Shown here: positions 1 to 49,270 of the stretch, one piece after another
How positions within the stretch are numbered: position 1 is the stretch's first letter
Layout of the letters: each line of letters begins with the position of its first letter
Assembly: GCA_016932615.1 (NCBI GenBank)
Contig: JAFGCN010000017.1
Coordinates: 1 to 49,270, forward strand
DNA: 49,270 nt
Direction of reading: 5' to 3'
From: Candidatus Aenigmatarchaeota archaeon
Lineage (GTDB): Archaea > Aenigmatarchaeota > Aenigmatarchaeia > QMZS01
The notes under the pieces: generated by a model
Seen by the model: the letters and a program-made list of their open reading frames with translations, nothing else
What the model was told of the DNA's origin: nothing
Databases searched by the model: none
Position numbers and translations under genes: made by a program

Positions 1-895
1 GGATATTCTGTTTTTCCAGTATATCTATCCATCCCTCTATCTGCTCATTTGTGACGCCAAATTTTTCCTGGACTTCCTTGACCGGGATTGGGCCTTTTCT
101 TAGAAGCTCTACAAAGAGGTCGATGCTGGTCTCGATGATATCACTTCCTTCAAAACTCTGCTCTATCGCTTTCTTACTAAGGTGGTCCAGTATTTTTTTT
201 GAACATATGGTCCCAATTAGGCTCCCCTTGTTGGTTACGATAAGAATGTCTGTGTTTCTGGTAGACATTTCCTCAAGGGCTTTTTGAATGGGTTTATCTG
301 ATTCTATCATATAGGTTGCATCATTGAAGTCCTTTGCAATTGCCTTTTCAAAACCTTTGTTTTGAAGAGACTTTAATATGCTTAAGTGAGTAATGATGCC
401 GGTAACAGCGTATTTTTTTGAAACTATGACAAATGAATTCTTCTCCAGCAGGATCAGGACGTCTTTAATTGGCAAATCTTCACTTACTACTTCTGCGGGC
501 TCAGCAAGGTCTATGGTCTTGGTCTGCGCCAGGACTTTTTTTAGGGTGTCCTGCTCAGTTTCTTTTTTTTCTCTGGCTTTTTCTGGAGACCTATCTATTT
601 TCCGGGAAGACCCTTTTTTTTGAATATGCTTTTTTGAGGTTTCTCGAAGGAGAGTCTCCCTTATTTTTCTTTTACCCACATTTTTCACGGATTTTTTGCT
701 ATTTTTAAAATTGCCCTTAATACCTGCCGCCTTTTTTAGAAGCTTTTCTTTCTTTTCAATGGTTTTCTTTTTCTGGCTTGAATTTTTCTTATGGCGGGGG
801 CTTACATTTTTTTTAGCGTTAGGCAAATCGCGCCTGGCCTTAATTGCCTTTGTTTTGGATTTTATCGGATTTGCCTTCTTTGAGAACTTCCTCAT
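1..895 (-). CDS. CBS-domain protein with Lys-rich N-terminus (C-terminus beyond window)
   Basis: Reading the minus strand from the ATG at 895 gives an open frame to the window edge (298 residues seen, no stop), so the gene is truncated here. Residues 1-120 are very rich in Lys, Arg and Ser and probably disordered or nucleic-acid binding. Two CBS repeats follow, about 134-180 (with VTGIITHLSILK) and 190-240 (with LIGTICSKKILDHL); CBS pairs usually bind adenosine nucleotides and act as regulatory modules. A helical segment from about 255 (VKEVQEKFGVTNEQIEGWI) resembles a winged helix. It is divergent from the pilin operon with only 19 bases between start codons, so the promoters overlap and the genes could be co-regulated. 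The ligand is unknown. Confidence 0.8.
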   Translation of the reverse strand, partial: MRKFSKKANPIKSKTKAIKARRDLPNAKKNVSPRHKKNSSQKKKTIEKKEKLLKKAAGIKGNFKNSKKSVKNVGKRKIRETLLRETSKKHIQKKGSSRKIDRSPEKAREKKETEQDTLKKVLAQTKTIDLAEPAEVVSEDLPIKDVLILLEKNSFVIVSKKYAVTGIITHLSILKSLQNKGFEKAIAKDFNDATYMIESDKPIQKALEEMSTRNTDILIVTNKGSLIGTICSKKILDHLSKKAIEQSFEGSDIIETSIDLFVELLRKGPIPVKEVQEKFGVTNEQIEGWIDILEKQNI

Positions 896-914
896 AATAT
901 AGTTATATAGATTT

Positions 915-1310
915 ATGAAGGGTCAGATTTCCGTAGAAATGCTTATCGTTGTGGGCTTAGGCATGCTTATAGTAAGCATATATATACTATATGGATATGC
1001 CTCTATAGATAGCTATAAGAAAGGAAACGACCAGTTTTTGCTAAAAGATTCTCTTGAAAAAATCGCAACTACCGCAAAGTTTGTAGCTCTTCAGGGGGAG
1101 CCGGCAAAACAGACTGTGAATGTGTGTTTTCCAATGTCTCTTGAAACCTGCTCTGTTTACAACACTACTCTTCAGTGTTCCCTCAGGACTGGCGAGTATA
1201 TTTATCAGGATTCTGAAGTGGTTTTGAATGGCACAATGCCCGGTATTTCTGGTTGCTGGAACATTGTTGTGGAAGCCAACCCTGCGTTTGTCAATCTTTC
1301 CATATCATGA
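915..1310 (+). CDS. Type IV pilin-like protein, class III signal peptide
   Basis: A 131-residue protein that starts MKGQISVEMLIVVGLGML. The KG|QxSxE pattern followed by a hydrophobic helix is the archaeal class III (prepilin peptidase) signal; cleavage after Gly3 would leave the helix as the filament core. The rest is a small domain with Cys pairs and several N-glycosylation sequons (NTT, NGT, NLS). It is the first gene of a five-gene operon and its stop overlaps the next start as ATGA. The short AT-rich leader suggests a leaderless transcript. Its exact role, major or minor pilin, is not evident. Confidence 0.85.
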   Translation: MKGQISVEMLIVVGLGMLIVSIYILYGYASIDSYKKGNDQFLLKDSLEKIATTAKFVALQGEPAKQTVNVCFPMSLETCSVYNTTLQCSLRTGEYIYQDSEVVLNGTMPGISGCWNIVVEANPAFVNLSIS

Positions 1311-1675
1311 GATGCCAGGCGTCTGTTGAGCTTCTTTTGCTTCTTGGAATTCTTTCTGTGATTTTTGCCATATCTTTTAGCTATTATGTTGGATATGGAA
1401 TATACCAGGCCTCCGTTTCGACAGGCGGTGACTATCGTTCGGTATGCAAGCAGATTGCAGGCGAGATTGACAGTGCCCTTCGCATTGGCCCGGATTATGA
1501 GAGGTCATTTTATCTTCCTTATGGAGACTATAACGCAACACTCCAGAATTATGAGATTGTCGTTAATTATCCTTCTGGCATGGCAGTCTGTTACACATAC
1601 GTAAATATCACTCGGAACCTGACTATTGGAAAAAATACCGTAATATATAATGGAACCGGCTTCTACCTTGAGTAG
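1307..1675 (+). CDS. Type IV pilin-like protein
   Basis: A 122-residue protein starting MRCQASVELLLLLG. I chose the ATG at 1307 because it overlaps the preceding stop (ATGA) and puts the class III motif QxSxE at the N-terminus; an upstream start at 1253 would bury it. Cys replaces Gly at the position before the predicted cleavage site, which is unusual since prepilin peptidases normally need Gly or a small residue. The remainder is a short exported domain with NAT, NIT, NLT and NGT sequons. The 3' end overlaps the next gene by 26 bases, indicating translational coupling. Confidence 0.8.
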   Translation: MRCQASVELLLLLGILSVIFAISFSYYVGYGIYQASVSTGGDYRSVCKQIAGEIDSALRIGPDYERSFYLPYGDYNATLQNYEIVVNYPSGMAVCYTYVNITRNLTIGKNTVIYNGTGFYLE

Positions 1676-2144
1676 AGCATCAAAGGGCCAGATGCTTTCA
1701 TTTGATTTCCTGATTGTGTGCTCGGTTTTCCTTTTCCTCGGAGCGCTTTTAGTCATCCAGGCGGGATATGCCGTAAAGGAGTCGATGGAGATTGAGCGAA
1801 AGGATGTTATTTTGAGGGATGCGAACACCCTGGGGGAAATTTTTTTCAGGGAGGGGTATCCGCGAGACTGGAATGCAGCGAATGTGCAGATACTGGGGCT
1901 TGAATCTTCAGGAAGGATTAGCGATGAAAAGCTGGAAAAATTTGGGCAGCTCGATGTAGGGCGTACAATGATCCTTATGGGGCTTGAAAGTGAATATAAT
2001 ATTACCGTTTTATGCGGCGATGAAGTTGTTAGGTCGTACGGGGCGGCTTATGATGGTGCCTCGTCTATTGTCAAGAAAGAGCGTGTCGTGGTTTTGGAGA
2101 ATGGGACTATTGCAACAGTAAGGGTTCTTGTTTTTGAAAGATGA
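1650..2144 (+). CDS. Pilin-like exported protein, variant class III signal
   Basis: A 164-residue protein with the N-terminal block KGQMLSFDFLIVCSVFLFLG. Relative to the usual KG|QxSxE, the Ser is at +4 and the acidic residue (Asp) at +6, a spacing shared with the next gene and with the pilin-like gene at 8979-9296. The hydrophobic helix spans about residues 18-40 and is followed by a helical, charged stalk and a small beta-rich domain. It overlaps both neighbours by a few bases. Probably a minor or priming pilin-like subunit; that is inference from the signal and the operon. Confidence 0.75.
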   Translation: MEPASTLSRASKGQMLSFDFLIVCSVFLFLGALLVIQAGYAVKESMEIERKDVILRDANTLGEIFFREGYPRDWNAANVQILGLESSGRISDEKLEKFGQLDVGRTMILMGLESEYNITVLCGDEVVRSYGAAYDGASSIVKKERVVVLENGTIATVRVLVFER

Positions 2145-5100
2145 AGGGAATTGTGTTTTCGCTGGATTTAGTGCTGGGGATTTCACTTATGGTGCTTCTC
2201 CTGGCATCAAATTACTATCTTTTTTCGCCACAACCCTTTTATGAGGAAACCGGGATGGACCAGAAGTCTGCCCTTGCAAGAGATTTTCTGGAAGCTCTTG
2301 CAACGATGCGCGTCAATGAAACAACACAAAGCCCGACGCTTAACCAGCTCAAGGGAGGAGGGCTGACGGACGATGAGATGGAACTTTCTGTCCTGGACTT
2401 CATTTTGACCTACTGGGCTTACTCGAATCGGGAGGGTGATTACACTAAAAGGGATTATGCGGAAAATATAACAAAGGAACTGATAAACGCCACAAGGTGC
2501 CTGGAGCGATATAATTTTTCCCTTAGCATAGGCAGCGACCCGGTGGTTGGAGACTATGCCGGCACGCAAAATTCTGTTGTAGTTTCCTCCCTGATTGAAA
2601 ATACCTACAGCTCAAACTCAAGGCATGGCTATATGGCAAGGGCTTACCTGAATGGGATAAAAACTGAGCGGTCAAGATATTTGTACTTTGGAGGGTTTGT
2701 GGGTCAGGGAAATATTTCGGCTCTTCTTGAGCTTCCGGAATATGAGTCTGTTACCGGGGCGGAGCTCAATGTTTTTTCCGGGGCAAACCTGTCTCTTTAT
2801 ATAAACAGTAATTTTTCGGGGTATTTTTCCATAAACGAAAGCGCCCCTAATTTTACCGCAAATATTGTTTCCTCCGGCATCAACATCTCCAACTTCCGGG
2901 AAGGTAACAATACCTTAGGGATTTTATTTAATTCCACGGATTACCGCTATTCATATATTGGAGGTGGATTTCTTCGTGTCGATTATACAACAAGTGCCTT
3001 TTACGATGAAAAGCCGGGTCTGGTTGAGGAATACAGATTTCCTGGAATAGAAGGGCTTATCAATGTTTATGATGGGGTGTATCTTCAGGGAAACGTCACC
3101 GAAATACACCTTCACTATTATAATGAAATCCCGGGTTCTGAGGTTTACCTTAATTTTGCCAATGCCACGCTTTACAACAGCAATGCTTCCGGGGAGTCAT
3201 TAATTGAACTCAATGAATCGAACATTTCCGAAGGCCTTGCGGGGGCAGGGCTTAATGTGCAGGGTTTGACAGGAAGCACTGTGCCCTTGAGGGTGGGAAT
3301 AAGGAGCCTTAATTATACCCGGGGTCAGGGTTTTGGAGATGCCGTGCTGATAACTGATGTTTCTGGCAGTATGAGCACGTGCGATGTTTACTCGAACAAT
3401 TCCTGCGACTGCGATGCGCCTCCACCATGCTACCGAAACAGGATAAATGTTGCAAAGGATTCCGATCGGGAGTTTGTCAGTGGAATGCTGGGGCTTAATG
3501 GAAACAGGGTTGGGCTCGTCTCTTTCGATGATGCGCTTTCAGGATCCATATCTCTGACGGGGGACAACCAGACGCTTCAGAGCGAAATAGATACCTATGT
3601 TTCCGGTGGAGGAACTTGCATATGTTGTGGTATTGAAAAAAGTACAGAACTTCTTTCACAAAAATACCTTTCCGTTGACGCTTTGCCGAGCGGCTCGATA
3701 TGGAAGTACACTACAAGCTATCCTCTTTTGGCCCCTCCGGAAATGGACGGAAGAAACTGGACCGACAAAGACTACAATGATTCCGCATGGGCGGAGGGTC
3801 CTGCTGCCCTTGGATTTTTTAACATAAGCTGGGACTACCGAAGGCAGCTTAACCTTTCAAATGCCGCCGGAGCCCTTTACAGCTATCCTGTCAGGATATC
3901 AATTAACCTTTCTGGAGATTACTCTGACGGCAGGGTAAAGCAGTACTGTGGGGATGCAAGGTTTACATATTATAATTCAACCTCCGGCACCGAAACTGAA
4001 CTTCCCTACCTTATTGAAAGCTGCAACCTTTCTGGCAGCGACAATGCCACTTTTTGGGTCAGCGTGCCTTACATGGCTGCAAGCTCAGAAACAACACTTT
4101 ACCTATACTATGGAAACCCCTCAGCATCCCCTGGAAATAACCTTTCAATTTGCCCCGCAGGTGTTCAGGGCGGAAGATGCCTGCTGTTTTATGGCGGCTT
4201 TGAGGATTCTTCTGCCGTCGGACCTACAGGGTTTAATACTTCTGTCTGGTCGGTGGATTATGGAAGCGATGGCGATGAGTGTAGAGTTCACACAGACTCG
4301 GCGGACGTGCGCACTGGCTCTTGGGGTGGGGAGATGGAGGAAGGCGACGAGGGAGAGGTTGCCATAAGCACTCGTGATGGGCTGCTGAACCTTTCGGGCT
4401 GCACTAACTGCCGTCTTGATTTTTGGATTAAGCTCACCACCAACTGGGAAGATGCTGACCGGATATATGTCGATGTTTATGATGGCTCCTGGCATTATGG
4501 AGAGCTGAATTTGAATGGAGAAACTTACGATACCGGAAACTGGCACCAATTTACACTCAATCTTTCTGAGTATGATACCTCTAGCCCAGTCAGGGTGAGG
4601 TTTGATAATGAAGCTAGCGATGATAACGAGGAAGCTCATCTGGATGATGTAATGATATATCACTATGCCCTCTCCGAGCCGTATCTTGGATCGATAGGCA
4701 GCCAGGAAGGGACAACTGCCGTATTAAGTTCGAATGTCTCCACAGTTTTGGCAAATAATGGTGGGGACTACTACTTCAGGAAAAAGTTCTTTATCGAAAG
4801 CACAGAAATGCTAATAAATTCTTCCCTATATGTTTTTTCTGACGATGCCGCTGAAGTTTACCTCAATGGAAACCTTATCGACAATGATACTTCAGAGCAT
4901 AATGCCTCCTACTGGAACCGCGTTATGCCTTTTGATAAATCTCTTTTCCGGCTCGGCTGGAATGTGGTTTCTGCAAGGGTTAAAAATGACGACTCCTCTG
5001 CGGCTCTTTTTGACCTGCGCCTGGAAACTGTTGTCGGAAGAAAAAGGGCAATGCTTGTAATGAGTGATGGCGGTGCTAATTATGAGTGCACACCCTGGCA

Positions 5101-6013
5101 GTACAGCACTTATCAGGGTCCGGTGGATGCAATCCAATACTCCTGCAATGCGAGGGATGACAATATTACGGTATATTCTGTTGCTTTTGGCTCTGATGCA
5201 GACACACTAACACTCAAGAAAATCGCCTGCTGGAACTGCTCTGCAAATAATTGGCTTCCAGGGGAAAATGAGACCAACTGCTCGAAGTACTTCCAGAGCA
5301 ACAATGAGGAGGAGCTTATGGAAATCTATAAGAGGATAGCTGATGATATTGTCAACATGTCTGCGCAGCGCCAGGCGGTTTACGTTCAGGGTGACTGGGG
5401 CTTTAGAAACGTGCTGTACAATGATTCGCGTATGAGCATAAACCTTACAGAGGAATCAGTTTTTGGAGAAGGTGAATTTTTGCTTACCTTTGAGAAAAAC
5501 TGCACAGGCGGATACTGCATTCTTAACAAGTCTGCTGATGTTTCCCTGATTGACGCAAGAGTTACTTCTTATTCGGGTGATTATTGGGCCGACCTGATTC
5601 AGGTTTCAAACTCTTCAGGGCACGTTTCAACGATTTACAACTTGTCAACATATGGGGATTTTGAAGTTCTGGGAGACCCTTACAGCATAAAGCTTCCTTC
5701 GGATTTCTTTTCCGACGGAGCAAACAACATTACGCTTTATCACGGCATCGAGAACGGAAACCCTCAAAACCAGTCGAAGGCATACCGGGTCATATATTCC
5801 ATAAAAGTTCCGGGTTCGGTGGGATATGGTGGGGATGAATTTGTGTTTAATACCTCACAGGAGGCAAGAGACAATGCAACTGAGCGGCTTATACAGCATA
5901 TTGAATCAAAGACCGGAGAGGAAATCAGCAGCTATGAGATAAGCACTTCTCTTACAATAGAAGGCATAAGGGAACTTTCACAAATTGCTCTTGTGAGGTT
6001 TATTATGTGGTAA
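2141..6013 (+). CDS. Giant pilin-like protein with split VWA domain and nested DUF2341
   Basis: A 1290-residue protein. The N-terminus (KGIVFSLDLVLG plus hydrophobic helix, about 1-28) is a variant class III signal. A beta-rich region fills about 30-395. A VWA domain starts near 400 with the MIDAS motif DVSGS (406-410) and Thr492, then is interrupted and resumes at about 969 with MLVMSDGG. The roughly 450-residue insertion is itself layered: a galactose-binding-like half domain (WKYT...WAEGPAALGF, 521-558), DUF2341 (561-665), a jelly-roll-like domain (681-865), then the second half of the first domain (YYFRKKF at 877, AEVYLNGN, to about 965). Sequons are numerous. It fits a surface adhesin carried by a pilus. 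Confidence 0.8.
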   Translation: MKGIVFSLDLVLGISLMVLLLASNYYLFSPQPFYEETGMDQKSALARDFLEALATMRVNETTQSPTLNQLKGGGLTDDEMELSVLDFILTYWAYSNREGDYTKRDYAENITKELINATRCLERYNFSLSIGSDPVVGDYAGTQNSVVVSSLIENTYSSNSRHGYMARAYLNGIKTERSRYLYFGGFVGQGNISALLELPEYESVTGAELNVFSGANLSLYINSNFSGYFSINESAPNFTANIVSSGINISNFREGNNTLGILFNSTDYRYSYIGGGFLRVDYTTSAFYDEKPGLVEEYRFPGIEGLINVYDGVYLQGNVTEIHLHYYNEIPGSEVYLNFANATLYNSNASGESLIELNESNISEGLAGAGLNVQGLTGSTVPLRVGIRSLNYTRGQGFGDAVLITDVSGSMSTCDVYSNNSCDCDAPPPCYRNRINVAKDSDREFVSGMLGLNGNRVGLVSFDDALSGSISLTGDNQTLQSEIDTYVSGGGTCICCGIEKSTELLSQKYLSVDALPSGSIWKYTTSYPLLAPPEMDGRNWTDKDYNDSAWAEGPAALGFFNISWDYRRQLNLSNAAGALYSYPVRISINLSGDYSDGRVKQYCGDARFTYYNSTSGTETELPYLIESCNLSGSDNATFWVSVPYMAASSETTLYLYYGNPSASPGNNLSICPAGVQGGRCLLFYGGFEDSSAVGPTGFNTSVWSVDYGSDGDECRVHTDSADVRTGSWGGEMEEGDEGEVAISTRDGLLNLSGCTNCRLDFWIKLTTNWEDADRIYVDVYDGSWHYGELNLNGETYDTGNWHQFTLNLSEYDTSSPVRVRFDNEASDDNEEAHLDDVMIYHYALSEPYLGSIGSQEGTTAVLSSNVSTVLANNGGDYYFRKKFFIESTEMLINSSLYVFSDDAAEVYLNGNLIDNDTSEHNASYWNRVMPFDKSLFRLGWNVVSARVKNDDSSAALFDLRLETVVGRKRAMLVMSDGGANYECTPWQYSTYQGPVDAIQYSCNARDDNITVYSVAFGSDADTLTLKKIACWNCSANNWLPGENETNCSKYFQSNNEEELMEIYKRIADDIVNMSAQRQAVYVQGDWGFRNVLYNDSRMSINLTEESVFGEGEFLLTFEKNCTGGYCILNKSADVSLIDARVTSYSGDYWADLIQVSNSSGHVSTIYNLSTYGDFEVLGDPYSIKLPSDFFSDGANNITLYHGIENGNPQNQSKAYRVIYSIKVPGSVGYGGDEFVFNTSQEARDNATERLIQHIESKTGEEISSYEISTSLTIEGIRELSQIALVRFIMW

Positions 6014-6014
6014 T

Positions 6015-7262
6015 ATGAATGGCTTTCTTTATTCCGGGCTTATGGTTCTGGTCCTGTTTGCTCTTTTTTCAATAATGCTTGTGCAAAGGGAAAGAGTAAG
6101 CGAAGAAAGAGAAACATTTTCACTTAACGATAGGCTGATGGATATGGATGCTTCTTATGACAGCATAGAGCGCAGCATACATACCCTTTGTGATGTTTCG
6201 CTCAGGCGCGCCATAATATCATCCGAGAACTCGGTTTTGATTGATGGGGTATCATTTTTTTCTGGCGGGCAAAAAGCTCCGGACGCAATAAAGCAGCTGA
6301 TGTGGAATGGAACACTGCCAGCTACCGGCGAGGAAGTAACATTTATGGAAAATAACACTCTTGAGCACAATCTGGAGCTCCTTGAGGAATATTATTCTCG
6401 TAACCCAAAGGGATACAATGTCTCAATAGACTTTGGCTATGAGAGTGCAAAGGTCGGGCTTTATGATGCCTTTAATGTCTTCATAAACTCTACCGTTGAG
6501 GTGAATATTTCGAAAGAAGGTGTGGCGAACCTTTCTAGAAGATTTATTGTTCTGGAGAAAGTTTCAATCTTGGGGTTTGAAGACCCGCTTTACCTGGAAA
6601 ACCTTACCGGGGGAACGCTTTCCCGGGTTTTCAACAAAAGCCAGCATACTGATAACTTTACCCGAAGGGTGCCTCTGATTGTTTTATCCGGAAATGGGAA
6701 CTGTTATGGTGAGCTTACGGACGATGCAGGCGCTTCTGAAAAGGAACATAAAATATTCTTCAATGATACTGTTTATCCCGGCCTGGATTCATTTTGTGGG
6801 GTGGTTTACGAGTCAGGAAGCGAGCCTGCTACAAGCTACCTGAGAGTGGATTCGCTGGCGGGGCTTTCATCTCTGTCAGGCCAAAGCTTTCTTATTTTTG
6901 GAAGCGCTGAATCATGGAGTGAGGAAGATGGGCTTTTGGACGTTTCAAATCTCATTGTTCATGTCCGGGAAGGAAGCTATATAAACTCAAGCAGCGCCCC
7001 CAGCTTTTTCGACGCGCTGGAGGGAACATTTGAATGCACTTATTGCGCCGAGTATGGCCCTGTGGGTCTTGAGACCGTACTTGACAAAAACATCCTTTCC
7101 GCACCGGAACTTCACATCAATGTAAACACAACCGCCTCCAACACGCTTCATGAATACCTCCAGGGGCAGGCGGGGGAAAAGTTTGGGCTGAACGAATCCT
7201 CAGTTGACCCGACATTTTATGAATTCCGGCTGGATGGCTCCTCCGGAAGTTATCTTGGTTAG
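6015..7262 (+). CDS. Membrane-anchored exported protein of the pilin operon
   Basis: A 415-residue protein beginning one base after the preceding stop (TAA-T-ATG), so clearly co-transcribed. An N-terminal segment (NGFLYSGLMVLVLFALFSIM, about 2-22) resembles the pilin-type helix but lacks the acidic +5/+6 residue. The rest is an extracellular region with many NxT/NxS sequons and a few Cys pairs. I recognise no family. As last gene of the pilus operon it may be an assembly or anchoring subunit. A perfect 7-bp hairpin at 7288-7303 follows shortly downstream. Confidence 0.7.
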   Translation: MNGFLYSGLMVLVLFALFSIMLVQRERVSEERETFSLNDRLMDMDASYDSIERSIHTLCDVSLRRAIISSENSVLIDGVSFFSGGQKAPDAIKQLMWNGTLPATGEEVTFMENNTLEHNLELLEEYYSRNPKGYNVSIDFGYESAKVGLYDAFNVFINSTVEVNISKEGVANLSRRFIVLEKVSILGFEDPLYLENLTGGTLSRVFNKSQHTDNFTRRVPLIVLSGNGNCYGELTDDAGASEKEHKIFFNDTVYPGLDSFCGVVYESGSEPATSYLRVDSLAGLSSLSGQSFLIFGSAESWSEEDGLLDVSNLIVHVREGSYINSSSAPSFFDALEGTFECTYCAEYGPVGLETVLDKNILSAPELHINVNTTASNTLHEYLQGQAGEKFGLNESSVDPTFYEFRLDGSSGSYLG

Positions 7263-7287
7263 TTGAGAGGTTTATTTTTTCAATACC

Positions 7288-7303
7288 CCAGGGCTTGCCC
7301 TGG
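7288..7303 (+). terminator. Short GC-rich hairpin after the pilin operon
   Basis: CCAGGGC-TT-GCCCTGG is a perfect inverted repeat 26 bases after the operon's last stop, preceded by TTTATTTTTT. Archaeal termination relies mainly on T-runs, so the T-run may matter more than the hairpin. The gap to the convergent pilin gene is otherwise empty. Confidence 0.3.
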
Positions 7304-7408
7304 TTGGGAGGAGGTCATTTTGTTTGTGAAATTTGGCGGCCTGTAGAATATAGTTTCTTTGGAGCGGCTAAAAGAAAAAAGGTTAAACTAAAAAGCAAAA
7401 AGAATGAC

Positions 7409-7837
7409 TTACTGGAAGTATCCGGATTGAAGTGTCTGCGTTCTTGTCTGTGAAAGTGAGCTTCCCGCTTTTGTGTAGGTCAGGCTGGCACCAACATCAT
7501 TTGCTCCGTTATTAGGTACATAGAGTATAAATACCTGGTTTGCATTGACCGTTGCTGGGCTTGGAAGAACACATCCGCTGGGAAGGCATGCTGTCAAATT
7601 TATTCCTTCCCCCCTGTTCTTAACTTCAAGCGCGAGGTGGCTGCCGTTGTACGAGTGTGCATTGTATGCAAAGTCGCTGAAGCATGGTGTGCAAGGTGGG
7701 GTAGTTGTGCTTGAGCCGGAGCTGAATACTCCCATGGAGTAAAGGGCAGCTACTGCAATTACAACTATCGCTATTGCTATGCCGTAAGTCATTAAGTATT
7801 CTAAGGACACCTGTCCTTTGAATCTTCGTGCATTCAT
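7409..7837 (-). CDS. Type IV pilin, canonical class III signal
   Basis: A 142-residue protein starting MNARRFKGQVSLEYLMTYG, the textbook archaeal KG|QxSxE signal followed by a hydrophobic helix (about 15-35). A low-complexity GSSTTTPP linker and a CTPC motif lead into a C-terminal beta domain (about 48-142). It is the best candidate for a major pilin here: a single-gene unit with its own strong TATA box. It converges on the pilin operon and shares its function by inference. The start is set by the signal peptide and by the TATA spacing. Confidence 0.9.
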   Translation of the reverse strand: MNARRFKGQVSLEYLMTYGIAIAIVVIAVAALYSMGVFSSGSSTTTPPCTPCFSDFAYNAHSYNGSHLALEVKNRGEGINLTACLPSGCVLPSPATVNANQVFILYVPNNGANDVGASLTYTKAGSSLSQTRTQTLQSGYFQ

Positions 7838-7852
7838 AACTATTGTAAGATG

Positions 7853-7862
7853 TTATATATAA
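7853..7862 (-). promoter_or_regulatory. TATA box of the major pilin-like gene
   Basis: TTATATATAA is centred about 20 bases before the ATG at 7837, the spacing that puts the transcription start at or next to the start codon (leaderless). Confidence 0.65.
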
Positions 7863-7882
7863 GTTTAGCAGTATGCCACTGG

Positions 7883-8041
7883 CTACTCTTTTTCAATTGC
7901 CCACTTGCCTTTTTTCCTGCCCATAAGAGAGTACTTTCTGCACTTGGATGAGCAAAAGTGCATATTTTGTCCTTTATTGTTGACATACAGTATGCCTATT
8001 CCCTTCTTCACAGTTTTGCCGCAAAAAAAGCAGTTTACCAT
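7883..8041 (-). CDS. rpl24e: Ribosomal protein L24e
   Basis: A 52-residue protein (MVNCFFCGKTVKKGIGILYV...). The NCFFCG (CxxC) pair and the HFCSSKC (CxxxC) pair form the zinc ribbon typical of archaeal L24e, and SSKCRKYSLMGR is the family's rRNA-binding region. Length fits archaeal homologues. It starts two bases after the S28e stop; S28e-L24e pairing is a conserved archaeal operon. It acts in the large ribosomal subunit. Confidence 0.93.
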   Translation of the reverse strand: MVNCFFCGKTVKKGIGILYVNNKGQNMHFCSSKCRKYSLMGRKKGKWAIEKE

Positions 8042-8043
8042 AT

Positions 8044-8232
8044 TTATACCCCCACAACCTCCATATCGGTCTCCTTAAGGTAAATTACATCTCCCTCCTT
8101 GACTCTACCGATTACCGCCCGGTTAAGCACCTTATTTTGCTTTGTTCCTTCGATTATACGGCACTTTACAAGCGAAATCCCTTTTGGGCCTTTCCTTTTG
8201 AGAACCTTGATTACTTCGGCTGCGTCTGCCAT
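8044..8232 (-). CDS. rps28e: Ribosomal protein S28e
   Basis: A 62-residue small-subunit protein. The core VKCRIIEGTKQNKVLNRAV and the end GRVKEGDVIYLKETDMEV match the S28e OB-fold family. I place the start at the ATG at 8232 (MADAAEVIKVL), which matches homologues; an upstream ATG at 8253 would add seven residues. AT-rich ATTTAAATT at 8252-8260 is a plausible TATA box about 24 bases upstream. First gene of the S28e-L24e operon, divergent from the HTH regulator. Confidence 0.92.
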   Translation of the reverse strand: MADAAEVIKVLKRKGPKGISLVKCRIIEGTKQNKVLNRAVIGRVKEGDVIYLKETDMEVVGV

Positions 8233-8296
8233 ATTTAAGATACCGATTAACATTTAAATTAGCAGATTTTACTATTTTAAACAAATATTTATCCTT

Positions 8297-9007
8297 ATGG
8301 AATACCTGGAGGAGCTTAAAAAGAAGATTGCAGGCGAAATCGTGCTGTCTGAGAATGCCGGCGAAACCATAAAAAAGTGGAGACAGCTCTTTAGAATCTC
8401 CCAGACGGAGCTTGCTTCAAAGCTTGAAATAAGCCCTTCAGTCATATCGGACTACGAGTCCGGGCGCAGGAAATCCCCCGGGACAAAGCTTATCCACAGG
8501 GTGGTAGAGTCTCTTATGGATATAGACTCTGAGCGTGGGGGAAAGATAATCGAGGAATTTACCGGAATCTACAAGGGGAACAAATTTAGCTCATTTGTGC
8601 TTGCCATGAAGGAGTTTTCGAGGCCAGTTGGCATAAAGGAGTTTTTAAAGGAAATTGACGGGGAGGTCTGCTACCCGTTTTTGGACGAGAATATCTATGG
8701 CTACTCGCTTATCGACAGTGAAGCGGCAATTATTCACTTCTCCCCGACAGATATTACTACAATAACCTCCCTTATCAACAACCACTGCCTGATTTTTACC
8801 AACCTTTCGAGGGGCAGGTCCCCGCTTATTGCCATACGGCTTGCAAACCTGAGGCCCGGCCTGGTGGTGCTTCACGGCATAGAGAAGGTTGACGACACAG
8901 CATTAAGGACCGCCAGGATAGACAAAATACCTCTTGCGATATCGTACACCTCCACAAAAGACCGGCTTTTGGAGCGGCTTAAGGCAGTTGATAAGCTATT
9001 TGGATAG
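8297..9007 (+). CDS. HTH transcriptional regulator of the archaeal COG1709 type
   Basis: A 236-residue protein. Residues 20-65 form an XRE/Cro helix-turn-helix (WRQLFRISQTELASKLEISPSVISDYE), followed by a conserved C-terminal domain (about 110-236) with HCLIFTNLSRGRSPLIAIR, characteristic of a widespread archaeal regulator family. Targets and effector are unknown. It is divergent from the ribosomal operon, so it might regulate it or itself; this is only positional. Its last 29 bases overlap the 3' end of the convergent pilin-like gene. Confidence 0.85.
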   Translation: MEYLEELKKKIAGEIVLSENAGETIKKWRQLFRISQTELASKLEISPSVISDYESGRRKSPGTKLIHRVVESLMDIDSERGGKIIEEFTGIYKGNKFSSFVLAMKEFSRPVGIKEFLKEIDGEVCYPFLDENIYGYSLIDSEAAIIHFSPTDITTITSLINNHCLIFTNLSRGRSPLIAIRLANLRPGLVVLHGIEKVDDTALRTARIDKIPLAISYTSTKDRLLERLKAVDKLFG

Positions 9008-9296
9008 TTTTGAACTTTTCAGGGCCGTACACCAGCAGGTATTTTACGCTTTGGCCACCGGGCGGGGCTTTTCCGACACTAACAGGAAAGCAGAGAGTTT
9101 CTTCAAGGCGGGTCTCAATTTCACTTTCCTCCATGGAAGCGAGCTTTCCGCTTTTTTCGAGGTTGCTAAGCCCGCCATATATCTTTTCTTCATATTCCGG
9201 GCTTGCTGCATGATTGGAGCTGAGCACGGCTATGGCAGAGATTATAATTAGCGAGGCTATGAGCGCTTCAAGTGAGAAAAAATAGCCTTTTTGCAT
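8979..9296 (-). CDS. Pilin-like protein, variant class III signal
   Basis: A 105-residue protein. The start at 9296 gives MQKGYFFSLEALIASLIIIS, a KG|xxxSxE variant signal with hydrophobic helix, like those of the genes at 1650 and 2141. A longer frame to 9587 exists but lies antisense to another gene. The short remaining domain is charged and ends in a beta-rich segment (SVKYLLVYGPEKFKTIQIAYQL). It may be a minor pilin working with the 915-7262 operon. The start codon is 24 bases from the divergent gene at 9321. Confidence 0.7.
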   Translation of the reverse strand: MQKGYFFSLEALIASLIIISAIAVLSSNHAASPEYEEKIYGGLSNLEKSGKLASMEESEIETRLEETLCFPVSVGKAPPGGQSVKYLLVYGPEKFKTIQIAYQLP

Positions 9297-9320
9297 AATA
9301 AAGATACTACAAGTATATTG

Positions 9321-9698
9321 ATGGGGGATTGGAAAGGAGTGATAATCGAAGAAAGTTTGGGCAATAAAGAGCTTCTTGAGGATGCTGAGATTGTTGGGAG
9401 GTATAAACGGGATTTGGAAAGTGAAGGGGAAAAGGGCTTGTTTCACTTTTACAAGGTCAGGGTTTCGGATGATGTTATAGAAAAGGTGATCCGGAAGGGC
9501 AAAAGTGCAATAAAGCGGGGCTGGTATATTCACCTGTGCAAGGATGACCTTATGGTCATAATTTACAAGGACCGTAGCTTTCGGCACATAAAAGGGGACA
9601 AGGAGAGCTTGGTCGAGCTGAGGGATTATGGGAAATCAATAGGAATAGGTGATGCCCGGCTTCCAGATGAGTCTTTCTTAGAGAATCCCTGGGCTTAG
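9321..9698 (+). CDS. Conserved small archaeal protein of unknown function
   Basis: A 125-residue soluble protein (MGDWKGVIIEESLGNKELL...). It has an N-terminal strand, a charged middle and the segment IKRGWYIHLCKDDLMVIIYKDRSF, followed by a short helix. From memory, similar short proteins are common in archaea without a known function; I cannot verify this here. I chose the ATG at 9321 rather than 9291 because the protein family begins at this W-x-G-V-I-I-E block and AT-rich sequence sits about 25 bases upstream. It ends three bases before the convergent DUF3850 remnant. Confidence 0.6.
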   Translation: MGDWKGVIIEESLGNKELLEDAEIVGRYKRDLESEGEKGLFHFYKVRVSDDVIEKVIRKGKSAIKRGWYIHLCKDDLMVIIYKDRSFRHIKGDKESLVELRDYGKSIGIGDARLPDESFLENPWA

Positions 9699-9701
9699 AG
9701 A

Positions 9702-9961
9702 CTATTCCAGTGACCTTACGATAAAACCCTTCTCCAGAACCTCTTCTTCTGCCCAGAAGTTCAGGTTTTTGTATTCATCACAAAAGCCACCTTCTTTTCC
9801 AGGACTCTCCTAGTGTAACTCTTTTTTCTTGGGCCCCATTCTTTGAGAAGGAGTGTGTCGCCAGGTGAGCAGTCAAAATCTGCAAGACGAAGGTCAAACT
9901 TTTTTTTGCCGCTTAGGGCTCTTTCGAAAAGGTCGGGCCAGGATTTCTTTTCGATACGCAT
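9702..9961 (-). pseudogene. DUF3850/ASCH-like protein interrupted by a frameshift
   Basis: The first 66 codons from 9961 (FERALSGKKKFDLRLADFDC, GDTLLLKEWGPRKKSYTRR) match the RNA-binding-like DUF3850 (ASCH/PUA-fold) family. The frame stops at 9761. The adjacent frame continues with YKNLNFWAEEEVLEKGF to a stop at 9702, which is what the family's C-terminus should look like. The break lies at a run of five T (9766-9770, A on the coding strand); one extra base would restore a roughly 86-residue protein. It may be a sequencing or assembly error, a real pseudogene, or recoding. Confidence 0.7.
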
Positions 9962-9995
9962 AATTGATTTTTTCTTATATCCTACTAGTATAATT

Positions 9996-11129
9996 ATGAG
10001 AGTTCCCTTGACCGGAGCGCACGCGGCAACTGAGGCAATCCGGCAGATAAACCCTGATGTTTTTGCAGCTTATCCAATAACCCCTCAGACGCCGATAATA
10101 GAGAAATACTCGAAGTTTATCGCAGATGGTGTTGTCAGCACTGAAATGGTGAGGGTGGAGTCCGAGCACTCTGCGATGTCTGCCTGTGTAGGCAGTTCTG
10201 CGGCAGGGGCAAGAACATTTACTGCCTCAAGCTCGCAGGGTCTTGCGCTCATGTTTGAGATTTTGCCTATAGCTTCCTCACTTCGCCTTCCAATCGTGAT
10301 GCAGGCCGTCGCAAGGGCCCTTTCAGGCCCTATCAACATACACTGTGACCATAGCGACATCATGGCCTGCCGTGACACCGGCTGGATACAGATTTTTTCC
10401 GAAAACGCCCAGGAGGCGTATGAAAATACCTTCCTTGCAACAAAGCTTGCGGAGAGAGTTTCACTTCCTGCGATGGTGGTGCAGGATGGGTTTGTAACCT
10501 CCCATTCGGTAGAGGGCGTCGAGCTTCTTGAAGACAAGGTGGCTGCAAAGTTTGTTGGAAATTATTCACCGAAATTTGCCCTGCTTGACCTGAAACATCC
10601 CGTAACTCTTGGGCCTTTTGCGCTTCAGGATTACTACTATGAATTCAAGATGCAGCAGGAGGCTGCGATGTCAAATGCGAAGAAGGAATACCTGAAAGTA
10701 GGGCGCGAGCTTGGTCTAGTTACGAGAAAAAAGTATCCTTATTTTGAGCCATACCGGCTAAGGGACGCAAAGTCCGTTATTGTCGCTGCCGGCTCGACGG
10801 CAGGAGTGATAAAGGATGTTGTTGACGAGCGGCGGGCAAAGGGCGAGAAAGTAGGGCTTTTGAAAATAAAGCTGTTCAGGCCGTTTCCGACAAAAGAAAT
10901 CGAGCAGGCGCTCAGGGGAAAGGCAGTTGCTGTTCTGGACAGGAGCATGTCTTTTGGCGCAAAGCCGCCATTGTATCTCGACATAAAAGACGCCTGCGGA
11001 AAAGCAGCCAGTTATATTTACGGGCTTGGCGGAAGAGACATCTTCTCTTCCGACATCCACAAGGTATTTGACGAACTGAAGAAGAAAAAGCTGGATGGTC
11101 AGGTAAAGTATATAGGTCTTAGAAGCTGA
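9996..11129 (+). CDS. porA: 2-oxoacid:ferredoxin oxidoreductase, alpha subunit (PorA-like)
   Basis: A 377-residue protein. GAHAATEAIRQINPDVFAAYPITPQTPIIE is the N-terminal pyrimidine-binding domain signature of pyruvate/2-oxoacid ferredoxin oxidoreductase alpha subunits; TASSSQGLALMFE and IHCDHSDIMACRDTGW follow, and domain II ends with the KLFRPFP block. The enzyme decarboxylates pyruvate or a related 2-oxoacid to acyl-CoA, reducing ferredoxin. I use the ATG at 9996 because TATA-like CTTATAT lies at 9974-9980 and the family starts here. The beta, gamma and delta subunits are not in this window. Confidence 0.9.
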   Translation: MRVPLTGAHAATEAIRQINPDVFAAYPITPQTPIIEKYSKFIADGVVSTEMVRVESEHSAMSACVGSSAAGARTFTASSSQGLALMFEILPIASSLRLPIVMQAVARALSGPINIHCDHSDIMACRDTGWIQIFSENAQEAYENTFLATKLAERVSLPAMVVQDGFVTSHSVEGVELLEDKVAAKFVGNYSPKFALLDLKHPVTLGPFALQDYYYEFKMQQEAAMSNAKKEYLKVGRELGLVTRKKYPYFEPYRLRDAKSVIVAAGSTAGVIKDVVDERRAKGEKVGLLKIKLFRPFPTKEIEQALRGKAVAVLDRSMSFGAKPPLYLDIKDACGKAASYIYGLGGRDIFSSDIHKVFDELKKKKLDGQVKYIGLRS

Positions 11130-11151
11130 TTCCAATTATCCAGAATTATGC

Positions 11152-11163
11152 TTATATATAATA
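11152..11163 (+). promoter_or_regulatory. TATA box of the first basic-tail membrane protein gene
   Basis: TTATATATAATA is centred about 27 bases before the ATG at 11184; this spacing supports that start over the in-frame ATG at 11148, which lies upstream of the box. Confidence 0.65.
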
Positions 11164-11183
11164 ATCTATCTAATACTATAGTT

Positions 11184-12593
11184 ATGGCAAGCCTTTTGCA
11201 GCACTTCGAAAGAGCTTTTAGTGCTTACCGAAAGAACCTGATTCCGTATACATTCTCGGCGCTTCTTGTTTGCTTTGCTGCCGTTTTTGTCATGTTCCTT
11301 GGAATGCTTGTTTTCGTGCTTAACTCGGAGTCTGTCTTTTACTCGGAGGAGTTTATGAACCAGGCGGAGCTTGACCCTGCAGTAGTGTTGCTCGCATTGA
11401 TGACACCGGGAAACATAGCGATACTCTTTACCTTCTCTTTTTTGGCTCTCGTTGCATTCCTGTATATGTCTGCCGGAGTTTATGGAGTTTGTCTTGAGGG
11501 GCTCAGGGGAAGAGTCTCTGTAAGGGCATTTTTCAGTTCCGTTGCAAGGCGTGGCGGGTCGTACCTAATCGCTTCACTCATCCTTTTAGGTTTCCTGATG
11601 GGATTTATCGTGCTTGCAATGTTTGTTCCAATATTTCTTTTTGTAAGCATGCCTGTTGCTGCGGCAGTTCAGTCTTATCTTGTCTGGTTTTTGCTCATTT
11701 ATTTCCTGGGCTTCCTTCTTACGCCTTTCTTCTTCTCTGTCCTTCCAGCCATAGTTTCCGGAAGGGGGATAATAAATGCTTTCAGGGAGAGTATGGCTGT
11801 AGGCAGGGATAATTACCTTGAGCTTTTGCTTCTTGAGGTGCTTCTCTTTACAGGTTTTTTTGTTTCTGCGCTCATTCCATACATTTGGGCGGGAATTTTG
11901 TTTTTCATTTCCGTGCCTATTGCTACATTTGTCAACTGCTCCTTTTACCTTGACAGGGTAAGCCCAGCTAAGATGGGTGCGCACAAAGAATCCCCAAAGC
12001 AACCTTCCGGGCAGAGAAGAATTCCTGCAAGGGTTATGCCTGCCAGGGCTGCGGCTGAAAACCAAAGGCCTGCAAAGGAAAGCGAGTTTATAGAGGAGCC
12101 GCCCGTTGACTTTACAGTTTCAGAGTCAAAGAAAAAGCTTGTTTCGGAGCTTAGAGAAAGGGCTATTTCGGAAGACCGGAAAAAACAAGGGCAAAAGAAA
12201 AAGCAGGTGTCCGCTGCAACCGCCAGAAAGAAGAAAAAAGATACTCTCAAGACAAAATCGGCAAAGAAGCCAAAGTTGAAGAAGCCGATTGTGAAAAAGA
12301 AGCCTGCAGAAAAAAAGCAAAAAAAGAAAGTGCCTGTGAAAGAAGCCCGCGCGAAAAAGGCAGGCCCAGCAACTAAGGAAACTGCTGCCGAGCCCGCAGC
12401 AATTGCCCCCATTCCAAGCGCACCTTCAAAAGCTCCTTTAAAAAAGAAGCCCGTGAAGAAAGTGAAAACTCCTGCCGCAAGGCATTCAATTGTGCAGAGG
12501 GCAATTGCAAAGCACACGACTGCAAAGAACCGGGACATTGAGCTTTTCCAGCAGCTGGAGTTGCCAAAAAATAAGCCAAAGAAGGGCAAGTGA
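11184..12593 (+). CDS. Multi-pass membrane protein with long Lys/Ala/Pro-rich tail
   Basis: A 469-residue protein. Residues 1-255 contain about five or six hydrophobic segments; a conserved loop AGVYGVCLEGLRGRVSVRAFF and the motif VSGRGIINAFRES recur in the next gene, so the two are paralogues. From about 260 to the end is a 200-residue hydrophilic tail dense in KKK and PAEKK-type repeats, resembling histone H1-like or disordered nucleic-acid-binding tails. Function is unknown; a membrane protein whose cytoplasmic tail binds nucleic acid or ribosomes is one possibility. The start is chosen by TATA spacing. Confidence 0.75.
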   Translation: MASLLQHFERAFSAYRKNLIPYTFSALLVCFAAVFVMFLGMLVFVLNSESVFYSEEFMNQAELDPAVVLLALMTPGNIAILFTFSFLALVAFLYMSAGVYGVCLEGLRGRVSVRAFFSSVARRGGSYLIASLILLGFLMGFIVLAMFVPIFLFVSMPVAAAVQSYLVWFLLIYFLGFLLTPFFFSVLPAIVSGRGIINAFRESMAVGRDNYLELLLLEVLLFTGFFVSALIPYIWAGILFFISVPIATFVNCSFYLDRVSPAKMGAHKESPKQPSGQRRIPARVMPARAAAENQRPAKESEFIEEPPVDFTVSESKKKLVSELRERAISEDRKKQGQKKKQVSAATARKKKKDTLKTKSAKKPKLKKPIVKKKPAEKKQKKKVPVKEARAKKAGPATKETAAEPAAIAPIPSAPSKAPLKKKPVKKVKTPAARHSIVQRAIAKHTTAKNRDIELFQQLELPKNKPKKGK

Positions 12594-12604
12594 GTGCTAG
12601 AGGG

Positions 12605-12620
12605 CTATTAATTATATAAT
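12605..12620 (+). promoter_or_regulatory. TATA-like AT block before the second membrane protein gene
   Basis: CTATTAATTATATAAT ends 10 bases before the ATG at 12631 and gives a separate leaderless promoter, so the two paralogues are probably independent units. Confidence 0.5.
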
Positions 12621-12630
12621 ATAGTCAATT

Positions 12631-13512
12631 ATGGTGACATTTACAGAACACCTCAGACGAAGTTTCGGAGCTTATATTCGCAATTTCCGGGTAATAGCGC
12701 TTGCGCTCATCATTGCAGCAATTCCGTCGGCAATGCTGGTGGGGCTCGGATTTTACGCAGTGTCTGACTTCTCTTTTGGCGAAGCGGGGCGACTTGCAAA
12801 GGAGACCTACTTTGCTGACAGAGTTTCTATTTGGGAGGACTCACCTTACCCTCCTGAACTGTTTTCCCCCTGGTTTTTTGTGTTCGAGGGCCTGGCGGCC
12901 ATCGTGACATCATATATGCTTGCGGGAACCTATGGGGTATGCCTTTCTGCCATAAAAGGGCGGCCATCTCTTTCTGATTTTTTCAGGTCTCTTCGGGAAA
13001 GTGGGGTTACCCTTGTTTTGTCAAAAATCGCACTTCTTGCAGGGCTTACTGTTTCGCTTGTGCTTTTGTTTCTTACAGGCCTTGTTTTCGCAGCGGTTGC
13101 TAACGCAATTTTCTCGGTTTCTGAAGGGCTGCTTGGCATGCTTTTCGTTCTGTTTTTTATCCTGATAATCGCTCCTATTTTGCCTCTTGTGCTGCTCGTG
13201 TCCCCTTCAGTTGTTTCTGGCAGAAGCGTAGTTGAGGCGTTCAGGGAGAGTTACGCCCTGGGCATTAAGCATTATTGGGGGATTGTTGGGCTTATCCTGG
13301 TGGCTATGGTTCTGATGGTTGTAAGCGGAATTCTGGGTGTTTTAAATGCCCTGGCGGCACTTCTTTTTTCCGGATTTTTTGTTTCACCCCTGATTGCGCT
13401 GCTGCTGTCCTCATACTACCTTGATAAATCAGGCAAAAAACAGGCAAGGGGCTCTGAGATGACGCCACGGAATGCGGCAAAGAAGAAAGTGACACAATCG
13501 AGGAGGAAGTGA
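12631..13512 (+). CDS. Multi-pass membrane protein, paralogue of the preceding gene
   Basis: A 293-residue protein with five or six hydrophobic segments. AGTYGVCLSAIKGRPSLSDFF and VVSGRSVVEAFRESYALG align with the equivalent loops of the upstream protein, and SSYYLDKSGKK matches its SFYLDRVSPAK end. The basic tail is only about 30 residues (RNAAKKKVTQSRRK). The stop at 13512 sits three bases before the next start, whose GAGGAGG ribosome binding site lies inside this gene's last codons, so it is coupled to the RNase gene. Confidence 0.75.
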   Translation: MVTFTEHLRRSFGAYIRNFRVIALALIIAAIPSAMLVGLGFYAVSDFSFGEAGRLAKETYFADRVSIWEDSPYPPELFSPWFFVFEGLAAIVTSYMLAGTYGVCLSAIKGRPSLSDFFRSLRESGVTLVLSKIALLAGLTVSLVLLFLTGLVFAAVANAIFSVSEGLLGMLFVLFFILIIAPILPLVLLVSPSVVSGRSVVEAFRESYALGIKHYWGIVGLILVAMVLMVVSGILGVLNALAALLFSGFFVSPLIALLLSSYYLDKSGKKQARGSEMTPRNAAKKKVTQSRRK

Positions 13513-13514
13513 CA

Positions 13515-14762
13515 ATGATGCTTAATTTTCTTGGAGGGTGCAATGAAGTGGGGAGAGCCGGCTTTGTGGCAAGTGACAGGAATTCGAATCTTCTTCTTGA
13601 GTATGGGGTAAAGCTTCAGCCAAAAATAGAGCTCCCTTCAGTTCCTACCGTAAAGCTCGACGGCGTTTTTATTTCACACGCTCACCTTGACCATAGCGGA
13701 ATGGCGCCGCTTCTTTACCGGCTCCAGAACCCAAAGCTCTATGCAACTTCCGCAACGATGGACCTTATGCATCTCCTTCTTGAAGACTACATAAAGGTCG
13801 GAAAGCTTACGAGGGGCTTTTCCGAGTTTACTGCCCGCGACATGGACATGATGAACCGAAATTTCAAGCGGTGCTCTTACAATAAGCAGTTTCGTGTCGG
13901 AAACCTCGACTGCAGGATTTTTCCGGCGTACCACATCCCAGGAAGCGCTTCGATTCATTTAAGAGGCGCAAAGTCGCTTCTTTTCACAGGCGATATTGCT
14001 CAGTCCAAGACCTACCTTCTGGGCTACCACCACATAAACTATCCAAAGACCGACTGCCTTATGATGGAAACAACTTATGCCGCTGAAGACCATCCGGACA
14101 GGGAAAGAGAAGAGAAGAGGTTCATTGAGAAAATAAAGGAATATGCCGGAGGCATAGTCCTTCTTCCAAGCTTTGCTGTCGGAAGGGCGCAGGAGCTTCT
14201 TCTGATGCTCCACGCAAACGGGATAAAGCAGGACATTTATCTTGACGGCATGGCGCAAAAAGCGGCGGACATAATACTCTACCACAAAAATGAGCTTAGG
14301 GATGCGCATGAGCTTAAGGAAGCGATGAAGAAAGCGCACTTTGTGAAGACAAAGAAGCAGAGAGCCGCCATATGCAAGAAGGGTGGGATTGTACTGACGA
14401 CTTCAGGCATGCTTAGCGGAGGACCAATATGCTATTACCTCAGGAAAGTGCGGGACGATTCCGATGCTTGCCTTCTTCTTACTGGCTACCAGGCGGAAAA
14501 CACTCCCGGTTATGGCGTGCTTAAGACGGGCTACTTTGAAAATGAGGAGGATGGCCGGTACAAGGTGAATCTTGAGGTGATGAAATACGATTTTAGCGGC
14601 CATGCCGGAAGAAGCGAACTCTTTGGCCTGATTAAAAATGTAAAGCCGAAAACGGTCGTGTGCGTTCATGGAGAGCATACCAAGAGATTCTCTGAGGAAG
14701 TCCGCGACAGGTTTCACATTGAGGCATTTGCACCCAGGAATGGAGACGTACTTGAGGTTTAG
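13515..14762 (+). CDS. Beta-CASP metallo-beta-lactamase RNase (aCPSF2-like)
   Basis: A 415-residue protein. HAHLDH (55-60) is the zinc-binding motif 2; HIPGSAS and FTGDI are motifs 3 and 4. The beta-CASP motifs are present: METTY (A), PSFAVGRAQE (B) and VCVHGEHTKR (C). It lacks the N-terminal KH domains of aCPSF1, so it belongs to the shorter aCPSF2/RNase J-like archaeal group that trims or cleaves RNA. GTG at 13509 and ATGs at 13515 and 13518 are in frame; GAGGAGG at 13500-13506 favours 13515. It is one of the few genes here with a clear Shine-Dalgarno site. Confidence 0.9.
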   Translation: MMLNFLGGCNEVGRAGFVASDRNSNLLLEYGVKLQPKIELPSVPTVKLDGVFISHAHLDHSGMAPLLYRLQNPKLYATSATMDLMHLLLEDYIKVGKLTRGFSEFTARDMDMMNRNFKRCSYNKQFRVGNLDCRIFPAYHIPGSASIHLRGAKSLLFTGDIAQSKTYLLGYHHINYPKTDCLMMETTYAAEDHPDREREEKRFIEKIKEYAGGIVLLPSFAVGRAQELLLMLHANGIKQDIYLDGMAQKAADIILYHKNELRDAHELKEAMKKAHFVKTKKQRAAICKKGGIVLTTSGMLSGGPICYYLRKVRDDSDACLLLTGYQAENTPGYGVLKTGYFENEEDGRYKVNLEVMKYDFSGHAGRSELFGLIKNVKPKTVVCVHGEHTKRFSEEVRDRFHIEAFAPRNGDVLEV

Positions 14763-14818
14763 ATTTCTGTTTTTGCCCGGGCATGCGATTCTATTTTATT
14801 TCATAAGTGTATTCAGTT

Positions 14819-16603
14819 ATGCCAAAAGTTCTTCTGGGAAAGAACATTATCGACAAGCCCGTCAATTGGGAGATTGAAAAGGAAAAAAACCCGCATCTGC
14901 TCGTTTTGGGGACTTCCGGGTGCGGAAAGACGGAAACCCTGAAGGCGATAATACATGACCTTAACGCCGCAAAGGTGCCTTCACTTATAATTGATTTTCA
15001 CAGCGAGTTTTCCGGGGTCGGGGATAAAGTCCTGAATATGAGGGACTCAGGAATGAACCCTCTTGAGTTTTCAGAGCATGAAACTCCTGAGTCGGTAGTT
15101 TATGAGGTTTCAGGAATCATAAAGAAGATATTCGGGCTTGGCGAGATACAGCAGTCAATAATCAGGCAGGCGCTGAAAAACAGCTACCTTGAAATGGGAA
15201 TTGATGTTCGAAGGGAAGGCCCCGCGGAAAGCTATCCTACCTTTTCAGATGTAAAACAGCATATATACCAGCTTGAAACTCCATCAACAAAGAGAAACAT
15301 AGAGTCTCTCATGAGTAGAATTGACCCTCTTTTTGAGCTTGAGCTTTTCCAGAGCAGCAACCAGATTGCTTTTTCAGACCTCCTGAACGGGACGACTGTA
15401 GTTGACCTGAAGAACTTTCCGACCGAAGAGATAAAGTCGGTTATCGCGGAGTTTTTCCTTGCAAAGCTATCTTATTATATCTACTCGCTTGAAAAGTCAA
15501 AGCAGATGAAGCTTTATGTTGTTGTAGATGAGGCGCACCGCCTTATGTATGAGGGCTCTCCTCTGGACCGTTTTTTGAGGGAGTCCAGAAAGTATGGCGT
15601 TGGAGTGATTCTTGCTTCGCAGCGGCCCACAGACTTTAACGAAACAGTTCTCGCCAATGCGGGCGTGTTATTAAGCTTTCAGTGCACACTGGAGAAGGAT
15701 GCAGTTTTTGTGGGAAAGCAACTGGGCCTTGACTCAAAGAAGGTAAGAAACTTGATTGAGCCAGGAATTGGTTATGTCAAGTTCTCGCGGTCCGATAAGG
15801 CCGAGCGGGTCCATATAACCCGGCTTCAGGACAGGATGACCGAAGAGGAAAAAGCGAAAATGAAGGAGCAGGCGAAATATTCCGGCAAAAAAACCGAGAA
15901 GCGCGAGCCACAAAAAGTGGTTCCCCGGGTTAAGCCAGAAGACCTCTTAATTGAAAACGATTCTCTGGGAAAAGATGGTCCTGATGAGGAAGAGGTTACT
16001 GCTGAGAGAAAGGAGCCGGTTTATGACGAGCGGGAGGAAGAGCCGCAGGAAGATGCCCTGGGCGCAGAGGAAGCCTTGGCGGAGAATGAAGATGAATCCG
16101 AAGACAAGGGGCGGGAGGAGACTTCAGATGATGAAGCGCCGAAAAAAGAAAGAAAAAGGCATCCTGATGACAGTGGCGGCGAAAAAACAAGGGAGGAGCT
16201 CGAAGAAGAATACCGAAAGAAGGAAATCGAGGAGGAACTTGAGCGCAAAAAAAGCGAAGCGGTGGAATCAGATGAACGCCGGGAAAAGCATGTACACCAC
16301 GAGACGCACAGGCAATCAGAATCCGGGGGCGATTTTTCACTTTCAAAGCTATTCTTTTTCGACAACGAATCGATCGGAATCCGCCCAGTTGTAAGGGCTG
16401 CCTTTATCACGCTCATGTTTATTGCGGGTTTTTGGCTTCTGATTATGCTTAACATGAACTGCTGGCTGTTCTTCTGCCTTGCTGTTTTGTGGACTCCCCT
16501 TACTGCTGAGCTTTTCAGGGTGGAGGGACACTCGAAGATAATTTTTGACATTTTCCGGCTTATTTTTACCCTGGTGCTGGTTTACCTTTTTGTAGTCTTT
16601 TAG
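14819..16603 (+). CDS. HerA/FtsK-superfamily ATPase with membrane-anchored C-terminus
   Basis: A 594-residue protein. Walker A is GTSGCGKT (31-38), Walker B VVVDEAHR (Asp237, Glu238), followed by SRKYGVGVILASQRP, typical of HerA-like and VirB4-like translocases. After the ATPase (to about 350) comes a long, very acidic and Lys/Glu-rich disordered region (about 350-510), then three hydrophobic segments (about 520-594). Ordinary HerA has no such ending, so this ATPase is probably tethered to the membrane and could move DNA or protein across or along it. The NurA partner is not next to it. Start 14819 follows the conserved LLGKNI opening. Confidence 0.85.
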   Translation: MPKVLLGKNIIDKPVNWEIEKEKNPHLLVLGTSGCGKTETLKAIIHDLNAAKVPSLIIDFHSEFSGVGDKVLNMRDSGMNPLEFSEHETPESVVYEVSGIIKKIFGLGEIQQSIIRQALKNSYLEMGIDVRREGPAESYPTFSDVKQHIYQLETPSTKRNIESLMSRIDPLFELELFQSSNQIAFSDLLNGTTVVDLKNFPTEEIKSVIAEFFLAKLSYYIYSLEKSKQMKLYVVVDEAHRLMYEGSPLDRFLRESRKYGVGVILASQRPTDFNETVLANAGVLLSFQCTLEKDAVFVGKQLGLDSKKVRNLIEPGIGYVKFSRSDKAERVHITRLQDRMTEEEKAKMKEQAKYSGKKTEKREPQKVVPRVKPEDLLIENDSLGKDGPDEEEVTAERKEPVYDEREEEPQEDALGAEEALAENEDESEDKGREETSDDEAPKKERKRHPDDSGGEKTREELEEEYRKKEIEEELERKKSEAVESDERREKHVHHETHRQSESGGDFSLSKLFFFDNESIGIRPVVRAAFITLMFIAGFWLLIMLNMNCWLFFCLAVLWTPLTAELFRVEGHSKIIFDIFRLIFTLVLVYLFVVF

Positions 16604-16663
16604 CTTTTTGAAATACAGGCACCAAAGTTTATAAAAATCAAAACTCTCAAAAAAATCAAAAGT

Positions 16664-17017
16664 TTATGCAAGCACTCTTTCCATGTCTTTTGCCTTCAAA
16701 AACTGCAAGCGGTTGTCTATTTCCCTCGACAGGAGCTTAAAGAAGATTATCTGGTCGTCTGCGAATTTTCTCTGCTTTCCAGCAGACTCGCTTTTGGCAA
16801 GCTCTTCTCCGACTGCGCCAAAGAAGGTGGCCCATGCGTCGCATACATCTCTTGTCGCTCTCAGTTTTTTGGGGTCTCGTTCAAGCTCAGCTTTCTTAAT
16901 CTCCTTGAGGAGGAAACTTACTGCCTTGTTATAATCATTTTCGGTTTTCTTGGCAAATTCCCTGATGTTCTTGACTGGCTTTTTGGTGGTTTTCCCGGAA
17001 GTTTTTTTCTGTTTCAT
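16664..17017 (-). CDS. Small basic helical protein of unknown function
   Basis: A 117-residue protein. The first 20 residues are Lys/Thr-rich (KQKKTSGKTTKKPVK); the rest is predicted to be almost all helix with a heptad-like pattern, ending QFLKAKDMERVLA. I recognise no family. It starts three bases after the stop of the gene upstream (17021), so the two form an operon. It could be a helical-bundle binding protein; no more can be said. Confidence 0.6.
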   Translation of the reverse strand: MKQKKTSGKTTKKPVKNIREFAKKTENDYNKAVSFLLKEIKKAELERDPKKLRATRDVCDAWATFFGAVGEELAKSESAGKQRKFADDQIIFFKLLSREIDNRLQFLKAKDMERVLA

Positions 17018-17020
17018 ATT

Positions 17021-17794
17021 TTAAATTCGGGAGTAAGCCCCCTGAACTGCTTTGCCGCTGCTGCTAACTCTGCCTTTCAGCTTCCATGCCCCTATGCCTA
17101 CTGCTCCAGCGCCAAGCACTGCTGCTATGGCCATCGGGTCGACAGAGCCGGAGTCGGTTGTCAGAAGGTCCTGCGCTTTTTCAATCGCTTGCTGTACGAT
17201 TCCCTGGTCTGATGTACTGCCTACTGCGGGTTCGGTTGCAACAGGGCTGGAAACATCCGCTAATGAGGGGGTGGTTAGTGCAGGATTGTAGCCTGAAGAT
17301 CCGGGAGTGTTGTCCCTGATAAGGCCAAGGTAGCTGGATTGTGTGGAGCTAAGCTCGCCTGCGTAGGATATAGCTCCTGCATCTTTTATTACCGCCTGTC
17401 CTAGCTCTGAGCCCGCTTCTGGCAAGTCCAGCCAAGAGGCATCTGGAATCTGCCCTGCATCATTAAGTGTTCTAAGGGCTTCTTCGGCAGTTTGGGTTTT
17501 GGTCGCATGCTCATAGAGCTTTGATGCTTCGCTTAGGTTGCCTTTGGTGGCATGCACATAGAAGTTCATGAGCAGGGAGTCACTACTCAGGTAGTCTGCC
17601 CCTTCAATTGGAGAGCCTGCACCGCTGGTAGCTGTGCTGGCTAGTCCGCTGGAATAAGCTGTGTCTGTTGTCATTGAAGAGCTGGCTCCTGTGCTGCTGT
17701 ATGTTGCGTTAACTGTTTCGCCAATGTTCGCAGTAATGGAATCAGGCGTAAGAGCATCTGATCCGCTTAAACTTTCGTGTAATCCTCGTCTCAT
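17021..17794 (-). CDS. Ser/Thr/Ala-rich protein of unknown function
   Basis: A 257-residue protein with low-complexity Ser/Thr/Gly/Ala stretches (about 10-65), a helical middle (NLSEASKLYEHATKTQTAEEALRTL) and, near the end, one hydrophobic segment (about 221-241, MAIAAVLGAGAVGIGAW) followed by a Lys/Arg-rich stretch. There is no N-terminal signal peptide, so it may be a tail-anchored membrane protein. A clear TATA box lies upstream. First gene of a two-gene operon with 16664-17017. Confidence 0.6.
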   Translation of the reverse strand: MRRGLHESLSGSDALTPDSITANIGETVNATYSSTGASSSMTTDTAYSSGLASTATSGAGSPIEGADYLSSDSLLMNFYVHATKGNLSEASKLYEHATKTQTAEEALRTLNDAGQIPDASWLDLPEAGSELGQAVIKDAGAISYAGELSSTQSSYLGLIRDNTPGSSGYNPALTTPSLADVSSPVATEPAVGSTSDQGIVQQAIEKAQDLLTTDSGSVDPMAIAAVLGAGAVGIGAWKLKGRVSSSGKAVQGAYSRI

Positions 17795-17812
17795 ATAATA
17801 GTATATTGCTTG

Positions 17813-17824
17813 AGAAGATATATA
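17813..17824 (-). promoter_or_regulatory. TATA box of the Ser/Thr-rich protein operon
   Basis: On the minus strand CTATATATCTTC is centred about 24 bases before the ATG at 17794, consistent with a leaderless transcript. Confidence 0.6.
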
Positions 17825-17842
17825 GTAGTTCCACTTTGGAGT

Positions 17843-18955
17843 TTACTCCAGAAGCCCTTTATTTTCCTCAATTATCTCCCTGAAGGCGTTTACTACTCTG
17901 TCGATTTCAGCGTCGGTCAGGAGGTAAGTTGAGAGTTTCATAGACTTTGTCCTTCCGGGCTTTATTCCGCCGATGCCCCGGTCTTTTAATGCCGAGTGGA
18001 GGAAAAAGCCCCTTTTCTTGTGCTTTTCGGAAATCCTGAAGAATGGATTTGTTTCAAAATTCAGAAGGTCGTGATTGTGCGGCTTTTCGCCGAGCTGAAC
18101 CATCCCAAGCTTTTCCATTTCCCTTGAAAACCTTCTTGCCTTTTCAATCTCCTCATCCCATCGTTTTATTCTCTCTTTAACAGCAGGAAAGGAGGCAATA
18201 AGTGTCATCAGCGTTGCGCCCCTTGAAGAGCAGCCAAGAATCTCTACTTCCTTGTTTTTGGCAAGCGCGCTTATACGAAACAGCTTTTCAGACCATTCCT
18301 TTGTGGTTCCCAGGACCCCGATGGGCCCGCTTGCAGCCATGGACTTGTGGCCTGAGCCAATTATGAAGTCAGCGCCTAATTCAGTCATGGATAGCGGCAT
18401 CCTTCCTACAGAGTACGCGCCGTTGATTGCAAAGGGCACTTTGAAGTCCGAGCAGATTTTTGCAAGCTTTGCGGCGTCAGGCAGGTTTCCATAAGACCCG
18501 TCAGGGTAAGTGAGGACAACAAGCGCGGGCTTTTCCTCCTGCAAGAACTTTACGTAATTTTCGACGTCGATTTTGTGTTCCGGGCTTCCCGAGGAGTCGA
18601 CCATTTTTACGTCAAGCCCCGAAAGCTCGGCTGAAACGAGCGTCGTGTAGTGGGCATTTCCGTCCACGAGCACGTATTCCCCGTTGTCTTTCAGGGTGTG
18701 CATAATGGCGAACATCGCTTCTCTTGCCCCGTTCGTTGTCCTTGCAACGTCGCAGCCCAAAAATTCCGGGAGGTCTTTGTAGATGAACTCCTGAATGTTT
18801 GGCTTTTGCACCATATCGAGCCGCCCGCCGCAGAAGTCGCATACCGAGTAGCCGTCCCCCCATTCGACCAGGGCCTGTTTTGCTTCAGGCGTCAGAATTC
18901 CTCCTCTCTGGATAGGGTTAAGGTTGATTTCAGGGCGTTCGCGTGCAAGGTCCAT
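17843..18955 (-). CDS. pscS: O-phospho-L-seryl-tRNA:Cys-tRNA synthase (SepCysS)
   Basis: A 370-residue PLP enzyme that converts Sep-tRNA(Cys) to Cys-tRNA(Cys) using a sulfur donor. The N-terminus INLNPIQRGGILTPEAKQAL and the pair Cys39/Cys42 (YSVCDFC) match the catalytic cysteines known in this family; Cys242 (EILGCSS) fits the third. GSGHKSMAASGP holds the PLP lysine (Lys204). Sep-tRNA is made by SepRS (SepS), which is not in this window. Transcribed leftward behind its own TATA-like GTATATTAG at 18971-18979, next to the phosphoribosyltransferase-like gene. Confidence 0.95.
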   Translation of the reverse strand: MDLARERPEINLNPIQRGGILTPEAKQALVEWGDGYSVCDFCGGRLDMVQKPNIQEFIYKDLPEFLGCDVARTTNGAREAMFAIMHTLKDNGEYVLVDGNAHYTTLVSAELSGLDVKMVDSSGSPEHKIDVENYVKFLQEEKPALVVLTYPDGSYGNLPDAAKLAKICSDFKVPFAINGAYSVGRMPLSMTELGADFIIGSGHKSMAASGPIGVLGTTKEWSEKLFRISALAKNKEVEILGCSSRGATLMTLIASFPAVKERIKRWDEEIEKARRFSREMEKLGMVQLGEKPHNHDLLNFETNPFFRISEKHKKRGFFLHSALKDRGIGGIKPGRTKSMKLSTYLLTDAEIDRVVNAFREIIEENKGLLE

Positions 18956-18990
18956 AAAATTCTAAGGAAAGTATATTAGTAGCTGCCAGA

Positions 18991-19641
18991 TTAAAGCTTA
19001 AGGGTCTTTTTCAGTTCCGAACCTTTGATGGCTGAATCCTTGTCAGCGTATTCGTATTGTTTTCCCTGCACAGTTTCAAATTCCTCTTCGATGTTTTCCC
19101 ATGGGAAAAGGAAGGACAATGGAAATATTCCCTTTTCTTTGCATTCTTCTTCGCTAAGCGCCCTTGTCTCGTTCGTAAGGTTTCCATAGAAGCACTCTTC
19201 AACCCCGCTCATTTTCTGATAGGAATGGTCTGCGTGGTCTGCTGCATACAAGATCCTGCAGCCCGGAAAGGACTCCTTCAGGTCATTTATTGCAGTTTGG
19301 GCGGTGAGCCCGAAGCAGTGGTTTCCTTCAACAACGAGAAGGGTGGGTTTTTCCGGAAGTTCGGAAGTTTGAAGCCGCAATATTGCCCGGAGCTCCATAT
19401 TCCCCTCACTGAAAAAATACTTGTACTGGACCGGAAGAATCCTCAGGACCTTAAGCTTGTAGGCAAGGGTTGTTCCCGGAATTGCCCCCGCCCGAAGTAT
19501 CGGGACAACTGCATCTACCTTCAGGTTGCTTCTGAGGACATAATCTGATACTTTATCTGCCAGGATTTCCAGGGTTTTGCCATACTCCTGCCAGCTTAGC
19601 TGCCTGAAGTCCTCTTTTTTGTAATTTGAAAGGTAGCCCAT
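18991..19641 (-). CDS. Phosphoribosyltransferase-like protein, altered PRPP loop
   Basis: A 216-residue protein. The opening DAVVPILRAGAIPGTTLAYKL resembles the N-terminal part of type I phosphoribosyltransferases, and LLVVEGNHCFGLTAQTAI sits where the PRPP-binding loop should be. In classical enzymes that loop reads as two acidic residues followed by a TGGTA-type turn; here it is E-G-N-H-C-F-G-L-T-A, so PRPP binding may be altered or lost. The C-terminal third (EECFYGNLTNETRALSEEE) is unlike standard enzymes. Substrate unknown. Divergent from thrS, 55 bases between starts. Confidence 0.6.
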   Translation of the reverse strand: MGYLSNYKKEDFRQLSWQEYGKTLEILADKVSDYVLRSNLKVDAVVPILRAGAIPGTTLAYKLKVLRILPVQYKYFFSEGNMELRAILRLQTSELPEKPTLLVVEGNHCFGLTAQTAINDLKESFPGCRILYAADHADHSYQKMSGVEECFYGNLTNETRALSEEECKEKGIFPLSFLFPWENIEEEFETVQGKQYEYADKDSAIKGSELKKTLKL

Positions 19642-19696
19642 AATAATAGCTGATTTTGGCTATTTTAGGGTTTCAAATAGATTAAGTCCATTATTT

Positions 19697-21580
19697 ATGA
19701 GACTCCTCCTGATTCACTCGGACAAATTGGATTTCAAGGCGAATAAAAAGGCCTTAAAAGACGCTGAGGTGCCTAAGGAAACCGAGGGGCACTTCAAGGA
19801 CTGCCTGGTGGTTTTCTGGACTGCTGAAGACACAGACACCAACGCGGACAATATCGCGGAAAACGCCTTTAACGAGATAAAGTCAGTTGCAGGGCAGATA
19901 AACGAGAAAAACATCATTCTTTACCCTTACGTTCACCTCCTTTTTGGCGCCAAGCCCGCAGGAAAAGACCTGGCGCTTGAAATCGAGGGAAAGCTTGAGG
20001 AGAAGCTAAAAGCAGAGTTCGAGGTCCACAAGGCGCCGTTTGGTTATTACAAGAGCTTTGGAATCGAGTGCAAGGGACACCCTCTTTCGGAGCTTAGCCG
20101 GGTGATTGGAGGCGAGAAAAAGGAGATTGTCTCCGAAGCCCTGAAAAAGGAGGAAACGCTGAAATCAAAATTCTATGTTTTCGAGCCGGGCGGAAATGAG
20201 ACTGAAATCCGGATTGAGGACGGAAAGCTTATTGGCTTTAACTTTTCAAAATTCCCGAAGTTCGAAAAGCTCGTAAAGTATGAGCTTGCAAAGAACCGGG
20301 CAGTTGACGTCGAACCGCCCCACATAAAGCTGATGAAGAAGCTTGAATTGGCCGATTACGAGCCGGCCTCAGACCCTGGAAACATGAGGTATTACCCGAA
20401 AGGAAGGATGATAAAGGCGCTTCTTGAGGAATGGGTCACCAAAAATATGCTTGAGTACGGAGCGATGGAGGTCGAGACTCCTTTGATGTATGACTTAAAC
20501 CACCCGACGCTTAAGAAATACCTGAACCGCTTTCCCGCAAGGCAGTACCAGATTGACACTCCAAACAAGAAAGTGTTTTTGAGGTTTGCCGCGTGCTTTG
20601 GCCAGTTCTTGATGGCGCACGACGCAAACATCTCCTACAGGAATCTGCCTTTACGGCTGTATGAGCTTACAAGGTATAGCTTCCGGGTCGAGCAGAGGGG
20701 AGAGCTTGCGGGCCTCAGGCGTCTTCGGGCGTTTACGATGCCTGACTGCCACGCAATGTGCGCTGATATGGAAGAGTCAAAGGTGGAGATGATGAAGCGC
20801 TTTGACTTGGCTAAGAAAGTGCAGGAGGGAATCGGGCTTACAATTGAAAATGACTTCGAGTTTGCGCTTCGCCTGGTCAGAAAGTTCTATGACGAGAACA
20901 AGGAGTTTGTCCACAAGCTCATAGACAAGATGGGTAAGCCCGTTCTTGTGGAGATTTGGGAGGACCAGTTCTTCTACTTTGTGCTTAAGCACGAATGGAA
21001 CTTTGTCGATGCGCTTGACAAGGCGGCAACCCTTACGACCGACCAGTTCGATGTAGAAAACTCGAAGACGTACGACATAAACTACGTGAAAAGCGACGGC
21101 ACTGAGGAAAAGCCGGTAATTCTTCACCTGTCACCGAGCGGCGCAATTGAGAGGGTGCTTTACGCAGTCCTTGAAAAATGCGCCATGGAGCAGGCGAAAG
21201 GAAAAAACCCCATTTTGCCTTTGTGGCTTTCGCCCACACAGGTAAGAATCTGCCCGGTGTCCGACGAGTTTGTGGGGCCGGCGGTTGAATTTTCCGAGAA
21301 GCTCGAGAAAAACGGCATAAGATCTGACGTGGATGACAGGATGGAGTCGATTCCAAAGAAAGTGAGAAGCGCAGAAATCGACTGGGTTCCCCTGATAATT
21401 GTTTTCGGAGAGAAGGAGAAGTCCGGCGAGCTTGTGGTGCGCTTCAGGGAAACCGGAAAAACCGAGAAGATGTCGTTCGACGGGCTTGTCAAGTACATGA
21501 ATGAGAACACGAATGGGATGCCTTTCAGGCCGCTTCCCGTGCCAAAGCTTCTTACCAGGCAGGTCAAGTTTGTCGGATGA
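19697..21580 (+). CDS. thrS: Threonyl-tRNA synthetase, archaeal type
   Basis: A 627-residue class II synthetase. Residues 1-145 are the archaeal D-aminoacyl-deacylase-like editing domain (RLLLIHSDKLDFKA, HKAPFGYYKSF), which removes mischarged Ser. The catalytic domain has motif 2 (RVEQRGELAGLRRLRAF), the zinc site Cys in RFAACFGQ with His in MPDCHAMC, and motif 3 (LSPSGAIERVLYAVL). The anticodon-binding domain is at about 520-627. Length is normal. The stop overlaps the next start as ATGA, so the exporter downstream is coupled to it. It charges tRNA-Thr in the cytoplasm. Confidence 0.97.
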   Translation: MRLLLIHSDKLDFKANKKALKDAEVPKETEGHFKDCLVVFWTAEDTDTNADNIAENAFNEIKSVAGQINEKNIILYPYVHLLFGAKPAGKDLALEIEGKLEEKLKAEFEVHKAPFGYYKSFGIECKGHPLSELSRVIGGEKKEIVSEALKKEETLKSKFYVFEPGGNETEIRIEDGKLIGFNFSKFPKFEKLVKYELAKNRAVDVEPPHIKLMKKLELADYEPASDPGNMRYYPKGRMIKALLEEWVTKNMLEYGAMEVETPLMYDLNHPTLKKYLNRFPARQYQIDTPNKKVFLRFAACFGQFLMAHDANISYRNLPLRLYELTRYSFRVEQRGELAGLRRLRAFTMPDCHAMCADMEESKVEMMKRFDLAKKVQEGIGLTIENDFEFALRLVRKFYDENKEFVHKLIDKMGKPVLVEIWEDQFFYFVLKHEWNFVDALDKAATLTTDQFDVENSKTYDINYVKSDGTEEKPVILHLSPSGAIERVLYAVLEKCAMEQAKGKNPILPLWLSPTQVRICPVSDEFVGPAVEFSEKLEKNGIRSDVDDRMESIPKKVRSAEIDWVPLIIVFGEKEKSGELVVRFRETGKTEKMSFDGLVKYMNENTNGMPFRPLPVPKLLTRQVKFVG

Positions 21581-22191
21581 TTATGCCTTATCTGGAGAGC
21601 ATTCTCTTGGGGGTTTCTCTAGCTGCAATTCCCGGCCCGGTATTTTTTGAGGTAATGCGGAGAACTTTAGCCCGGGGCTTTGGGAAGACATCCCTGCTGA
21701 TTCTTGGCGTCTTCTTGGCTGATTTTTTGCTTCTGGTCTTGACCTTTTATGGCCTAAGCCAGTTTCTTGCAATTGGCTGGCTAAGTGTAGCAATGTATCT
21801 AGCAGGAGGGCTTCTCCTCATATTCATAGGGGTTAGCTCGATGCGAATAAGTGAAAAAGAAATCAAACAGGCGTCGAAGAAGAAAGCTTCGGAAACCAAC
21901 TCTGCCTTTATGGGTTTTGGCCTTGCTTTTACAAGCCCACTGTCGATTGCCGTTTGGATTTCCCTGGGTGGATCCTACCTTGCCCAGTACGCAGTGCGCT
22001 CAGTTGCGCTTACCCATATGCTTATGCTTGCCTTTGGAGTCATGGTTTTCTTTTTTGGCCTTGCTTTTGCGGTTCACACGTTCAGGGGCAAGATTGAGTC
22101 CAAATACATTTTGGCAACTTCAAAACTGTTTGGCCTGGTTCTGATATGCTATGGGGTTTATGCTTTGTCCGGCTTGGCAAATTTTGCCTGA
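21577..22191 (+). CDS. LysE/RhtB-family amino acid exporter
   Basis: A 204-residue protein with about six hydrophobic segments. AAIPGPVFFEVMRRTLARGFGKT is the N-terminal signature of the LysE/RhtB superfamily, which exports amino acids or related small molecules; the GFGLAFTSPLSIAVWISLGGSYL block matches the central part. Coupled to thrS by a four-base overlap. An exporter sitting with a threonyl-tRNA synthetase makes Thr or an analogue a plausible substrate, but that is only positional. Confidence 0.85.
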   Translation: MIMPYLESILLGVSLAAIPGPVFFEVMRRTLARGFGKTSLLILGVFLADFLLLVLTFYGLSQFLAIGWLSVAMYLAGGLLLIFIGVSSMRISEKEIKQASKKKASETNSAFMGFGLAFTSPLSIAVWISLGGSYLAQYAVRSVALTHMLMLAFGVMVFFFGLAFAVHTFRGKIESKYILATSKLFGLVLICYGVYALSGLANFA

Positions 22192-22265
22192 CTGCAGGCA
22201 TTTTATTTTTTGGCAGAGCTTCTTTTCAGCCCAAGTGCTGCAAAAAGCGCGAGAAGATAGCAGGA

Positions 22266-22652
22266 TTATCTTTTTTCTAAAACCCGCTTGAGGTTTTGCA
22301 AAATGTCCTCTGTAAATGGGCATTCCAGTTCACCTTCGTTCATCCATTCAAAATAGGTCATTTCAGTTCTACGTTCATCCAATTCTTTGTAAGTGTACCT
22401 CACGTGATAATTTCCCTCCCGGTCGGATAGCGTGAATATTTTTCCTGGCTCGTATTCTATAACTTTGTAGAAATTCCACTTGCCTTCTTTTCCGCGATTT
22501 TTGTAGTTTGTGCCGATTTTGGGCGGGTAATCTTCGGCAACTTCTTCCTGAATGGAAGGAATCCAGAGGTGCGTGTTGCACGGGTCTGTCGTAAAATCGA
22601 AAACTTCTTCAATTGGTTTATCAATCCTGACTGTGATGCTGTTTTCTTTCAT
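22266..22652 (-). CDS. SRPBCC (START/Bet v1-like) small protein
   Basis: A 128-residue protein. ITVRIDKPIEEVFDFTTDPCNTHLWIPSI is the typical opening strand-helix of the SRPBCC fold (polyketide cyclase/AHSA1-like), with the DREGNYHVRYTYKELDERRTEMTYFEW sheet and C-terminal helix. These proteins bind hydrophobic ligands; the ligand here is unknown. I use the ATG at 22652 rather than 22667 since the fold begins with MKENSITV. The gap from the LysE gene (22192-22265) holds nothing recognisable. Confidence 0.75.
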   Translation of the reverse strand: MKENSITVRIDKPIEEVFDFTTDPCNTHLWIPSIQEEVAEDYPPKIGTNYKNRGKEGKWNFYKVIEYEPGKIFTLSDREGNYHVRYTYKELDERRTEMTYFEWMNEGELECPFTEDILQNLKRVLEKR

Positions 22653-22696
22653 GCTTAATAATGCCAATATTCTCTAATAGGGCGGCTACTGATGAT

Positions 22697-24664
22697 TCAT
22701 ACTTCTTTAATCCCAAGTTCCCTTAGGTACTTGAATGTTTTGTCATAGAACTCTGGAAGTCTGGTGGCGTCATTAAGGTCTCCTTCAGGTATAAATATCA
22801 CTAGGCCTTGTCTTGCCCGCGTGAGCAGTACTCGATAAGTATTTTTTAGATAATTTTGGTTTTCCTTTTCTCTCATAGTTTGCCAACCTTTTCCTCTGAA
22901 AAGTTTATAGGCCCAACCCCCATCTTCAAATCTGAGGTCAGCGTCCCATGCGACACACACCCAATCAAGCTCTAGACCTTGTATGTCAAATTCTGTAGCC
23001 ACATCTTCAAGATAGAATGATGATCTAACATCTTCTTTAGGATTTAAGAACCAATTTTTGGCATTAATCTTTACCTGGACGCATAACCCATAGGGTTTTA
23101 GTCTATATGCTCCAGAGCTAGCGACGAGACCTATTCTTTCTGAACCTCTTGCTTTTTGTTTCAGCCAGACTTTTGCTTTATTGATGTCCCTCGTAACCAC
23201 AATTGGGTATTTACCCTCTAACTGAGGGACTATATCTATTGCAGATTCTTTATCGCAGTCTAAAAGCGATTTGATGAACTTGGATACATTTTCACTTCTG
23301 AATGAGCGAATATCTGTGCTTAGGTGTAAATCCTCAATAGAATGATATATTAATTCACCAAGTAGCTCTTGGAGGTTAGCCCCTTGAGTATATTCTACTT
23401 CAGATATCTCTGTTGAAAGATAGATTTGCCAATGGGCGAACTTTTTTCTCAATGCTGTGAACCATTCAGGCAAACCGGCCTCCCCCGTATTTATCTCTTG
23501 ACCTCCACCAATCAAGCATATAATAACTGCCCAGTCTTTGTGGCGATCCATTATGCTGATTAGAAACTCTGGTTCAGACATGTCAAAATTTAGGACTCCT
23601 TTTTTCTTCTGCATAAATGCCGAGGTTTGTTTGTGGGTCCATGCTCTTTGGGCTTCATCGAAGATTACAACCTTCTCAAGGGGAGGGGTCTTAACACTTA
23701 AGGCATCATCTCTAAAGTGATGAATATTTTGAATGAATGCTTTGGATTTCTTTAAAGCTTTTGTCTTTGTAACTTTCTCTTGGGAAGTTTTAACCTCGTT
23801 TCTAGCTAACGCCTCTTGTAATACGTCTACTAGGGGGCCATTTCCGGATAAAAAGACCGCATGCTCTTCTTCAATGAATTTGTGCCTTTCATTTGCTAGA
23901 TTCAATCCAGCAAGAGTTTTTCCTGCCCCCGGAACTCCAGTAATAAAACAAATCGCTTTAATTTTTTCTTGTTTTGCTTTATCAATTATTTGATTTATGG
24001 CTTCTGCAGTTCTGCTTAGATTAATCTTTCCAGAATCCGAACGGGATATTTCTTCAACACTATGCCCCTGGTATAAGGCCTGTGCGGCTTCGATAATTGT
24101 GGGTGTTGGCATATATACTGAATTTTCCCAGTCGTAAGGGTTAATTTCTCTTTCCTTGTGTTTGGTAAGGACCTCAGCTATGGTTTTGGAGAGATTTGAG
24201 GAGTTACAATAGAGGGGTTGAAAGATGCCATCTTCATATACCTTCAACTCAGCGTGTTTCTCAGGAGCATTAGTTGCTACTAGAATGGGCACTAATTTAA
24301 TATTATGGCTCCCTTCTTGAAAATTTTTTAGGTCTACAGCATAGTCCACCACTTGATCTATTGCACTTTTTGGATAATCTGAACTGCCTACCTTGAATTC
24401 TAGAACAAAAACCATTCCCGATACAATGAGTATTACGTCTACCCTGCGACCCATTCTTGGGATTGAATACTCGAAAAGAATATGGCCTTTTTCGAAGTTC
24501 GCCAGTTGTTCTTTAAGTAGGATTATTTCCTGCAACCAAGCGTTTCTTTGTTGCTCTTCTAATCTAAATTCATGATTTTCAGTTAAGTTTCCTAAAATTG
24601 TCTGAGAATCATCTGTTAAGAATTCACTCAAGGGTCTTGAATAGTAAGAGCGTTTCATAATCAT
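22697..24664 (-). CDS. PD-(D/E)XK nuclease-DUF2075 helicase protein (candidate defence gene)
   Basis: A 655-residue protein. The N-terminal domain has a PD-(D/E)XK-like motif: Asp76 in RRVDVILI and Glu89-x-Lys91 in VLEFKVG. A P-loop follows (FITGVPGAGKT, about 245-255) with a DEAQRAW Walker B, then the C-terminal helicase half ending with LLTRARQGLVIFIP, characteristic of superfamily 1/DUF2075 ATPases. Such nuclease-helicase proteins are common in mobile or defence contexts. Its coding sequence is visibly more AT-rich than the flanking genes and it is a monocistronic leftward unit, consistent with lateral acquisition. A role against foreign DNA is inference. Confidence 0.85.
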   Translation of the reverse strand: MIMKRSYYSRPLSEFLTDDSQTILGNLTENHEFRLEEQQRNAWLQEIILLKEQLANFEKGHILFEYSIPRMGRRVDVILIVSGMVFVLEFKVGSSDYPKSAIDQVVDYAVDLKNFQEGSHNIKLVPILVATNAPEKHAELKVYEDGIFQPLYCNSSNLSKTIAEVLTKHKEREINPYDWENSVYMPTPTIIEAAQALYQGHSVEEISRSDSGKINLSRTAEAINQIIDKAKQEKIKAICFITGVPGAGKTLAGLNLANERHKFIEEEHAVFLSGNGPLVDVLQEALARNEVKTSQEKVTKTKALKKSKAFIQNIHHFRDDALSVKTPPLEKVVIFDEAQRAWTHKQTSAFMQKKKGVLNFDMSEPEFLISIMDRHKDWAVIICLIGGGQEINTGEAGLPEWFTALRKKFAHWQIYLSTEISEVEYTQGANLQELLGELIYHSIEDLHLSTDIRSFRSENVSKFIKSLLDCDKESAIDIVPQLEGKYPIVVTRDINKAKVWLKQKARGSERIGLVASSGAYRLKPYGLCVQVKINAKNWFLNPKEDVRSSFYLEDVATEFDIQGLELDWVCVAWDADLRFEDGGWAYKLFRGKGWQTMREKENQNYLKNTYRVLLTRARQGLVIFIPEGDLNDATRLPEFYDKTFKYLRELGIKEV

Positions 24665-24710
24665 AGTTTAAGATAAATGCACTCAGGCACATACTAAGAG
24701 ATATGCTTCC

Positions 24711-24720
24711 TATAAATACC
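24711..24720 (+). promoter_or_regulatory. TATA box of the stomatin gene
   Basis: TATAAATACC is centred about 25 bases before the ATG at 24740. Confidence 0.65.
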
Positions 24721-24739
24721 TCCTCTCCCAATACTAATA

Positions 24740-25486
24740 ATGGTGTGGGAATACGTCTTGGTTGTAATTCTTCTTGCTATTATTGCTTCAGGCCTGCGGC
24801 TTCTTTACCAGTACGAGAGGGGAGTCGTTTTCACGCTTGGAAGGTACAGCCACGTAAAGGACCCTGGGCTTGTCTGGATAGTTCCGGTCTTCCAGACGAT
24901 GAGAAAGATGGACATACGGATAAAGACGTCAGACATTCCGCGCCAGGAAGTCATAACCAAAGATAACATTCCAATTCTTGCAAACACTGTCGTTTACTTC
25001 AAGGTCGAAAAGCCAGCTGATGCAGTCATTAAGATTGAGGACTTCGAGTACGCAGTCCGGCAGTACACCCAGGCGGCCTTAAGGGACGTAGTCGGAAACA
25101 GCGAGCTTGATTTTGTCCTGACGGAAAGGGAAAAGATCGCCTCAAGCATCAAGAAGATTGTCGACAGCGAGACTTCCGGCTGGGGGGTCGACATAGAATC
25201 GATCAAGATTCAGGAGATAGAGCTTCCGGCAGAGATGAAGCGCGCGATGGCAAAGCAGGCAGAGGCCGAGAGGGAAAGGCGCGCGGTAATAATAGCCGCA
25301 GAGGGCGAACTGAAGGCATCCGAGAACCTCAGGAAGGCATCCGAAAACCTGTCCAAAAGCCCGGCGGCAATTCACTTGAGAACTCTTCAGACGATAAGGG
25401 ACATCGCCTCAGACCCTTCGGAAAAAATCGTCCTCTTCCTTCCTTCGGACGCAGGCGACGTGTTTAAACGGGCTTTCAAAAAATAA
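24740..25486 (+). CDS. Stomatin-like SPFH/band 7 protein (slipin)
   Basis: A 248-residue protein. One N-terminal membrane segment (about 5-24) is followed by YERGVVFTLGRY, the start of the SPFH domain, then RQEVITKDNIPILANTVVYFKV and the coiled AEAERERRAVIIAAEGELKASENL region that drives oligomerisation. These form large membrane-associated rings. The family is usually paired with an NfeD gene, which is absent here. Ends 12 bases before the next gene, with which it probably shares a transcript. Confidence 0.93.
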   Translation: MVWEYVLVVILLAIIASGLRLLYQYERGVVFTLGRYSHVKDPGLVWIVPVFQTMRKMDIRIKTSDIPRQEVITKDNIPILANTVVYFKVEKPADAVIKIEDFEYAVRQYTQAALRDVVGNSELDFVLTEREKIASSIKKIVDSETSGWGVDIESIKIQEIELPAEMKRAMAKQAEAERERRAVIIAAEGELKASENLRKASENLSKSPAAIHLRTLQTIRDIASDPSEKIVLFLPSDAGDVFKRAFKK

Positions 25487-25498
25487 GGTGGCGTAAAA

Positions 25499-26164
25499 AT
25501 GCTTGAAAAAAAGATAAGGTATCTTCAGATTGCGTTTAACGGCGGGCTTTCTTCTGTCGAGGAAATACTTCCGCAGATTCCTGCAAATGAGCGGATTCTT
25601 ATCGAGGCGGGAACTCCATTCATAAAGAAGGAGGGCTTTCGGGGGATAAGGAGAATTTCAGAGCTTTGGAAAGGCATGGTTGTTGCAGACCTCAAGACAA
25701 TGGACGGGGCAGTCGGTGAAGTTGAGCTTGCATATCGCGCCGGAGCGACTGCCGCAACGGTTCTTGGAAGCGCTTCAAAGGAAACGCTTGACCTGTTCAT
25801 AAAAAAGTGCAGCGAATTCCGGATGGTTTCGATGATTGACCTTATCGGGGTCGAAGAGCCGCTAAAAATTCTGTTGGGCTTGAAGGTGCCCCCGTCGGTT
25901 GTGGTGCTTCACAGGGGCCGCGACGAGGAGACGACAAGGGGAAAAGTGATTAAGTACAGGCATATAAACAAGATTAAAAGCAAGTTCGATGTCCTGATTT
26001 CTGCGGCGGGAGGAGTCGACCTCAAGGAGGCGAGCAGCGCGATTTTTAACGGGGCAAACATAGTCGTGGTAAACCTGGTAAGCGAGGACGACCCCTGGAC
26101 GGGGATAGGCCTGGTAGAAGACATACCGAAGGTGGCGGAGGAGTTTTTGGAGACAATAGACTAA
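25499..26164 (+). CDS. 3-hexulose-6-phosphate synthase (OMP decarboxylase fold)
   Basis: A 221-residue (beta/alpha)8 protein of the OMP decarboxylase superfamily. VVADLKTMDGAVGEVELAYRAGATAATVLG and the later GGVDLKEASSAIFNGANIVVVN match HPS, which joins ribulose-5-phosphate and formaldehyde; in archaea the reverse reaction with Phi supplies ribose-5-phosphate. No isomerase (Phi) gene or Fae domain is adjacent. It follows the stomatin gene by 12 bases and its last four bases overlap the convergent LAGLIDADG-like gene. Confidence 0.85.
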   Translation: MLEKKIRYLQIAFNGGLSSVEEILPQIPANERILIEAGTPFIKKEGFRGIRRISELWKGMVVADLKTMDGAVGEVELAYRAGATAATVLGSASKETLDLFIKKCSEFRMVSMIDLIGVEEPLKILLGLKVPPSVVVLHRGRDEETTRGKVIKYRHINKIKSKFDVLISAAGGVDLKEASSAIFNGANIVVVNLVSEDDPWTGIGLVEDIPKVAEEFLETID

Positions 26165-26721
26165 AATTTTCTCCACTTCCCGAATGTTGTTGTTTCATCG
26201 AGCATGTTGTTTTTTTCTTTTGAGAGAAAGCCGATTTTCATGAAGCTCTCGCAGCGCATCTTTCCCTGGATGTAGAGTGACTTGTATTTTCCTGTCGAGT
26301 ATATGCCGGACATCACGCCTTCGAGTGCCAGCAGCTTTTTCAGCCCCTCAAGCTGCTCAACGCCGCCGGAAACTTTTATGAGCCGTTTTTGCGAGGAGAC
26401 TGAACTTTTGCCTTCAAAAAACCCGCGAAGAAAAGCTCTCCTCTTTTCCGAAGTGTCCAGCGCTTCAGTGGGCAGTTTTTCCTTGTCAAAGGGAAGCGAA
26501 AGGCCGATTTTTTTCAAAAGGCCTTCGACCTCTTCTTTTTGGCTAAGCGACACCTCAATTGCTTTTCCCTTTTTTATCCGGGCTTTTCCAAATTCAATAA
26601 GGCGGGAAAAGACAATTTCCGAAAATTCTTCCCGCTTTGTCTGGAATTCTATCCGGTGGCCTTTGCCCAGCTTAACCGAGCCGGAAGCGTACAGGAGCCC
26701 CAAAAGCTCAAAATCTCGCAT
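26161..26721 (-). CDS. Degenerate LAGLIDADG-like protein
   Basis: A 186-residue protein from the ATG at 26721. Two motifs resemble LAGLIDADG helices: LLGLLYASGSVKLG (about 6-19) and FLRGFFEGKSSVS (about 118-130). In active homing endonucleases the acidic residue closing each motif binds metal; the first motif has Ser/Ala in its place and the second reads E-G-K, so DNA cleavage is doubtful. The gene is free-standing, not in an intron or intein. It may be a decayed endonuclease or a LAGLIDADG domain reused for binding nucleic acid. Confidence 0.6.
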   Translation of the reverse strand: MRDFELLGLLYASGSVKLGKGHRIEFQTKREEFSEIVFSRLIEFGKARIKKGKAIEVSLSQKEEVEGLLKKIGLSLPFDKEKLPTEALDTSEKRRAFLRGFFEGKSSVSSQKRLIKVSGGVEQLEGLKKLLALEGVMSGIYSTGKYKSLYIQGKMRCESFMKIGFLSKEKNNMLDETTTFGKWRKF

Positions 26722-26732
26722 AATATATAAAA
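26721..26732 (+). promoter_or_regulatory. TATA box overlapping the divergent gene's start codon
   Basis: TAATATATAAAA is centred about 23 bases before the ATG at 26749, and its first base is part of the start codon of the leftward LAGLIDADG-like gene (26721-26719). Confidence 0.6.
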
Positions 26733-26748
26733 GAATCCAAAATTGTGT

Positions 26749-27702
26749 ATGGGGGAAGCAGAGTATGTTAAGGAAATCAAGCATGGCGCAGTTGGTTTCA
26801 AGCTTCCCACTTTGATTGACCTTAATCCTAAAACCGAAAACAGCGTTACCAACAGGGTAGAGACCCCGACAAGCAGGAATTATGTTTCAAGAGACGAAGA
26901 AACAGGAGCAGTAAAGCCCAACAAGCAGAAAGACGCAAGAGAGCTGGCCGGGGAAATTTACCGCAAGATTGGAGATCTTCACGCGAAAGGCAGGAAGCTC
27001 GATGAAATATATGATTTACTTGAGAAGGAGGGCTATGAGTATGCTGCAATCGAGCCGGTTTTCATCGATTATCTTGAGAAGTGCCGCGGTTCTCTGGGGC
27101 AGCAAGGACAGCAACAGCAAAGGCCGCCCGCCGCAAGCCCTGCGCCAGGCACTGCAGGAATGGTTGCTCCAAGGCCGCAGGGAAATCCGTCTTTCCAGGG
27201 AGAGCACGAGCTTGAGCTTGTTGAGATTCACGCAAACCCGCCTGAAATGCCCAAAGCAGAAGAAATGCCAAGAGGCGACAGAAGAATGGAATCCGTTGGC
27301 CAGCCAGGTGCAGAACAGTCGCCTCCCGCAGAGGAGGATGGAATCGGGCGAAGCACTGGGGACTTTGCGCCTCTTTTCGTAAAGGTCGGAAAATACCGGG
27401 AAACGCTCGAGCATCTAAACGACCTTGAAAATTACCTAAAAGGCATGACACGGCTCCTGGAGCTCGTTTCTGAGCTTGAACAGGTGAGGGTCATGAATAT
27501 CTCTGCAATCGAGAAACTGCAGAAAAAGGCGATTGCAACCTCTTCGAAGCTTTCTTCAGGGCTTCTGAAGCCAAGAGGCATGCAGCTGGAAGGCACGAGG
27601 GACAGCGAGGTTGAGCTTACAAAGCTGGGGGATGTCATTTCCGACCTGAGCAAGGAACTAACAATCCTGAAAAAGGAAGTGGATAAGCTGGGGCAGGTAT
27701 AG
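26749..27702 (+). CDS. Unknown protein with Pro/Gln-rich linker and C-terminal coiled coil
   Basis: A 317-residue soluble protein. Residues about 60-110 form a helical module (AGEIYRKIGDLHAKGRKLDEI, YAAIEPVFIDYLEK). A disordered Gln/Pro/Ala linker (about 113-190, with GQQGQQQQRPP) joins it to a C-terminal coiled coil (about 215-317, ending LSKELTILKKEVDKLGQV). No family recognised; the layout suggests a scaffold or adaptor. Start chosen at 26749 from the TATA spacing. Confidence 0.7.
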   Translation: MGEAEYVKEIKHGAVGFKLPTLIDLNPKTENSVTNRVETPTSRNYVSRDEETGAVKPNKQKDARELAGEIYRKIGDLHAKGRKLDEIYDLLEKEGYEYAAIEPVFIDYLEKCRGSLGQQGQQQQRPPAASPAPGTAGMVAPRPQGNPSFQGEHELELVEIHANPPEMPKAEEMPRGDRRMESVGQPGAEQSPPAEEDGIGRSTGDFAPLFVKVGKYRETLEHLNDLENYLKGMTRLLELVSELEQVRVMNISAIEKLQKKAIATSSKLSSGLLKPRGMQLEGTRDSEVELTKLGDVISDLSKELTILKKEVDKLGQV

Positions 27703-27712
27703 TCCGGAAGGG

Positions 27713-28663
27713 TTACTCTGGCTTTTTGGCTTCCTTTCTTTTTTTGTGGGGCACTTTTTCAAGTAGTTCGCATACCTTGCATATTTCCTTGGACGTAATC
27801 TCTCCGCAACTCTCACATTCTGCGGCTTTTCCGGTTTTCTGAAACTTCTCCCTTAAGGGAGGTATGATGATATCGGCAAATTTCACAATCTGGAAGAGAG
27901 TTCCGGGGTACTTTTTCTCAAGGTCGTAGAGGTACTTTCTGATGGTCTTTCTGACGGACTCTTTTCCATAAGGGCACCTTTTTTTGCCGTAATAAGGGAT
28001 TTTCAGGGCATCGCAGTAAAGGAAAAGCTCCTCTTCAGGTATCTCCCGCAGTGGCTTAAGCCGCGGCACGAATTTCTCGATTTTTTTGTTTTTCACGATA
28101 GGCCCTAGCCGTATGAATTTATCGAGGTTTCCAAAGACGAAATTCATGAAGACCGATTCTGCCTCGTCATTAAGGTTGAAGCCGTACGCAAGCTTTGTGG
28201 CCCCAAGCTCCCGCGCCTTTCGGTTCAAAAGCCCCCTTCTTAAAACGCCGCAAAAGGTGCATGCGTTCAGCTCTGGATTGTGCTTCATCAGTTCGGGGAG
28301 TGGCCCCCCATATTCCTCTTCAAAGGAGTACACGTAATGGGGCACGCCAAGCTTTTTGCACAAAATTGAGCTTTTCCTGATGGTCTTAAGCCGGTATTCT
28401 CCGATGCCCTCGTCAATTGAAACCGCAAATATCTCCATGTCGCGCCTTTTCTTTACAATCTCTGCCAGGATGTAGAGTGCGCTGGAGCTGTCTTTTCCCC
28501 CCGAAAGCGCAACGCCTACCTTATCCCCCCTGGAGAGCAGATTATTGGTCCTTATGACCCTTTTTACTTTCTTTTCAATGGACTGCACGAAGCATTTTCT
28601 GCACAGTTCCGTGCCCTCGTAGGTCCTCGTAAAATAAGTTTCCCTGCCGCATTTGCAAGCCAT
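27713..28663 (-). CDS. tRNA 2-thiolation enzyme of the TtuA/Ncs6 (TIGR00269) family
   Basis: A 316-residue PP-loop ATPase. The P-loop is VALSGGKDSSSAL. An N-terminal zinc ribbon uses CKCG and LCRKC; CTFCGVLRR together with KKRCPYGKES supplies the cysteines that hold a catalytic Fe-S cluster in TtuA-type enzymes; a second ribbon is at the C-terminus (CESCGE, CKVCE). It adds sulfur to uridine in tRNA (position 34 or 54, not distinguishable here). Leftward gene; the 184 bases upstream hold only AT-rich sequence and the promoter of the giant surface gene. Confidence 0.9.
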   Translation of the reverse strand: MACKCGRETYFTRTYEGTELCRKCFVQSIEKKVKRVIRTNNLLSRGDKVGVALSGGKDSSSALYILAEIVKKRRDMEIFAVSIDEGIGEYRLKTIRKSSILCKKLGVPHYVYSFEEEYGGPLPELMKHNPELNACTFCGVLRRGLLNRKARELGATKLAYGFNLNDEAESVFMNFVFGNLDKFIRLGPIVKNKKIEKFVPRLKPLREIPEEELFLYCDALKIPYYGKKRCPYGKESVRKTIRKYLYDLEKKYPGTLFQIVKFADIIIPPLREKFQKTGKAAECESCGEITSKEICKVCELLEKVPHKKRKEAKKPE

Positions 28664-28808
28664 AAATATATGTGCGTTATTTGCCTATTTTCCTTGTTTT
28701 TCTGCCTGCCGGCAAGAGCGTTATTTTGATTGGTTCTTTGCCCATTTTCACATTCACTACCTAAAGATACTTTAGCCAGGCATTACATTACGGCTACAAC
28801 TGCTAAAA

Positions 28809-28820
28809 AGTATATATATG
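28809..28820 (+). promoter_or_regulatory. TATA box of the giant surface protein gene
   Basis: AGTATATATATG lies about 34 bases before the ATG at 28848, leaving room for a short leader; AGAGAGCAAG in that leader is at best a weak ribosome binding site. Confidence 0.6.
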
Positions 28821-28847
28821 ACATTATCCTAATTAGTAGAGAGCAAG

Positions 28848-31800
28848 ATGTCACTGCCTTGGAAAAAGGGGTCGAGCGCTTCATTTAAATTGAGTCTATG
28901 CCTGATAACGCTTATTTTGCTCGCCTTTTGCGTTAATGCGGACACTTATTCGGCGTTTTGCACCACAGGCACCGAAATTTATACAGATAAGCCGGATTAC
29001 GAGCCGGGAGAGACTGTGAATATTACCGGGCACGGCTTTCTGCCAAAGGCACCATTAAATATTACGATTACCCGGCCGGACCGTGTTACCGACTCCTGCG
29101 GCTCTTCTTCCTGCTATTTTAGGTTCTTGAATGGCACCCTGATATCCGACAGGGAAGGGTCTTTTTTTGATTATCTTTACCTTCTTAACGGCATAACCGG
29201 AAATTACACCGTCCGGGTGACTGACGGCAAAAATTATGCGGAATTCTGCTTCATGGATGGCCGGAATATTACAAACGTGACTCTTGACGGCTTAAGCAGC
29301 GTTTCAGTTCTTCCAAGCGCTTCCATTACTGCTGCGGTAACCCTTGTTTCGACATCCGGCAGCTACTGGCGCTCCACAATGTACCAGATTGAGGGTGAAA
29401 GCGCCGTGTGCGTGGATACGCCAGACCACACTGAGTCAGGAACTCACACTTATACAGAGCCCTTTTCAATAACAGCCCCTTCTGCGCCCGGCGTTTATGA
29501 TGCCAGTTTTATCGCTTATCTTAACAATGACTGTACAGGAAGCAGCCCAAGCAATACCTATACTTTAATCGACGGCATAACAGTCACATCTGACGCCGTA
29601 TGCGGCGATGGGGAGATTGAAGCGCCCGAATCCTGCGATGATGCTAATACCGACGATGCTGACGGCTGCTCGTCTTCCTGCCAGGTGGAATCCGGCTGGT
29701 CCTGCGCTGGTGAGCCAAGCTCTTGCGCAGAAGTGTGCGGAAATGGCATAATAACTGCAACCGAGGAGTGTGATGATGCCAACACTGATGACTCCGATGG
29801 ATGCGGCTCATCCTGCGCCATTGAAGCCGGTTGGTCCTGCACAGGTGAGCCGAGTGAGTGCCTGGTGTATAATCCTGCCCTTCCAAGCTCTTGCGGAATA
29901 GATATTGCGCTTATTATAGACAATTCCGGGAGCATTGACAACTCGGAGCTCACGGCAATGAAAAACGCGTTTAAGGGCTTTGTTGACGCTTTCCTGCCGG
30001 ATACCCCCACCCACATAGCGGTTGTCAAGTTCAATACTGATGGAGACCTTGTTTTGGACTATAGCGGAGACGCAACCGAAATAAAGAATGCAATTGATTC
30101 GGTGTCGACAAGCGATGGCTACACCAACTGGGACGATGGGCTAAAGGAGGCGCAGGATGAGTTTGACAACTCGCCAAAGCCGGACTTGTACGTTTTTGCT
30201 TCTGACGGGCAGCCGAACCGCCATGGCGACCCGGCAGTGGATGGAGAGCCCGAGTCTCTTGCTGCAGCTATAGAAAGGGCAAACCAGTTAAAGCTGTCTG
30301 GCGTAAGGATAATCACTCTTGGAATTGGCGTTACAGGTGACGGCGCTTCCAACCTTAAAGCAATCTCAAGCGAGGATGCCTACTATTCCTCAGGATTTGA
30401 CACCCTTGCGGATGACTTGGCTGACCTTGCCGATGAGCTTTGCGGAGGCACGATAACAGTAAGGAAGCTGGTTGACGGAAGCCCTGCAGGCGGCTGGGAA
30501 TTTTCGGCAAGCGTAACCGATGGAGAATCAATCCCGGCAACTTCCACAACCGGTGAAGATGGCTTCATAGACCCGGTTTTTGACATAAACATAACAGACA
30601 CGGTTTCAACTGTGGACATAACAGAAACTCCCAAGCAGGGATATAATTTTGTCAGCGCAGCTTGCAAAGACCAGGATGAAAATCCGGTGGGAACGCCTGG
30701 CGTTGGAACGGTTACTGGAATAGTGATTGGTCCAAATGATGCGGTTTACTGTGAATTTAACAACAGCGGGGTTTTGTGCAGCGAGCACTCCAATTCAGAG
30801 TCCTGTGAGGAAGATGAGGGCTGCAAGTGGTGCCCTTCCTGCAACAACCCTTTCAGGAATGTTTATTATCCTCTCGGAAACTGCATAAGCGAGTCTGCTG
30901 AATGCGCCTGGAATGGCTGCTCGGTCGAATGCGGAGCCGAGTGCGATACTGAGACTCCATGCCTTCCAAAGCAGGATGAGAATTACTGCTACTATGGCGG
31001 AGAATGCAATTCCTCATGCTTATGCGGTTACTTGTCCCAGTTCTGCCCACCACCTGGGACTGAAGATAATGGAACCTGCTACTATGGCGAGCAGTCCTGC
31101 ACCGAAAACGGCTGCCAGGTTACAAGCGCAGAAATGTCTTGCCCGGGGCTTGTTTGCGATGAGATTCTTGGCCCTGTGGACATGATTGGGCCTGTAACCA
31201 GTAATTTCACTGCTGACCCGATTCCACCTCAATTCCTTCCAGGGCCACTTCCAGCAAAGTGGCTGGTAAACATCAGCGCCCTTGAAACAGAGGACTGCTC
31301 GAATGTTTCTGCTGCGGAATATTTTGTTTCAAAGAATGTTTGCTATTATCCTCCGGACACTGAGAGGGGAACGCCTATGGGTGCGCTTGACGGCTCTTTT
31401 GGCGGGCTTGTGGAATTGGTAAACACAACTCACACATTTAATGAGGAAAACGACGGGCTTTACTGCTTTTCCATAAGGGGCAAAAACGACGCTGGCTACT
31501 GGGGCAATATATACTGCGACTGCATAAATGTGGATACCCAGGTTCCGCTTGACCCGACAAATGTTACGCTTACGCCTTATATATGCAACCAGAACAGGAC
31601 TTTGAACGCAAAGGTCTGTGACGCAGAGTCGGATGTTGTGGGCGGCGAATATTATTTTGACATATTTACGGACTGGATTCCTGGCGGGCAGGGCCTTTTG
31701 ATGTATGTGCAGAGCCAATATGTACTTGAAGAGCCCGAAGGAAGATATTTTTGCGCTAACCTGAATGCCACTATAGACGTCACAAATGTGTCTGATGGCT

Positions 31801-34800
31801 GCCACTGGGTGCGGCTTCACGGAGTGGATGATGCTGGAAACTGGGGAAAGCCAAGCCCCAACTACCAGCACAAGTTTATACTTGATAAGACCCCTCCAAG
31901 GACAAACAAGATGATTAATGGAACGGTTATTCCTTGCGATTTGGCAGATGACGGCGAGGGCAACGCGCTTGACGCAGGGTGCTTTTACACCGTGCAGGGA
32001 ACCGAGATTCTTCTCGAAGGGTTTGATGACCTTGGGTCCCAGAACGAATCCTGCCGGGCGGAATCCCTGACAACCTGGTACAGAATCAGATGGAGAAATA
32101 ACTGGACAAGCCCTTGGGAGGACTGGTCAATCTGGACTCTTTACAGGGAGCCGATTGTCCTGAGAGAAGACTCAATACACGAGATAGAATATTATTCTGA
32201 AGACTCGTGTGGAAACGCGGAAACTCACCACTACGAGCTTGACATAGTTGACACTGCGGAGCCGAAAACCGAAAAAACAATTGAAGGAGTAAGGCTTGAA
32301 GGCGACGGCCAGACTTTTGACTGGTGGATTACCCAGGAGTCGACAATTATCCTTAACTGTACAGATACTGACCCTCACCCTGTCAGCGGAGTAACTCTTT
32401 ACTGGAGGTATAAGGTGGATGGTGGGAACTTTACCGGCTGGAATGAGGTGTTTGGAGGATATGATGCTTTCAGCTATCCTGAAGACTCGGTTCACACACT
32501 GGAATATTACTGCACGGATATTCTTGGAAACAGGGAAGAAACGCAGGTTGAGGTCGACAAGGTGGACACAACCCCGCCTGAAACTAACAAGACTTATGGC
32601 TGGCCATTGTTCGATACTGATGGCTCATACCCCAAGTGGATAAACTCCAGCACTCCCGTCACATTGGAATCAACTGACGGCGGCGAAATATGCGCAGTCG
32701 GAGTCGATAAGACTTACTGGATGAACACGATAGTTAACGATTATATGTGCGAGGAAGCGCCTCTAAACTGCCAGCCAGTCCATGACTTCGAGGATGAGGG
32801 CTGGACAGAATATACTGCCCCGTTCTACAAGACTGAAACCTCATGCCACCTTATAGAATACTGGTCTGAAGACAGGCTTGGAAACCGCGAGAGAATAAAA
32901 GCCCAGTGCGTATTCGTGGATAACGAGCCGCCGGTAAGCGTGAAAGGCATTCAGGGGCCTCAGATAGAAACTGACTGCAGGGAGATTGGTGAGGGTAACT
33001 ACTCGGATGGCTGCTATTATGTGACAACTGAAACTGAGGTCACCTTGGAATGCCGGGACTCTCTACCACACCCGGTCGGAAACGTTGATTTATTCTACAA
33101 AATCGACTGGAAGAATGCTACAGGAGACACCTGGATTTCCGGAACCTGGATAAAAAGCACAAACCCGGTTACATTTTCGTACGAAAATGATTCTTTCCAC
33201 CTGCTCGAGTGGTACTGCATAGACGCCCTTGGAAATGCCGAAGAAGTTAGAACCGAGCTTGACATGGTTGATTCAAGCCCGCCTGAGGTAGTAAAGCAAG
33301 TGAACGGCGCCCTAATGGGAAACAGCACTATTGATTGGTACCTCAATGGCACTTCAAACATCACACTCAACTGCACGGATGTCATGCCCCACCCTGTCGG
33401 CGACGTTACGCTTAACTGGACTTTATACTGGAGCGAGGAGTGTATCAGGCCGGACTGGGAGGAGCTTGCAAGTGGAGTCACCGATGGCTACAAGTCATTT
33501 ACAAGCTTCAGGGATTCCTGCCACAAGCTGGTTTACTGGTGCTCTGACGCCCTTGAAAACACGGGCCCTCTTACAGAAGAAATTGACGCTGTTGACACCA
33601 AGCCGCCGGTTTCATGGAAGGATATTAACGGCACGTACGTAAACTGCACAGAGGGAGAGGTTTGCGACAAGTGGATTACCCAGAATACACTTCTTGAGCT
33701 TTACTGCGAAGACCAGGCCCCTCACCCCGTGGGCGGCGTTAAGATTTATTACAGGTACTTTGTGGATGATGTCCTCTTCCAGGACTGGACAGAATACACA
33801 AGGGCGATAAATTATGGCGAGGACTCGGTTCACCGGCTTGAGTGGTATTGCGTCGATGCACTTGGCAATAAGGAAGAGACCCAGGTTGAAATTGATAAGG
33901 TGGACACAACCCCACCTGAAATGAACAAGATTATCGGAGAGCCGAAGATTGAATGCACTGAAGGTGAGGGCTGCGATTACTGGCTTCGCGACCACTACAC
34001 AAATATCACCCTCGACCCTGTTGATGGAGGAGACGTTTGCGCAATAGACCGGGTGCAGTGCGATTACTGGTACCTTGTAAACAACACGACCTGGGAAGGG
34101 CCGTTTGAATACAGGGGGCCGATAGTGTTTACTGAGGACTGCCTTCACGAGCTCCACATTTCCTGCCGTGATGCCTTAGGCAATGTAGTTAACGATACTG
34201 AACTTTTCAGGGTTGACTCACAGCCGCCGGTTACTGTCAAGAGCTTTATCGGCCCGAAGTATCCTGCCTCCGAAAAGGACGAGGAGCAGTTTGAGCTTAC
34301 TGAAGAGCAGGCAGAAAACTTTTGGATGAGGGACCATGTGACTGTAGTTGAGCTTAACGCGACAGACACAATAGAGCCATGTGCTGTCGGCATAAGAGAG
34401 TTGTGGTACCGGGTTGGAAAGGACATGGACGGAGACGAAATGGTCGATGGATTGGAGATGGGCAACTGGAGCGTCGTTACAGGAAGCTATGTAAACTTCA
34501 CGGTTAATGAGGACTGCCTTCACAAAATTGAGTGGTACTCAGTGGATATGCTTGGAAACACTGAGGAAAAGCGGTCCCAATACCATAGGGTCGATTCAAC
34601 GCCGCCGGTTACAACAAAGACTTTCGATGGCCCTACCTGGGACGACACAGACAAGACAAATCCCTACTGGGAAAATTACTGGGTTTCAAATGAAACTGAT
34701 ATAATACTTTTGGCAGTCGATGAGGCAAGCCCTTGCGCTGTTGGCGTGGACTACATACACTACGAACTCTGGTGGGACTCTGACGGTGACGGAGAAGTCG

Positions 34801-37800
34801 ACATGAAGATTGATGATGAAAATGCCTCCTCTTCAATCGTTACAATTAACCTTGAGCGGGACTGCATTCACAAAATTGTCTGGTATGCAGTAGACCTTCT
34901 TGGAAACCCTGAAGATGAGCATATACAGTACCACAAGGTAGACCAGACCCCACCCAGGACTTACAAGCTGATTGAAGGGTCGATGTGCAATGCAACTGAA
35001 GAGGACCTAGAGCTATTCAACCTCACTCTTGATGAGGAAATAGAGTCCTTCTGGCTTACAAGCAACTCTACCATAACACTCTCAGCGGTTGAGGGGATGA
35101 CTAACTGCTCATCAGGGCTTGACCACCTTCACTATGAGGTTTGGTACAGCGAGGACGGAACTGGAGATGAGTGGGTGAAGTTGGATGAACAGGACGTGCC
35201 TGCAAACGGAAGCTCAGAACTAAACACTACCCTAACTCTTGGCGAGGACTGCCTTCACAAAATTGTCTGGTATGCCGTCGACCGGGTTGAAAATATAGAA
35301 AAGGTACACATTCAGTACCACAGGGTCGACAACCACGCGCCTGAAATCCTGAAGGAAGTCGGCTGGCCAAGTATTTACATGGGCAAAAACCCTCAGACCG
35401 GAGAGGATGCCTGGGATATTACCACCGATACTCCGATAAGCCTTGATGGGACTTACGATGCTCTTGAGCCGTGCGCTTCGGGAAGGACAAAGATCGAGTA
35501 CAGCATATGGTACGATGGAAGCGGAATCTGGGACAGCTGGAAGACTTACACTGGAGAGTTTAACCTTCTTGGCGACTCCACCCACCGGCTGAAAGTGAGG
35601 GTCACGGACTGCCTGGGAAACACAGTTGAAGATATAGAGACTTTCGTGGTCCATGAGAATCTTCCGGGTGAGGAATGCAAGGTTCCAATAAAGTACTCAG
35701 GAATGTTTGGCTGGGAGTGGCGTTCAGTAGAGATACCTGAGATGATGGTGGACCTGTACACAAACGACTCGAGAATGTGGAATGTCATGAAGCTCATGGA
35801 AGGACAGTATGATATCATCTACTTCCAGGACTACCTTACTGGGGACTGGACCTCTTATGACCCTGAGCGGCTGAACAACGAAACAGGAGAGCCGATGAAC
35901 AGCCTGAATGATTTTGACCAGGGTCCCGGAAAGTATTATATAAAGCTCAAGGATGACGCAAGGTACATGAGCTACTTTGTCATTTTCAATGACCTTCGGG
36001 AGGGCTGCTCCATGGATCTTACGGAGTGCTGGGACCGGCTCGATAACGATGCTGATGGGTACTGGGATTACCCTTACGATACGGAGTGCCTGGATAGAGA
36101 GGATGGCCTTGAGATTTCCGTTTGCGGAAATGGCATCACGGAGCGGTTTGAGGAATGCGATGACAATAACACGCAGGGAGGAGATGGTTGCTCAGAGGAA
36201 TGCACGCTTGAGCTGGTAAATGACTCCTGCGTTTCCGAGAAAGGTTATACTCTTAATGCCGATTTCGATGAAGGCACTTTGTCGGGTCTGGAACACACCA
36301 CCGTCCCAGACCAGCTTCAGATTATTGAGGGGCAGGTTACGACCTACCCGATACTTTGGGTTGCAAATGCCGGGGAAGATTCTGTTTCGAAATGGGACAC
36401 TTCGCAGAATAGGGAGCTTGCAAGGTACCACACCTGGTTTGGAGTTCTTGCTGACCATGGGGCATGGTCTGGCGCTGCCCCATCCAGGACGGCAGTTGAC
36501 ACTGACGGAAACTGCTATGTCGCAAACAGGCACTTTGACGATTACCCGGCAGATGTCATAAAGATTCTTGCAAATGACTGGATTGACAGGAACGGAAACG
36601 GGATAATGGACACTTCATATGACGCAAACAATAATTCAGTAATCGAGGGGGGGGAAATGCTCCCAATGAATGACACAAATGGAAACGAAAGGATTGACCC
36701 CGAGGAGATAACCGATGAGAGGGTTGCCTGGGTTGCGACTGTCGGGCCTTCAAGTGGCCTTGGAAGGGGGCTTGCAATAGACCTCGAAGGAAATATCTGG
36801 CTTGGCCTTTTCAATGAAAGGTCCTACTATAAGCTTAACGGGACTGACGGAAGTGTAATTCAGGGCCCGATTTATGTTGGGGCGCACACGCCTTATGGCG
36901 CTTTGGTCGACCGATATGGCTTCCTTTGGGGCGCATCCCTTGACAATAACCTGCTTAAGCTTGACACCAATACAGGAAACTGGACGATTTATACGCACAG
37001 CGGCAGCAACTATGGAATTGCTCTTGGATATGACTCTGAGGGCAGCACCCAGGTTTATCTTGGGTACCATAACCCTTACCTTCAGTTTAATTCTTCCGAT
37101 GAGACCTTCAGCCAGCCGGCAACTTCAGACTATTATTCTTATGGAGTTGCGACGGATTCAGAAGGGAACATCCTTTCCGGCAGCAACTCGGATGGCCGCA
37201 TGGGAAAATACGCGCCTGATGGAAGCTTGATATGGCTTGCTCCTGCACAGGTGGCCTCTGAGATAAGAGGCACTGTTGTTGACAGTGATGATAATGTCTG
37301 GGCAATTCACAGGGGAGACAGCAAGATGGCAAAGTTCAACGGAACTGATGGGTCTCCTTTAGGTGTGTTTGACACGGGACTTCAGCCATATACCTATAGT
37401 GATGCAAGCGGGCTCGGGCTTAGGGGCTCTATTTCAGTTGGGGTATGGACGGTTGTCTTTGACTCGAAAAAGAACGGAACTTCTTTTGACGCGGTTTCCT
37501 GGACGGGCTATTCCCCTAACGGGACATCAATTACCGTGAAGGTGAGAAGTTCTTCAGATAATTTGTCCTGGTCCTCCTGGGAGACTGCGCAAAATGGCGT
37601 TTCTCTCAGCACAACACCTGATGGAAGGTATCTTCAGGTTGAAGCTACTTTGAAGGGTGTTGCAGGTTCCGAGTCACCAATACTTTATGACTTGTCTGTT
37701 CAGGCGACCTGTTCAGACGATCTGGATGCAAGGATTGATTCATGCACAGACCTTGATGGGGATGGTTATTCCATAGAGGGAGAGGATTGCGGTCCTGTCG

Positions 37801-38471
37801 ACTGCAACGATGGCAATAACGCCTCCTGGAGGGTTGGCACCTTCTATTATGACGGTGACGAGGATGGGTTCCACCTTTGGGGAGAGGAAAACCAGAATGA
37901 AGAAGACCTGTTTTCGATATGCTACGGCTCTGAAATCCCAATTGGTTACTCGGAAAGCACTTCCGGGAGGGATTGCGATGATGATGATTCTGCAGTAAGC
38001 CCTGCAGCGCAGGAGATTTGCAATAACACTATTGATGACGATTGCGATGGCCTGGTTGACTGCGATGATGAGCAGTGCGAAGCTGAATGCTCTGAGGAAG
38101 AAAGCGGGAACGGCGCAGAAGATGAGCTTTCCTGCGAGCCGGAGCTTACTTGCGATTATGGAATATGCGCGGATGACTCCTGGTGCATGGACAATGTCTG
38201 CACGCCGCAGGGCTATGAAATCGGAAGATTTGTGTCCGAGAGCGTTACGAGCTGGAATTATGGCTGCGACGCTTACTGCGGCTCAACAACCTCGCAAAAC
38301 CAGTGCGCCTCCTCTGAAGGCGATGCAATAGGCACTGCTGCCTGCGGGAGGTGCGAGTGCTGGCACGATACCGAAACGAGCTGCGCTGATGAACTTGACA
38401 ATGACTGCGACGAATTGATTGATTGTGATGACCCTGACTGTAGTCAGGATGATAATTGCATTCCTGTGTGA
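28848..38471 (+). CDS. Giant secreted multidomain surface protein (putative adhesin), 3207 aa
   Basis: Secreted by an N-terminal signal peptide (about 1-31). In order: a beta domain (41-125), two Cys-rich DUF4215 units (CGDGEIE.../CGNGIIT..., from Cys252), a VWA domain with MIDAS DNSGS (358-362), Thr426 and Asp453, a prealbumin-like domain (about 533-642), a Cys-rich stretch (645-790), eleven Ig/OmpL47-like repeats (1013-about 2270), a third DUF4215 (Cys2426), a beta-propeller (2502-2845) with an inserted EF-hand-like DRNGNGIMD/DTNGNERID segment, a jelly-roll domain, a MopE-like metal-binding block (DCDDDD...DDDCDGLVDCDD) and a Cys-rich tail. There is no C-terminal anchor, so it may be held by the downstream protein. 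Many sequons. Confidence 0.9.
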   Translation: MSLPWKKGSSASFKLSLCLITLILLAFCVNADTYSAFCTTGTEIYTDKPDYEPGETVNITGHGFLPKAPLNITITRPDRVTDSCGSSSCYFRFLNGTLISDREGSFFDYLYLLNGITGNYTVRVTDGKNYAEFCFMDGRNITNVTLDGLSSVSVLPSASITAAVTLVSTSGSYWRSTMYQIEGESAVCVDTPDHTESGTHTYTEPFSITAPSAPGVYDASFIAYLNNDCTGSSPSNTYTLIDGITVTSDAVCGDGEIEAPESCDDANTDDADGCSSSCQVESGWSCAGEPSSCAEVCGNGIITATEECDDANTDDSDGCGSSCAIEAGWSCTGEPSECLVYNPALPSSCGIDIALIIDNSGSIDNSELTAMKNAFKGFVDAFLPDTPTHIAVVKFNTDGDLVLDYSGDATEIKNAIDSVSTSDGYTNWDDGLKEAQDEFDNSPKPDLYVFASDGQPNRHGDPAVDGEPESLAAAIERANQLKLSGVRIITLGIGVTGDGASNLKAISSEDAYYSSGFDTLADDLADLADELCGGTITVRKLVDGSPAGGWEFSASVTDGESIPATSTTGEDGFIDPVFDINITDTVSTVDITETPKQGYNFVSAACKDQDENPVGTPGVGTVTGIVIGPNDAVYCEFNNSGVLCSEHSNSESCEEDEGCKWCPSCNNPFRNVYYPLGNCISESAECAWNGCSVECGAECDTETPCLPKQDENYCYYGGECNSSCLCGYLSQFCPPPGTEDNGTCYYGEQSCTENGCQVTSAEMSCPGLVCDEILGPVDMIGPVTSNFTADPIPPQFLPGPLPAKWLVNISALETEDCSNVSAAEYFVSKNVCYYPPDTERGTPMGALDGSFGGLVELVNTTHTFNEENDGLYCFSIRGKNDAGYWGNIYCDCINVDTQVPLDPTNVTLTPYICNQNRTLNAKVCDAESDVVGGEYYFDIFTDWIPGGQGLLMYVQSQYVLEEPEGRYFCANLNATIDVTNVSDGCHWVRLHGVDDAGNWGKPSPNYQHKFILDKTPPRTNKMINGTVIPCDLADDGEGNALDAGCFYTVQGTEILLEGFDDLGSQNESCRAESLTTWYRIRWRNNWTSPWEDWSIWTLYREPIVLREDSIHEIEYYSEDSCGNAETHHYELDIVDTAEPKTEKTIEGVRLEGDGQTFDWWITQESTIILNCTDTDPHPVSGVTLYWRYKVDGGNFTGWNEVFGGYDAFSYPEDSVHTLEYYCTDILGNREETQVEVDKVDTTPPETNKTYGWPLFDTDGSYPKWINSSTPVTLESTDGGEICAVGVDKTYWMNTIVNDYMCEEAPLNCQPVHDFEDEGWTEYTAPFYKTETSCHLIEYWSEDRLGNRERIKAQCVFVDNEPPVSVKGIQGPQIETDCREIGEGNYSDGCYYVTTETEVTLECRDSLPHPVGNVDLFYKIDWKNATGDTWISGTWIKSTNPVTFSYENDSFHLLEWYCIDALGNAEEVRTELDMVDSSPPEVVKQVNGALMGNSTIDWYLNGTSNITLNCTDVMPHPVGDVTLNWTLYWSEECIRPDWEELASGVTDGYKSFTSFRDSCHKLVYWCSDALENTGPLTEEIDAVDTKPPVSWKDINGTYVNCTEGEVCDKWITQNTLLELYCEDQAPHPVGGVKIYYRYFVDDVLFQDWTEYTRAINYGEDSVHRLEWYCVDALGNKEETQVEIDKVDTTPPEMNKIIGEPKIECTEGEGCDYWLRDHYTNITLDPVDGGDVCAIDRVQCDYWYLVNNTTWEGPFEYRGPIVFTEDCLHELHISCRDALGNVVNDTELFRVDSQPPVTVKSFIGPKYPASEKDEEQFELTEEQAENFWMRDHVTVVELNATDTIEPCAVGIRELWYRVGKDMDGDEMVDGLEMGNWSVVTGSYVNFTVNEDCLHKIEWYSVDMLGNTEEKRSQYHRVDSTPPVTTKTFDGPTWDDTDKTNPYWENYWVSNETDIILLAVDEASPCAVGVDYIHYELWWDSDGDGEVDMKIDDENASSSIVTINLERDCIHKIVWYAVDLLGNPEDEHIQYHKVDQTPPRTYKLIEGSMCNATEEDLELFNLTLDEEIESFWLTSNSTITLSAVEGMTNCSSGLDHLHYEVWYSEDGTGDEWVKLDEQDVPANGSSELNTTLTLGEDCLHKIVWYAVDRVENIEKVHIQYHRVDNHAPEILKEVGWPSIYMGKNPQTGEDAWDITTDTPISLDGTYDALEPCASGRTKIEYSIWYDGSGIWDSWKTYTGEFNLLGDSTHRLKVRVTDCLGNTVEDIETFVVHENLPGEECKVPIKYSGMFGWEWRSVEIPEMMVDLYTNDSRMWNVMKLMEGQYDIIYFQDYLTGDWTSYDPERLNNETGEPMNSLNDFDQGPGKYYIKLKDDARYMSYFVIFNDLREGCSMDLTECWDRLDNDADGYWDYPYDTECLDREDGLEISVCGNGITERFEECDDNNTQGGDGCSEECTLELVNDSCVSEKGYTLNADFDEGTLSGLEHTTVPDQLQIIEGQVTTYPILWVANAGEDSVSKWDTSQNRELARYHTWFGVLADHGAWSGAAPSRTAVDTDGNCYVANRHFDDYPADVIKILANDWIDRNGNGIMDTSYDANNNSVIEGGEMLPMNDTNGNERIDPEEITDERVAWVATVGPSSGLGRGLAIDLEGNIWLGLFNERSYYKLNGTDGSVIQGPIYVGAHTPYGALVDRYGFLWGASLDNNLLKLDTNTGNWTIYTHSGSNYGIALGYDSEGSTQVYLGYHNPYLQFNSSDETFSQPATSDYYSYGVATDSEGNILSGSNSDGRMGKYAPDGSLIWLAPAQVASEIRGTVVDSDDNVWAIHRGDSKMAKFNGTDGSPLGVFDTGLQPYTYSDASGLGLRGSISVGVWTVVFDSKKNGTSFDAVSWTGYSPNGTSITVKVRSSSDNLSWSSWETAQNGVSLSTTPDGRYLQVEATLKGVAGSESPILYDLSVQATCSDDLDARIDSCTDLDGDGYSIEGEDCGPVDCNDGNNASWRVGTFYYDGDEDGFHLWGEENQNEEDLFSICYGSEIPIGYSESTSGRDCDDDDSAVSPAAQEICNNTIDDDCDGLVDCDDEQCEAECSEEESGNGAEDELSCEPELTCDYGICADDSWCMDNVCTPQGYEIGRFVSESVTSWNYGCDAYCGSTTSQNQCASSEGDAIGTAACGRCECWHDTETSCADELDNDCDELIDCDDPDCSQDDNCIPV
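31884..35655 (+). repeat. Eleven tandem protein repeats in the giant surface protein
   Basis: Each unit of roughly 115 residues opens with D-x-x-P-P-x-x-x-K (DKTPPRTNK, DTTPPETNK, DSQPPVTVK, DQTPPRTYK, DNHAPEILK) and carries a W-x-x-Y core and an EDS-x-H-x-L-x-x-Y-x-x-D-x-L-G-N-x-E end. The units are diverged at DNA level, so duplication is old. Confidence 0.8.
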
Positions 38472-38482
38472 GGTGACTTAAG

Positions 38483-39373
38483 ATGAACGCAAAACTTGTT
38501 TTGGCTGGTTTTTTCTTGCTTCTGGTGTCTGTGGCTCCTGCATTTGCCGCTTTTCCGGGAGACTGGTGGGGACGAGCTTATGTAGGAAGCGACCTTGCGC
38601 CTGACGGGACTCCCGTAAGCGCTTACATTGACGGGGAGTTGTATGACACGACCCTTGTTGGGGAGAGGATTGGCCCTGGCTACTATGAGCTTATTGTTTC
38701 AGATGCAGATGAAGGCGACACAATCGTGTTTAAGATTGGCTCAGTTGAAGCGCAGGAGGGGGCTGTTTTTTCTGATGGCTCTCACGAGCAGCTTGACCTG
38801 ACGCTTGCTGGCCCCGCGTGTGGCGACACACTATGCAACGGAGAGGAGTCTTCTTCCACCTGCCCTGAAGATTGCCCTCCAGCCCAGACCACTTCCTCGA
38901 GCAGTTCCAGCCATTCATCAAGCTCGTCTATAACCCCTTCTTCTTCATCAAGCTCGGATGATGTCGAGGGGCTTGAGTGGGTTACGGTAAATAAAACAGA
39001 AAAATGCAGCGAGAACTGGACTTGTGAGGACTGGTCAGAGTGCATAAATGGTTTCCAGACCAGGGTTTGCATAGACCTTAATGATTGCTCCACATTTGAT
39101 GATATGCCTCCAGTGTCACAGGAGTGTGATTTCTCGTCGGTTGAAGTTACCTGCGGTGACGGCATATGCAGCCCCGGGGAAATATGCGAAGCAGACTGCG
39201 CGCCTAAGACAGAGAGCCCAAGCGAGAATGGTGACGACTTGCTTACCAATATATTTACAGGAAGGTTCCTTACAAGCCCTACCGGGATAGGTATTGGGAT
39301 TTTGCTCCTGCTTTTGATTGGCTTGGGATATTACTTTTTTATCTACAGGAAGAAAAAGAAAACTGCAGAATAA
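38483..39373 (+). CDS. Membrane-anchored surface protein with TSP1-like domain
   Basis: A 296-residue protein, 11 bases after the giant gene. Signal peptide about 1-22 (ending APAFA), a small beta domain (25-105), a Cys motif CGDTLCNGEESSSTCPEDC, a Ser-rich linker (about 135-155), a thrombospondin type 1-like unit (NWTCEDWSECINGFQTRVC, from about 178), a second CGDGICSPGEICEADC motif, and a C-terminal membrane helix (about 267-288) with a KKKK tail. This is the likely cell anchor for the giant protein, by operon position and matching Cys-rich style. Confidence 0.8.
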   Translation: MNAKLVLAGFFLLLVSVAPAFAAFPGDWWGRAYVGSDLAPDGTPVSAYIDGELYDTTLVGERIGPGYYELIVSDADEGDTIVFKIGSVEAQEGAVFSDGSHEQLDLTLAGPACGDTLCNGEESSSTCPEDCPPAQTTSSSSSSHSSSSSITPSSSSSSDDVEGLEWVTVNKTEKCSENWTCEDWSECINGFQTRVCIDLNDCSTFDDMPPVSQECDFSSVEVTCGDGICSPGEICEADCAPKTESPSENGDDLLTNIFTGRFLTSPTGIGIGILLLLLIGLGYYFFIYRKKKKTAE

Positions 39374-39396
39374 GGGTTGTTTTGCCTCTGCGGGGA

Positions 39397-39441
39397 ATTT
39401 CGCTTCAACCCCCTGCCTTAGGGTTATTTGAGGGCTGTTTT
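39397..39441 (-). other. tRNA-Arg intron 2 (T-loop, position 59/60)
   Basis: 45 nt. Cuts after TTCGAA and before TCCCCG restore the 7-nt T-loop TTCGAAT. The central helix TTCG/CGAA is perfect and an internal stem CAGCCC/GGGTTG closes the intron. Confidence 0.75.
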
Positions 39442-39463
39442 TTCGAACCCCGGATCACCTCCT

Positions 39464-39535
39464 AGCTGCCATTTGATTCCAAGAAATTTTTTCTTGGGGT
39501 TGTCAGACCTTTAGCCAATTAAGCTGAAGGGATGA
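39464..39535 (-). other. tRNA-Arg intron 1 (position 37/38), repeat copy B
   Basis: 72 nt. The 5' site is GG|T and the 3' site CT|A, separated by a CTGC/GCAG helix. Its core AAAGGTCTGACAACCCC (39512-39496) is nearly identical to part of tRNA-Gln intron 2. Confidence 0.8.
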
Positions 39536-39610
39536 CCGCAGGGAAGCATGTTATCCACTACACTACAGAGGCATAAATTTATTGCCTGAAAATTGATTAA
39601 ACGTGCAAAT

Positions 39611-40339
39611 TCAGCTCGCTTGACTGTTTGCAAGGCCCGCAAGAGGGTCAGTAGGGGTGTTTTCGCTTTCAGACCTCTCGATTTCCTTTTTTATTTCCTC
39701 CATTTCCCTGACATCTATATCGATGTCTTCGAATATAATTTCCTGGTGGACAGAAACCTTCTGCTGGTTTGCCAGGTGAAGCATGGCGACAAAATACTTT
39801 GCAGACTCCAGCTGCTCTTTTCCTTTTGTGATGGTGTAGTAGGTAGTTTTCCTTATTTTTCTTAGCTCCCTGTAGACCCTGTCGACATAGTTGTCTATGT
39901 CAAGCTCCAGGAGCTTTTTTATGTTCTCGATTTTGTGCTCCTTGTTTATGCGTATTTCTTCTTTTACCTGCGTGTCCTTTACAATCTTTCCAAGGGCGTA
40001 AGTAAGCTCTTCGAAGGTGATGTTTCGCACAGGTATTCTCTTGATAGGCATTTCAAGCAGGTTGATGCCGTTTATGTCAAGAACTTCCGGGATTCTTTCC
40101 TGGACCGGCTTTTCCATAAGCGTTTCTGACTTCATCCTGAGAAGGACTGCTGAGATGAGTATAAACCTTGCCGGAATCCTGAAGTTTATGGTCTCAAGCT
40201 TTGAAAGGTGCTCTACAAGGGCTTCGGAAAGCACCACAATGTTTATGTTCCAGAGGTCCATGCCTTTTTCGAGCACTATTTCTTTCAGGGCGGACTCCCA
40301 GTCGGAACCATTGACTATCAAATCCAGAACTTTGTCCAT
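39611..40339 (-). CDS. scpA: Segregation and condensation protein A (kleisin)
   Basis: A 242-residue protein. I use the ATG at 40339 (MDKVLDLIVNGSDWESALKEIV); the longer frame upstream is antisense to another gene. MDLWNINIVVLSEAL and INFRIPARFILISAVLLRMKSETL match the N-terminal kleisin helices, and KYFVAMLHLANQQKVSVHQEIIFEDIDI the C-terminal winged helix that closes the SMC ring. Works with SMC in chromosome compaction; neither smc nor scpB is adjacent. AT-rich sequence about 20 bases upstream is a plausible TATA box. Confidence 0.88.
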   Translation of the reverse strand: MDKVLDLIVNGSDWESALKEIVLEKGMDLWNINIVVLSEALVEHLSKLETINFRIPARFILISAVLLRMKSETLMEKPVQERIPEVLDINGINLLEMPIKRIPVRNITFEELTYALGKIVKDTQVKEEIRINKEHKIENIKKLLELDIDNYVDRVYRELRKIRKTTYYTITKGKEQLESAKYFVAMLHLANQQKVSVHQEIIFEDIDIDVREMEEIKKEIERSESENTPTDPLAGLANSQAS

Positions 40340-40391
40340 AATCAAACATATTTGTATTTTTATGCCATGCTTCTGCGCCGTCTGAGCATTT

Positions 40392-40414
40392 TTGAATATT
40401 CCTAATATATAATA
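40392..40414 (+). promoter_or_regulatory. AT-rich promoter region of the acyl-CoA synthetase beta gene
   Basis: TTGAATATTCCTAATATATAATA precedes the ATG at 40422. The TATA-like GAATATT at about -25 fits a leaderless start better than the stronger block nearer the ATG. Confidence 0.45.
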
Positions 40415-40421
40415 TACCTTT

Positions 40422-40988
40422 ATGGACCTCCTCGAATGCCTTAACTTTCTGAAGGATAACGGAATCAGCATAGCGAGCACTAAGCATGTGCGGGGCATGC
40501 CTGAGGAGTTTCCTGTAGTGCTCAAGGCAAATGTTTTGGAGCACAAGTCTGAACAGAACCTGGTGCGGATTATACACTGCCCTGGGGAGTTTGGCGAGGC
40601 GTGGCACAAGATGGGAAAAACCCAGGACATACTGGTTCAGGAGAGGGTTTCCGGCATAGAGCTGATACTTGGAATACATACGGATGAGACCTTTGGCAAG
40701 GTGATAATGGCTGGGGCAGGAGGCATATTTACCCAGGTCATGATGGACGTTTCCTTCCGTGCAGTCCCGCTAACAAGGCAGGATGCCTCAGAGATGATAA
40801 AAGAGCTTAGGATTTACGAGGTCCTGAAGGGCTTTCGGGGCAAAAGCTATGACTTGTCCCTCGTGGAGGACGCGATACTGAAGCTTTCAGAAATCGCAGA
40901 AAACCACCCTGAGATTAGCAGCCTGGACATTAACCCCTTCATAATCAATGACCGACGGGGCGTGGCAGTTGACTGCAGGATATTTTGA
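40422..40988 (+). CDS. ADP-forming acyl-CoA synthetase beta subunit (ATP-grasp)
   Basis: A 188-residue protein. FPVVLKANVLEHKSE is the ATP-grasp entry strand, VQERVSGIELILGIHTDETFGKVIMAGAGG the signature of the beta subunit of ADP-forming acetyl-CoA synthetase (ACD), and SSLDINPFIIND the C-terminal Mg-binding motif. It makes ATP from acyl-CoA hydrolysis together with an alpha subunit, not seen here. It is somewhat shorter than typical beta subunits; a start further upstream is not supported. Confidence 0.85.
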   Translation: MDLLECLNFLKDNGISIASTKHVRGMPEEFPVVLKANVLEHKSEQNLVRIIHCPGEFGEAWHKMGKTQDILVQERVSGIELILGIHTDETFGKVIMAGAGGIFTQVMMDVSFRAVPLTRQDASEMIKELRIYEVLKGFRGKSYDLSLVEDAILKLSEIAENHPEISSLDINPFIINDRRGVAVDCRIF

Positions 40989-41025
40989 AAGCCCTACTGT
41001 TGTAGTGCTATTGTCACGCTCTTTG

Positions 41026-41038
41026 GTATATTAATAAG
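41026..41038 (+). promoter_or_regulatory. TATA box of the unknown protein gene at 41059
   Basis: GTATATTAATAAG is centred about 27 bases before the ATG at 41059. Confidence 0.6.
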
Positions 41039-41058
41039 CCACCGGAAGGGAGTTTATT

Positions 41059-41655
41059 ATGGCAAAGGCGGTAACTCGGGAAGATGTACTGGATAGGGTA
41101 GCCCTTTTTGGCTTTCCTAGGGTTTCTGGTTTCAGGGAGCCGTTTCCTGTAAGAGAGGGGCTTGGTTTTGTTTTACCCCGGTATGTGGAATATGCTCCCA
41201 GGTATGTGGCAGCGGGAGACGACGTGCTTCAGACGCCAGGTTGCGCCTTGGAGCTTTATCCTGACCTGTCGGGTACCAGGCCTGAATGGTACCCTTATGG
41301 ATTTGACTTTGCCGGTTTGAAGGAGGACAAGTTTCCAAAGGGAAGCGATTTTGATTATGATGTTATTGGTGTGGGAGTAATTGGAGGTTTAATAGGTCCC
41401 GCAAGGACTGCATTTAAGTTTCCTGGAGAAGTCGTAAGAGGGGTAGCACAACTTGAGGGTTTGGATTCAAGCGGCACAACCCTCTACAAAGTGCTTAATT
41501 TTGGCAAAGGAAAAACGCTAGGGGATATACTGCCTACCGTAGAAAAGGTATTGGGGGCTGGAGAGGAACTTGAGAGGATAGCTAAAAGAAGGATTGATGA
41601 ACAGATGCGTGCAGAGGTCAGGTCTGTGGTGGAGGAATTTCAGGACCTTAAGTAG
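41059..41655 (+). CDS. Unknown soluble protein
   Basis: A 198-residue protein, rich in Gly, Pro and aromatic residues in the first half (VALFGFPRVSGFREPFPVREG, RPEWYPYGFDF) and helical at the end (EELERIAKRRIDEQMRAEV). A Gly-rich hydrophobic stretch at about 100-115 (YDVIGVGVIGGLIGPA) might insert in or touch a membrane. No family recognised, no signal peptide. It is transcribed towards the tRNA-Gln region. Confidence 0.6.
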   Translation: MAKAVTREDVLDRVALFGFPRVSGFREPFPVREGLGFVLPRYVEYAPRYVAAGDDVLQTPGCALELYPDLSGTRPEWYPYGFDFAGLKEDKFPKGSDFDYDVIGVGVIGGLIGPARTAFKFPGEVVRGVAQLEGLDSSGTTLYKVLNFGKGKTLGDILPTVEKVLGAGEELERIAKRRIDEQMRAEVRSVVEEFQDLK

Positions 41656-41690
41656 ATTAGGGAGTAGTTTGATGAAATATAGCCCCGCAC

Positions 41691-41750
41691 GGTCAGTCCT
41701 TCTTTCTTAAAAAGAAAGAAGGTCCGACACCACCAAGAAAGAACTGCCCT
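41691..41750 (+). repeat. Solitary copy (C) of the tRNA-intron-related element
   Basis: On the plus strand, GGTCAGTCCTT, an 11-bp hairpin CCTTCTTTCTT/AAGAAAGAAGG, then AAGGTCCGACACCACCAAG. The same order (CCTT stem, AAGGTC-T-ACA-CC block, purine run) occurs in tRNA-Arg intron 1 and tRNA-Gln intron 2. Opposite orientation to the adjacent tRNA-Gln. Confidence 0.65.
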
Positions 41751-41792
41751 CTTTGGCTAAATTGTTAATTTATAGCCCCGCGCGGATTCGAA

Positions 41793-41852
41793 TTCCGCGA
41801 AAAGTTTTCTTTTGGGGGTTGTAAGACCTTTTCTTATCAAGAAAAGGGATTT
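41793..41852 (-). other. tRNA-Gln intron 2 (T-arm, position 53/54), repeat copy A
   Basis: 60 nt. Removing it leaves a 7-nt T-loop; leaving it gives an unusable 9-nt loop beside a second CGCGGAA. Contains AAAGGTCTTACAACCCC (41831-41815), matching tRNA-Arg intron 1 at 16 of 17 bases. Confidence 0.75.
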
Positions 41853-41867
41853 CCGCGGTCACAGGCT

Positions 41868-41915
41868 AGCTTCAATCATTGGCTAAGGATTTCTCCCGCC
41901 TCAAACCTTTGATTT
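41868..41915 (-). other. tRNA-Gln intron 1 (position 37/38)
   Basis: 48 nt, cut GG|A and CT|A, four-base-pair core CTTT/GAAG flanked by AATCA/TGATT. Not clearly related to the other introns. Confidence 0.85.
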
Positions 41916-41977
41916 CCAAAGGCCTGTATGCTTGGCCGCTACACCACGGGGCTATAAAATAAAATACCTTCAAAATT

Positions 41978-42097
41978 ATGAATATGTGGCAAAAACTCAA
42001 GGAAATCCGGAAAACCTCCAAATTCCTGAAGGTTACCCCCGAGCAGGCACCTAGTACCTTAAGAAGGTTCAAGAAAGAGATTGAAGAGAAGAAATAA
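41978..42097 (+). CDS. Small basic protein (39 aa)
   Basis: MNMWQKLKEIRKTSKFLKVT then PEQAPSTLRRFKKEIEEKK: a 39-residue, strongly charged, mostly helical peptide. A TATA-like CTATAAAATAA at 41952-41962 stands about 20 bases before the ATG at 41978, right at the 5' edge of the divergent tRNA-Gln. No family recognised. Coding is supported only by an open frame with good amino-acid composition and a promoter. Confidence 0.45.
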   Translation: MNMWQKLKEIRKTSKFLKVTPEQAPSTLRRFKKEIEEKK

Positions 42098-42131
42098 TGC
42101 TTGAATAGTTATATTTAGATTATTGATTATT

Positions 42132-42231
42132 ATAGTCATTGTTTTTGACAGGATACGGTAAGTGGTCAAACCCTCCAGTTTGTCGAACTGGCGCCTAAGT
42201 GACTTCGTGGGTTCGAATCCCACTCCTTATT
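42132..42231 (+). tRNA. Type II-sized tRNA-like gene, anticodon loop reads GTC, odd 5' end
   Basis: T-arm GTGGG-TTCGAAT-CCCAC is perfect; D-arm GGT-AAGTGGTCAA-ACC and anticodon arm CCAGT-TTGTCGA-ACTGG are good. The loop gives anticodon GTC (Asp), yet the variable region (15 nt, 42198-42212) is as long as in Ser/Leu tRNAs. The acceptor 3' strand TCCTTAT pairs fully only with ATA (42132-42134) plus AGGA (42150-42153), so a 15-nt intron with a GTCA/TGAC stem at position 3/4 may exist. Otherwise the acceptor is mismatched. A decayed gene is possible. Confidence 0.5.
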
Positions 42232-42252
42232 CGATTGCCTAAAGGCTCTTAG

Positions 42253-43224
42253 TCAAAACCCAAGTAAATTCGTCTGCGCCGGCTTTTTCATTTCGAGCTT
42301 GTCAAGACCTTTGTTTACCCTATCTTCCGAGAAGTCATGCTCCTTGCAGAGAAGCCCGATTACCTTTTCCCTGTCGGGCCTGCCAAAAACAATATCATAA
42401 GTTTCTTCTACGGGTGGGTTCATGAAAAACTCGAAGAGGTCCTCCATTTCTATCTCGAACTCCCAAGCCACCTGCTTTTTTATCTCTTCAAGCGTCCCGA
42501 ATTTTTCGACCAAGGCAAGGGCTTTTTTCGGTCCTATCCCTGAGACTCCTTTGGGGTTATAGTCGGTTCCCACGAGAAGGCCGATCATTATCAGCTGCTT
42601 TCTTGTGAGCTTTTGCCGGGCAAGCTCAATCATCTGTAGGGTTTCTGCCTTTGAAACTGACAGGTTTCGGATAGTCTTCGGGCAGCCGAAAAGAAGGGAA
42701 TCAAAATCCTGTGTTACGGCGGCATATGCCTTTCCGTCCTGGCAGATTTTGGCGCACTGGGCCTCCCCCTCGCTTTTTGCCTGAATCACAGGGATTCCCA
42801 TGCACTCCAGAAGTTTTTTGCTTTCCTCCACCATCTCGTCGGAAACGACTGCGCTTCTCTGGGCGTACTTTCTTGCCTCCTCGAGCCGCCCCTCCTCCAT
42901 GGCTTTTTCCCACTTCTCTTTGGCATTCGTTCTTGCCTCCATCCTGCTGTCAAGCTCGGACCTTTTTGCTTCTGGGGGCTTGCCGTCAAAGACATAGACC
43001 AATTTCAGCCCCCTCTCCAGGAAATTGATGTTCCTGTAGAAGAGCCCCGACAAGTGGCTTGTTACCTGGCCTTTTGAGTCCATAAGGGGCGTTCCGTCCG
43101 CCTGGCGGATGTTTCCAAGGAACTGGTAAATCATGTTGAGCGCGTCTATTGCGAGGACTTTGCCTGAAAGGGAGGGCAGTTCAATCTGCTCGGAGACCAG
43201 AATTTCCGAAATGTTGACACCCAT
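42253..43224 (-). CDS. fen: Flap endonuclease 1 (FEN-1)
   Basis: A 323-residue structure-specific nuclease that removes 5' flaps in replication and repair. The N-terminal XPG domain (VLAIDALNMIYQFLGNIRQADGTPL) and the internal domain (VIQAKSEGEAQCAKICQDGKAYAAVTQDFDSLLFG) carry the acidic catalytic residues; GTDYNPKGVSGIGPKKAL is the helix-hairpin-helix DNA-binding motif. The C-terminus QTNLLGF looks like a PCNA-binding (PIP) box with GF in place of the usual aromatic pair. Family-typical length; leftward single gene between the tRNA-like gene and tRNA-Phe. Confidence 0.95.
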   Translation of the reverse strand: MGVNISEILVSEQIELPSLSGKVLAIDALNMIYQFLGNIRQADGTPLMDSKGQVTSHLSGLFYRNINFLERGLKLVYVFDGKPPEAKRSELDSRMEARTNAKEKWEKAMEEGRLEEARKYAQRSAVVSDEMVEESKKLLECMGIPVIQAKSEGEAQCAKICQDGKAYAAVTQDFDSLLFGCPKTIRNLSVSKAETLQMIELARQKLTRKQLIMIGLLVGTDYNPKGVSGIGPKKALALVEKFGTLEEIKKQVAWEFEIEMEDLFEFFMNPPVEETYDIVFGRPDREKVIGLLCKEHDFSEDRVNKGLDKLEMKKPAQTNLLGF

Positions 43225-43275
43225 AATATCTGATTCTGGGGCTTATTTGATTAATTTATTTCCACCTTACTTTAT

Positions 43276-43390
43276 GGGGCGGTAGCTCAGCTTGGGAGAG
43301 CGCACGGCTGAAGCATCCCTGAAAGGGCCAATAGGGTCATTTTGGGACTTAGTTACCGTGATGTCGTGGGTTCAAACCCCACCCGCCCCA
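43276..43390 (+). tRNA. tRNA-Phe(GAA) with canonical intron
   Basis: GGGGCGG...CCGCCCC plus A73. D-arm GCTC/GAGC, anticodon loop CTGAAG|A (GAA), stem CACGG/CCGTG, T-arm GTGGG-TTCAAAC-CCCAC. Exons 43276-43313 and 43355-43390; intron 43314-43354 (41 nt) at 37/38 with core CTGA/TTAG and inner helix TCCC/GGGA. Spliced length 74 nt. Confidence 0.92.
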
Positions 43391-43492
43391 TCCTCAAGAC
43401 ACTCGGATAATCGCTAGAGGAAGCAATTCAATTATAATGCAACGTTGTGGGATGCACCGTATTATCCAGTATGCCCTATTTAGTAATATGCT

Positions 43493-43502
43493 CCTATATA
43501 TG
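43493..43502 (+). promoter_or_regulatory. TATA box of glmS
   Basis: CCTATATATG is centred 26 bases before the ATG at 43523. The rest of the 131-base gap after tRNA-Phe shows nothing else I can name. Confidence 0.65.
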
Positions 43503-43522
43503 CCAAATTTTCAAGGTCATTC

Positions 43523-45334
43523 ATGTGCGGCATAATTGGGTACATAGGCAGAAGGGAGGCATTTTCAATCCTTATATCGGGGCTTCAGCGCATGGAGTAC
43601 CGGGGATATGACAGCTATGGCTTTTGCGTGCTTGACCGGAATGCCAATCCCCATCTATTCAGAAGGGTCGGAAAGGTTTCGGATTTGGATAAAAGTTTGC
43701 CTGTCGGAACTCATTCGGGGAATCTTGGCATTGCGCATACACGATGGGCAACCCATGGTGAGGTTACAGAGAAAAATGCCCACCCGCACACGGACTGTAA
43801 AAACAATGTTTTCGTTGTCCATAACGGGATAATTGAGAATTACAAGTATTTGAAAGATGGACTGGTCCAGGAAGGCCACAAATTTTCTTCCGATACCGAT
43901 ACAGAAGTCGTAGCACACCTTATAGAGAAGTTTTTCAGCGGAAATCTTGAAATTGCGGTAAGAAAAGCGTTAAACTGCATCAAGGGAACATATGGCTTGG
44001 CGGCAATATGCCGGCAGGACCCAGGCAAGATTGTTGCAGCGCGCTGCGGAAGCCCCTTGCTGATAGGTATCGGGGAAAAAGAGCTCCTTGTTGCCTCTGA
44101 CCCTGCTGCAGTGATTGCCCATACAAGGAAAGTAATCTATCTTAATGAGGGCGAAATGTCAATTCTTACTCCGGAAAGCCACTTCATATTTACCGAGAGG
44201 CCTTTTCGGGAGATAGAGTGGAAACTGGCAGATGTGGAGAGGGGCGTCCATCCACATTATCTGCTAAAGGAGATACTGGAGCAGCCGGAGAGTATCAAAA
44301 ACTGCCTTAGAGGCCGGCTTATGCCAGAAGAAGGCAGAGCCCAGCTTGGAGGCCTGAAAAATTTTGAGGAGCGTCTGAAGGAAATTGAGAGGATTTATGT
44401 TGTGGCATGCGGCACCGCAAGGCATGCAGGGCTTATTGCAGAGCTGATGTTTGAAGAATATGCTGGCATTACGACCAAGGTGGATGTTTCTTCCGAGTTC
44501 AGGTACCGCAAGTCGACTATAGACCGAAAGTCCGCTATGCTTGCAATCTCCCAGTCGGGAGAAACTGCGGATACGCTTGCTGCAATAAGGGATGCAAAGG
44601 CAAAGGGGATTCTGACACTAGGCATTACAAATGTAATTGATTCGACCCAGGCAAGGGAAACCGATGCAGGGCTCTACACTCATGCCGGGCCCGAGATAAG
44701 CGTCGCTTCCACAAAGGCCTTTACGACGCAGCTGGCGGTTCTTTCACTGATGACCCTTTACCTTGGGAGGCAGAGGGGGCTTTCACGTGAAGATGGGAGG
44801 AAAATTACCCTGGAACTGGAGAAGATTCCGCAGCTTGTGCAGCAAACAATCAACAATTGCTCTTCTATGAGGGTACTTGCAGAGAAATACAAGGGCTTTG
44901 AGAATTATCTCTATCTTGGCAGGAAATATAGCTATCCAGTTGCAAGGGAAGGCGCCCACAAGATTAAGGAAACAGCATATGTGCATGCCGAGGGATGCCG
45001 GGGCGGAGAACCAAAGCACTGCGAGTTGGCTCTTGTGTCCGAAAAGTTTCCCTGTGTCTGCGTTGTCCCAAGCGACAGCGTGTATCGGAAGATGATTTCC
45101 AATATGGAGGAAGTAAAGGCCAGAAAGGGAAGGATTCTTGCCATAGCGACGGAAGGAAACAATGAAATAAAGACTATCGCTGATGATGTCCTATATATAC
45201 CAAAGACAATTGAGATGCTGACCCCCATCCTTAGCACGATTCCCCTGCAGCTATTTTCATATTATGCCGGGGTCGCGCGGGGCTGCGAGATAGATAAGCC
45301 CAAAAATCTGGCAAAGTCAGTGACTGTAGAATGA
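43523..45334 (+). CDS. glmS: Glutamine--fructose-6-phosphate aminotransferase
   Basis: A 603-residue enzyme making glucosamine-6-phosphate, the entry to UDP-GlcNAc and hence surface glycan. Cys2 is the glutaminase nucleophile (MCGIIGYIG); EYRGYDSYGF and the TRWATHG loop are typical. Two SIS isomerase domains follow (CGTARHAGLIAELMFEE, SQSGETADTLAAI), ending with the conserved NLAKSVTVE. Length is normal. It is transcribed alone from a leaderless promoter; given the many N-glycosylation sites on nearby surface proteins, its product is likely in demand. Confidence 0.97.
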   Translation: MCGIIGYIGRREAFSILISGLQRMEYRGYDSYGFCVLDRNANPHLFRRVGKVSDLDKSLPVGTHSGNLGIAHTRWATHGEVTEKNAHPHTDCKNNVFVVHNGIIENYKYLKDGLVQEGHKFSSDTDTEVVAHLIEKFFSGNLEIAVRKALNCIKGTYGLAAICRQDPGKIVAARCGSPLLIGIGEKELLVASDPAAVIAHTRKVIYLNEGEMSILTPESHFIFTERPFREIEWKLADVERGVHPHYLLKEILEQPESIKNCLRGRLMPEEGRAQLGGLKNFEERLKEIERIYVVACGTARHAGLIAELMFEEYAGITTKVDVSSEFRYRKSTIDRKSAMLAISQSGETADTLAAIRDAKAKGILTLGITNVIDSTQARETDAGLYTHAGPEISVASTKAFTTQLAVLSLMTLYLGRQRGLSREDGRKITLELEKIPQLVQQTINNCSSMRVLAEKYKGFENYLYLGRKYSYPVAREGAHKIKETAYVHAEGCRGGEPKHCELALVSEKFPCVCVVPSDSVYRKMISNMEEVKARKGRILAIATEGNNEIKTIADDVLYIPKTIEMLTPILSTIPLQLFSYYAGVARGCEIDKPKNLAKSVTVE

Positions 45335-45401
45335 TTTACTGCAACTTACCCCCCAAAGCACTCATTCTAGCTGCACAAAACCCCCTTTCACCGTAAATTC
45401 C

Positions 45402-45414
45402 TTATTTATATTTT
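45402..45414 (+). promoter_or_regulatory. TATA box of EF-1A
   Basis: TTATTTATATTTT is centred about 25 bases before the ATG at 45432. Confidence 0.65.
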
Positions 45415-45431
45415 AGAAGGGTAGTATAGGT

Positions 45432-46703
45432 ATGGCATCAAACAAGACACATGTGAATCTAGTAACGATAGGTCACGTCGACCACGGAAAGAGTACATCT
45501 GTAGGACGGCTCCTTTTCGACAGCGGCGCTGTTAGAGAGGAGACCATGAGAAAGCTAAAGGATGAGGCAAAAGAAAAGAAAAAGGAAACCTTTGAATTTG
45601 CTTTCGTAATGGACAGCTTGAAGGAAGAGCGAGAAAGGGGCGTAACGATAGACGTAGCATTCAAGAGTTTTGAGACTCCAAAATACTACTTCACTATTAT
45701 CGACGCACCTGGCCACAGGGACTTTGTTAAGAACATGATTGTCGGTACTTCTCAGGCAGATGTAGCCATCTTGGTTGTTTCTGCAAGGGAAGGAATCCAG
45801 GACCAGACCAAGGAGCACGCGTTCCTTGCAAAGATTCTTGGAATCAACCAGGTAATCGTGTCAATTAACAAGATGGACGCTGTGGAGTACAAGCAGGACC
45901 GATTCAATGAAATCAAGGGACAGGTTGAGAAGCTTCTTACTGGCGCAGGATTCAAGCCAGACACAGTTAAATACATTCCTGCTTCCGCATACGTTGGAGA
46001 CAACATAGCAAAGAAGAGCACCAACATGCCTTGGTACACCGGACCTACAATATTGGAGGCCTTGGACCAGATTACCCCACCTCAGAGACCTACGGACAAG
46101 CCGCTTCGGCTTCCAGTTCAGGATGTTTATTCCATTACTGGTGTCGGTACGGTTCCAGTAGGCAGGGTTGAGACAGGCACTGTCAAGCCAAACCAAGCGG
46201 TACTCATAATGCCTGGAGGCGTTAAGGCAGAGATTAAGTCCATCGAGATGCACCACCAAGCCCTTACAGAGGCGAAGGCGGGTGATAACATTGGATTTAA
46301 CCTCAGGGGAGTCGGCAAAAATGACATCAAGAAAGGTGACGTTCTTTGTGACCCTAACAGCCCGGCAACAGTTGCAGAGGAGTTCACGGCGCAGATTATT
46401 GTCCTGAACCACCCCACTGTGATTGCGGCAGGTTACACCCCGGTGTTCCACGTGCACACCGCCCAGGTTACCTGCACAATTACCGAGATTGTCAAGAAGA
46501 TGGACCCCAAGACAGGTCAGACCGTTGCTGAACATCCAGACTACATAAAGACTGGTGACGCTGCAATCATCAAGGTAAAGCCAACAAAGCCCATGGTAAT
46601 TGAGACGCAGAGCACATACCCTCAGCTTGCAAGATTTGCACTGAGAGATATGGGTCAGACCGTTGCTGCAGGCATCTGCATAGATGTTGTACCTAAGAAG
46701 TAA
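45432..46703 (+). CDS. tuf: Translation elongation factor 1-alpha (aEF1A)
   Basis: A 423-residue GTPase that brings aminoacyl-tRNA to the ribosome. G1 is GHVDHGKST (14-22), switch [15 protein letters not shown]4 NKMD. Domains II and III follow ([37 protein letters not shown]). Archaeal type, with the archaeal/eukaryotic [10 protein letters not shown] block. Codon use is more regular than in neighbours, as expected for a highly expressed gene. Monocistronic. Confidence 0.98.
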
Positions 46704-46801
46704 TTTTGAACTGTTTTTTCTATTTTAATGTTTCTATCCAGATTATCGACTATCGTTTTAGATTTCACCAAGAGATTTATTATTTTTCTTTATGAAAAAG
46801 T

Positions 46802-46981
46802 ATGTTCCTGACATTTAGGGAAGGGCATTGTCCCGTTTGCGGGATAATGGGAGAAAAGGACGGACACTACCTAAGGTGCATAAACTGCGAAACGCTCTTT
46901 TCGAAGTTCGGAATACTTCAGGAACCATTTGAAGGTTCACTCCCCTTTGAGGAGTTCGATGAAATCTTCCAGGACAACTAA
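46802..46981 (+). CDS. Small zinc-ribbon protein (59 aa)
   Basis: MFLTFREGHCPVCGIMGEKD continues to GHYLRCINCETLFSKFG and ends EEFDEIFQDN. Two CxxC pairs (Cys10/13 and Cys26/29) 13 residues apart make a one-site zinc ribbon; the acidic tail is unusual for a DNA-binding ribbon. A TATA-like TTTATTATTTTT (46776-46787) lies about 22 bases upstream. It could be a transcription- or ribosome-associated factor. Located between EF-1A and the next gene. Confidence 0.65.
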   Translation: MFLTFREGHCPVCGIMGEKDGHYLRCINCETLFSKFGILQEPFEGSLPFEEFDEIFQDN

Positions 46982-47073
46982 TGGCGAAAAACGGCTCTCT
47001 TTGAACGGCAAAGGAAGCTTACAGAGGGGTACTTATGCTCAATTTGTTTTTATTTATTAGGAGATTTACTGTT

Positions 47074-47571
47074 ATGGGATTTGGCTTTTTGAGTAAAAAG
47101 CGCGATAAAAAACAAGATTATGCCTCCGGTTGGTTGATTTGCCTGACTGTGGTTTTGCTGCTTTTTATTGTCTGGACAGTGAGTAGCGTCTATGAGATTG
47201 GCCAGTCTGTCAGTTGGCTGGGCAGTGAAGCGTCCTCTGGGTTTGAAATGGCAGAGTTTGAGCGGGGCTGCGAAATTCTTTCGGAAGTTTACGGGTGCAG
47301 CGAGGAGGCAGTATCGCGGGTAGAGCCCTCCTACTCCGGGCAGCATACGTTTGGGCCATTAGACAACTGGAATTTTCTTAATGTTTGCAAAGGGTACCTT
47401 AACAACCCGCTTGCTACTCCAAAAGACTGCATAAATGCCTGCTGGAGGTGTTCTGGCATTGCGCCCGGAAGCAGCTGCGTTACAGATGAAGACTGCTACC
47501 TTTTGCTTGGAGACACGTCACGATGTGTCTTGTTGGAATCTGGCTCTGGCCTATGTACCTATAAGGAATAA
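47074..47571 (+). CDS. Membrane-anchored exported Cys-containing protein, unknown
   Basis: A 165-residue protein from the ATG at 47074, selected because TTTTATTTATTA (47048-47059) gives a TATA about 21 bases upstream. A short basic cytoplasmic stretch (GFGFLSKKRDKKQ), one membrane helix (about 18-38), then an outside domain with about ten Cys (CKGYLNN, CINACWRCSG, CVTDEDC, SRCVL, LCTYKE), suggesting disulfides. No family recognised; probably a surface protein. Confidence 0.6.
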   Translation: MGFGFLSKKRDKKQDYASGWLICLTVVLLLFIVWTVSSVYEIGQSVSWLGSEASSGFEMAEFERGCEILSEVYGCSEEAVSRVEPSYSGQHTFGPLDNWNFLNVCKGYLNNPLATPKDCINACWRCSGIAPGSSCVTDEDCYLLLGDTSRCVLLESGSGLCTYKE

Positions 47572-47592
47572 GGTGGGGCGGATTATAAAACA

Positions 47593-48579
47593 TTAAGCAT
47601 AAACCCCCGCAAGCTTTTTGCCGCATTTTTTGCATGCTTTTGGGGGCGGAGTAATTTTATATCCTGACCTGGAAACCATAAGCTCGCCGCAGGAAGCGCA
47701 GAGAGTATCTCTGCTAAGGTCTTCAGGAATATTTCCCAGGTAGACGTGGTCCAGGTTTTTCTTTGCAACCTTATGCAGTTTTTTGAGTGTTTCAAGGGGC
47801 GTTGGAGGAACGTCAGTCATCAGGTACATCGGGAAAAATCTGGAGATGTGGAGGGGCGTTTCTCTTCCAAGATTTTCGCTTACCCATTCTGTAATTTCAC
47901 CCATCCATTTTTCAGAGTCATTGTGGCCAGGGATTATAAGCATAGTTATTTCAATCCAGACCTTTCGCTTTTTGTATTCCTTAAGGGCTGATAGGACTGG
48001 TTTCAAGGAGGCAAGGCAGAGTGAGCTGTAGACCTTCTCGTCCCCTTTTATGTCCACGTTTACTGCATCAAGGTACTTGGACATTTTTGCAATTGGCTCC
48101 TTTTGGGTATATCCATTTGAGACCCAGACGTTTTTGAGCCCCTGCCTTTTTGCAAGCTTCATCACATCAAGGGCGTACTCGTAGAATACGGTTGGCTCGG
48201 TGTAGGTATAGGCAATGGACTGGCAGTTGTTTTTCCTTGCTGCCTCAACCACTTCTTTTGGCCCAGTATTTTTTCCAAATATCTCTTTGGGTTTTGAGAT
48301 GTCGAAATTCTGGCAGAACTTGCAGGCCAGGTTACATCCCACGGTTGCAATTGACAGGGCTCTTGTTCCTGGCAGGAAGTGGTAGAATGGCTTTTTCTCG
48401 ATAGGGTCTACTGCAATTGAGCATAGCTTTCCATAGACAAGCGAAAACAGCTTTCCTTCAATGTTCTTTCTTACGGAGCAGAATCCTGCCTTTCCTTCGC
48501 CGATAAGGCAACTTCTTGCACAAAGCTGGCAGCGGACCTTTTTTTCGGGAAGCTTTTCGTAAAATAGGGCTTCTTTCAT
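47593..48579 (-). CDS. amrS: Radical SAM protein of the AmmeMemoRadiSam system (AmrS-like)
   Basis: A 328-residue protein. GCNLACKFC (Cys82, 86, 89) is the CxxxCxxC radical SAM cluster site. An N-terminal Cys set (17, 20, 24, 34; KVRCQLCARSC, GFCSVR) and a C-terminal zinc ribbon (CASCGE, CKKCGKK) are typical of the COG1180 family named for its genomic link to Memo and AMMECR1, which are not adjacent here. The reaction is not settled. Divergent from the surface protein at 48599, whose start is 20 bases away. Confidence 0.9.
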   Translation of the reverse strand: MKEALFYEKLPEKKVRCQLCARSCLIGEGKAGFCSVRKNIEGKLFSLVYGKLCSIAVDPIEKKPFYHFLPGTRALSIATVGCNLACKFCQNFDISKPKEIFGKNTGPKEVVEAARKNNCQSIAYTYTEPTVFYEYALDVMKLAKRQGLKNVWVSNGYTQKEPIAKMSKYLDAVNVDIKGDEKVYSSLCLASLKPVLSALKEYKKRKVWIEITMLIIPGHNDSEKWMGEITEWVSENLGRETPLHISRFFPMYLMTDVPPTPLETLKKLHKVAKKNLDHVYLGNIPEDLSRDTLCASCGELMVSRSGYKITPPPKACKKCGKKLAGVYA

Positions 48580-48580
48580 A

Positions 48581-48591
48581 AGATATATAGA
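48581..48591. promoter_or_regulatory. Shared TATA region between divergent genes
   Basis: AGATATATAGA lies between the start codons at 48579 (leftward) and 48599 (rightward) and can serve as an overlapping promoter for both. Confidence 0.5.
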
Positions 48592-48598
48592 TTATATT

Positions 48599-49270
48599 AT
48601 GAACTGCTGTTGCAGAGTTTCCAATATCCAAAAATATTCTTTGCTGTTCCTGCTGGCTATTTTTGGCTTGGCGCTTGTATTTGGCGAAAGCATTCTGCTG
48701 GACTTTGTCTACCCGACCGAGCAGAATGCAAGCTCCATAAACCACCCATGGTTTGAGATTAACACAACGATAGACACGGGCAACTTTAGCGAATTTATCC
48801 TTAACTGGAATGGGAGCAACACTAGCTACACCAACGCTTCCCCAGAAATAAGCTCTTACAACTCCAGCAGGTATTTGTTCTACAAGAACATATCTGGCCT
48901 GTCTGAGGGCACATACACATATTATGCTTGGGCTAATGACACGGACAATAACCTTACTCAAACAGATGAGCGAATAGTTACCATTGACCTTACAGCGCCC
49001 ACCTTAACAAACCTCGCTCTAAACGACACCTCACCCTTAGCCGCAGGAAACGTAACCTTCACACTTGACTTCTCCGAAGAGATGAACGTTTCAGTCAGCC
49101 CAATCGTCAAAATACAGAACACCTCCGAGTACACAATAACCGCAACCGGCTGGTCAAACTCAACCAGATGGGTTGGCTGGTATAACTTCACAATCTCCAC
49201 CGGTGACGGAAACTACACAATCAACGTGACCGGCGCAGAAGACTTGGCAGGAAACTTGATGGTGCCTGAC
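48599..49270 (+). CDS. Secreted surface protein, Ig-like domains (C-terminus beyond window)
   Basis: An open frame to the edge, 224 residues seen. MNCCCRVSNIQKYSLLFLLAIFG is a signal peptide with a Cys-rich n-region (CCC at 3-5), then Ig-like domains: about 35-130 (YTYYAWANDTDNN) and a Big-like domain starting DLTAPTLTNLALND. Dense in N-glycosylation sequons. It belongs to the same style of surface protein as the giant gene. Codon choice changes towards C-ending triplets in the last 300 bases (ctc, ccc, acc), which may reflect domain shuffling. Confidence 0.75.
   Translation, partial: MNCCCRVSNIQKYSLLFLLAIFGLALVFGESILLDFVYPTEQNASSINHPWFEINTTIDTGNFSEFILNWNGSNTSYTNASPEISSYNSSRYLFYKNISGLSEGTYTYYAWANDTDNNLTQTDERIVTIDLTAPTLTNLALNDTSPLAAGNVTFTLDFSEEMNVSVSPIVKIQNTSEYTITATGWSNSTRWVGWYNFTISTGDGNYTINVTGAEDLAGNLMVPD

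Follow-up and report, generated by a model that had tools for sequence, protein, structure and literature searches.

A small folded cassette recurring at the start of archaeal tRNA introns, with sequence rules that point to a third strand

Interrupted tRNA genes at the locus

The window, i.e., the whole analyzed stretch of 49,270 nt from a Candidatus Aenigmatarchaeota archaeon, contains two minus-strand tRNA genes that were recovered by a splice-aware cloverleaf and BHB search and are recognized by ARAGORN in spliced form only: tRNA-Arg(GCG) at complement(39383..39572) and tRNA-Gln(TTG) at complement(41773..41953). Each has two introns. Intron 1 of tRNA-Arg (39464..39535, minus strand, 72 nt, position 37/38) starts with a cassette of the type termed subtype A below, and has the BHB CTGC/GCAG with bulges GG^T and CT^A; intron 2 (39397..39441, minus strand, 45 nt, position 59/60) has no clear cassette. 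The introns of tRNA-Gln are located at 37/38 (intron 1; 41868..41915, minus strand, 48 nt) and at 53/54 (intron 2; 41793..41852, minus strand, 60 nt), the latter again with a subtype A cassette, the BHB CCGC/GCGG and bulges GG^A and AA^T.

For Arg 37/38 and Gln 53/54, the splice-aware search gives the same limits and positions as a preliminary description of the locus, made by reading the DNA. Also present, as described there, are the start of both introns after GG, the string AAAGGTCT[G/T]ACAACCCC common to them, and a compensated stem ahead of this string. The relatedness claimed for the two introns extends over their 5′ part, the first ~47 nt; their 3′ parts are different, as are their BHB halves.

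A third gene, tRNA-Phe(GAA) at 43276..43390 on the plus strand, contains a 41-nt intron at 37/38 (43314-43354) whose first bases are CATCCC. It is the only tRNA that Rfam finds in the window, and ARAGORN, run on the whole window, reports only a tRNA-Asp(GTC) (42147-42232, plus strand). The acceptor stem of this Asp copy is poor, and a second Asp(GTC) gene is found at C9:96085. The copy in the window is possibly a pseudogene, or it may contain an unrecognized intron.

A family of intron cassettes

In this genome and part of the class to which it belongs, nearly every tRNA gene is interrupted by introns that start with copies of one small folded cassette. The string AAGGTCTNACAACCCC has 10 exact occurrences in the 1.26 Mb genome, besides more than 20 further copies, and by our own estimate chance alone would yield far fewer than one exact 15-base match in a genome of this size. 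Nearly all exact copies lie inside tRNA genes, in the anticodon loop, D loop, T stem, and T loop.

A covariance model, R1, was built from 14 aligned copies with a covarying stem. In the source genome (G000) it matches 50 places at E ≤ 1, and the 14 at E < 2e-11 are the model-building sequences themselves; these include Arg intron 1 (39488-39540, E 1.1e-11). Gln intron 2 is matched at 41807-41857 (E 1.3e-14). The covariation score of the two pairings, P1 and P2, was reached by none of 500 shuffles. The whole-genome covariance search proposed in the preliminary description has thus uncovered many copies, and the covariation is significant. Among relatives, sampled around model and tRNA matches, R1 has matches at E ≤ 0.01 in 29 of 60 genomes; at E ≤ 0.001, matches occur in 36 of 122 genomes of the class, representing ten families, and several other families have none.

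Five subtypes share one plan, i.e., P1, a mismatch loop, P2, a linker, and a purine tail. Subtype A, the type first noticed, reads GTCATCCC...GGTCTGACAACCCC; the others are B (TGAAGC...GCTCCAGGACC), C (TGAACCC...GGCTTCAAGCCC), D (AAAGAC...GTCCTTAACGTC), and E (GTCAGACC...GGCCGACACCTCC). In other families the P1 arms of subtype A are ACAAA/TTTGT, GCAAA/TTTGC, ACCAA/TTGGT, and ATCCA/TGGAT, all compensated. Because the same fold recurs there with different P1 arms, the likeness of the Arg and Gln introns is partly a matter of structural constraint, and alone is no proof of movement.

Rfam 15 at the gathering threshold recognizes only tRNA in these sequences, and allowing E up to 5 adds one match far under its threshold. 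Two cassette patterns tried against IMG/VR were unmatched, and a pattern scan of genome contigs, from which the source's own records may have been excluded, yielded one match, in a Lentisphaerae MAG, probably by chance. Such a cassette in tRNA introns was not found described in the literature covered, from which subscription papers were mostly absent. In one relative (G002; loci L206, L207, and L210), the tRNAs for Arg, Phe, and Met share a separate amplified intron family, GGGAACTTTTAGAAAAAGTTCCATCAAAA.

Predicted splicing of the interrupted tRNAs

Genes for tRNA were identified with a custom cloverleaf finder allowing BHB introns anywhere, the BHB score scale also being custom, and early splice calls that scored below ~70 or placed introns in the acceptor stem were dropped as spurious. 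The source genome (96.9% complete), a draft like the other genomes, was covered by searches and by targeted stretches. At high score, 18 tRNAs were reconstructed in it, all of them interrupted, with 29 introns in total. The number of introns per tRNA varies from one to three, and they are mostly located at 59/60, 53/54, 37/38, 20/21, and 15/16.

The splice boundaries are predictions. After in silico splicing, ARAGORN calls all 18 distinct tRNAs with the anticodon expected, and misses 16 of 17 unspliced forms (1/17 called); hence, the intron boundaries are at least self-consistent. A BHB is found at both splice sites, and 23 of the 29 introns score at least 14 on the custom scale. Standard tools overlook most tRNAs in such genomes; over the whole source genome, Rfam reports only 15 places at E ≤ 1.

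The splicing endonuclease (PF01974) is encoded by a single gene with one N and one C domain, and its nearest relative by sequence is the enzyme of M. jannaschii (1A79), which we take to be a homotetramer. Homotetrameric endonucleases are held to require strict BHB motifs. One gene for the RtcB ligase was found. With a 4-bp central helix between two 3-nt bulges, an archaeal endonuclease, and RtcB, the system resembles archaeal BHB introns generally; it differs from them in that every reconstructed tRNA (18/18) is interrupted and in the common structured 5′ cassette. The sole endonuclease gene (C18:45567-45839, plus strand) is accompanied by five cassettes on the same contig, and its product has a long N-terminal extension rich in acidic residues and lysine.

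In the window (39534-39536), and in introns of the source genome generally, P1 may take in the last exon base together with the first intron bases. Spanning the junction, P1 competes with the BHB bulge and inner helix; as it is able to overlap the 5′ splice site, it would have to open for splicing. This competition is possibly a switch between a spliceable and a closed state.

Transfer between tRNA genes and positions

Several intron pairs at non-equivalent positions share their beginnings. The intron at 37/38 of tRNA-Gly(TCC) and that at 59/60 of tRNA-Val(TAC) agree in 51 of the first 52 nt after the 5′ splice site, beyond which the likeness ends abruptly, and 86 of 107 nt are common to Thr 20/21 and Tyr 53/54. 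In all such cases near-identity is confined to the 5′ part. At equivalent positions, whole introns may be alike, e.g., those at 59/60 of tRNA-Arg and tRNA-Ser in genome G025 (135/151), or alike in large part, as at 59/60 of tRNA-Thr and tRNA-Lys in genome G008 (84/89).

Filled and empty sites were observed within one genus. The exons of tRNA-Ile(GAT) are identical (75/75) in G004, G005, and G008, where the gene always lies beside the same tRNA-Arg(CCT); its intron is present in G004 and G008 and absent in G005. Similarly, tRNA-Ser(TGA), compared across the same genus, is uninterrupted in G001 and G003 and has three introns in G004 and G008. These comparisons are unpolarized and count gain or loss alike. 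Together with the Gly/Val pair, they indicate that introns come and go and that the cassette passes between positions.

Could the likeness of introns be due solely to constraint and to vertical descent of tRNA duplicates, the cassette being an old functional intron domain that was selected or re-evolved without any movement? Such an explanation agrees with the occurrence of the fold, under varying P1 arms, in no fewer than ten families of the class, and with the Gln(TTG) introns, which occupy 37/38 and 53/54 in both the source genome and G001. It does not account for the Gly/Val identity at non-equivalent positions, for near-identical whole introns in unrelated tRNAs, or for lineage-specific P1 sequences where any complementary arm would serve. 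A further argument against it is that identical tRNAs may have or lack the intron. The intron comparisons thus largely refute this explanation, and we consider it improbable.

The available comparisons of introns, therefore, support movement at the level of the family, as the Gly/Val pair and the empty site suggest. For the pair on which the preliminary description had based its proposal of movement between tRNAs and non-equivalent positions, the interpretation is different, as the Arg and Gln introns are not sister copies. The Gln(TTG) form, AAATCCC...GGTCTTACAACCCC, is shared with the intron at 59/60 of tRNA-Gln(CTG) on another contig, and the Arg form, GTCATCCC...GGTCTGAC, with most other copies. 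With each of the two nearer to copies elsewhere, no meaning attaches to their spacing of about 2 kb.

Given that only the 5′ boundary is exactly common, reverse splicing of whole introns alone fails to explain the cross-position cases, barring later change of the 3′ part. Homologous exchange would suit the equivalent positions. Viewed by eye, the introns show no target-site duplication as a rule; some have short flanking repeats (CGCGG, TTCGAA), which fall within palindromic tRNA stems and loops.

Similar introns across tRNAs and positions are known from Thermoproteales, where the mechanism was called unknown (PMC4090602; PMC4390854, describing work of 2010), and gain of an extra tRNA intron has been reported in a natural Caldiarchaeum population (PMC3293823). 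Common to the Thermoproteales case and ours are near-identical intron sequences in non-homologous tRNAs and positions, here limited to the 5′ part across non-equivalent positions, and recent gain or loss among close relatives, here at Ile(GAT) and Ser(TGA). In contrast to that case, which we know through reviews, the present family has a defined 5′ cassette with a conserved fold and a three-strand rule and, for comparison, an intronless site whose tRNA body is identical.

Three-strand sequence rules

The purine tail of the cassette mirrors the P2 purine arm; put differently, its sequence is what results from complementing the pyrimidine arm without reversing it. This relation holds copy by copy: the arm TTTCTT is found with the tail AAAGAA, TTTTCTT with AAAAGAA, TTCTTTCTTT with AAGAAAGAAA, and TTTCTTTCTTT with AAAGAAAGAAA. 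As a mirror copy is unable to pair in the usual antiparallel manner, the tail is not part of a duplex. A direct, non-mirror copy of the 3′ arm gave no signal in the tail (8/22 vs. 6.3 by shuffling). Of the two window introns, Gln intron 2 has a 7-nt mirror tail (UUUUCUU ... AAAAGAA) and a weak P1; the Arg copy has no mirror purine tail past AAG, the tail there being paired in a hairpin of 8 bp.

A second rule concerns the linker, the length of which equals the number of helix steps below the triplex minus 2, i.e., 4, 5, 6, and 7 nt for 6, 7, 8, and 9 steps. In 72 cassettes picked by the linker rule alone, blind to the tail, 71 of 73 C-G levels are matched by a tail G and 256 of 264 U-A levels by a tail A; with permuted tails (2000 trials), G-at-C matches averaged 25.8 and never exceeded 39. 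Hairpins that break the linker rule have no tail association (odds ratio 1.6). Among mirror-tail cassettes, 62 of 76 keep the linker rule (permuted mean 19.6, maximum 33). At 40 fresh loci from genomes unused in discovering the rule, 39 of 41 cases agree (maximum 31 in 10000 permutations), and one of the two exceptions stems from a parsing error. An out-of-sample linker count with an automatic P1 caller gave 22 of 37; on reading, most of the misses proved to have an accidental extra P1 pair added. The correlation was weak (0.22) in the first linker test, which included antisense hairpins.

The full rule identifies 15 distinct sites in loci of the source genome and none in surrogates of the same DNA. 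Orthologous introns of tRNA-Pro(CGG) offer a direct comparison: UUUCU/AGAAA/AAAGA in G011 corresponds to UUUUCU/AGAAAA/AAAAGA in G035, so that one insertion is matched in three strands. Subtype B keeps the mirror tail, its linker being one nucleotide beyond the rule. Few rule-following cassettes were found in genomes G001-G010, which contribute 5 to the linker-rule set.

These rules point to a third strand running along the hairpin, and the geometry they imply matches the purine motif, with A.A-U and G.G-C triples and a third strand that runs antiparallel to the purine arm. The tRNA core contains isolated triples of both kinds (9-23-12, 46-22-13), and to our knowledge only isolated ones are known in RNA. 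The cassettes would have in common with the tRNA core the same triples and the same purine/purine covariation in RNA, and would differ in stacking 5–11 consecutive levels.

The order of elements, a 5′ pyrimidine arm, a purine arm, and a 3′ mirror purine strand, is that of a class II intrastrand triplex, whose purine motif, according to PMC4666352, does not form in RNA. Given this report on one hand and the isolated triples of the tRNA core on the other, an RNA triplex is a possible reading. That a natural RNA purine-motif triplex of 5–11 stacked A.A-U and G.G-C levels defines the mobile cassette and enables its survival and spread is accordingly a proposal that we make tentatively, with the odds somewhat against it.

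Orientation and copies outside introns

A survey of 146 introns gave 36 cassettes in the sense orientation and none in antisense, and P2 mostly starts 3–10 nt past the 5′ splice site. The uniform orientation and the fixed place near the splice site favor a role in the transcript. By eye, reverse copies were observed farther 3′ in a few long introns of the source genome, e.g., in tRNA-Trp (C29:35461, plus strand) and tRNA-Leu (C18:48939, plus strand); they could pair with the sense cassette as a long rod.

These data bear on the possibility that the rule concerns DNA, namely that a class II intrastrand triplex like that of E. coli BoxC/PIT forms in single-stranded DNA, e.g., the non-template strand, and that the RNA is a hairpin only. 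The folded motif would then destabilize its locus and thereby drive its own copying. The cassettes and BoxC/PIT are alike in having a pyrimidine arm, a purine arm, and a mirror purine strand within one strand, and in being genomic repeats, which in BoxC/PIT are linked to instability. The described motifs belong to bacterial DNA, the one studied being G/C-rich, and tRNA is unmentioned (PMC4666352), whereas the cassettes are A/U-rich, have a P1 arm and a helix-tracking linker, and occupy tRNA introns in one orientation. Both the order of strands and the antiparallel purine third strand fit the published definition, the published motifs form in DNA and are tied to genome rearrangement, and RNA purine-motif triplexes are denied (PMC4666352); in addition, intron turnover is frequent, and free-standing copies adjoin tRNA 3′ ends. 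On the other hand, the strict orientation, the constant location at the 5′ splice site, and the near-confinement to spliced introns mean that a transcription-linked DNA effect would be needed, and we find this explanation doubtful.

A free-standing, non-tRNA cassette of subtype E is located in the window at 41688..41742 on the plus strand (R1 E 4.8e-8; absent from the R1 building set), directly 3′ of tRNA-Gln(TTG) and opposite to it in orientation. It follows the full rule with a 9-nt mirror tail and is the only full-rule match in the window, compared to none in 20 surrogates. An imperfect 14-bp direct repeat flanks it, with the left copy ATAGCCCCGCACGG at 41679..41692 and the right copy ATAGCCCCGCGCGG at 41772..41785, both on the plus strand and identical in 13 of 14 positions; the right copy is the 3′ end of tRNA-Gln on the other strand. 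The cassette looks as if it had been inserted with duplication of the tRNA end.

Written as one consensus, the two repeat copies that bound the free-standing cassette (41679-41785, plus strand) read ATAGCCCCGC[A/G]CGG. Two non-tRNA subtype A copies in the source genome (C18:33928-33992 and 34051-34104, minus strand) lie directly 3′ of tRNA-Arg(TCG) and opposite to it, one of them surrounded by CCCGGGCTYAT repeats, and another cassette (C27:70896-70948, plus strand) starts exactly at the 3′ end of tRNA-Cys(GCA).

One could regard the cassette as a miniature DNA transposon of the IS200/IS605 type or similar, with a hairpin end read by a transposase and insertions hidden by splicing. The position of the hairpin near one end, the lack of an encoded protein, and the free-standing copies, one of them between imperfect 14-bp direct repeats, are consistent with this idea. 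However, the Y1 transposase TnpA (PF01797), the sole transposase family searched, is absent from the 96.9% complete genome; target-site duplication was not general in the introns viewed by eye; the cassettes in introns have a single orientation (36/0 of 146), apart from the antisense copies in a few long introns; the unit has a constant boundary at one end only; and two cassette patterns found no match in IMG/VR. A transposon is, hence, highly improbable.

Proposed model and implications

The explanation that we prefer, with a probability of roughly 0.55, is that the BHB introns of these tRNAs carry copies of one 5′ cassette that multiplies, is transferred, and has a three-strand fold. The introns would be excised by the tRNA splicing endonuclease and the exons joined by RtcB. 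The cassette, starting a few nucleotides at most from the 5′ splice site, is predicted to consist of a short P1, free in sequence and kept in pairing, a mismatch loop of 1x1 to 3x3, and the pyrimidine/purine hairpin P2. The strand would then turn back, and the linker, often AACCCC, and the purine tail would run from the base of the helix to its tip as a third strand, placing A over U-A and G over C-G. The triple helix would form and act in RNA. The cassette may thereby be a self-contained fold that keeps the intron clear of cloverleaf and BHB folding. Transfer between tRNA genes may take place at the DNA level through recombination, involving whole introns at equivalent positions and the 5′ cassette only at non-equivalent ones, and splicing would render the insertions harmless to the tRNA.

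The multiplication of introns in archaeal tRNA genes has been unexplained since transposition was proposed. The moving unit can now be named and its fold read from rules, and filled and empty sites can be compared on identical tRNAs, so that mechanisms become testable. The mirror-tail and linker rules predict a three-stranded fold, which would either be new for RNA or tie DNA triplex motifs to the spread of introns.
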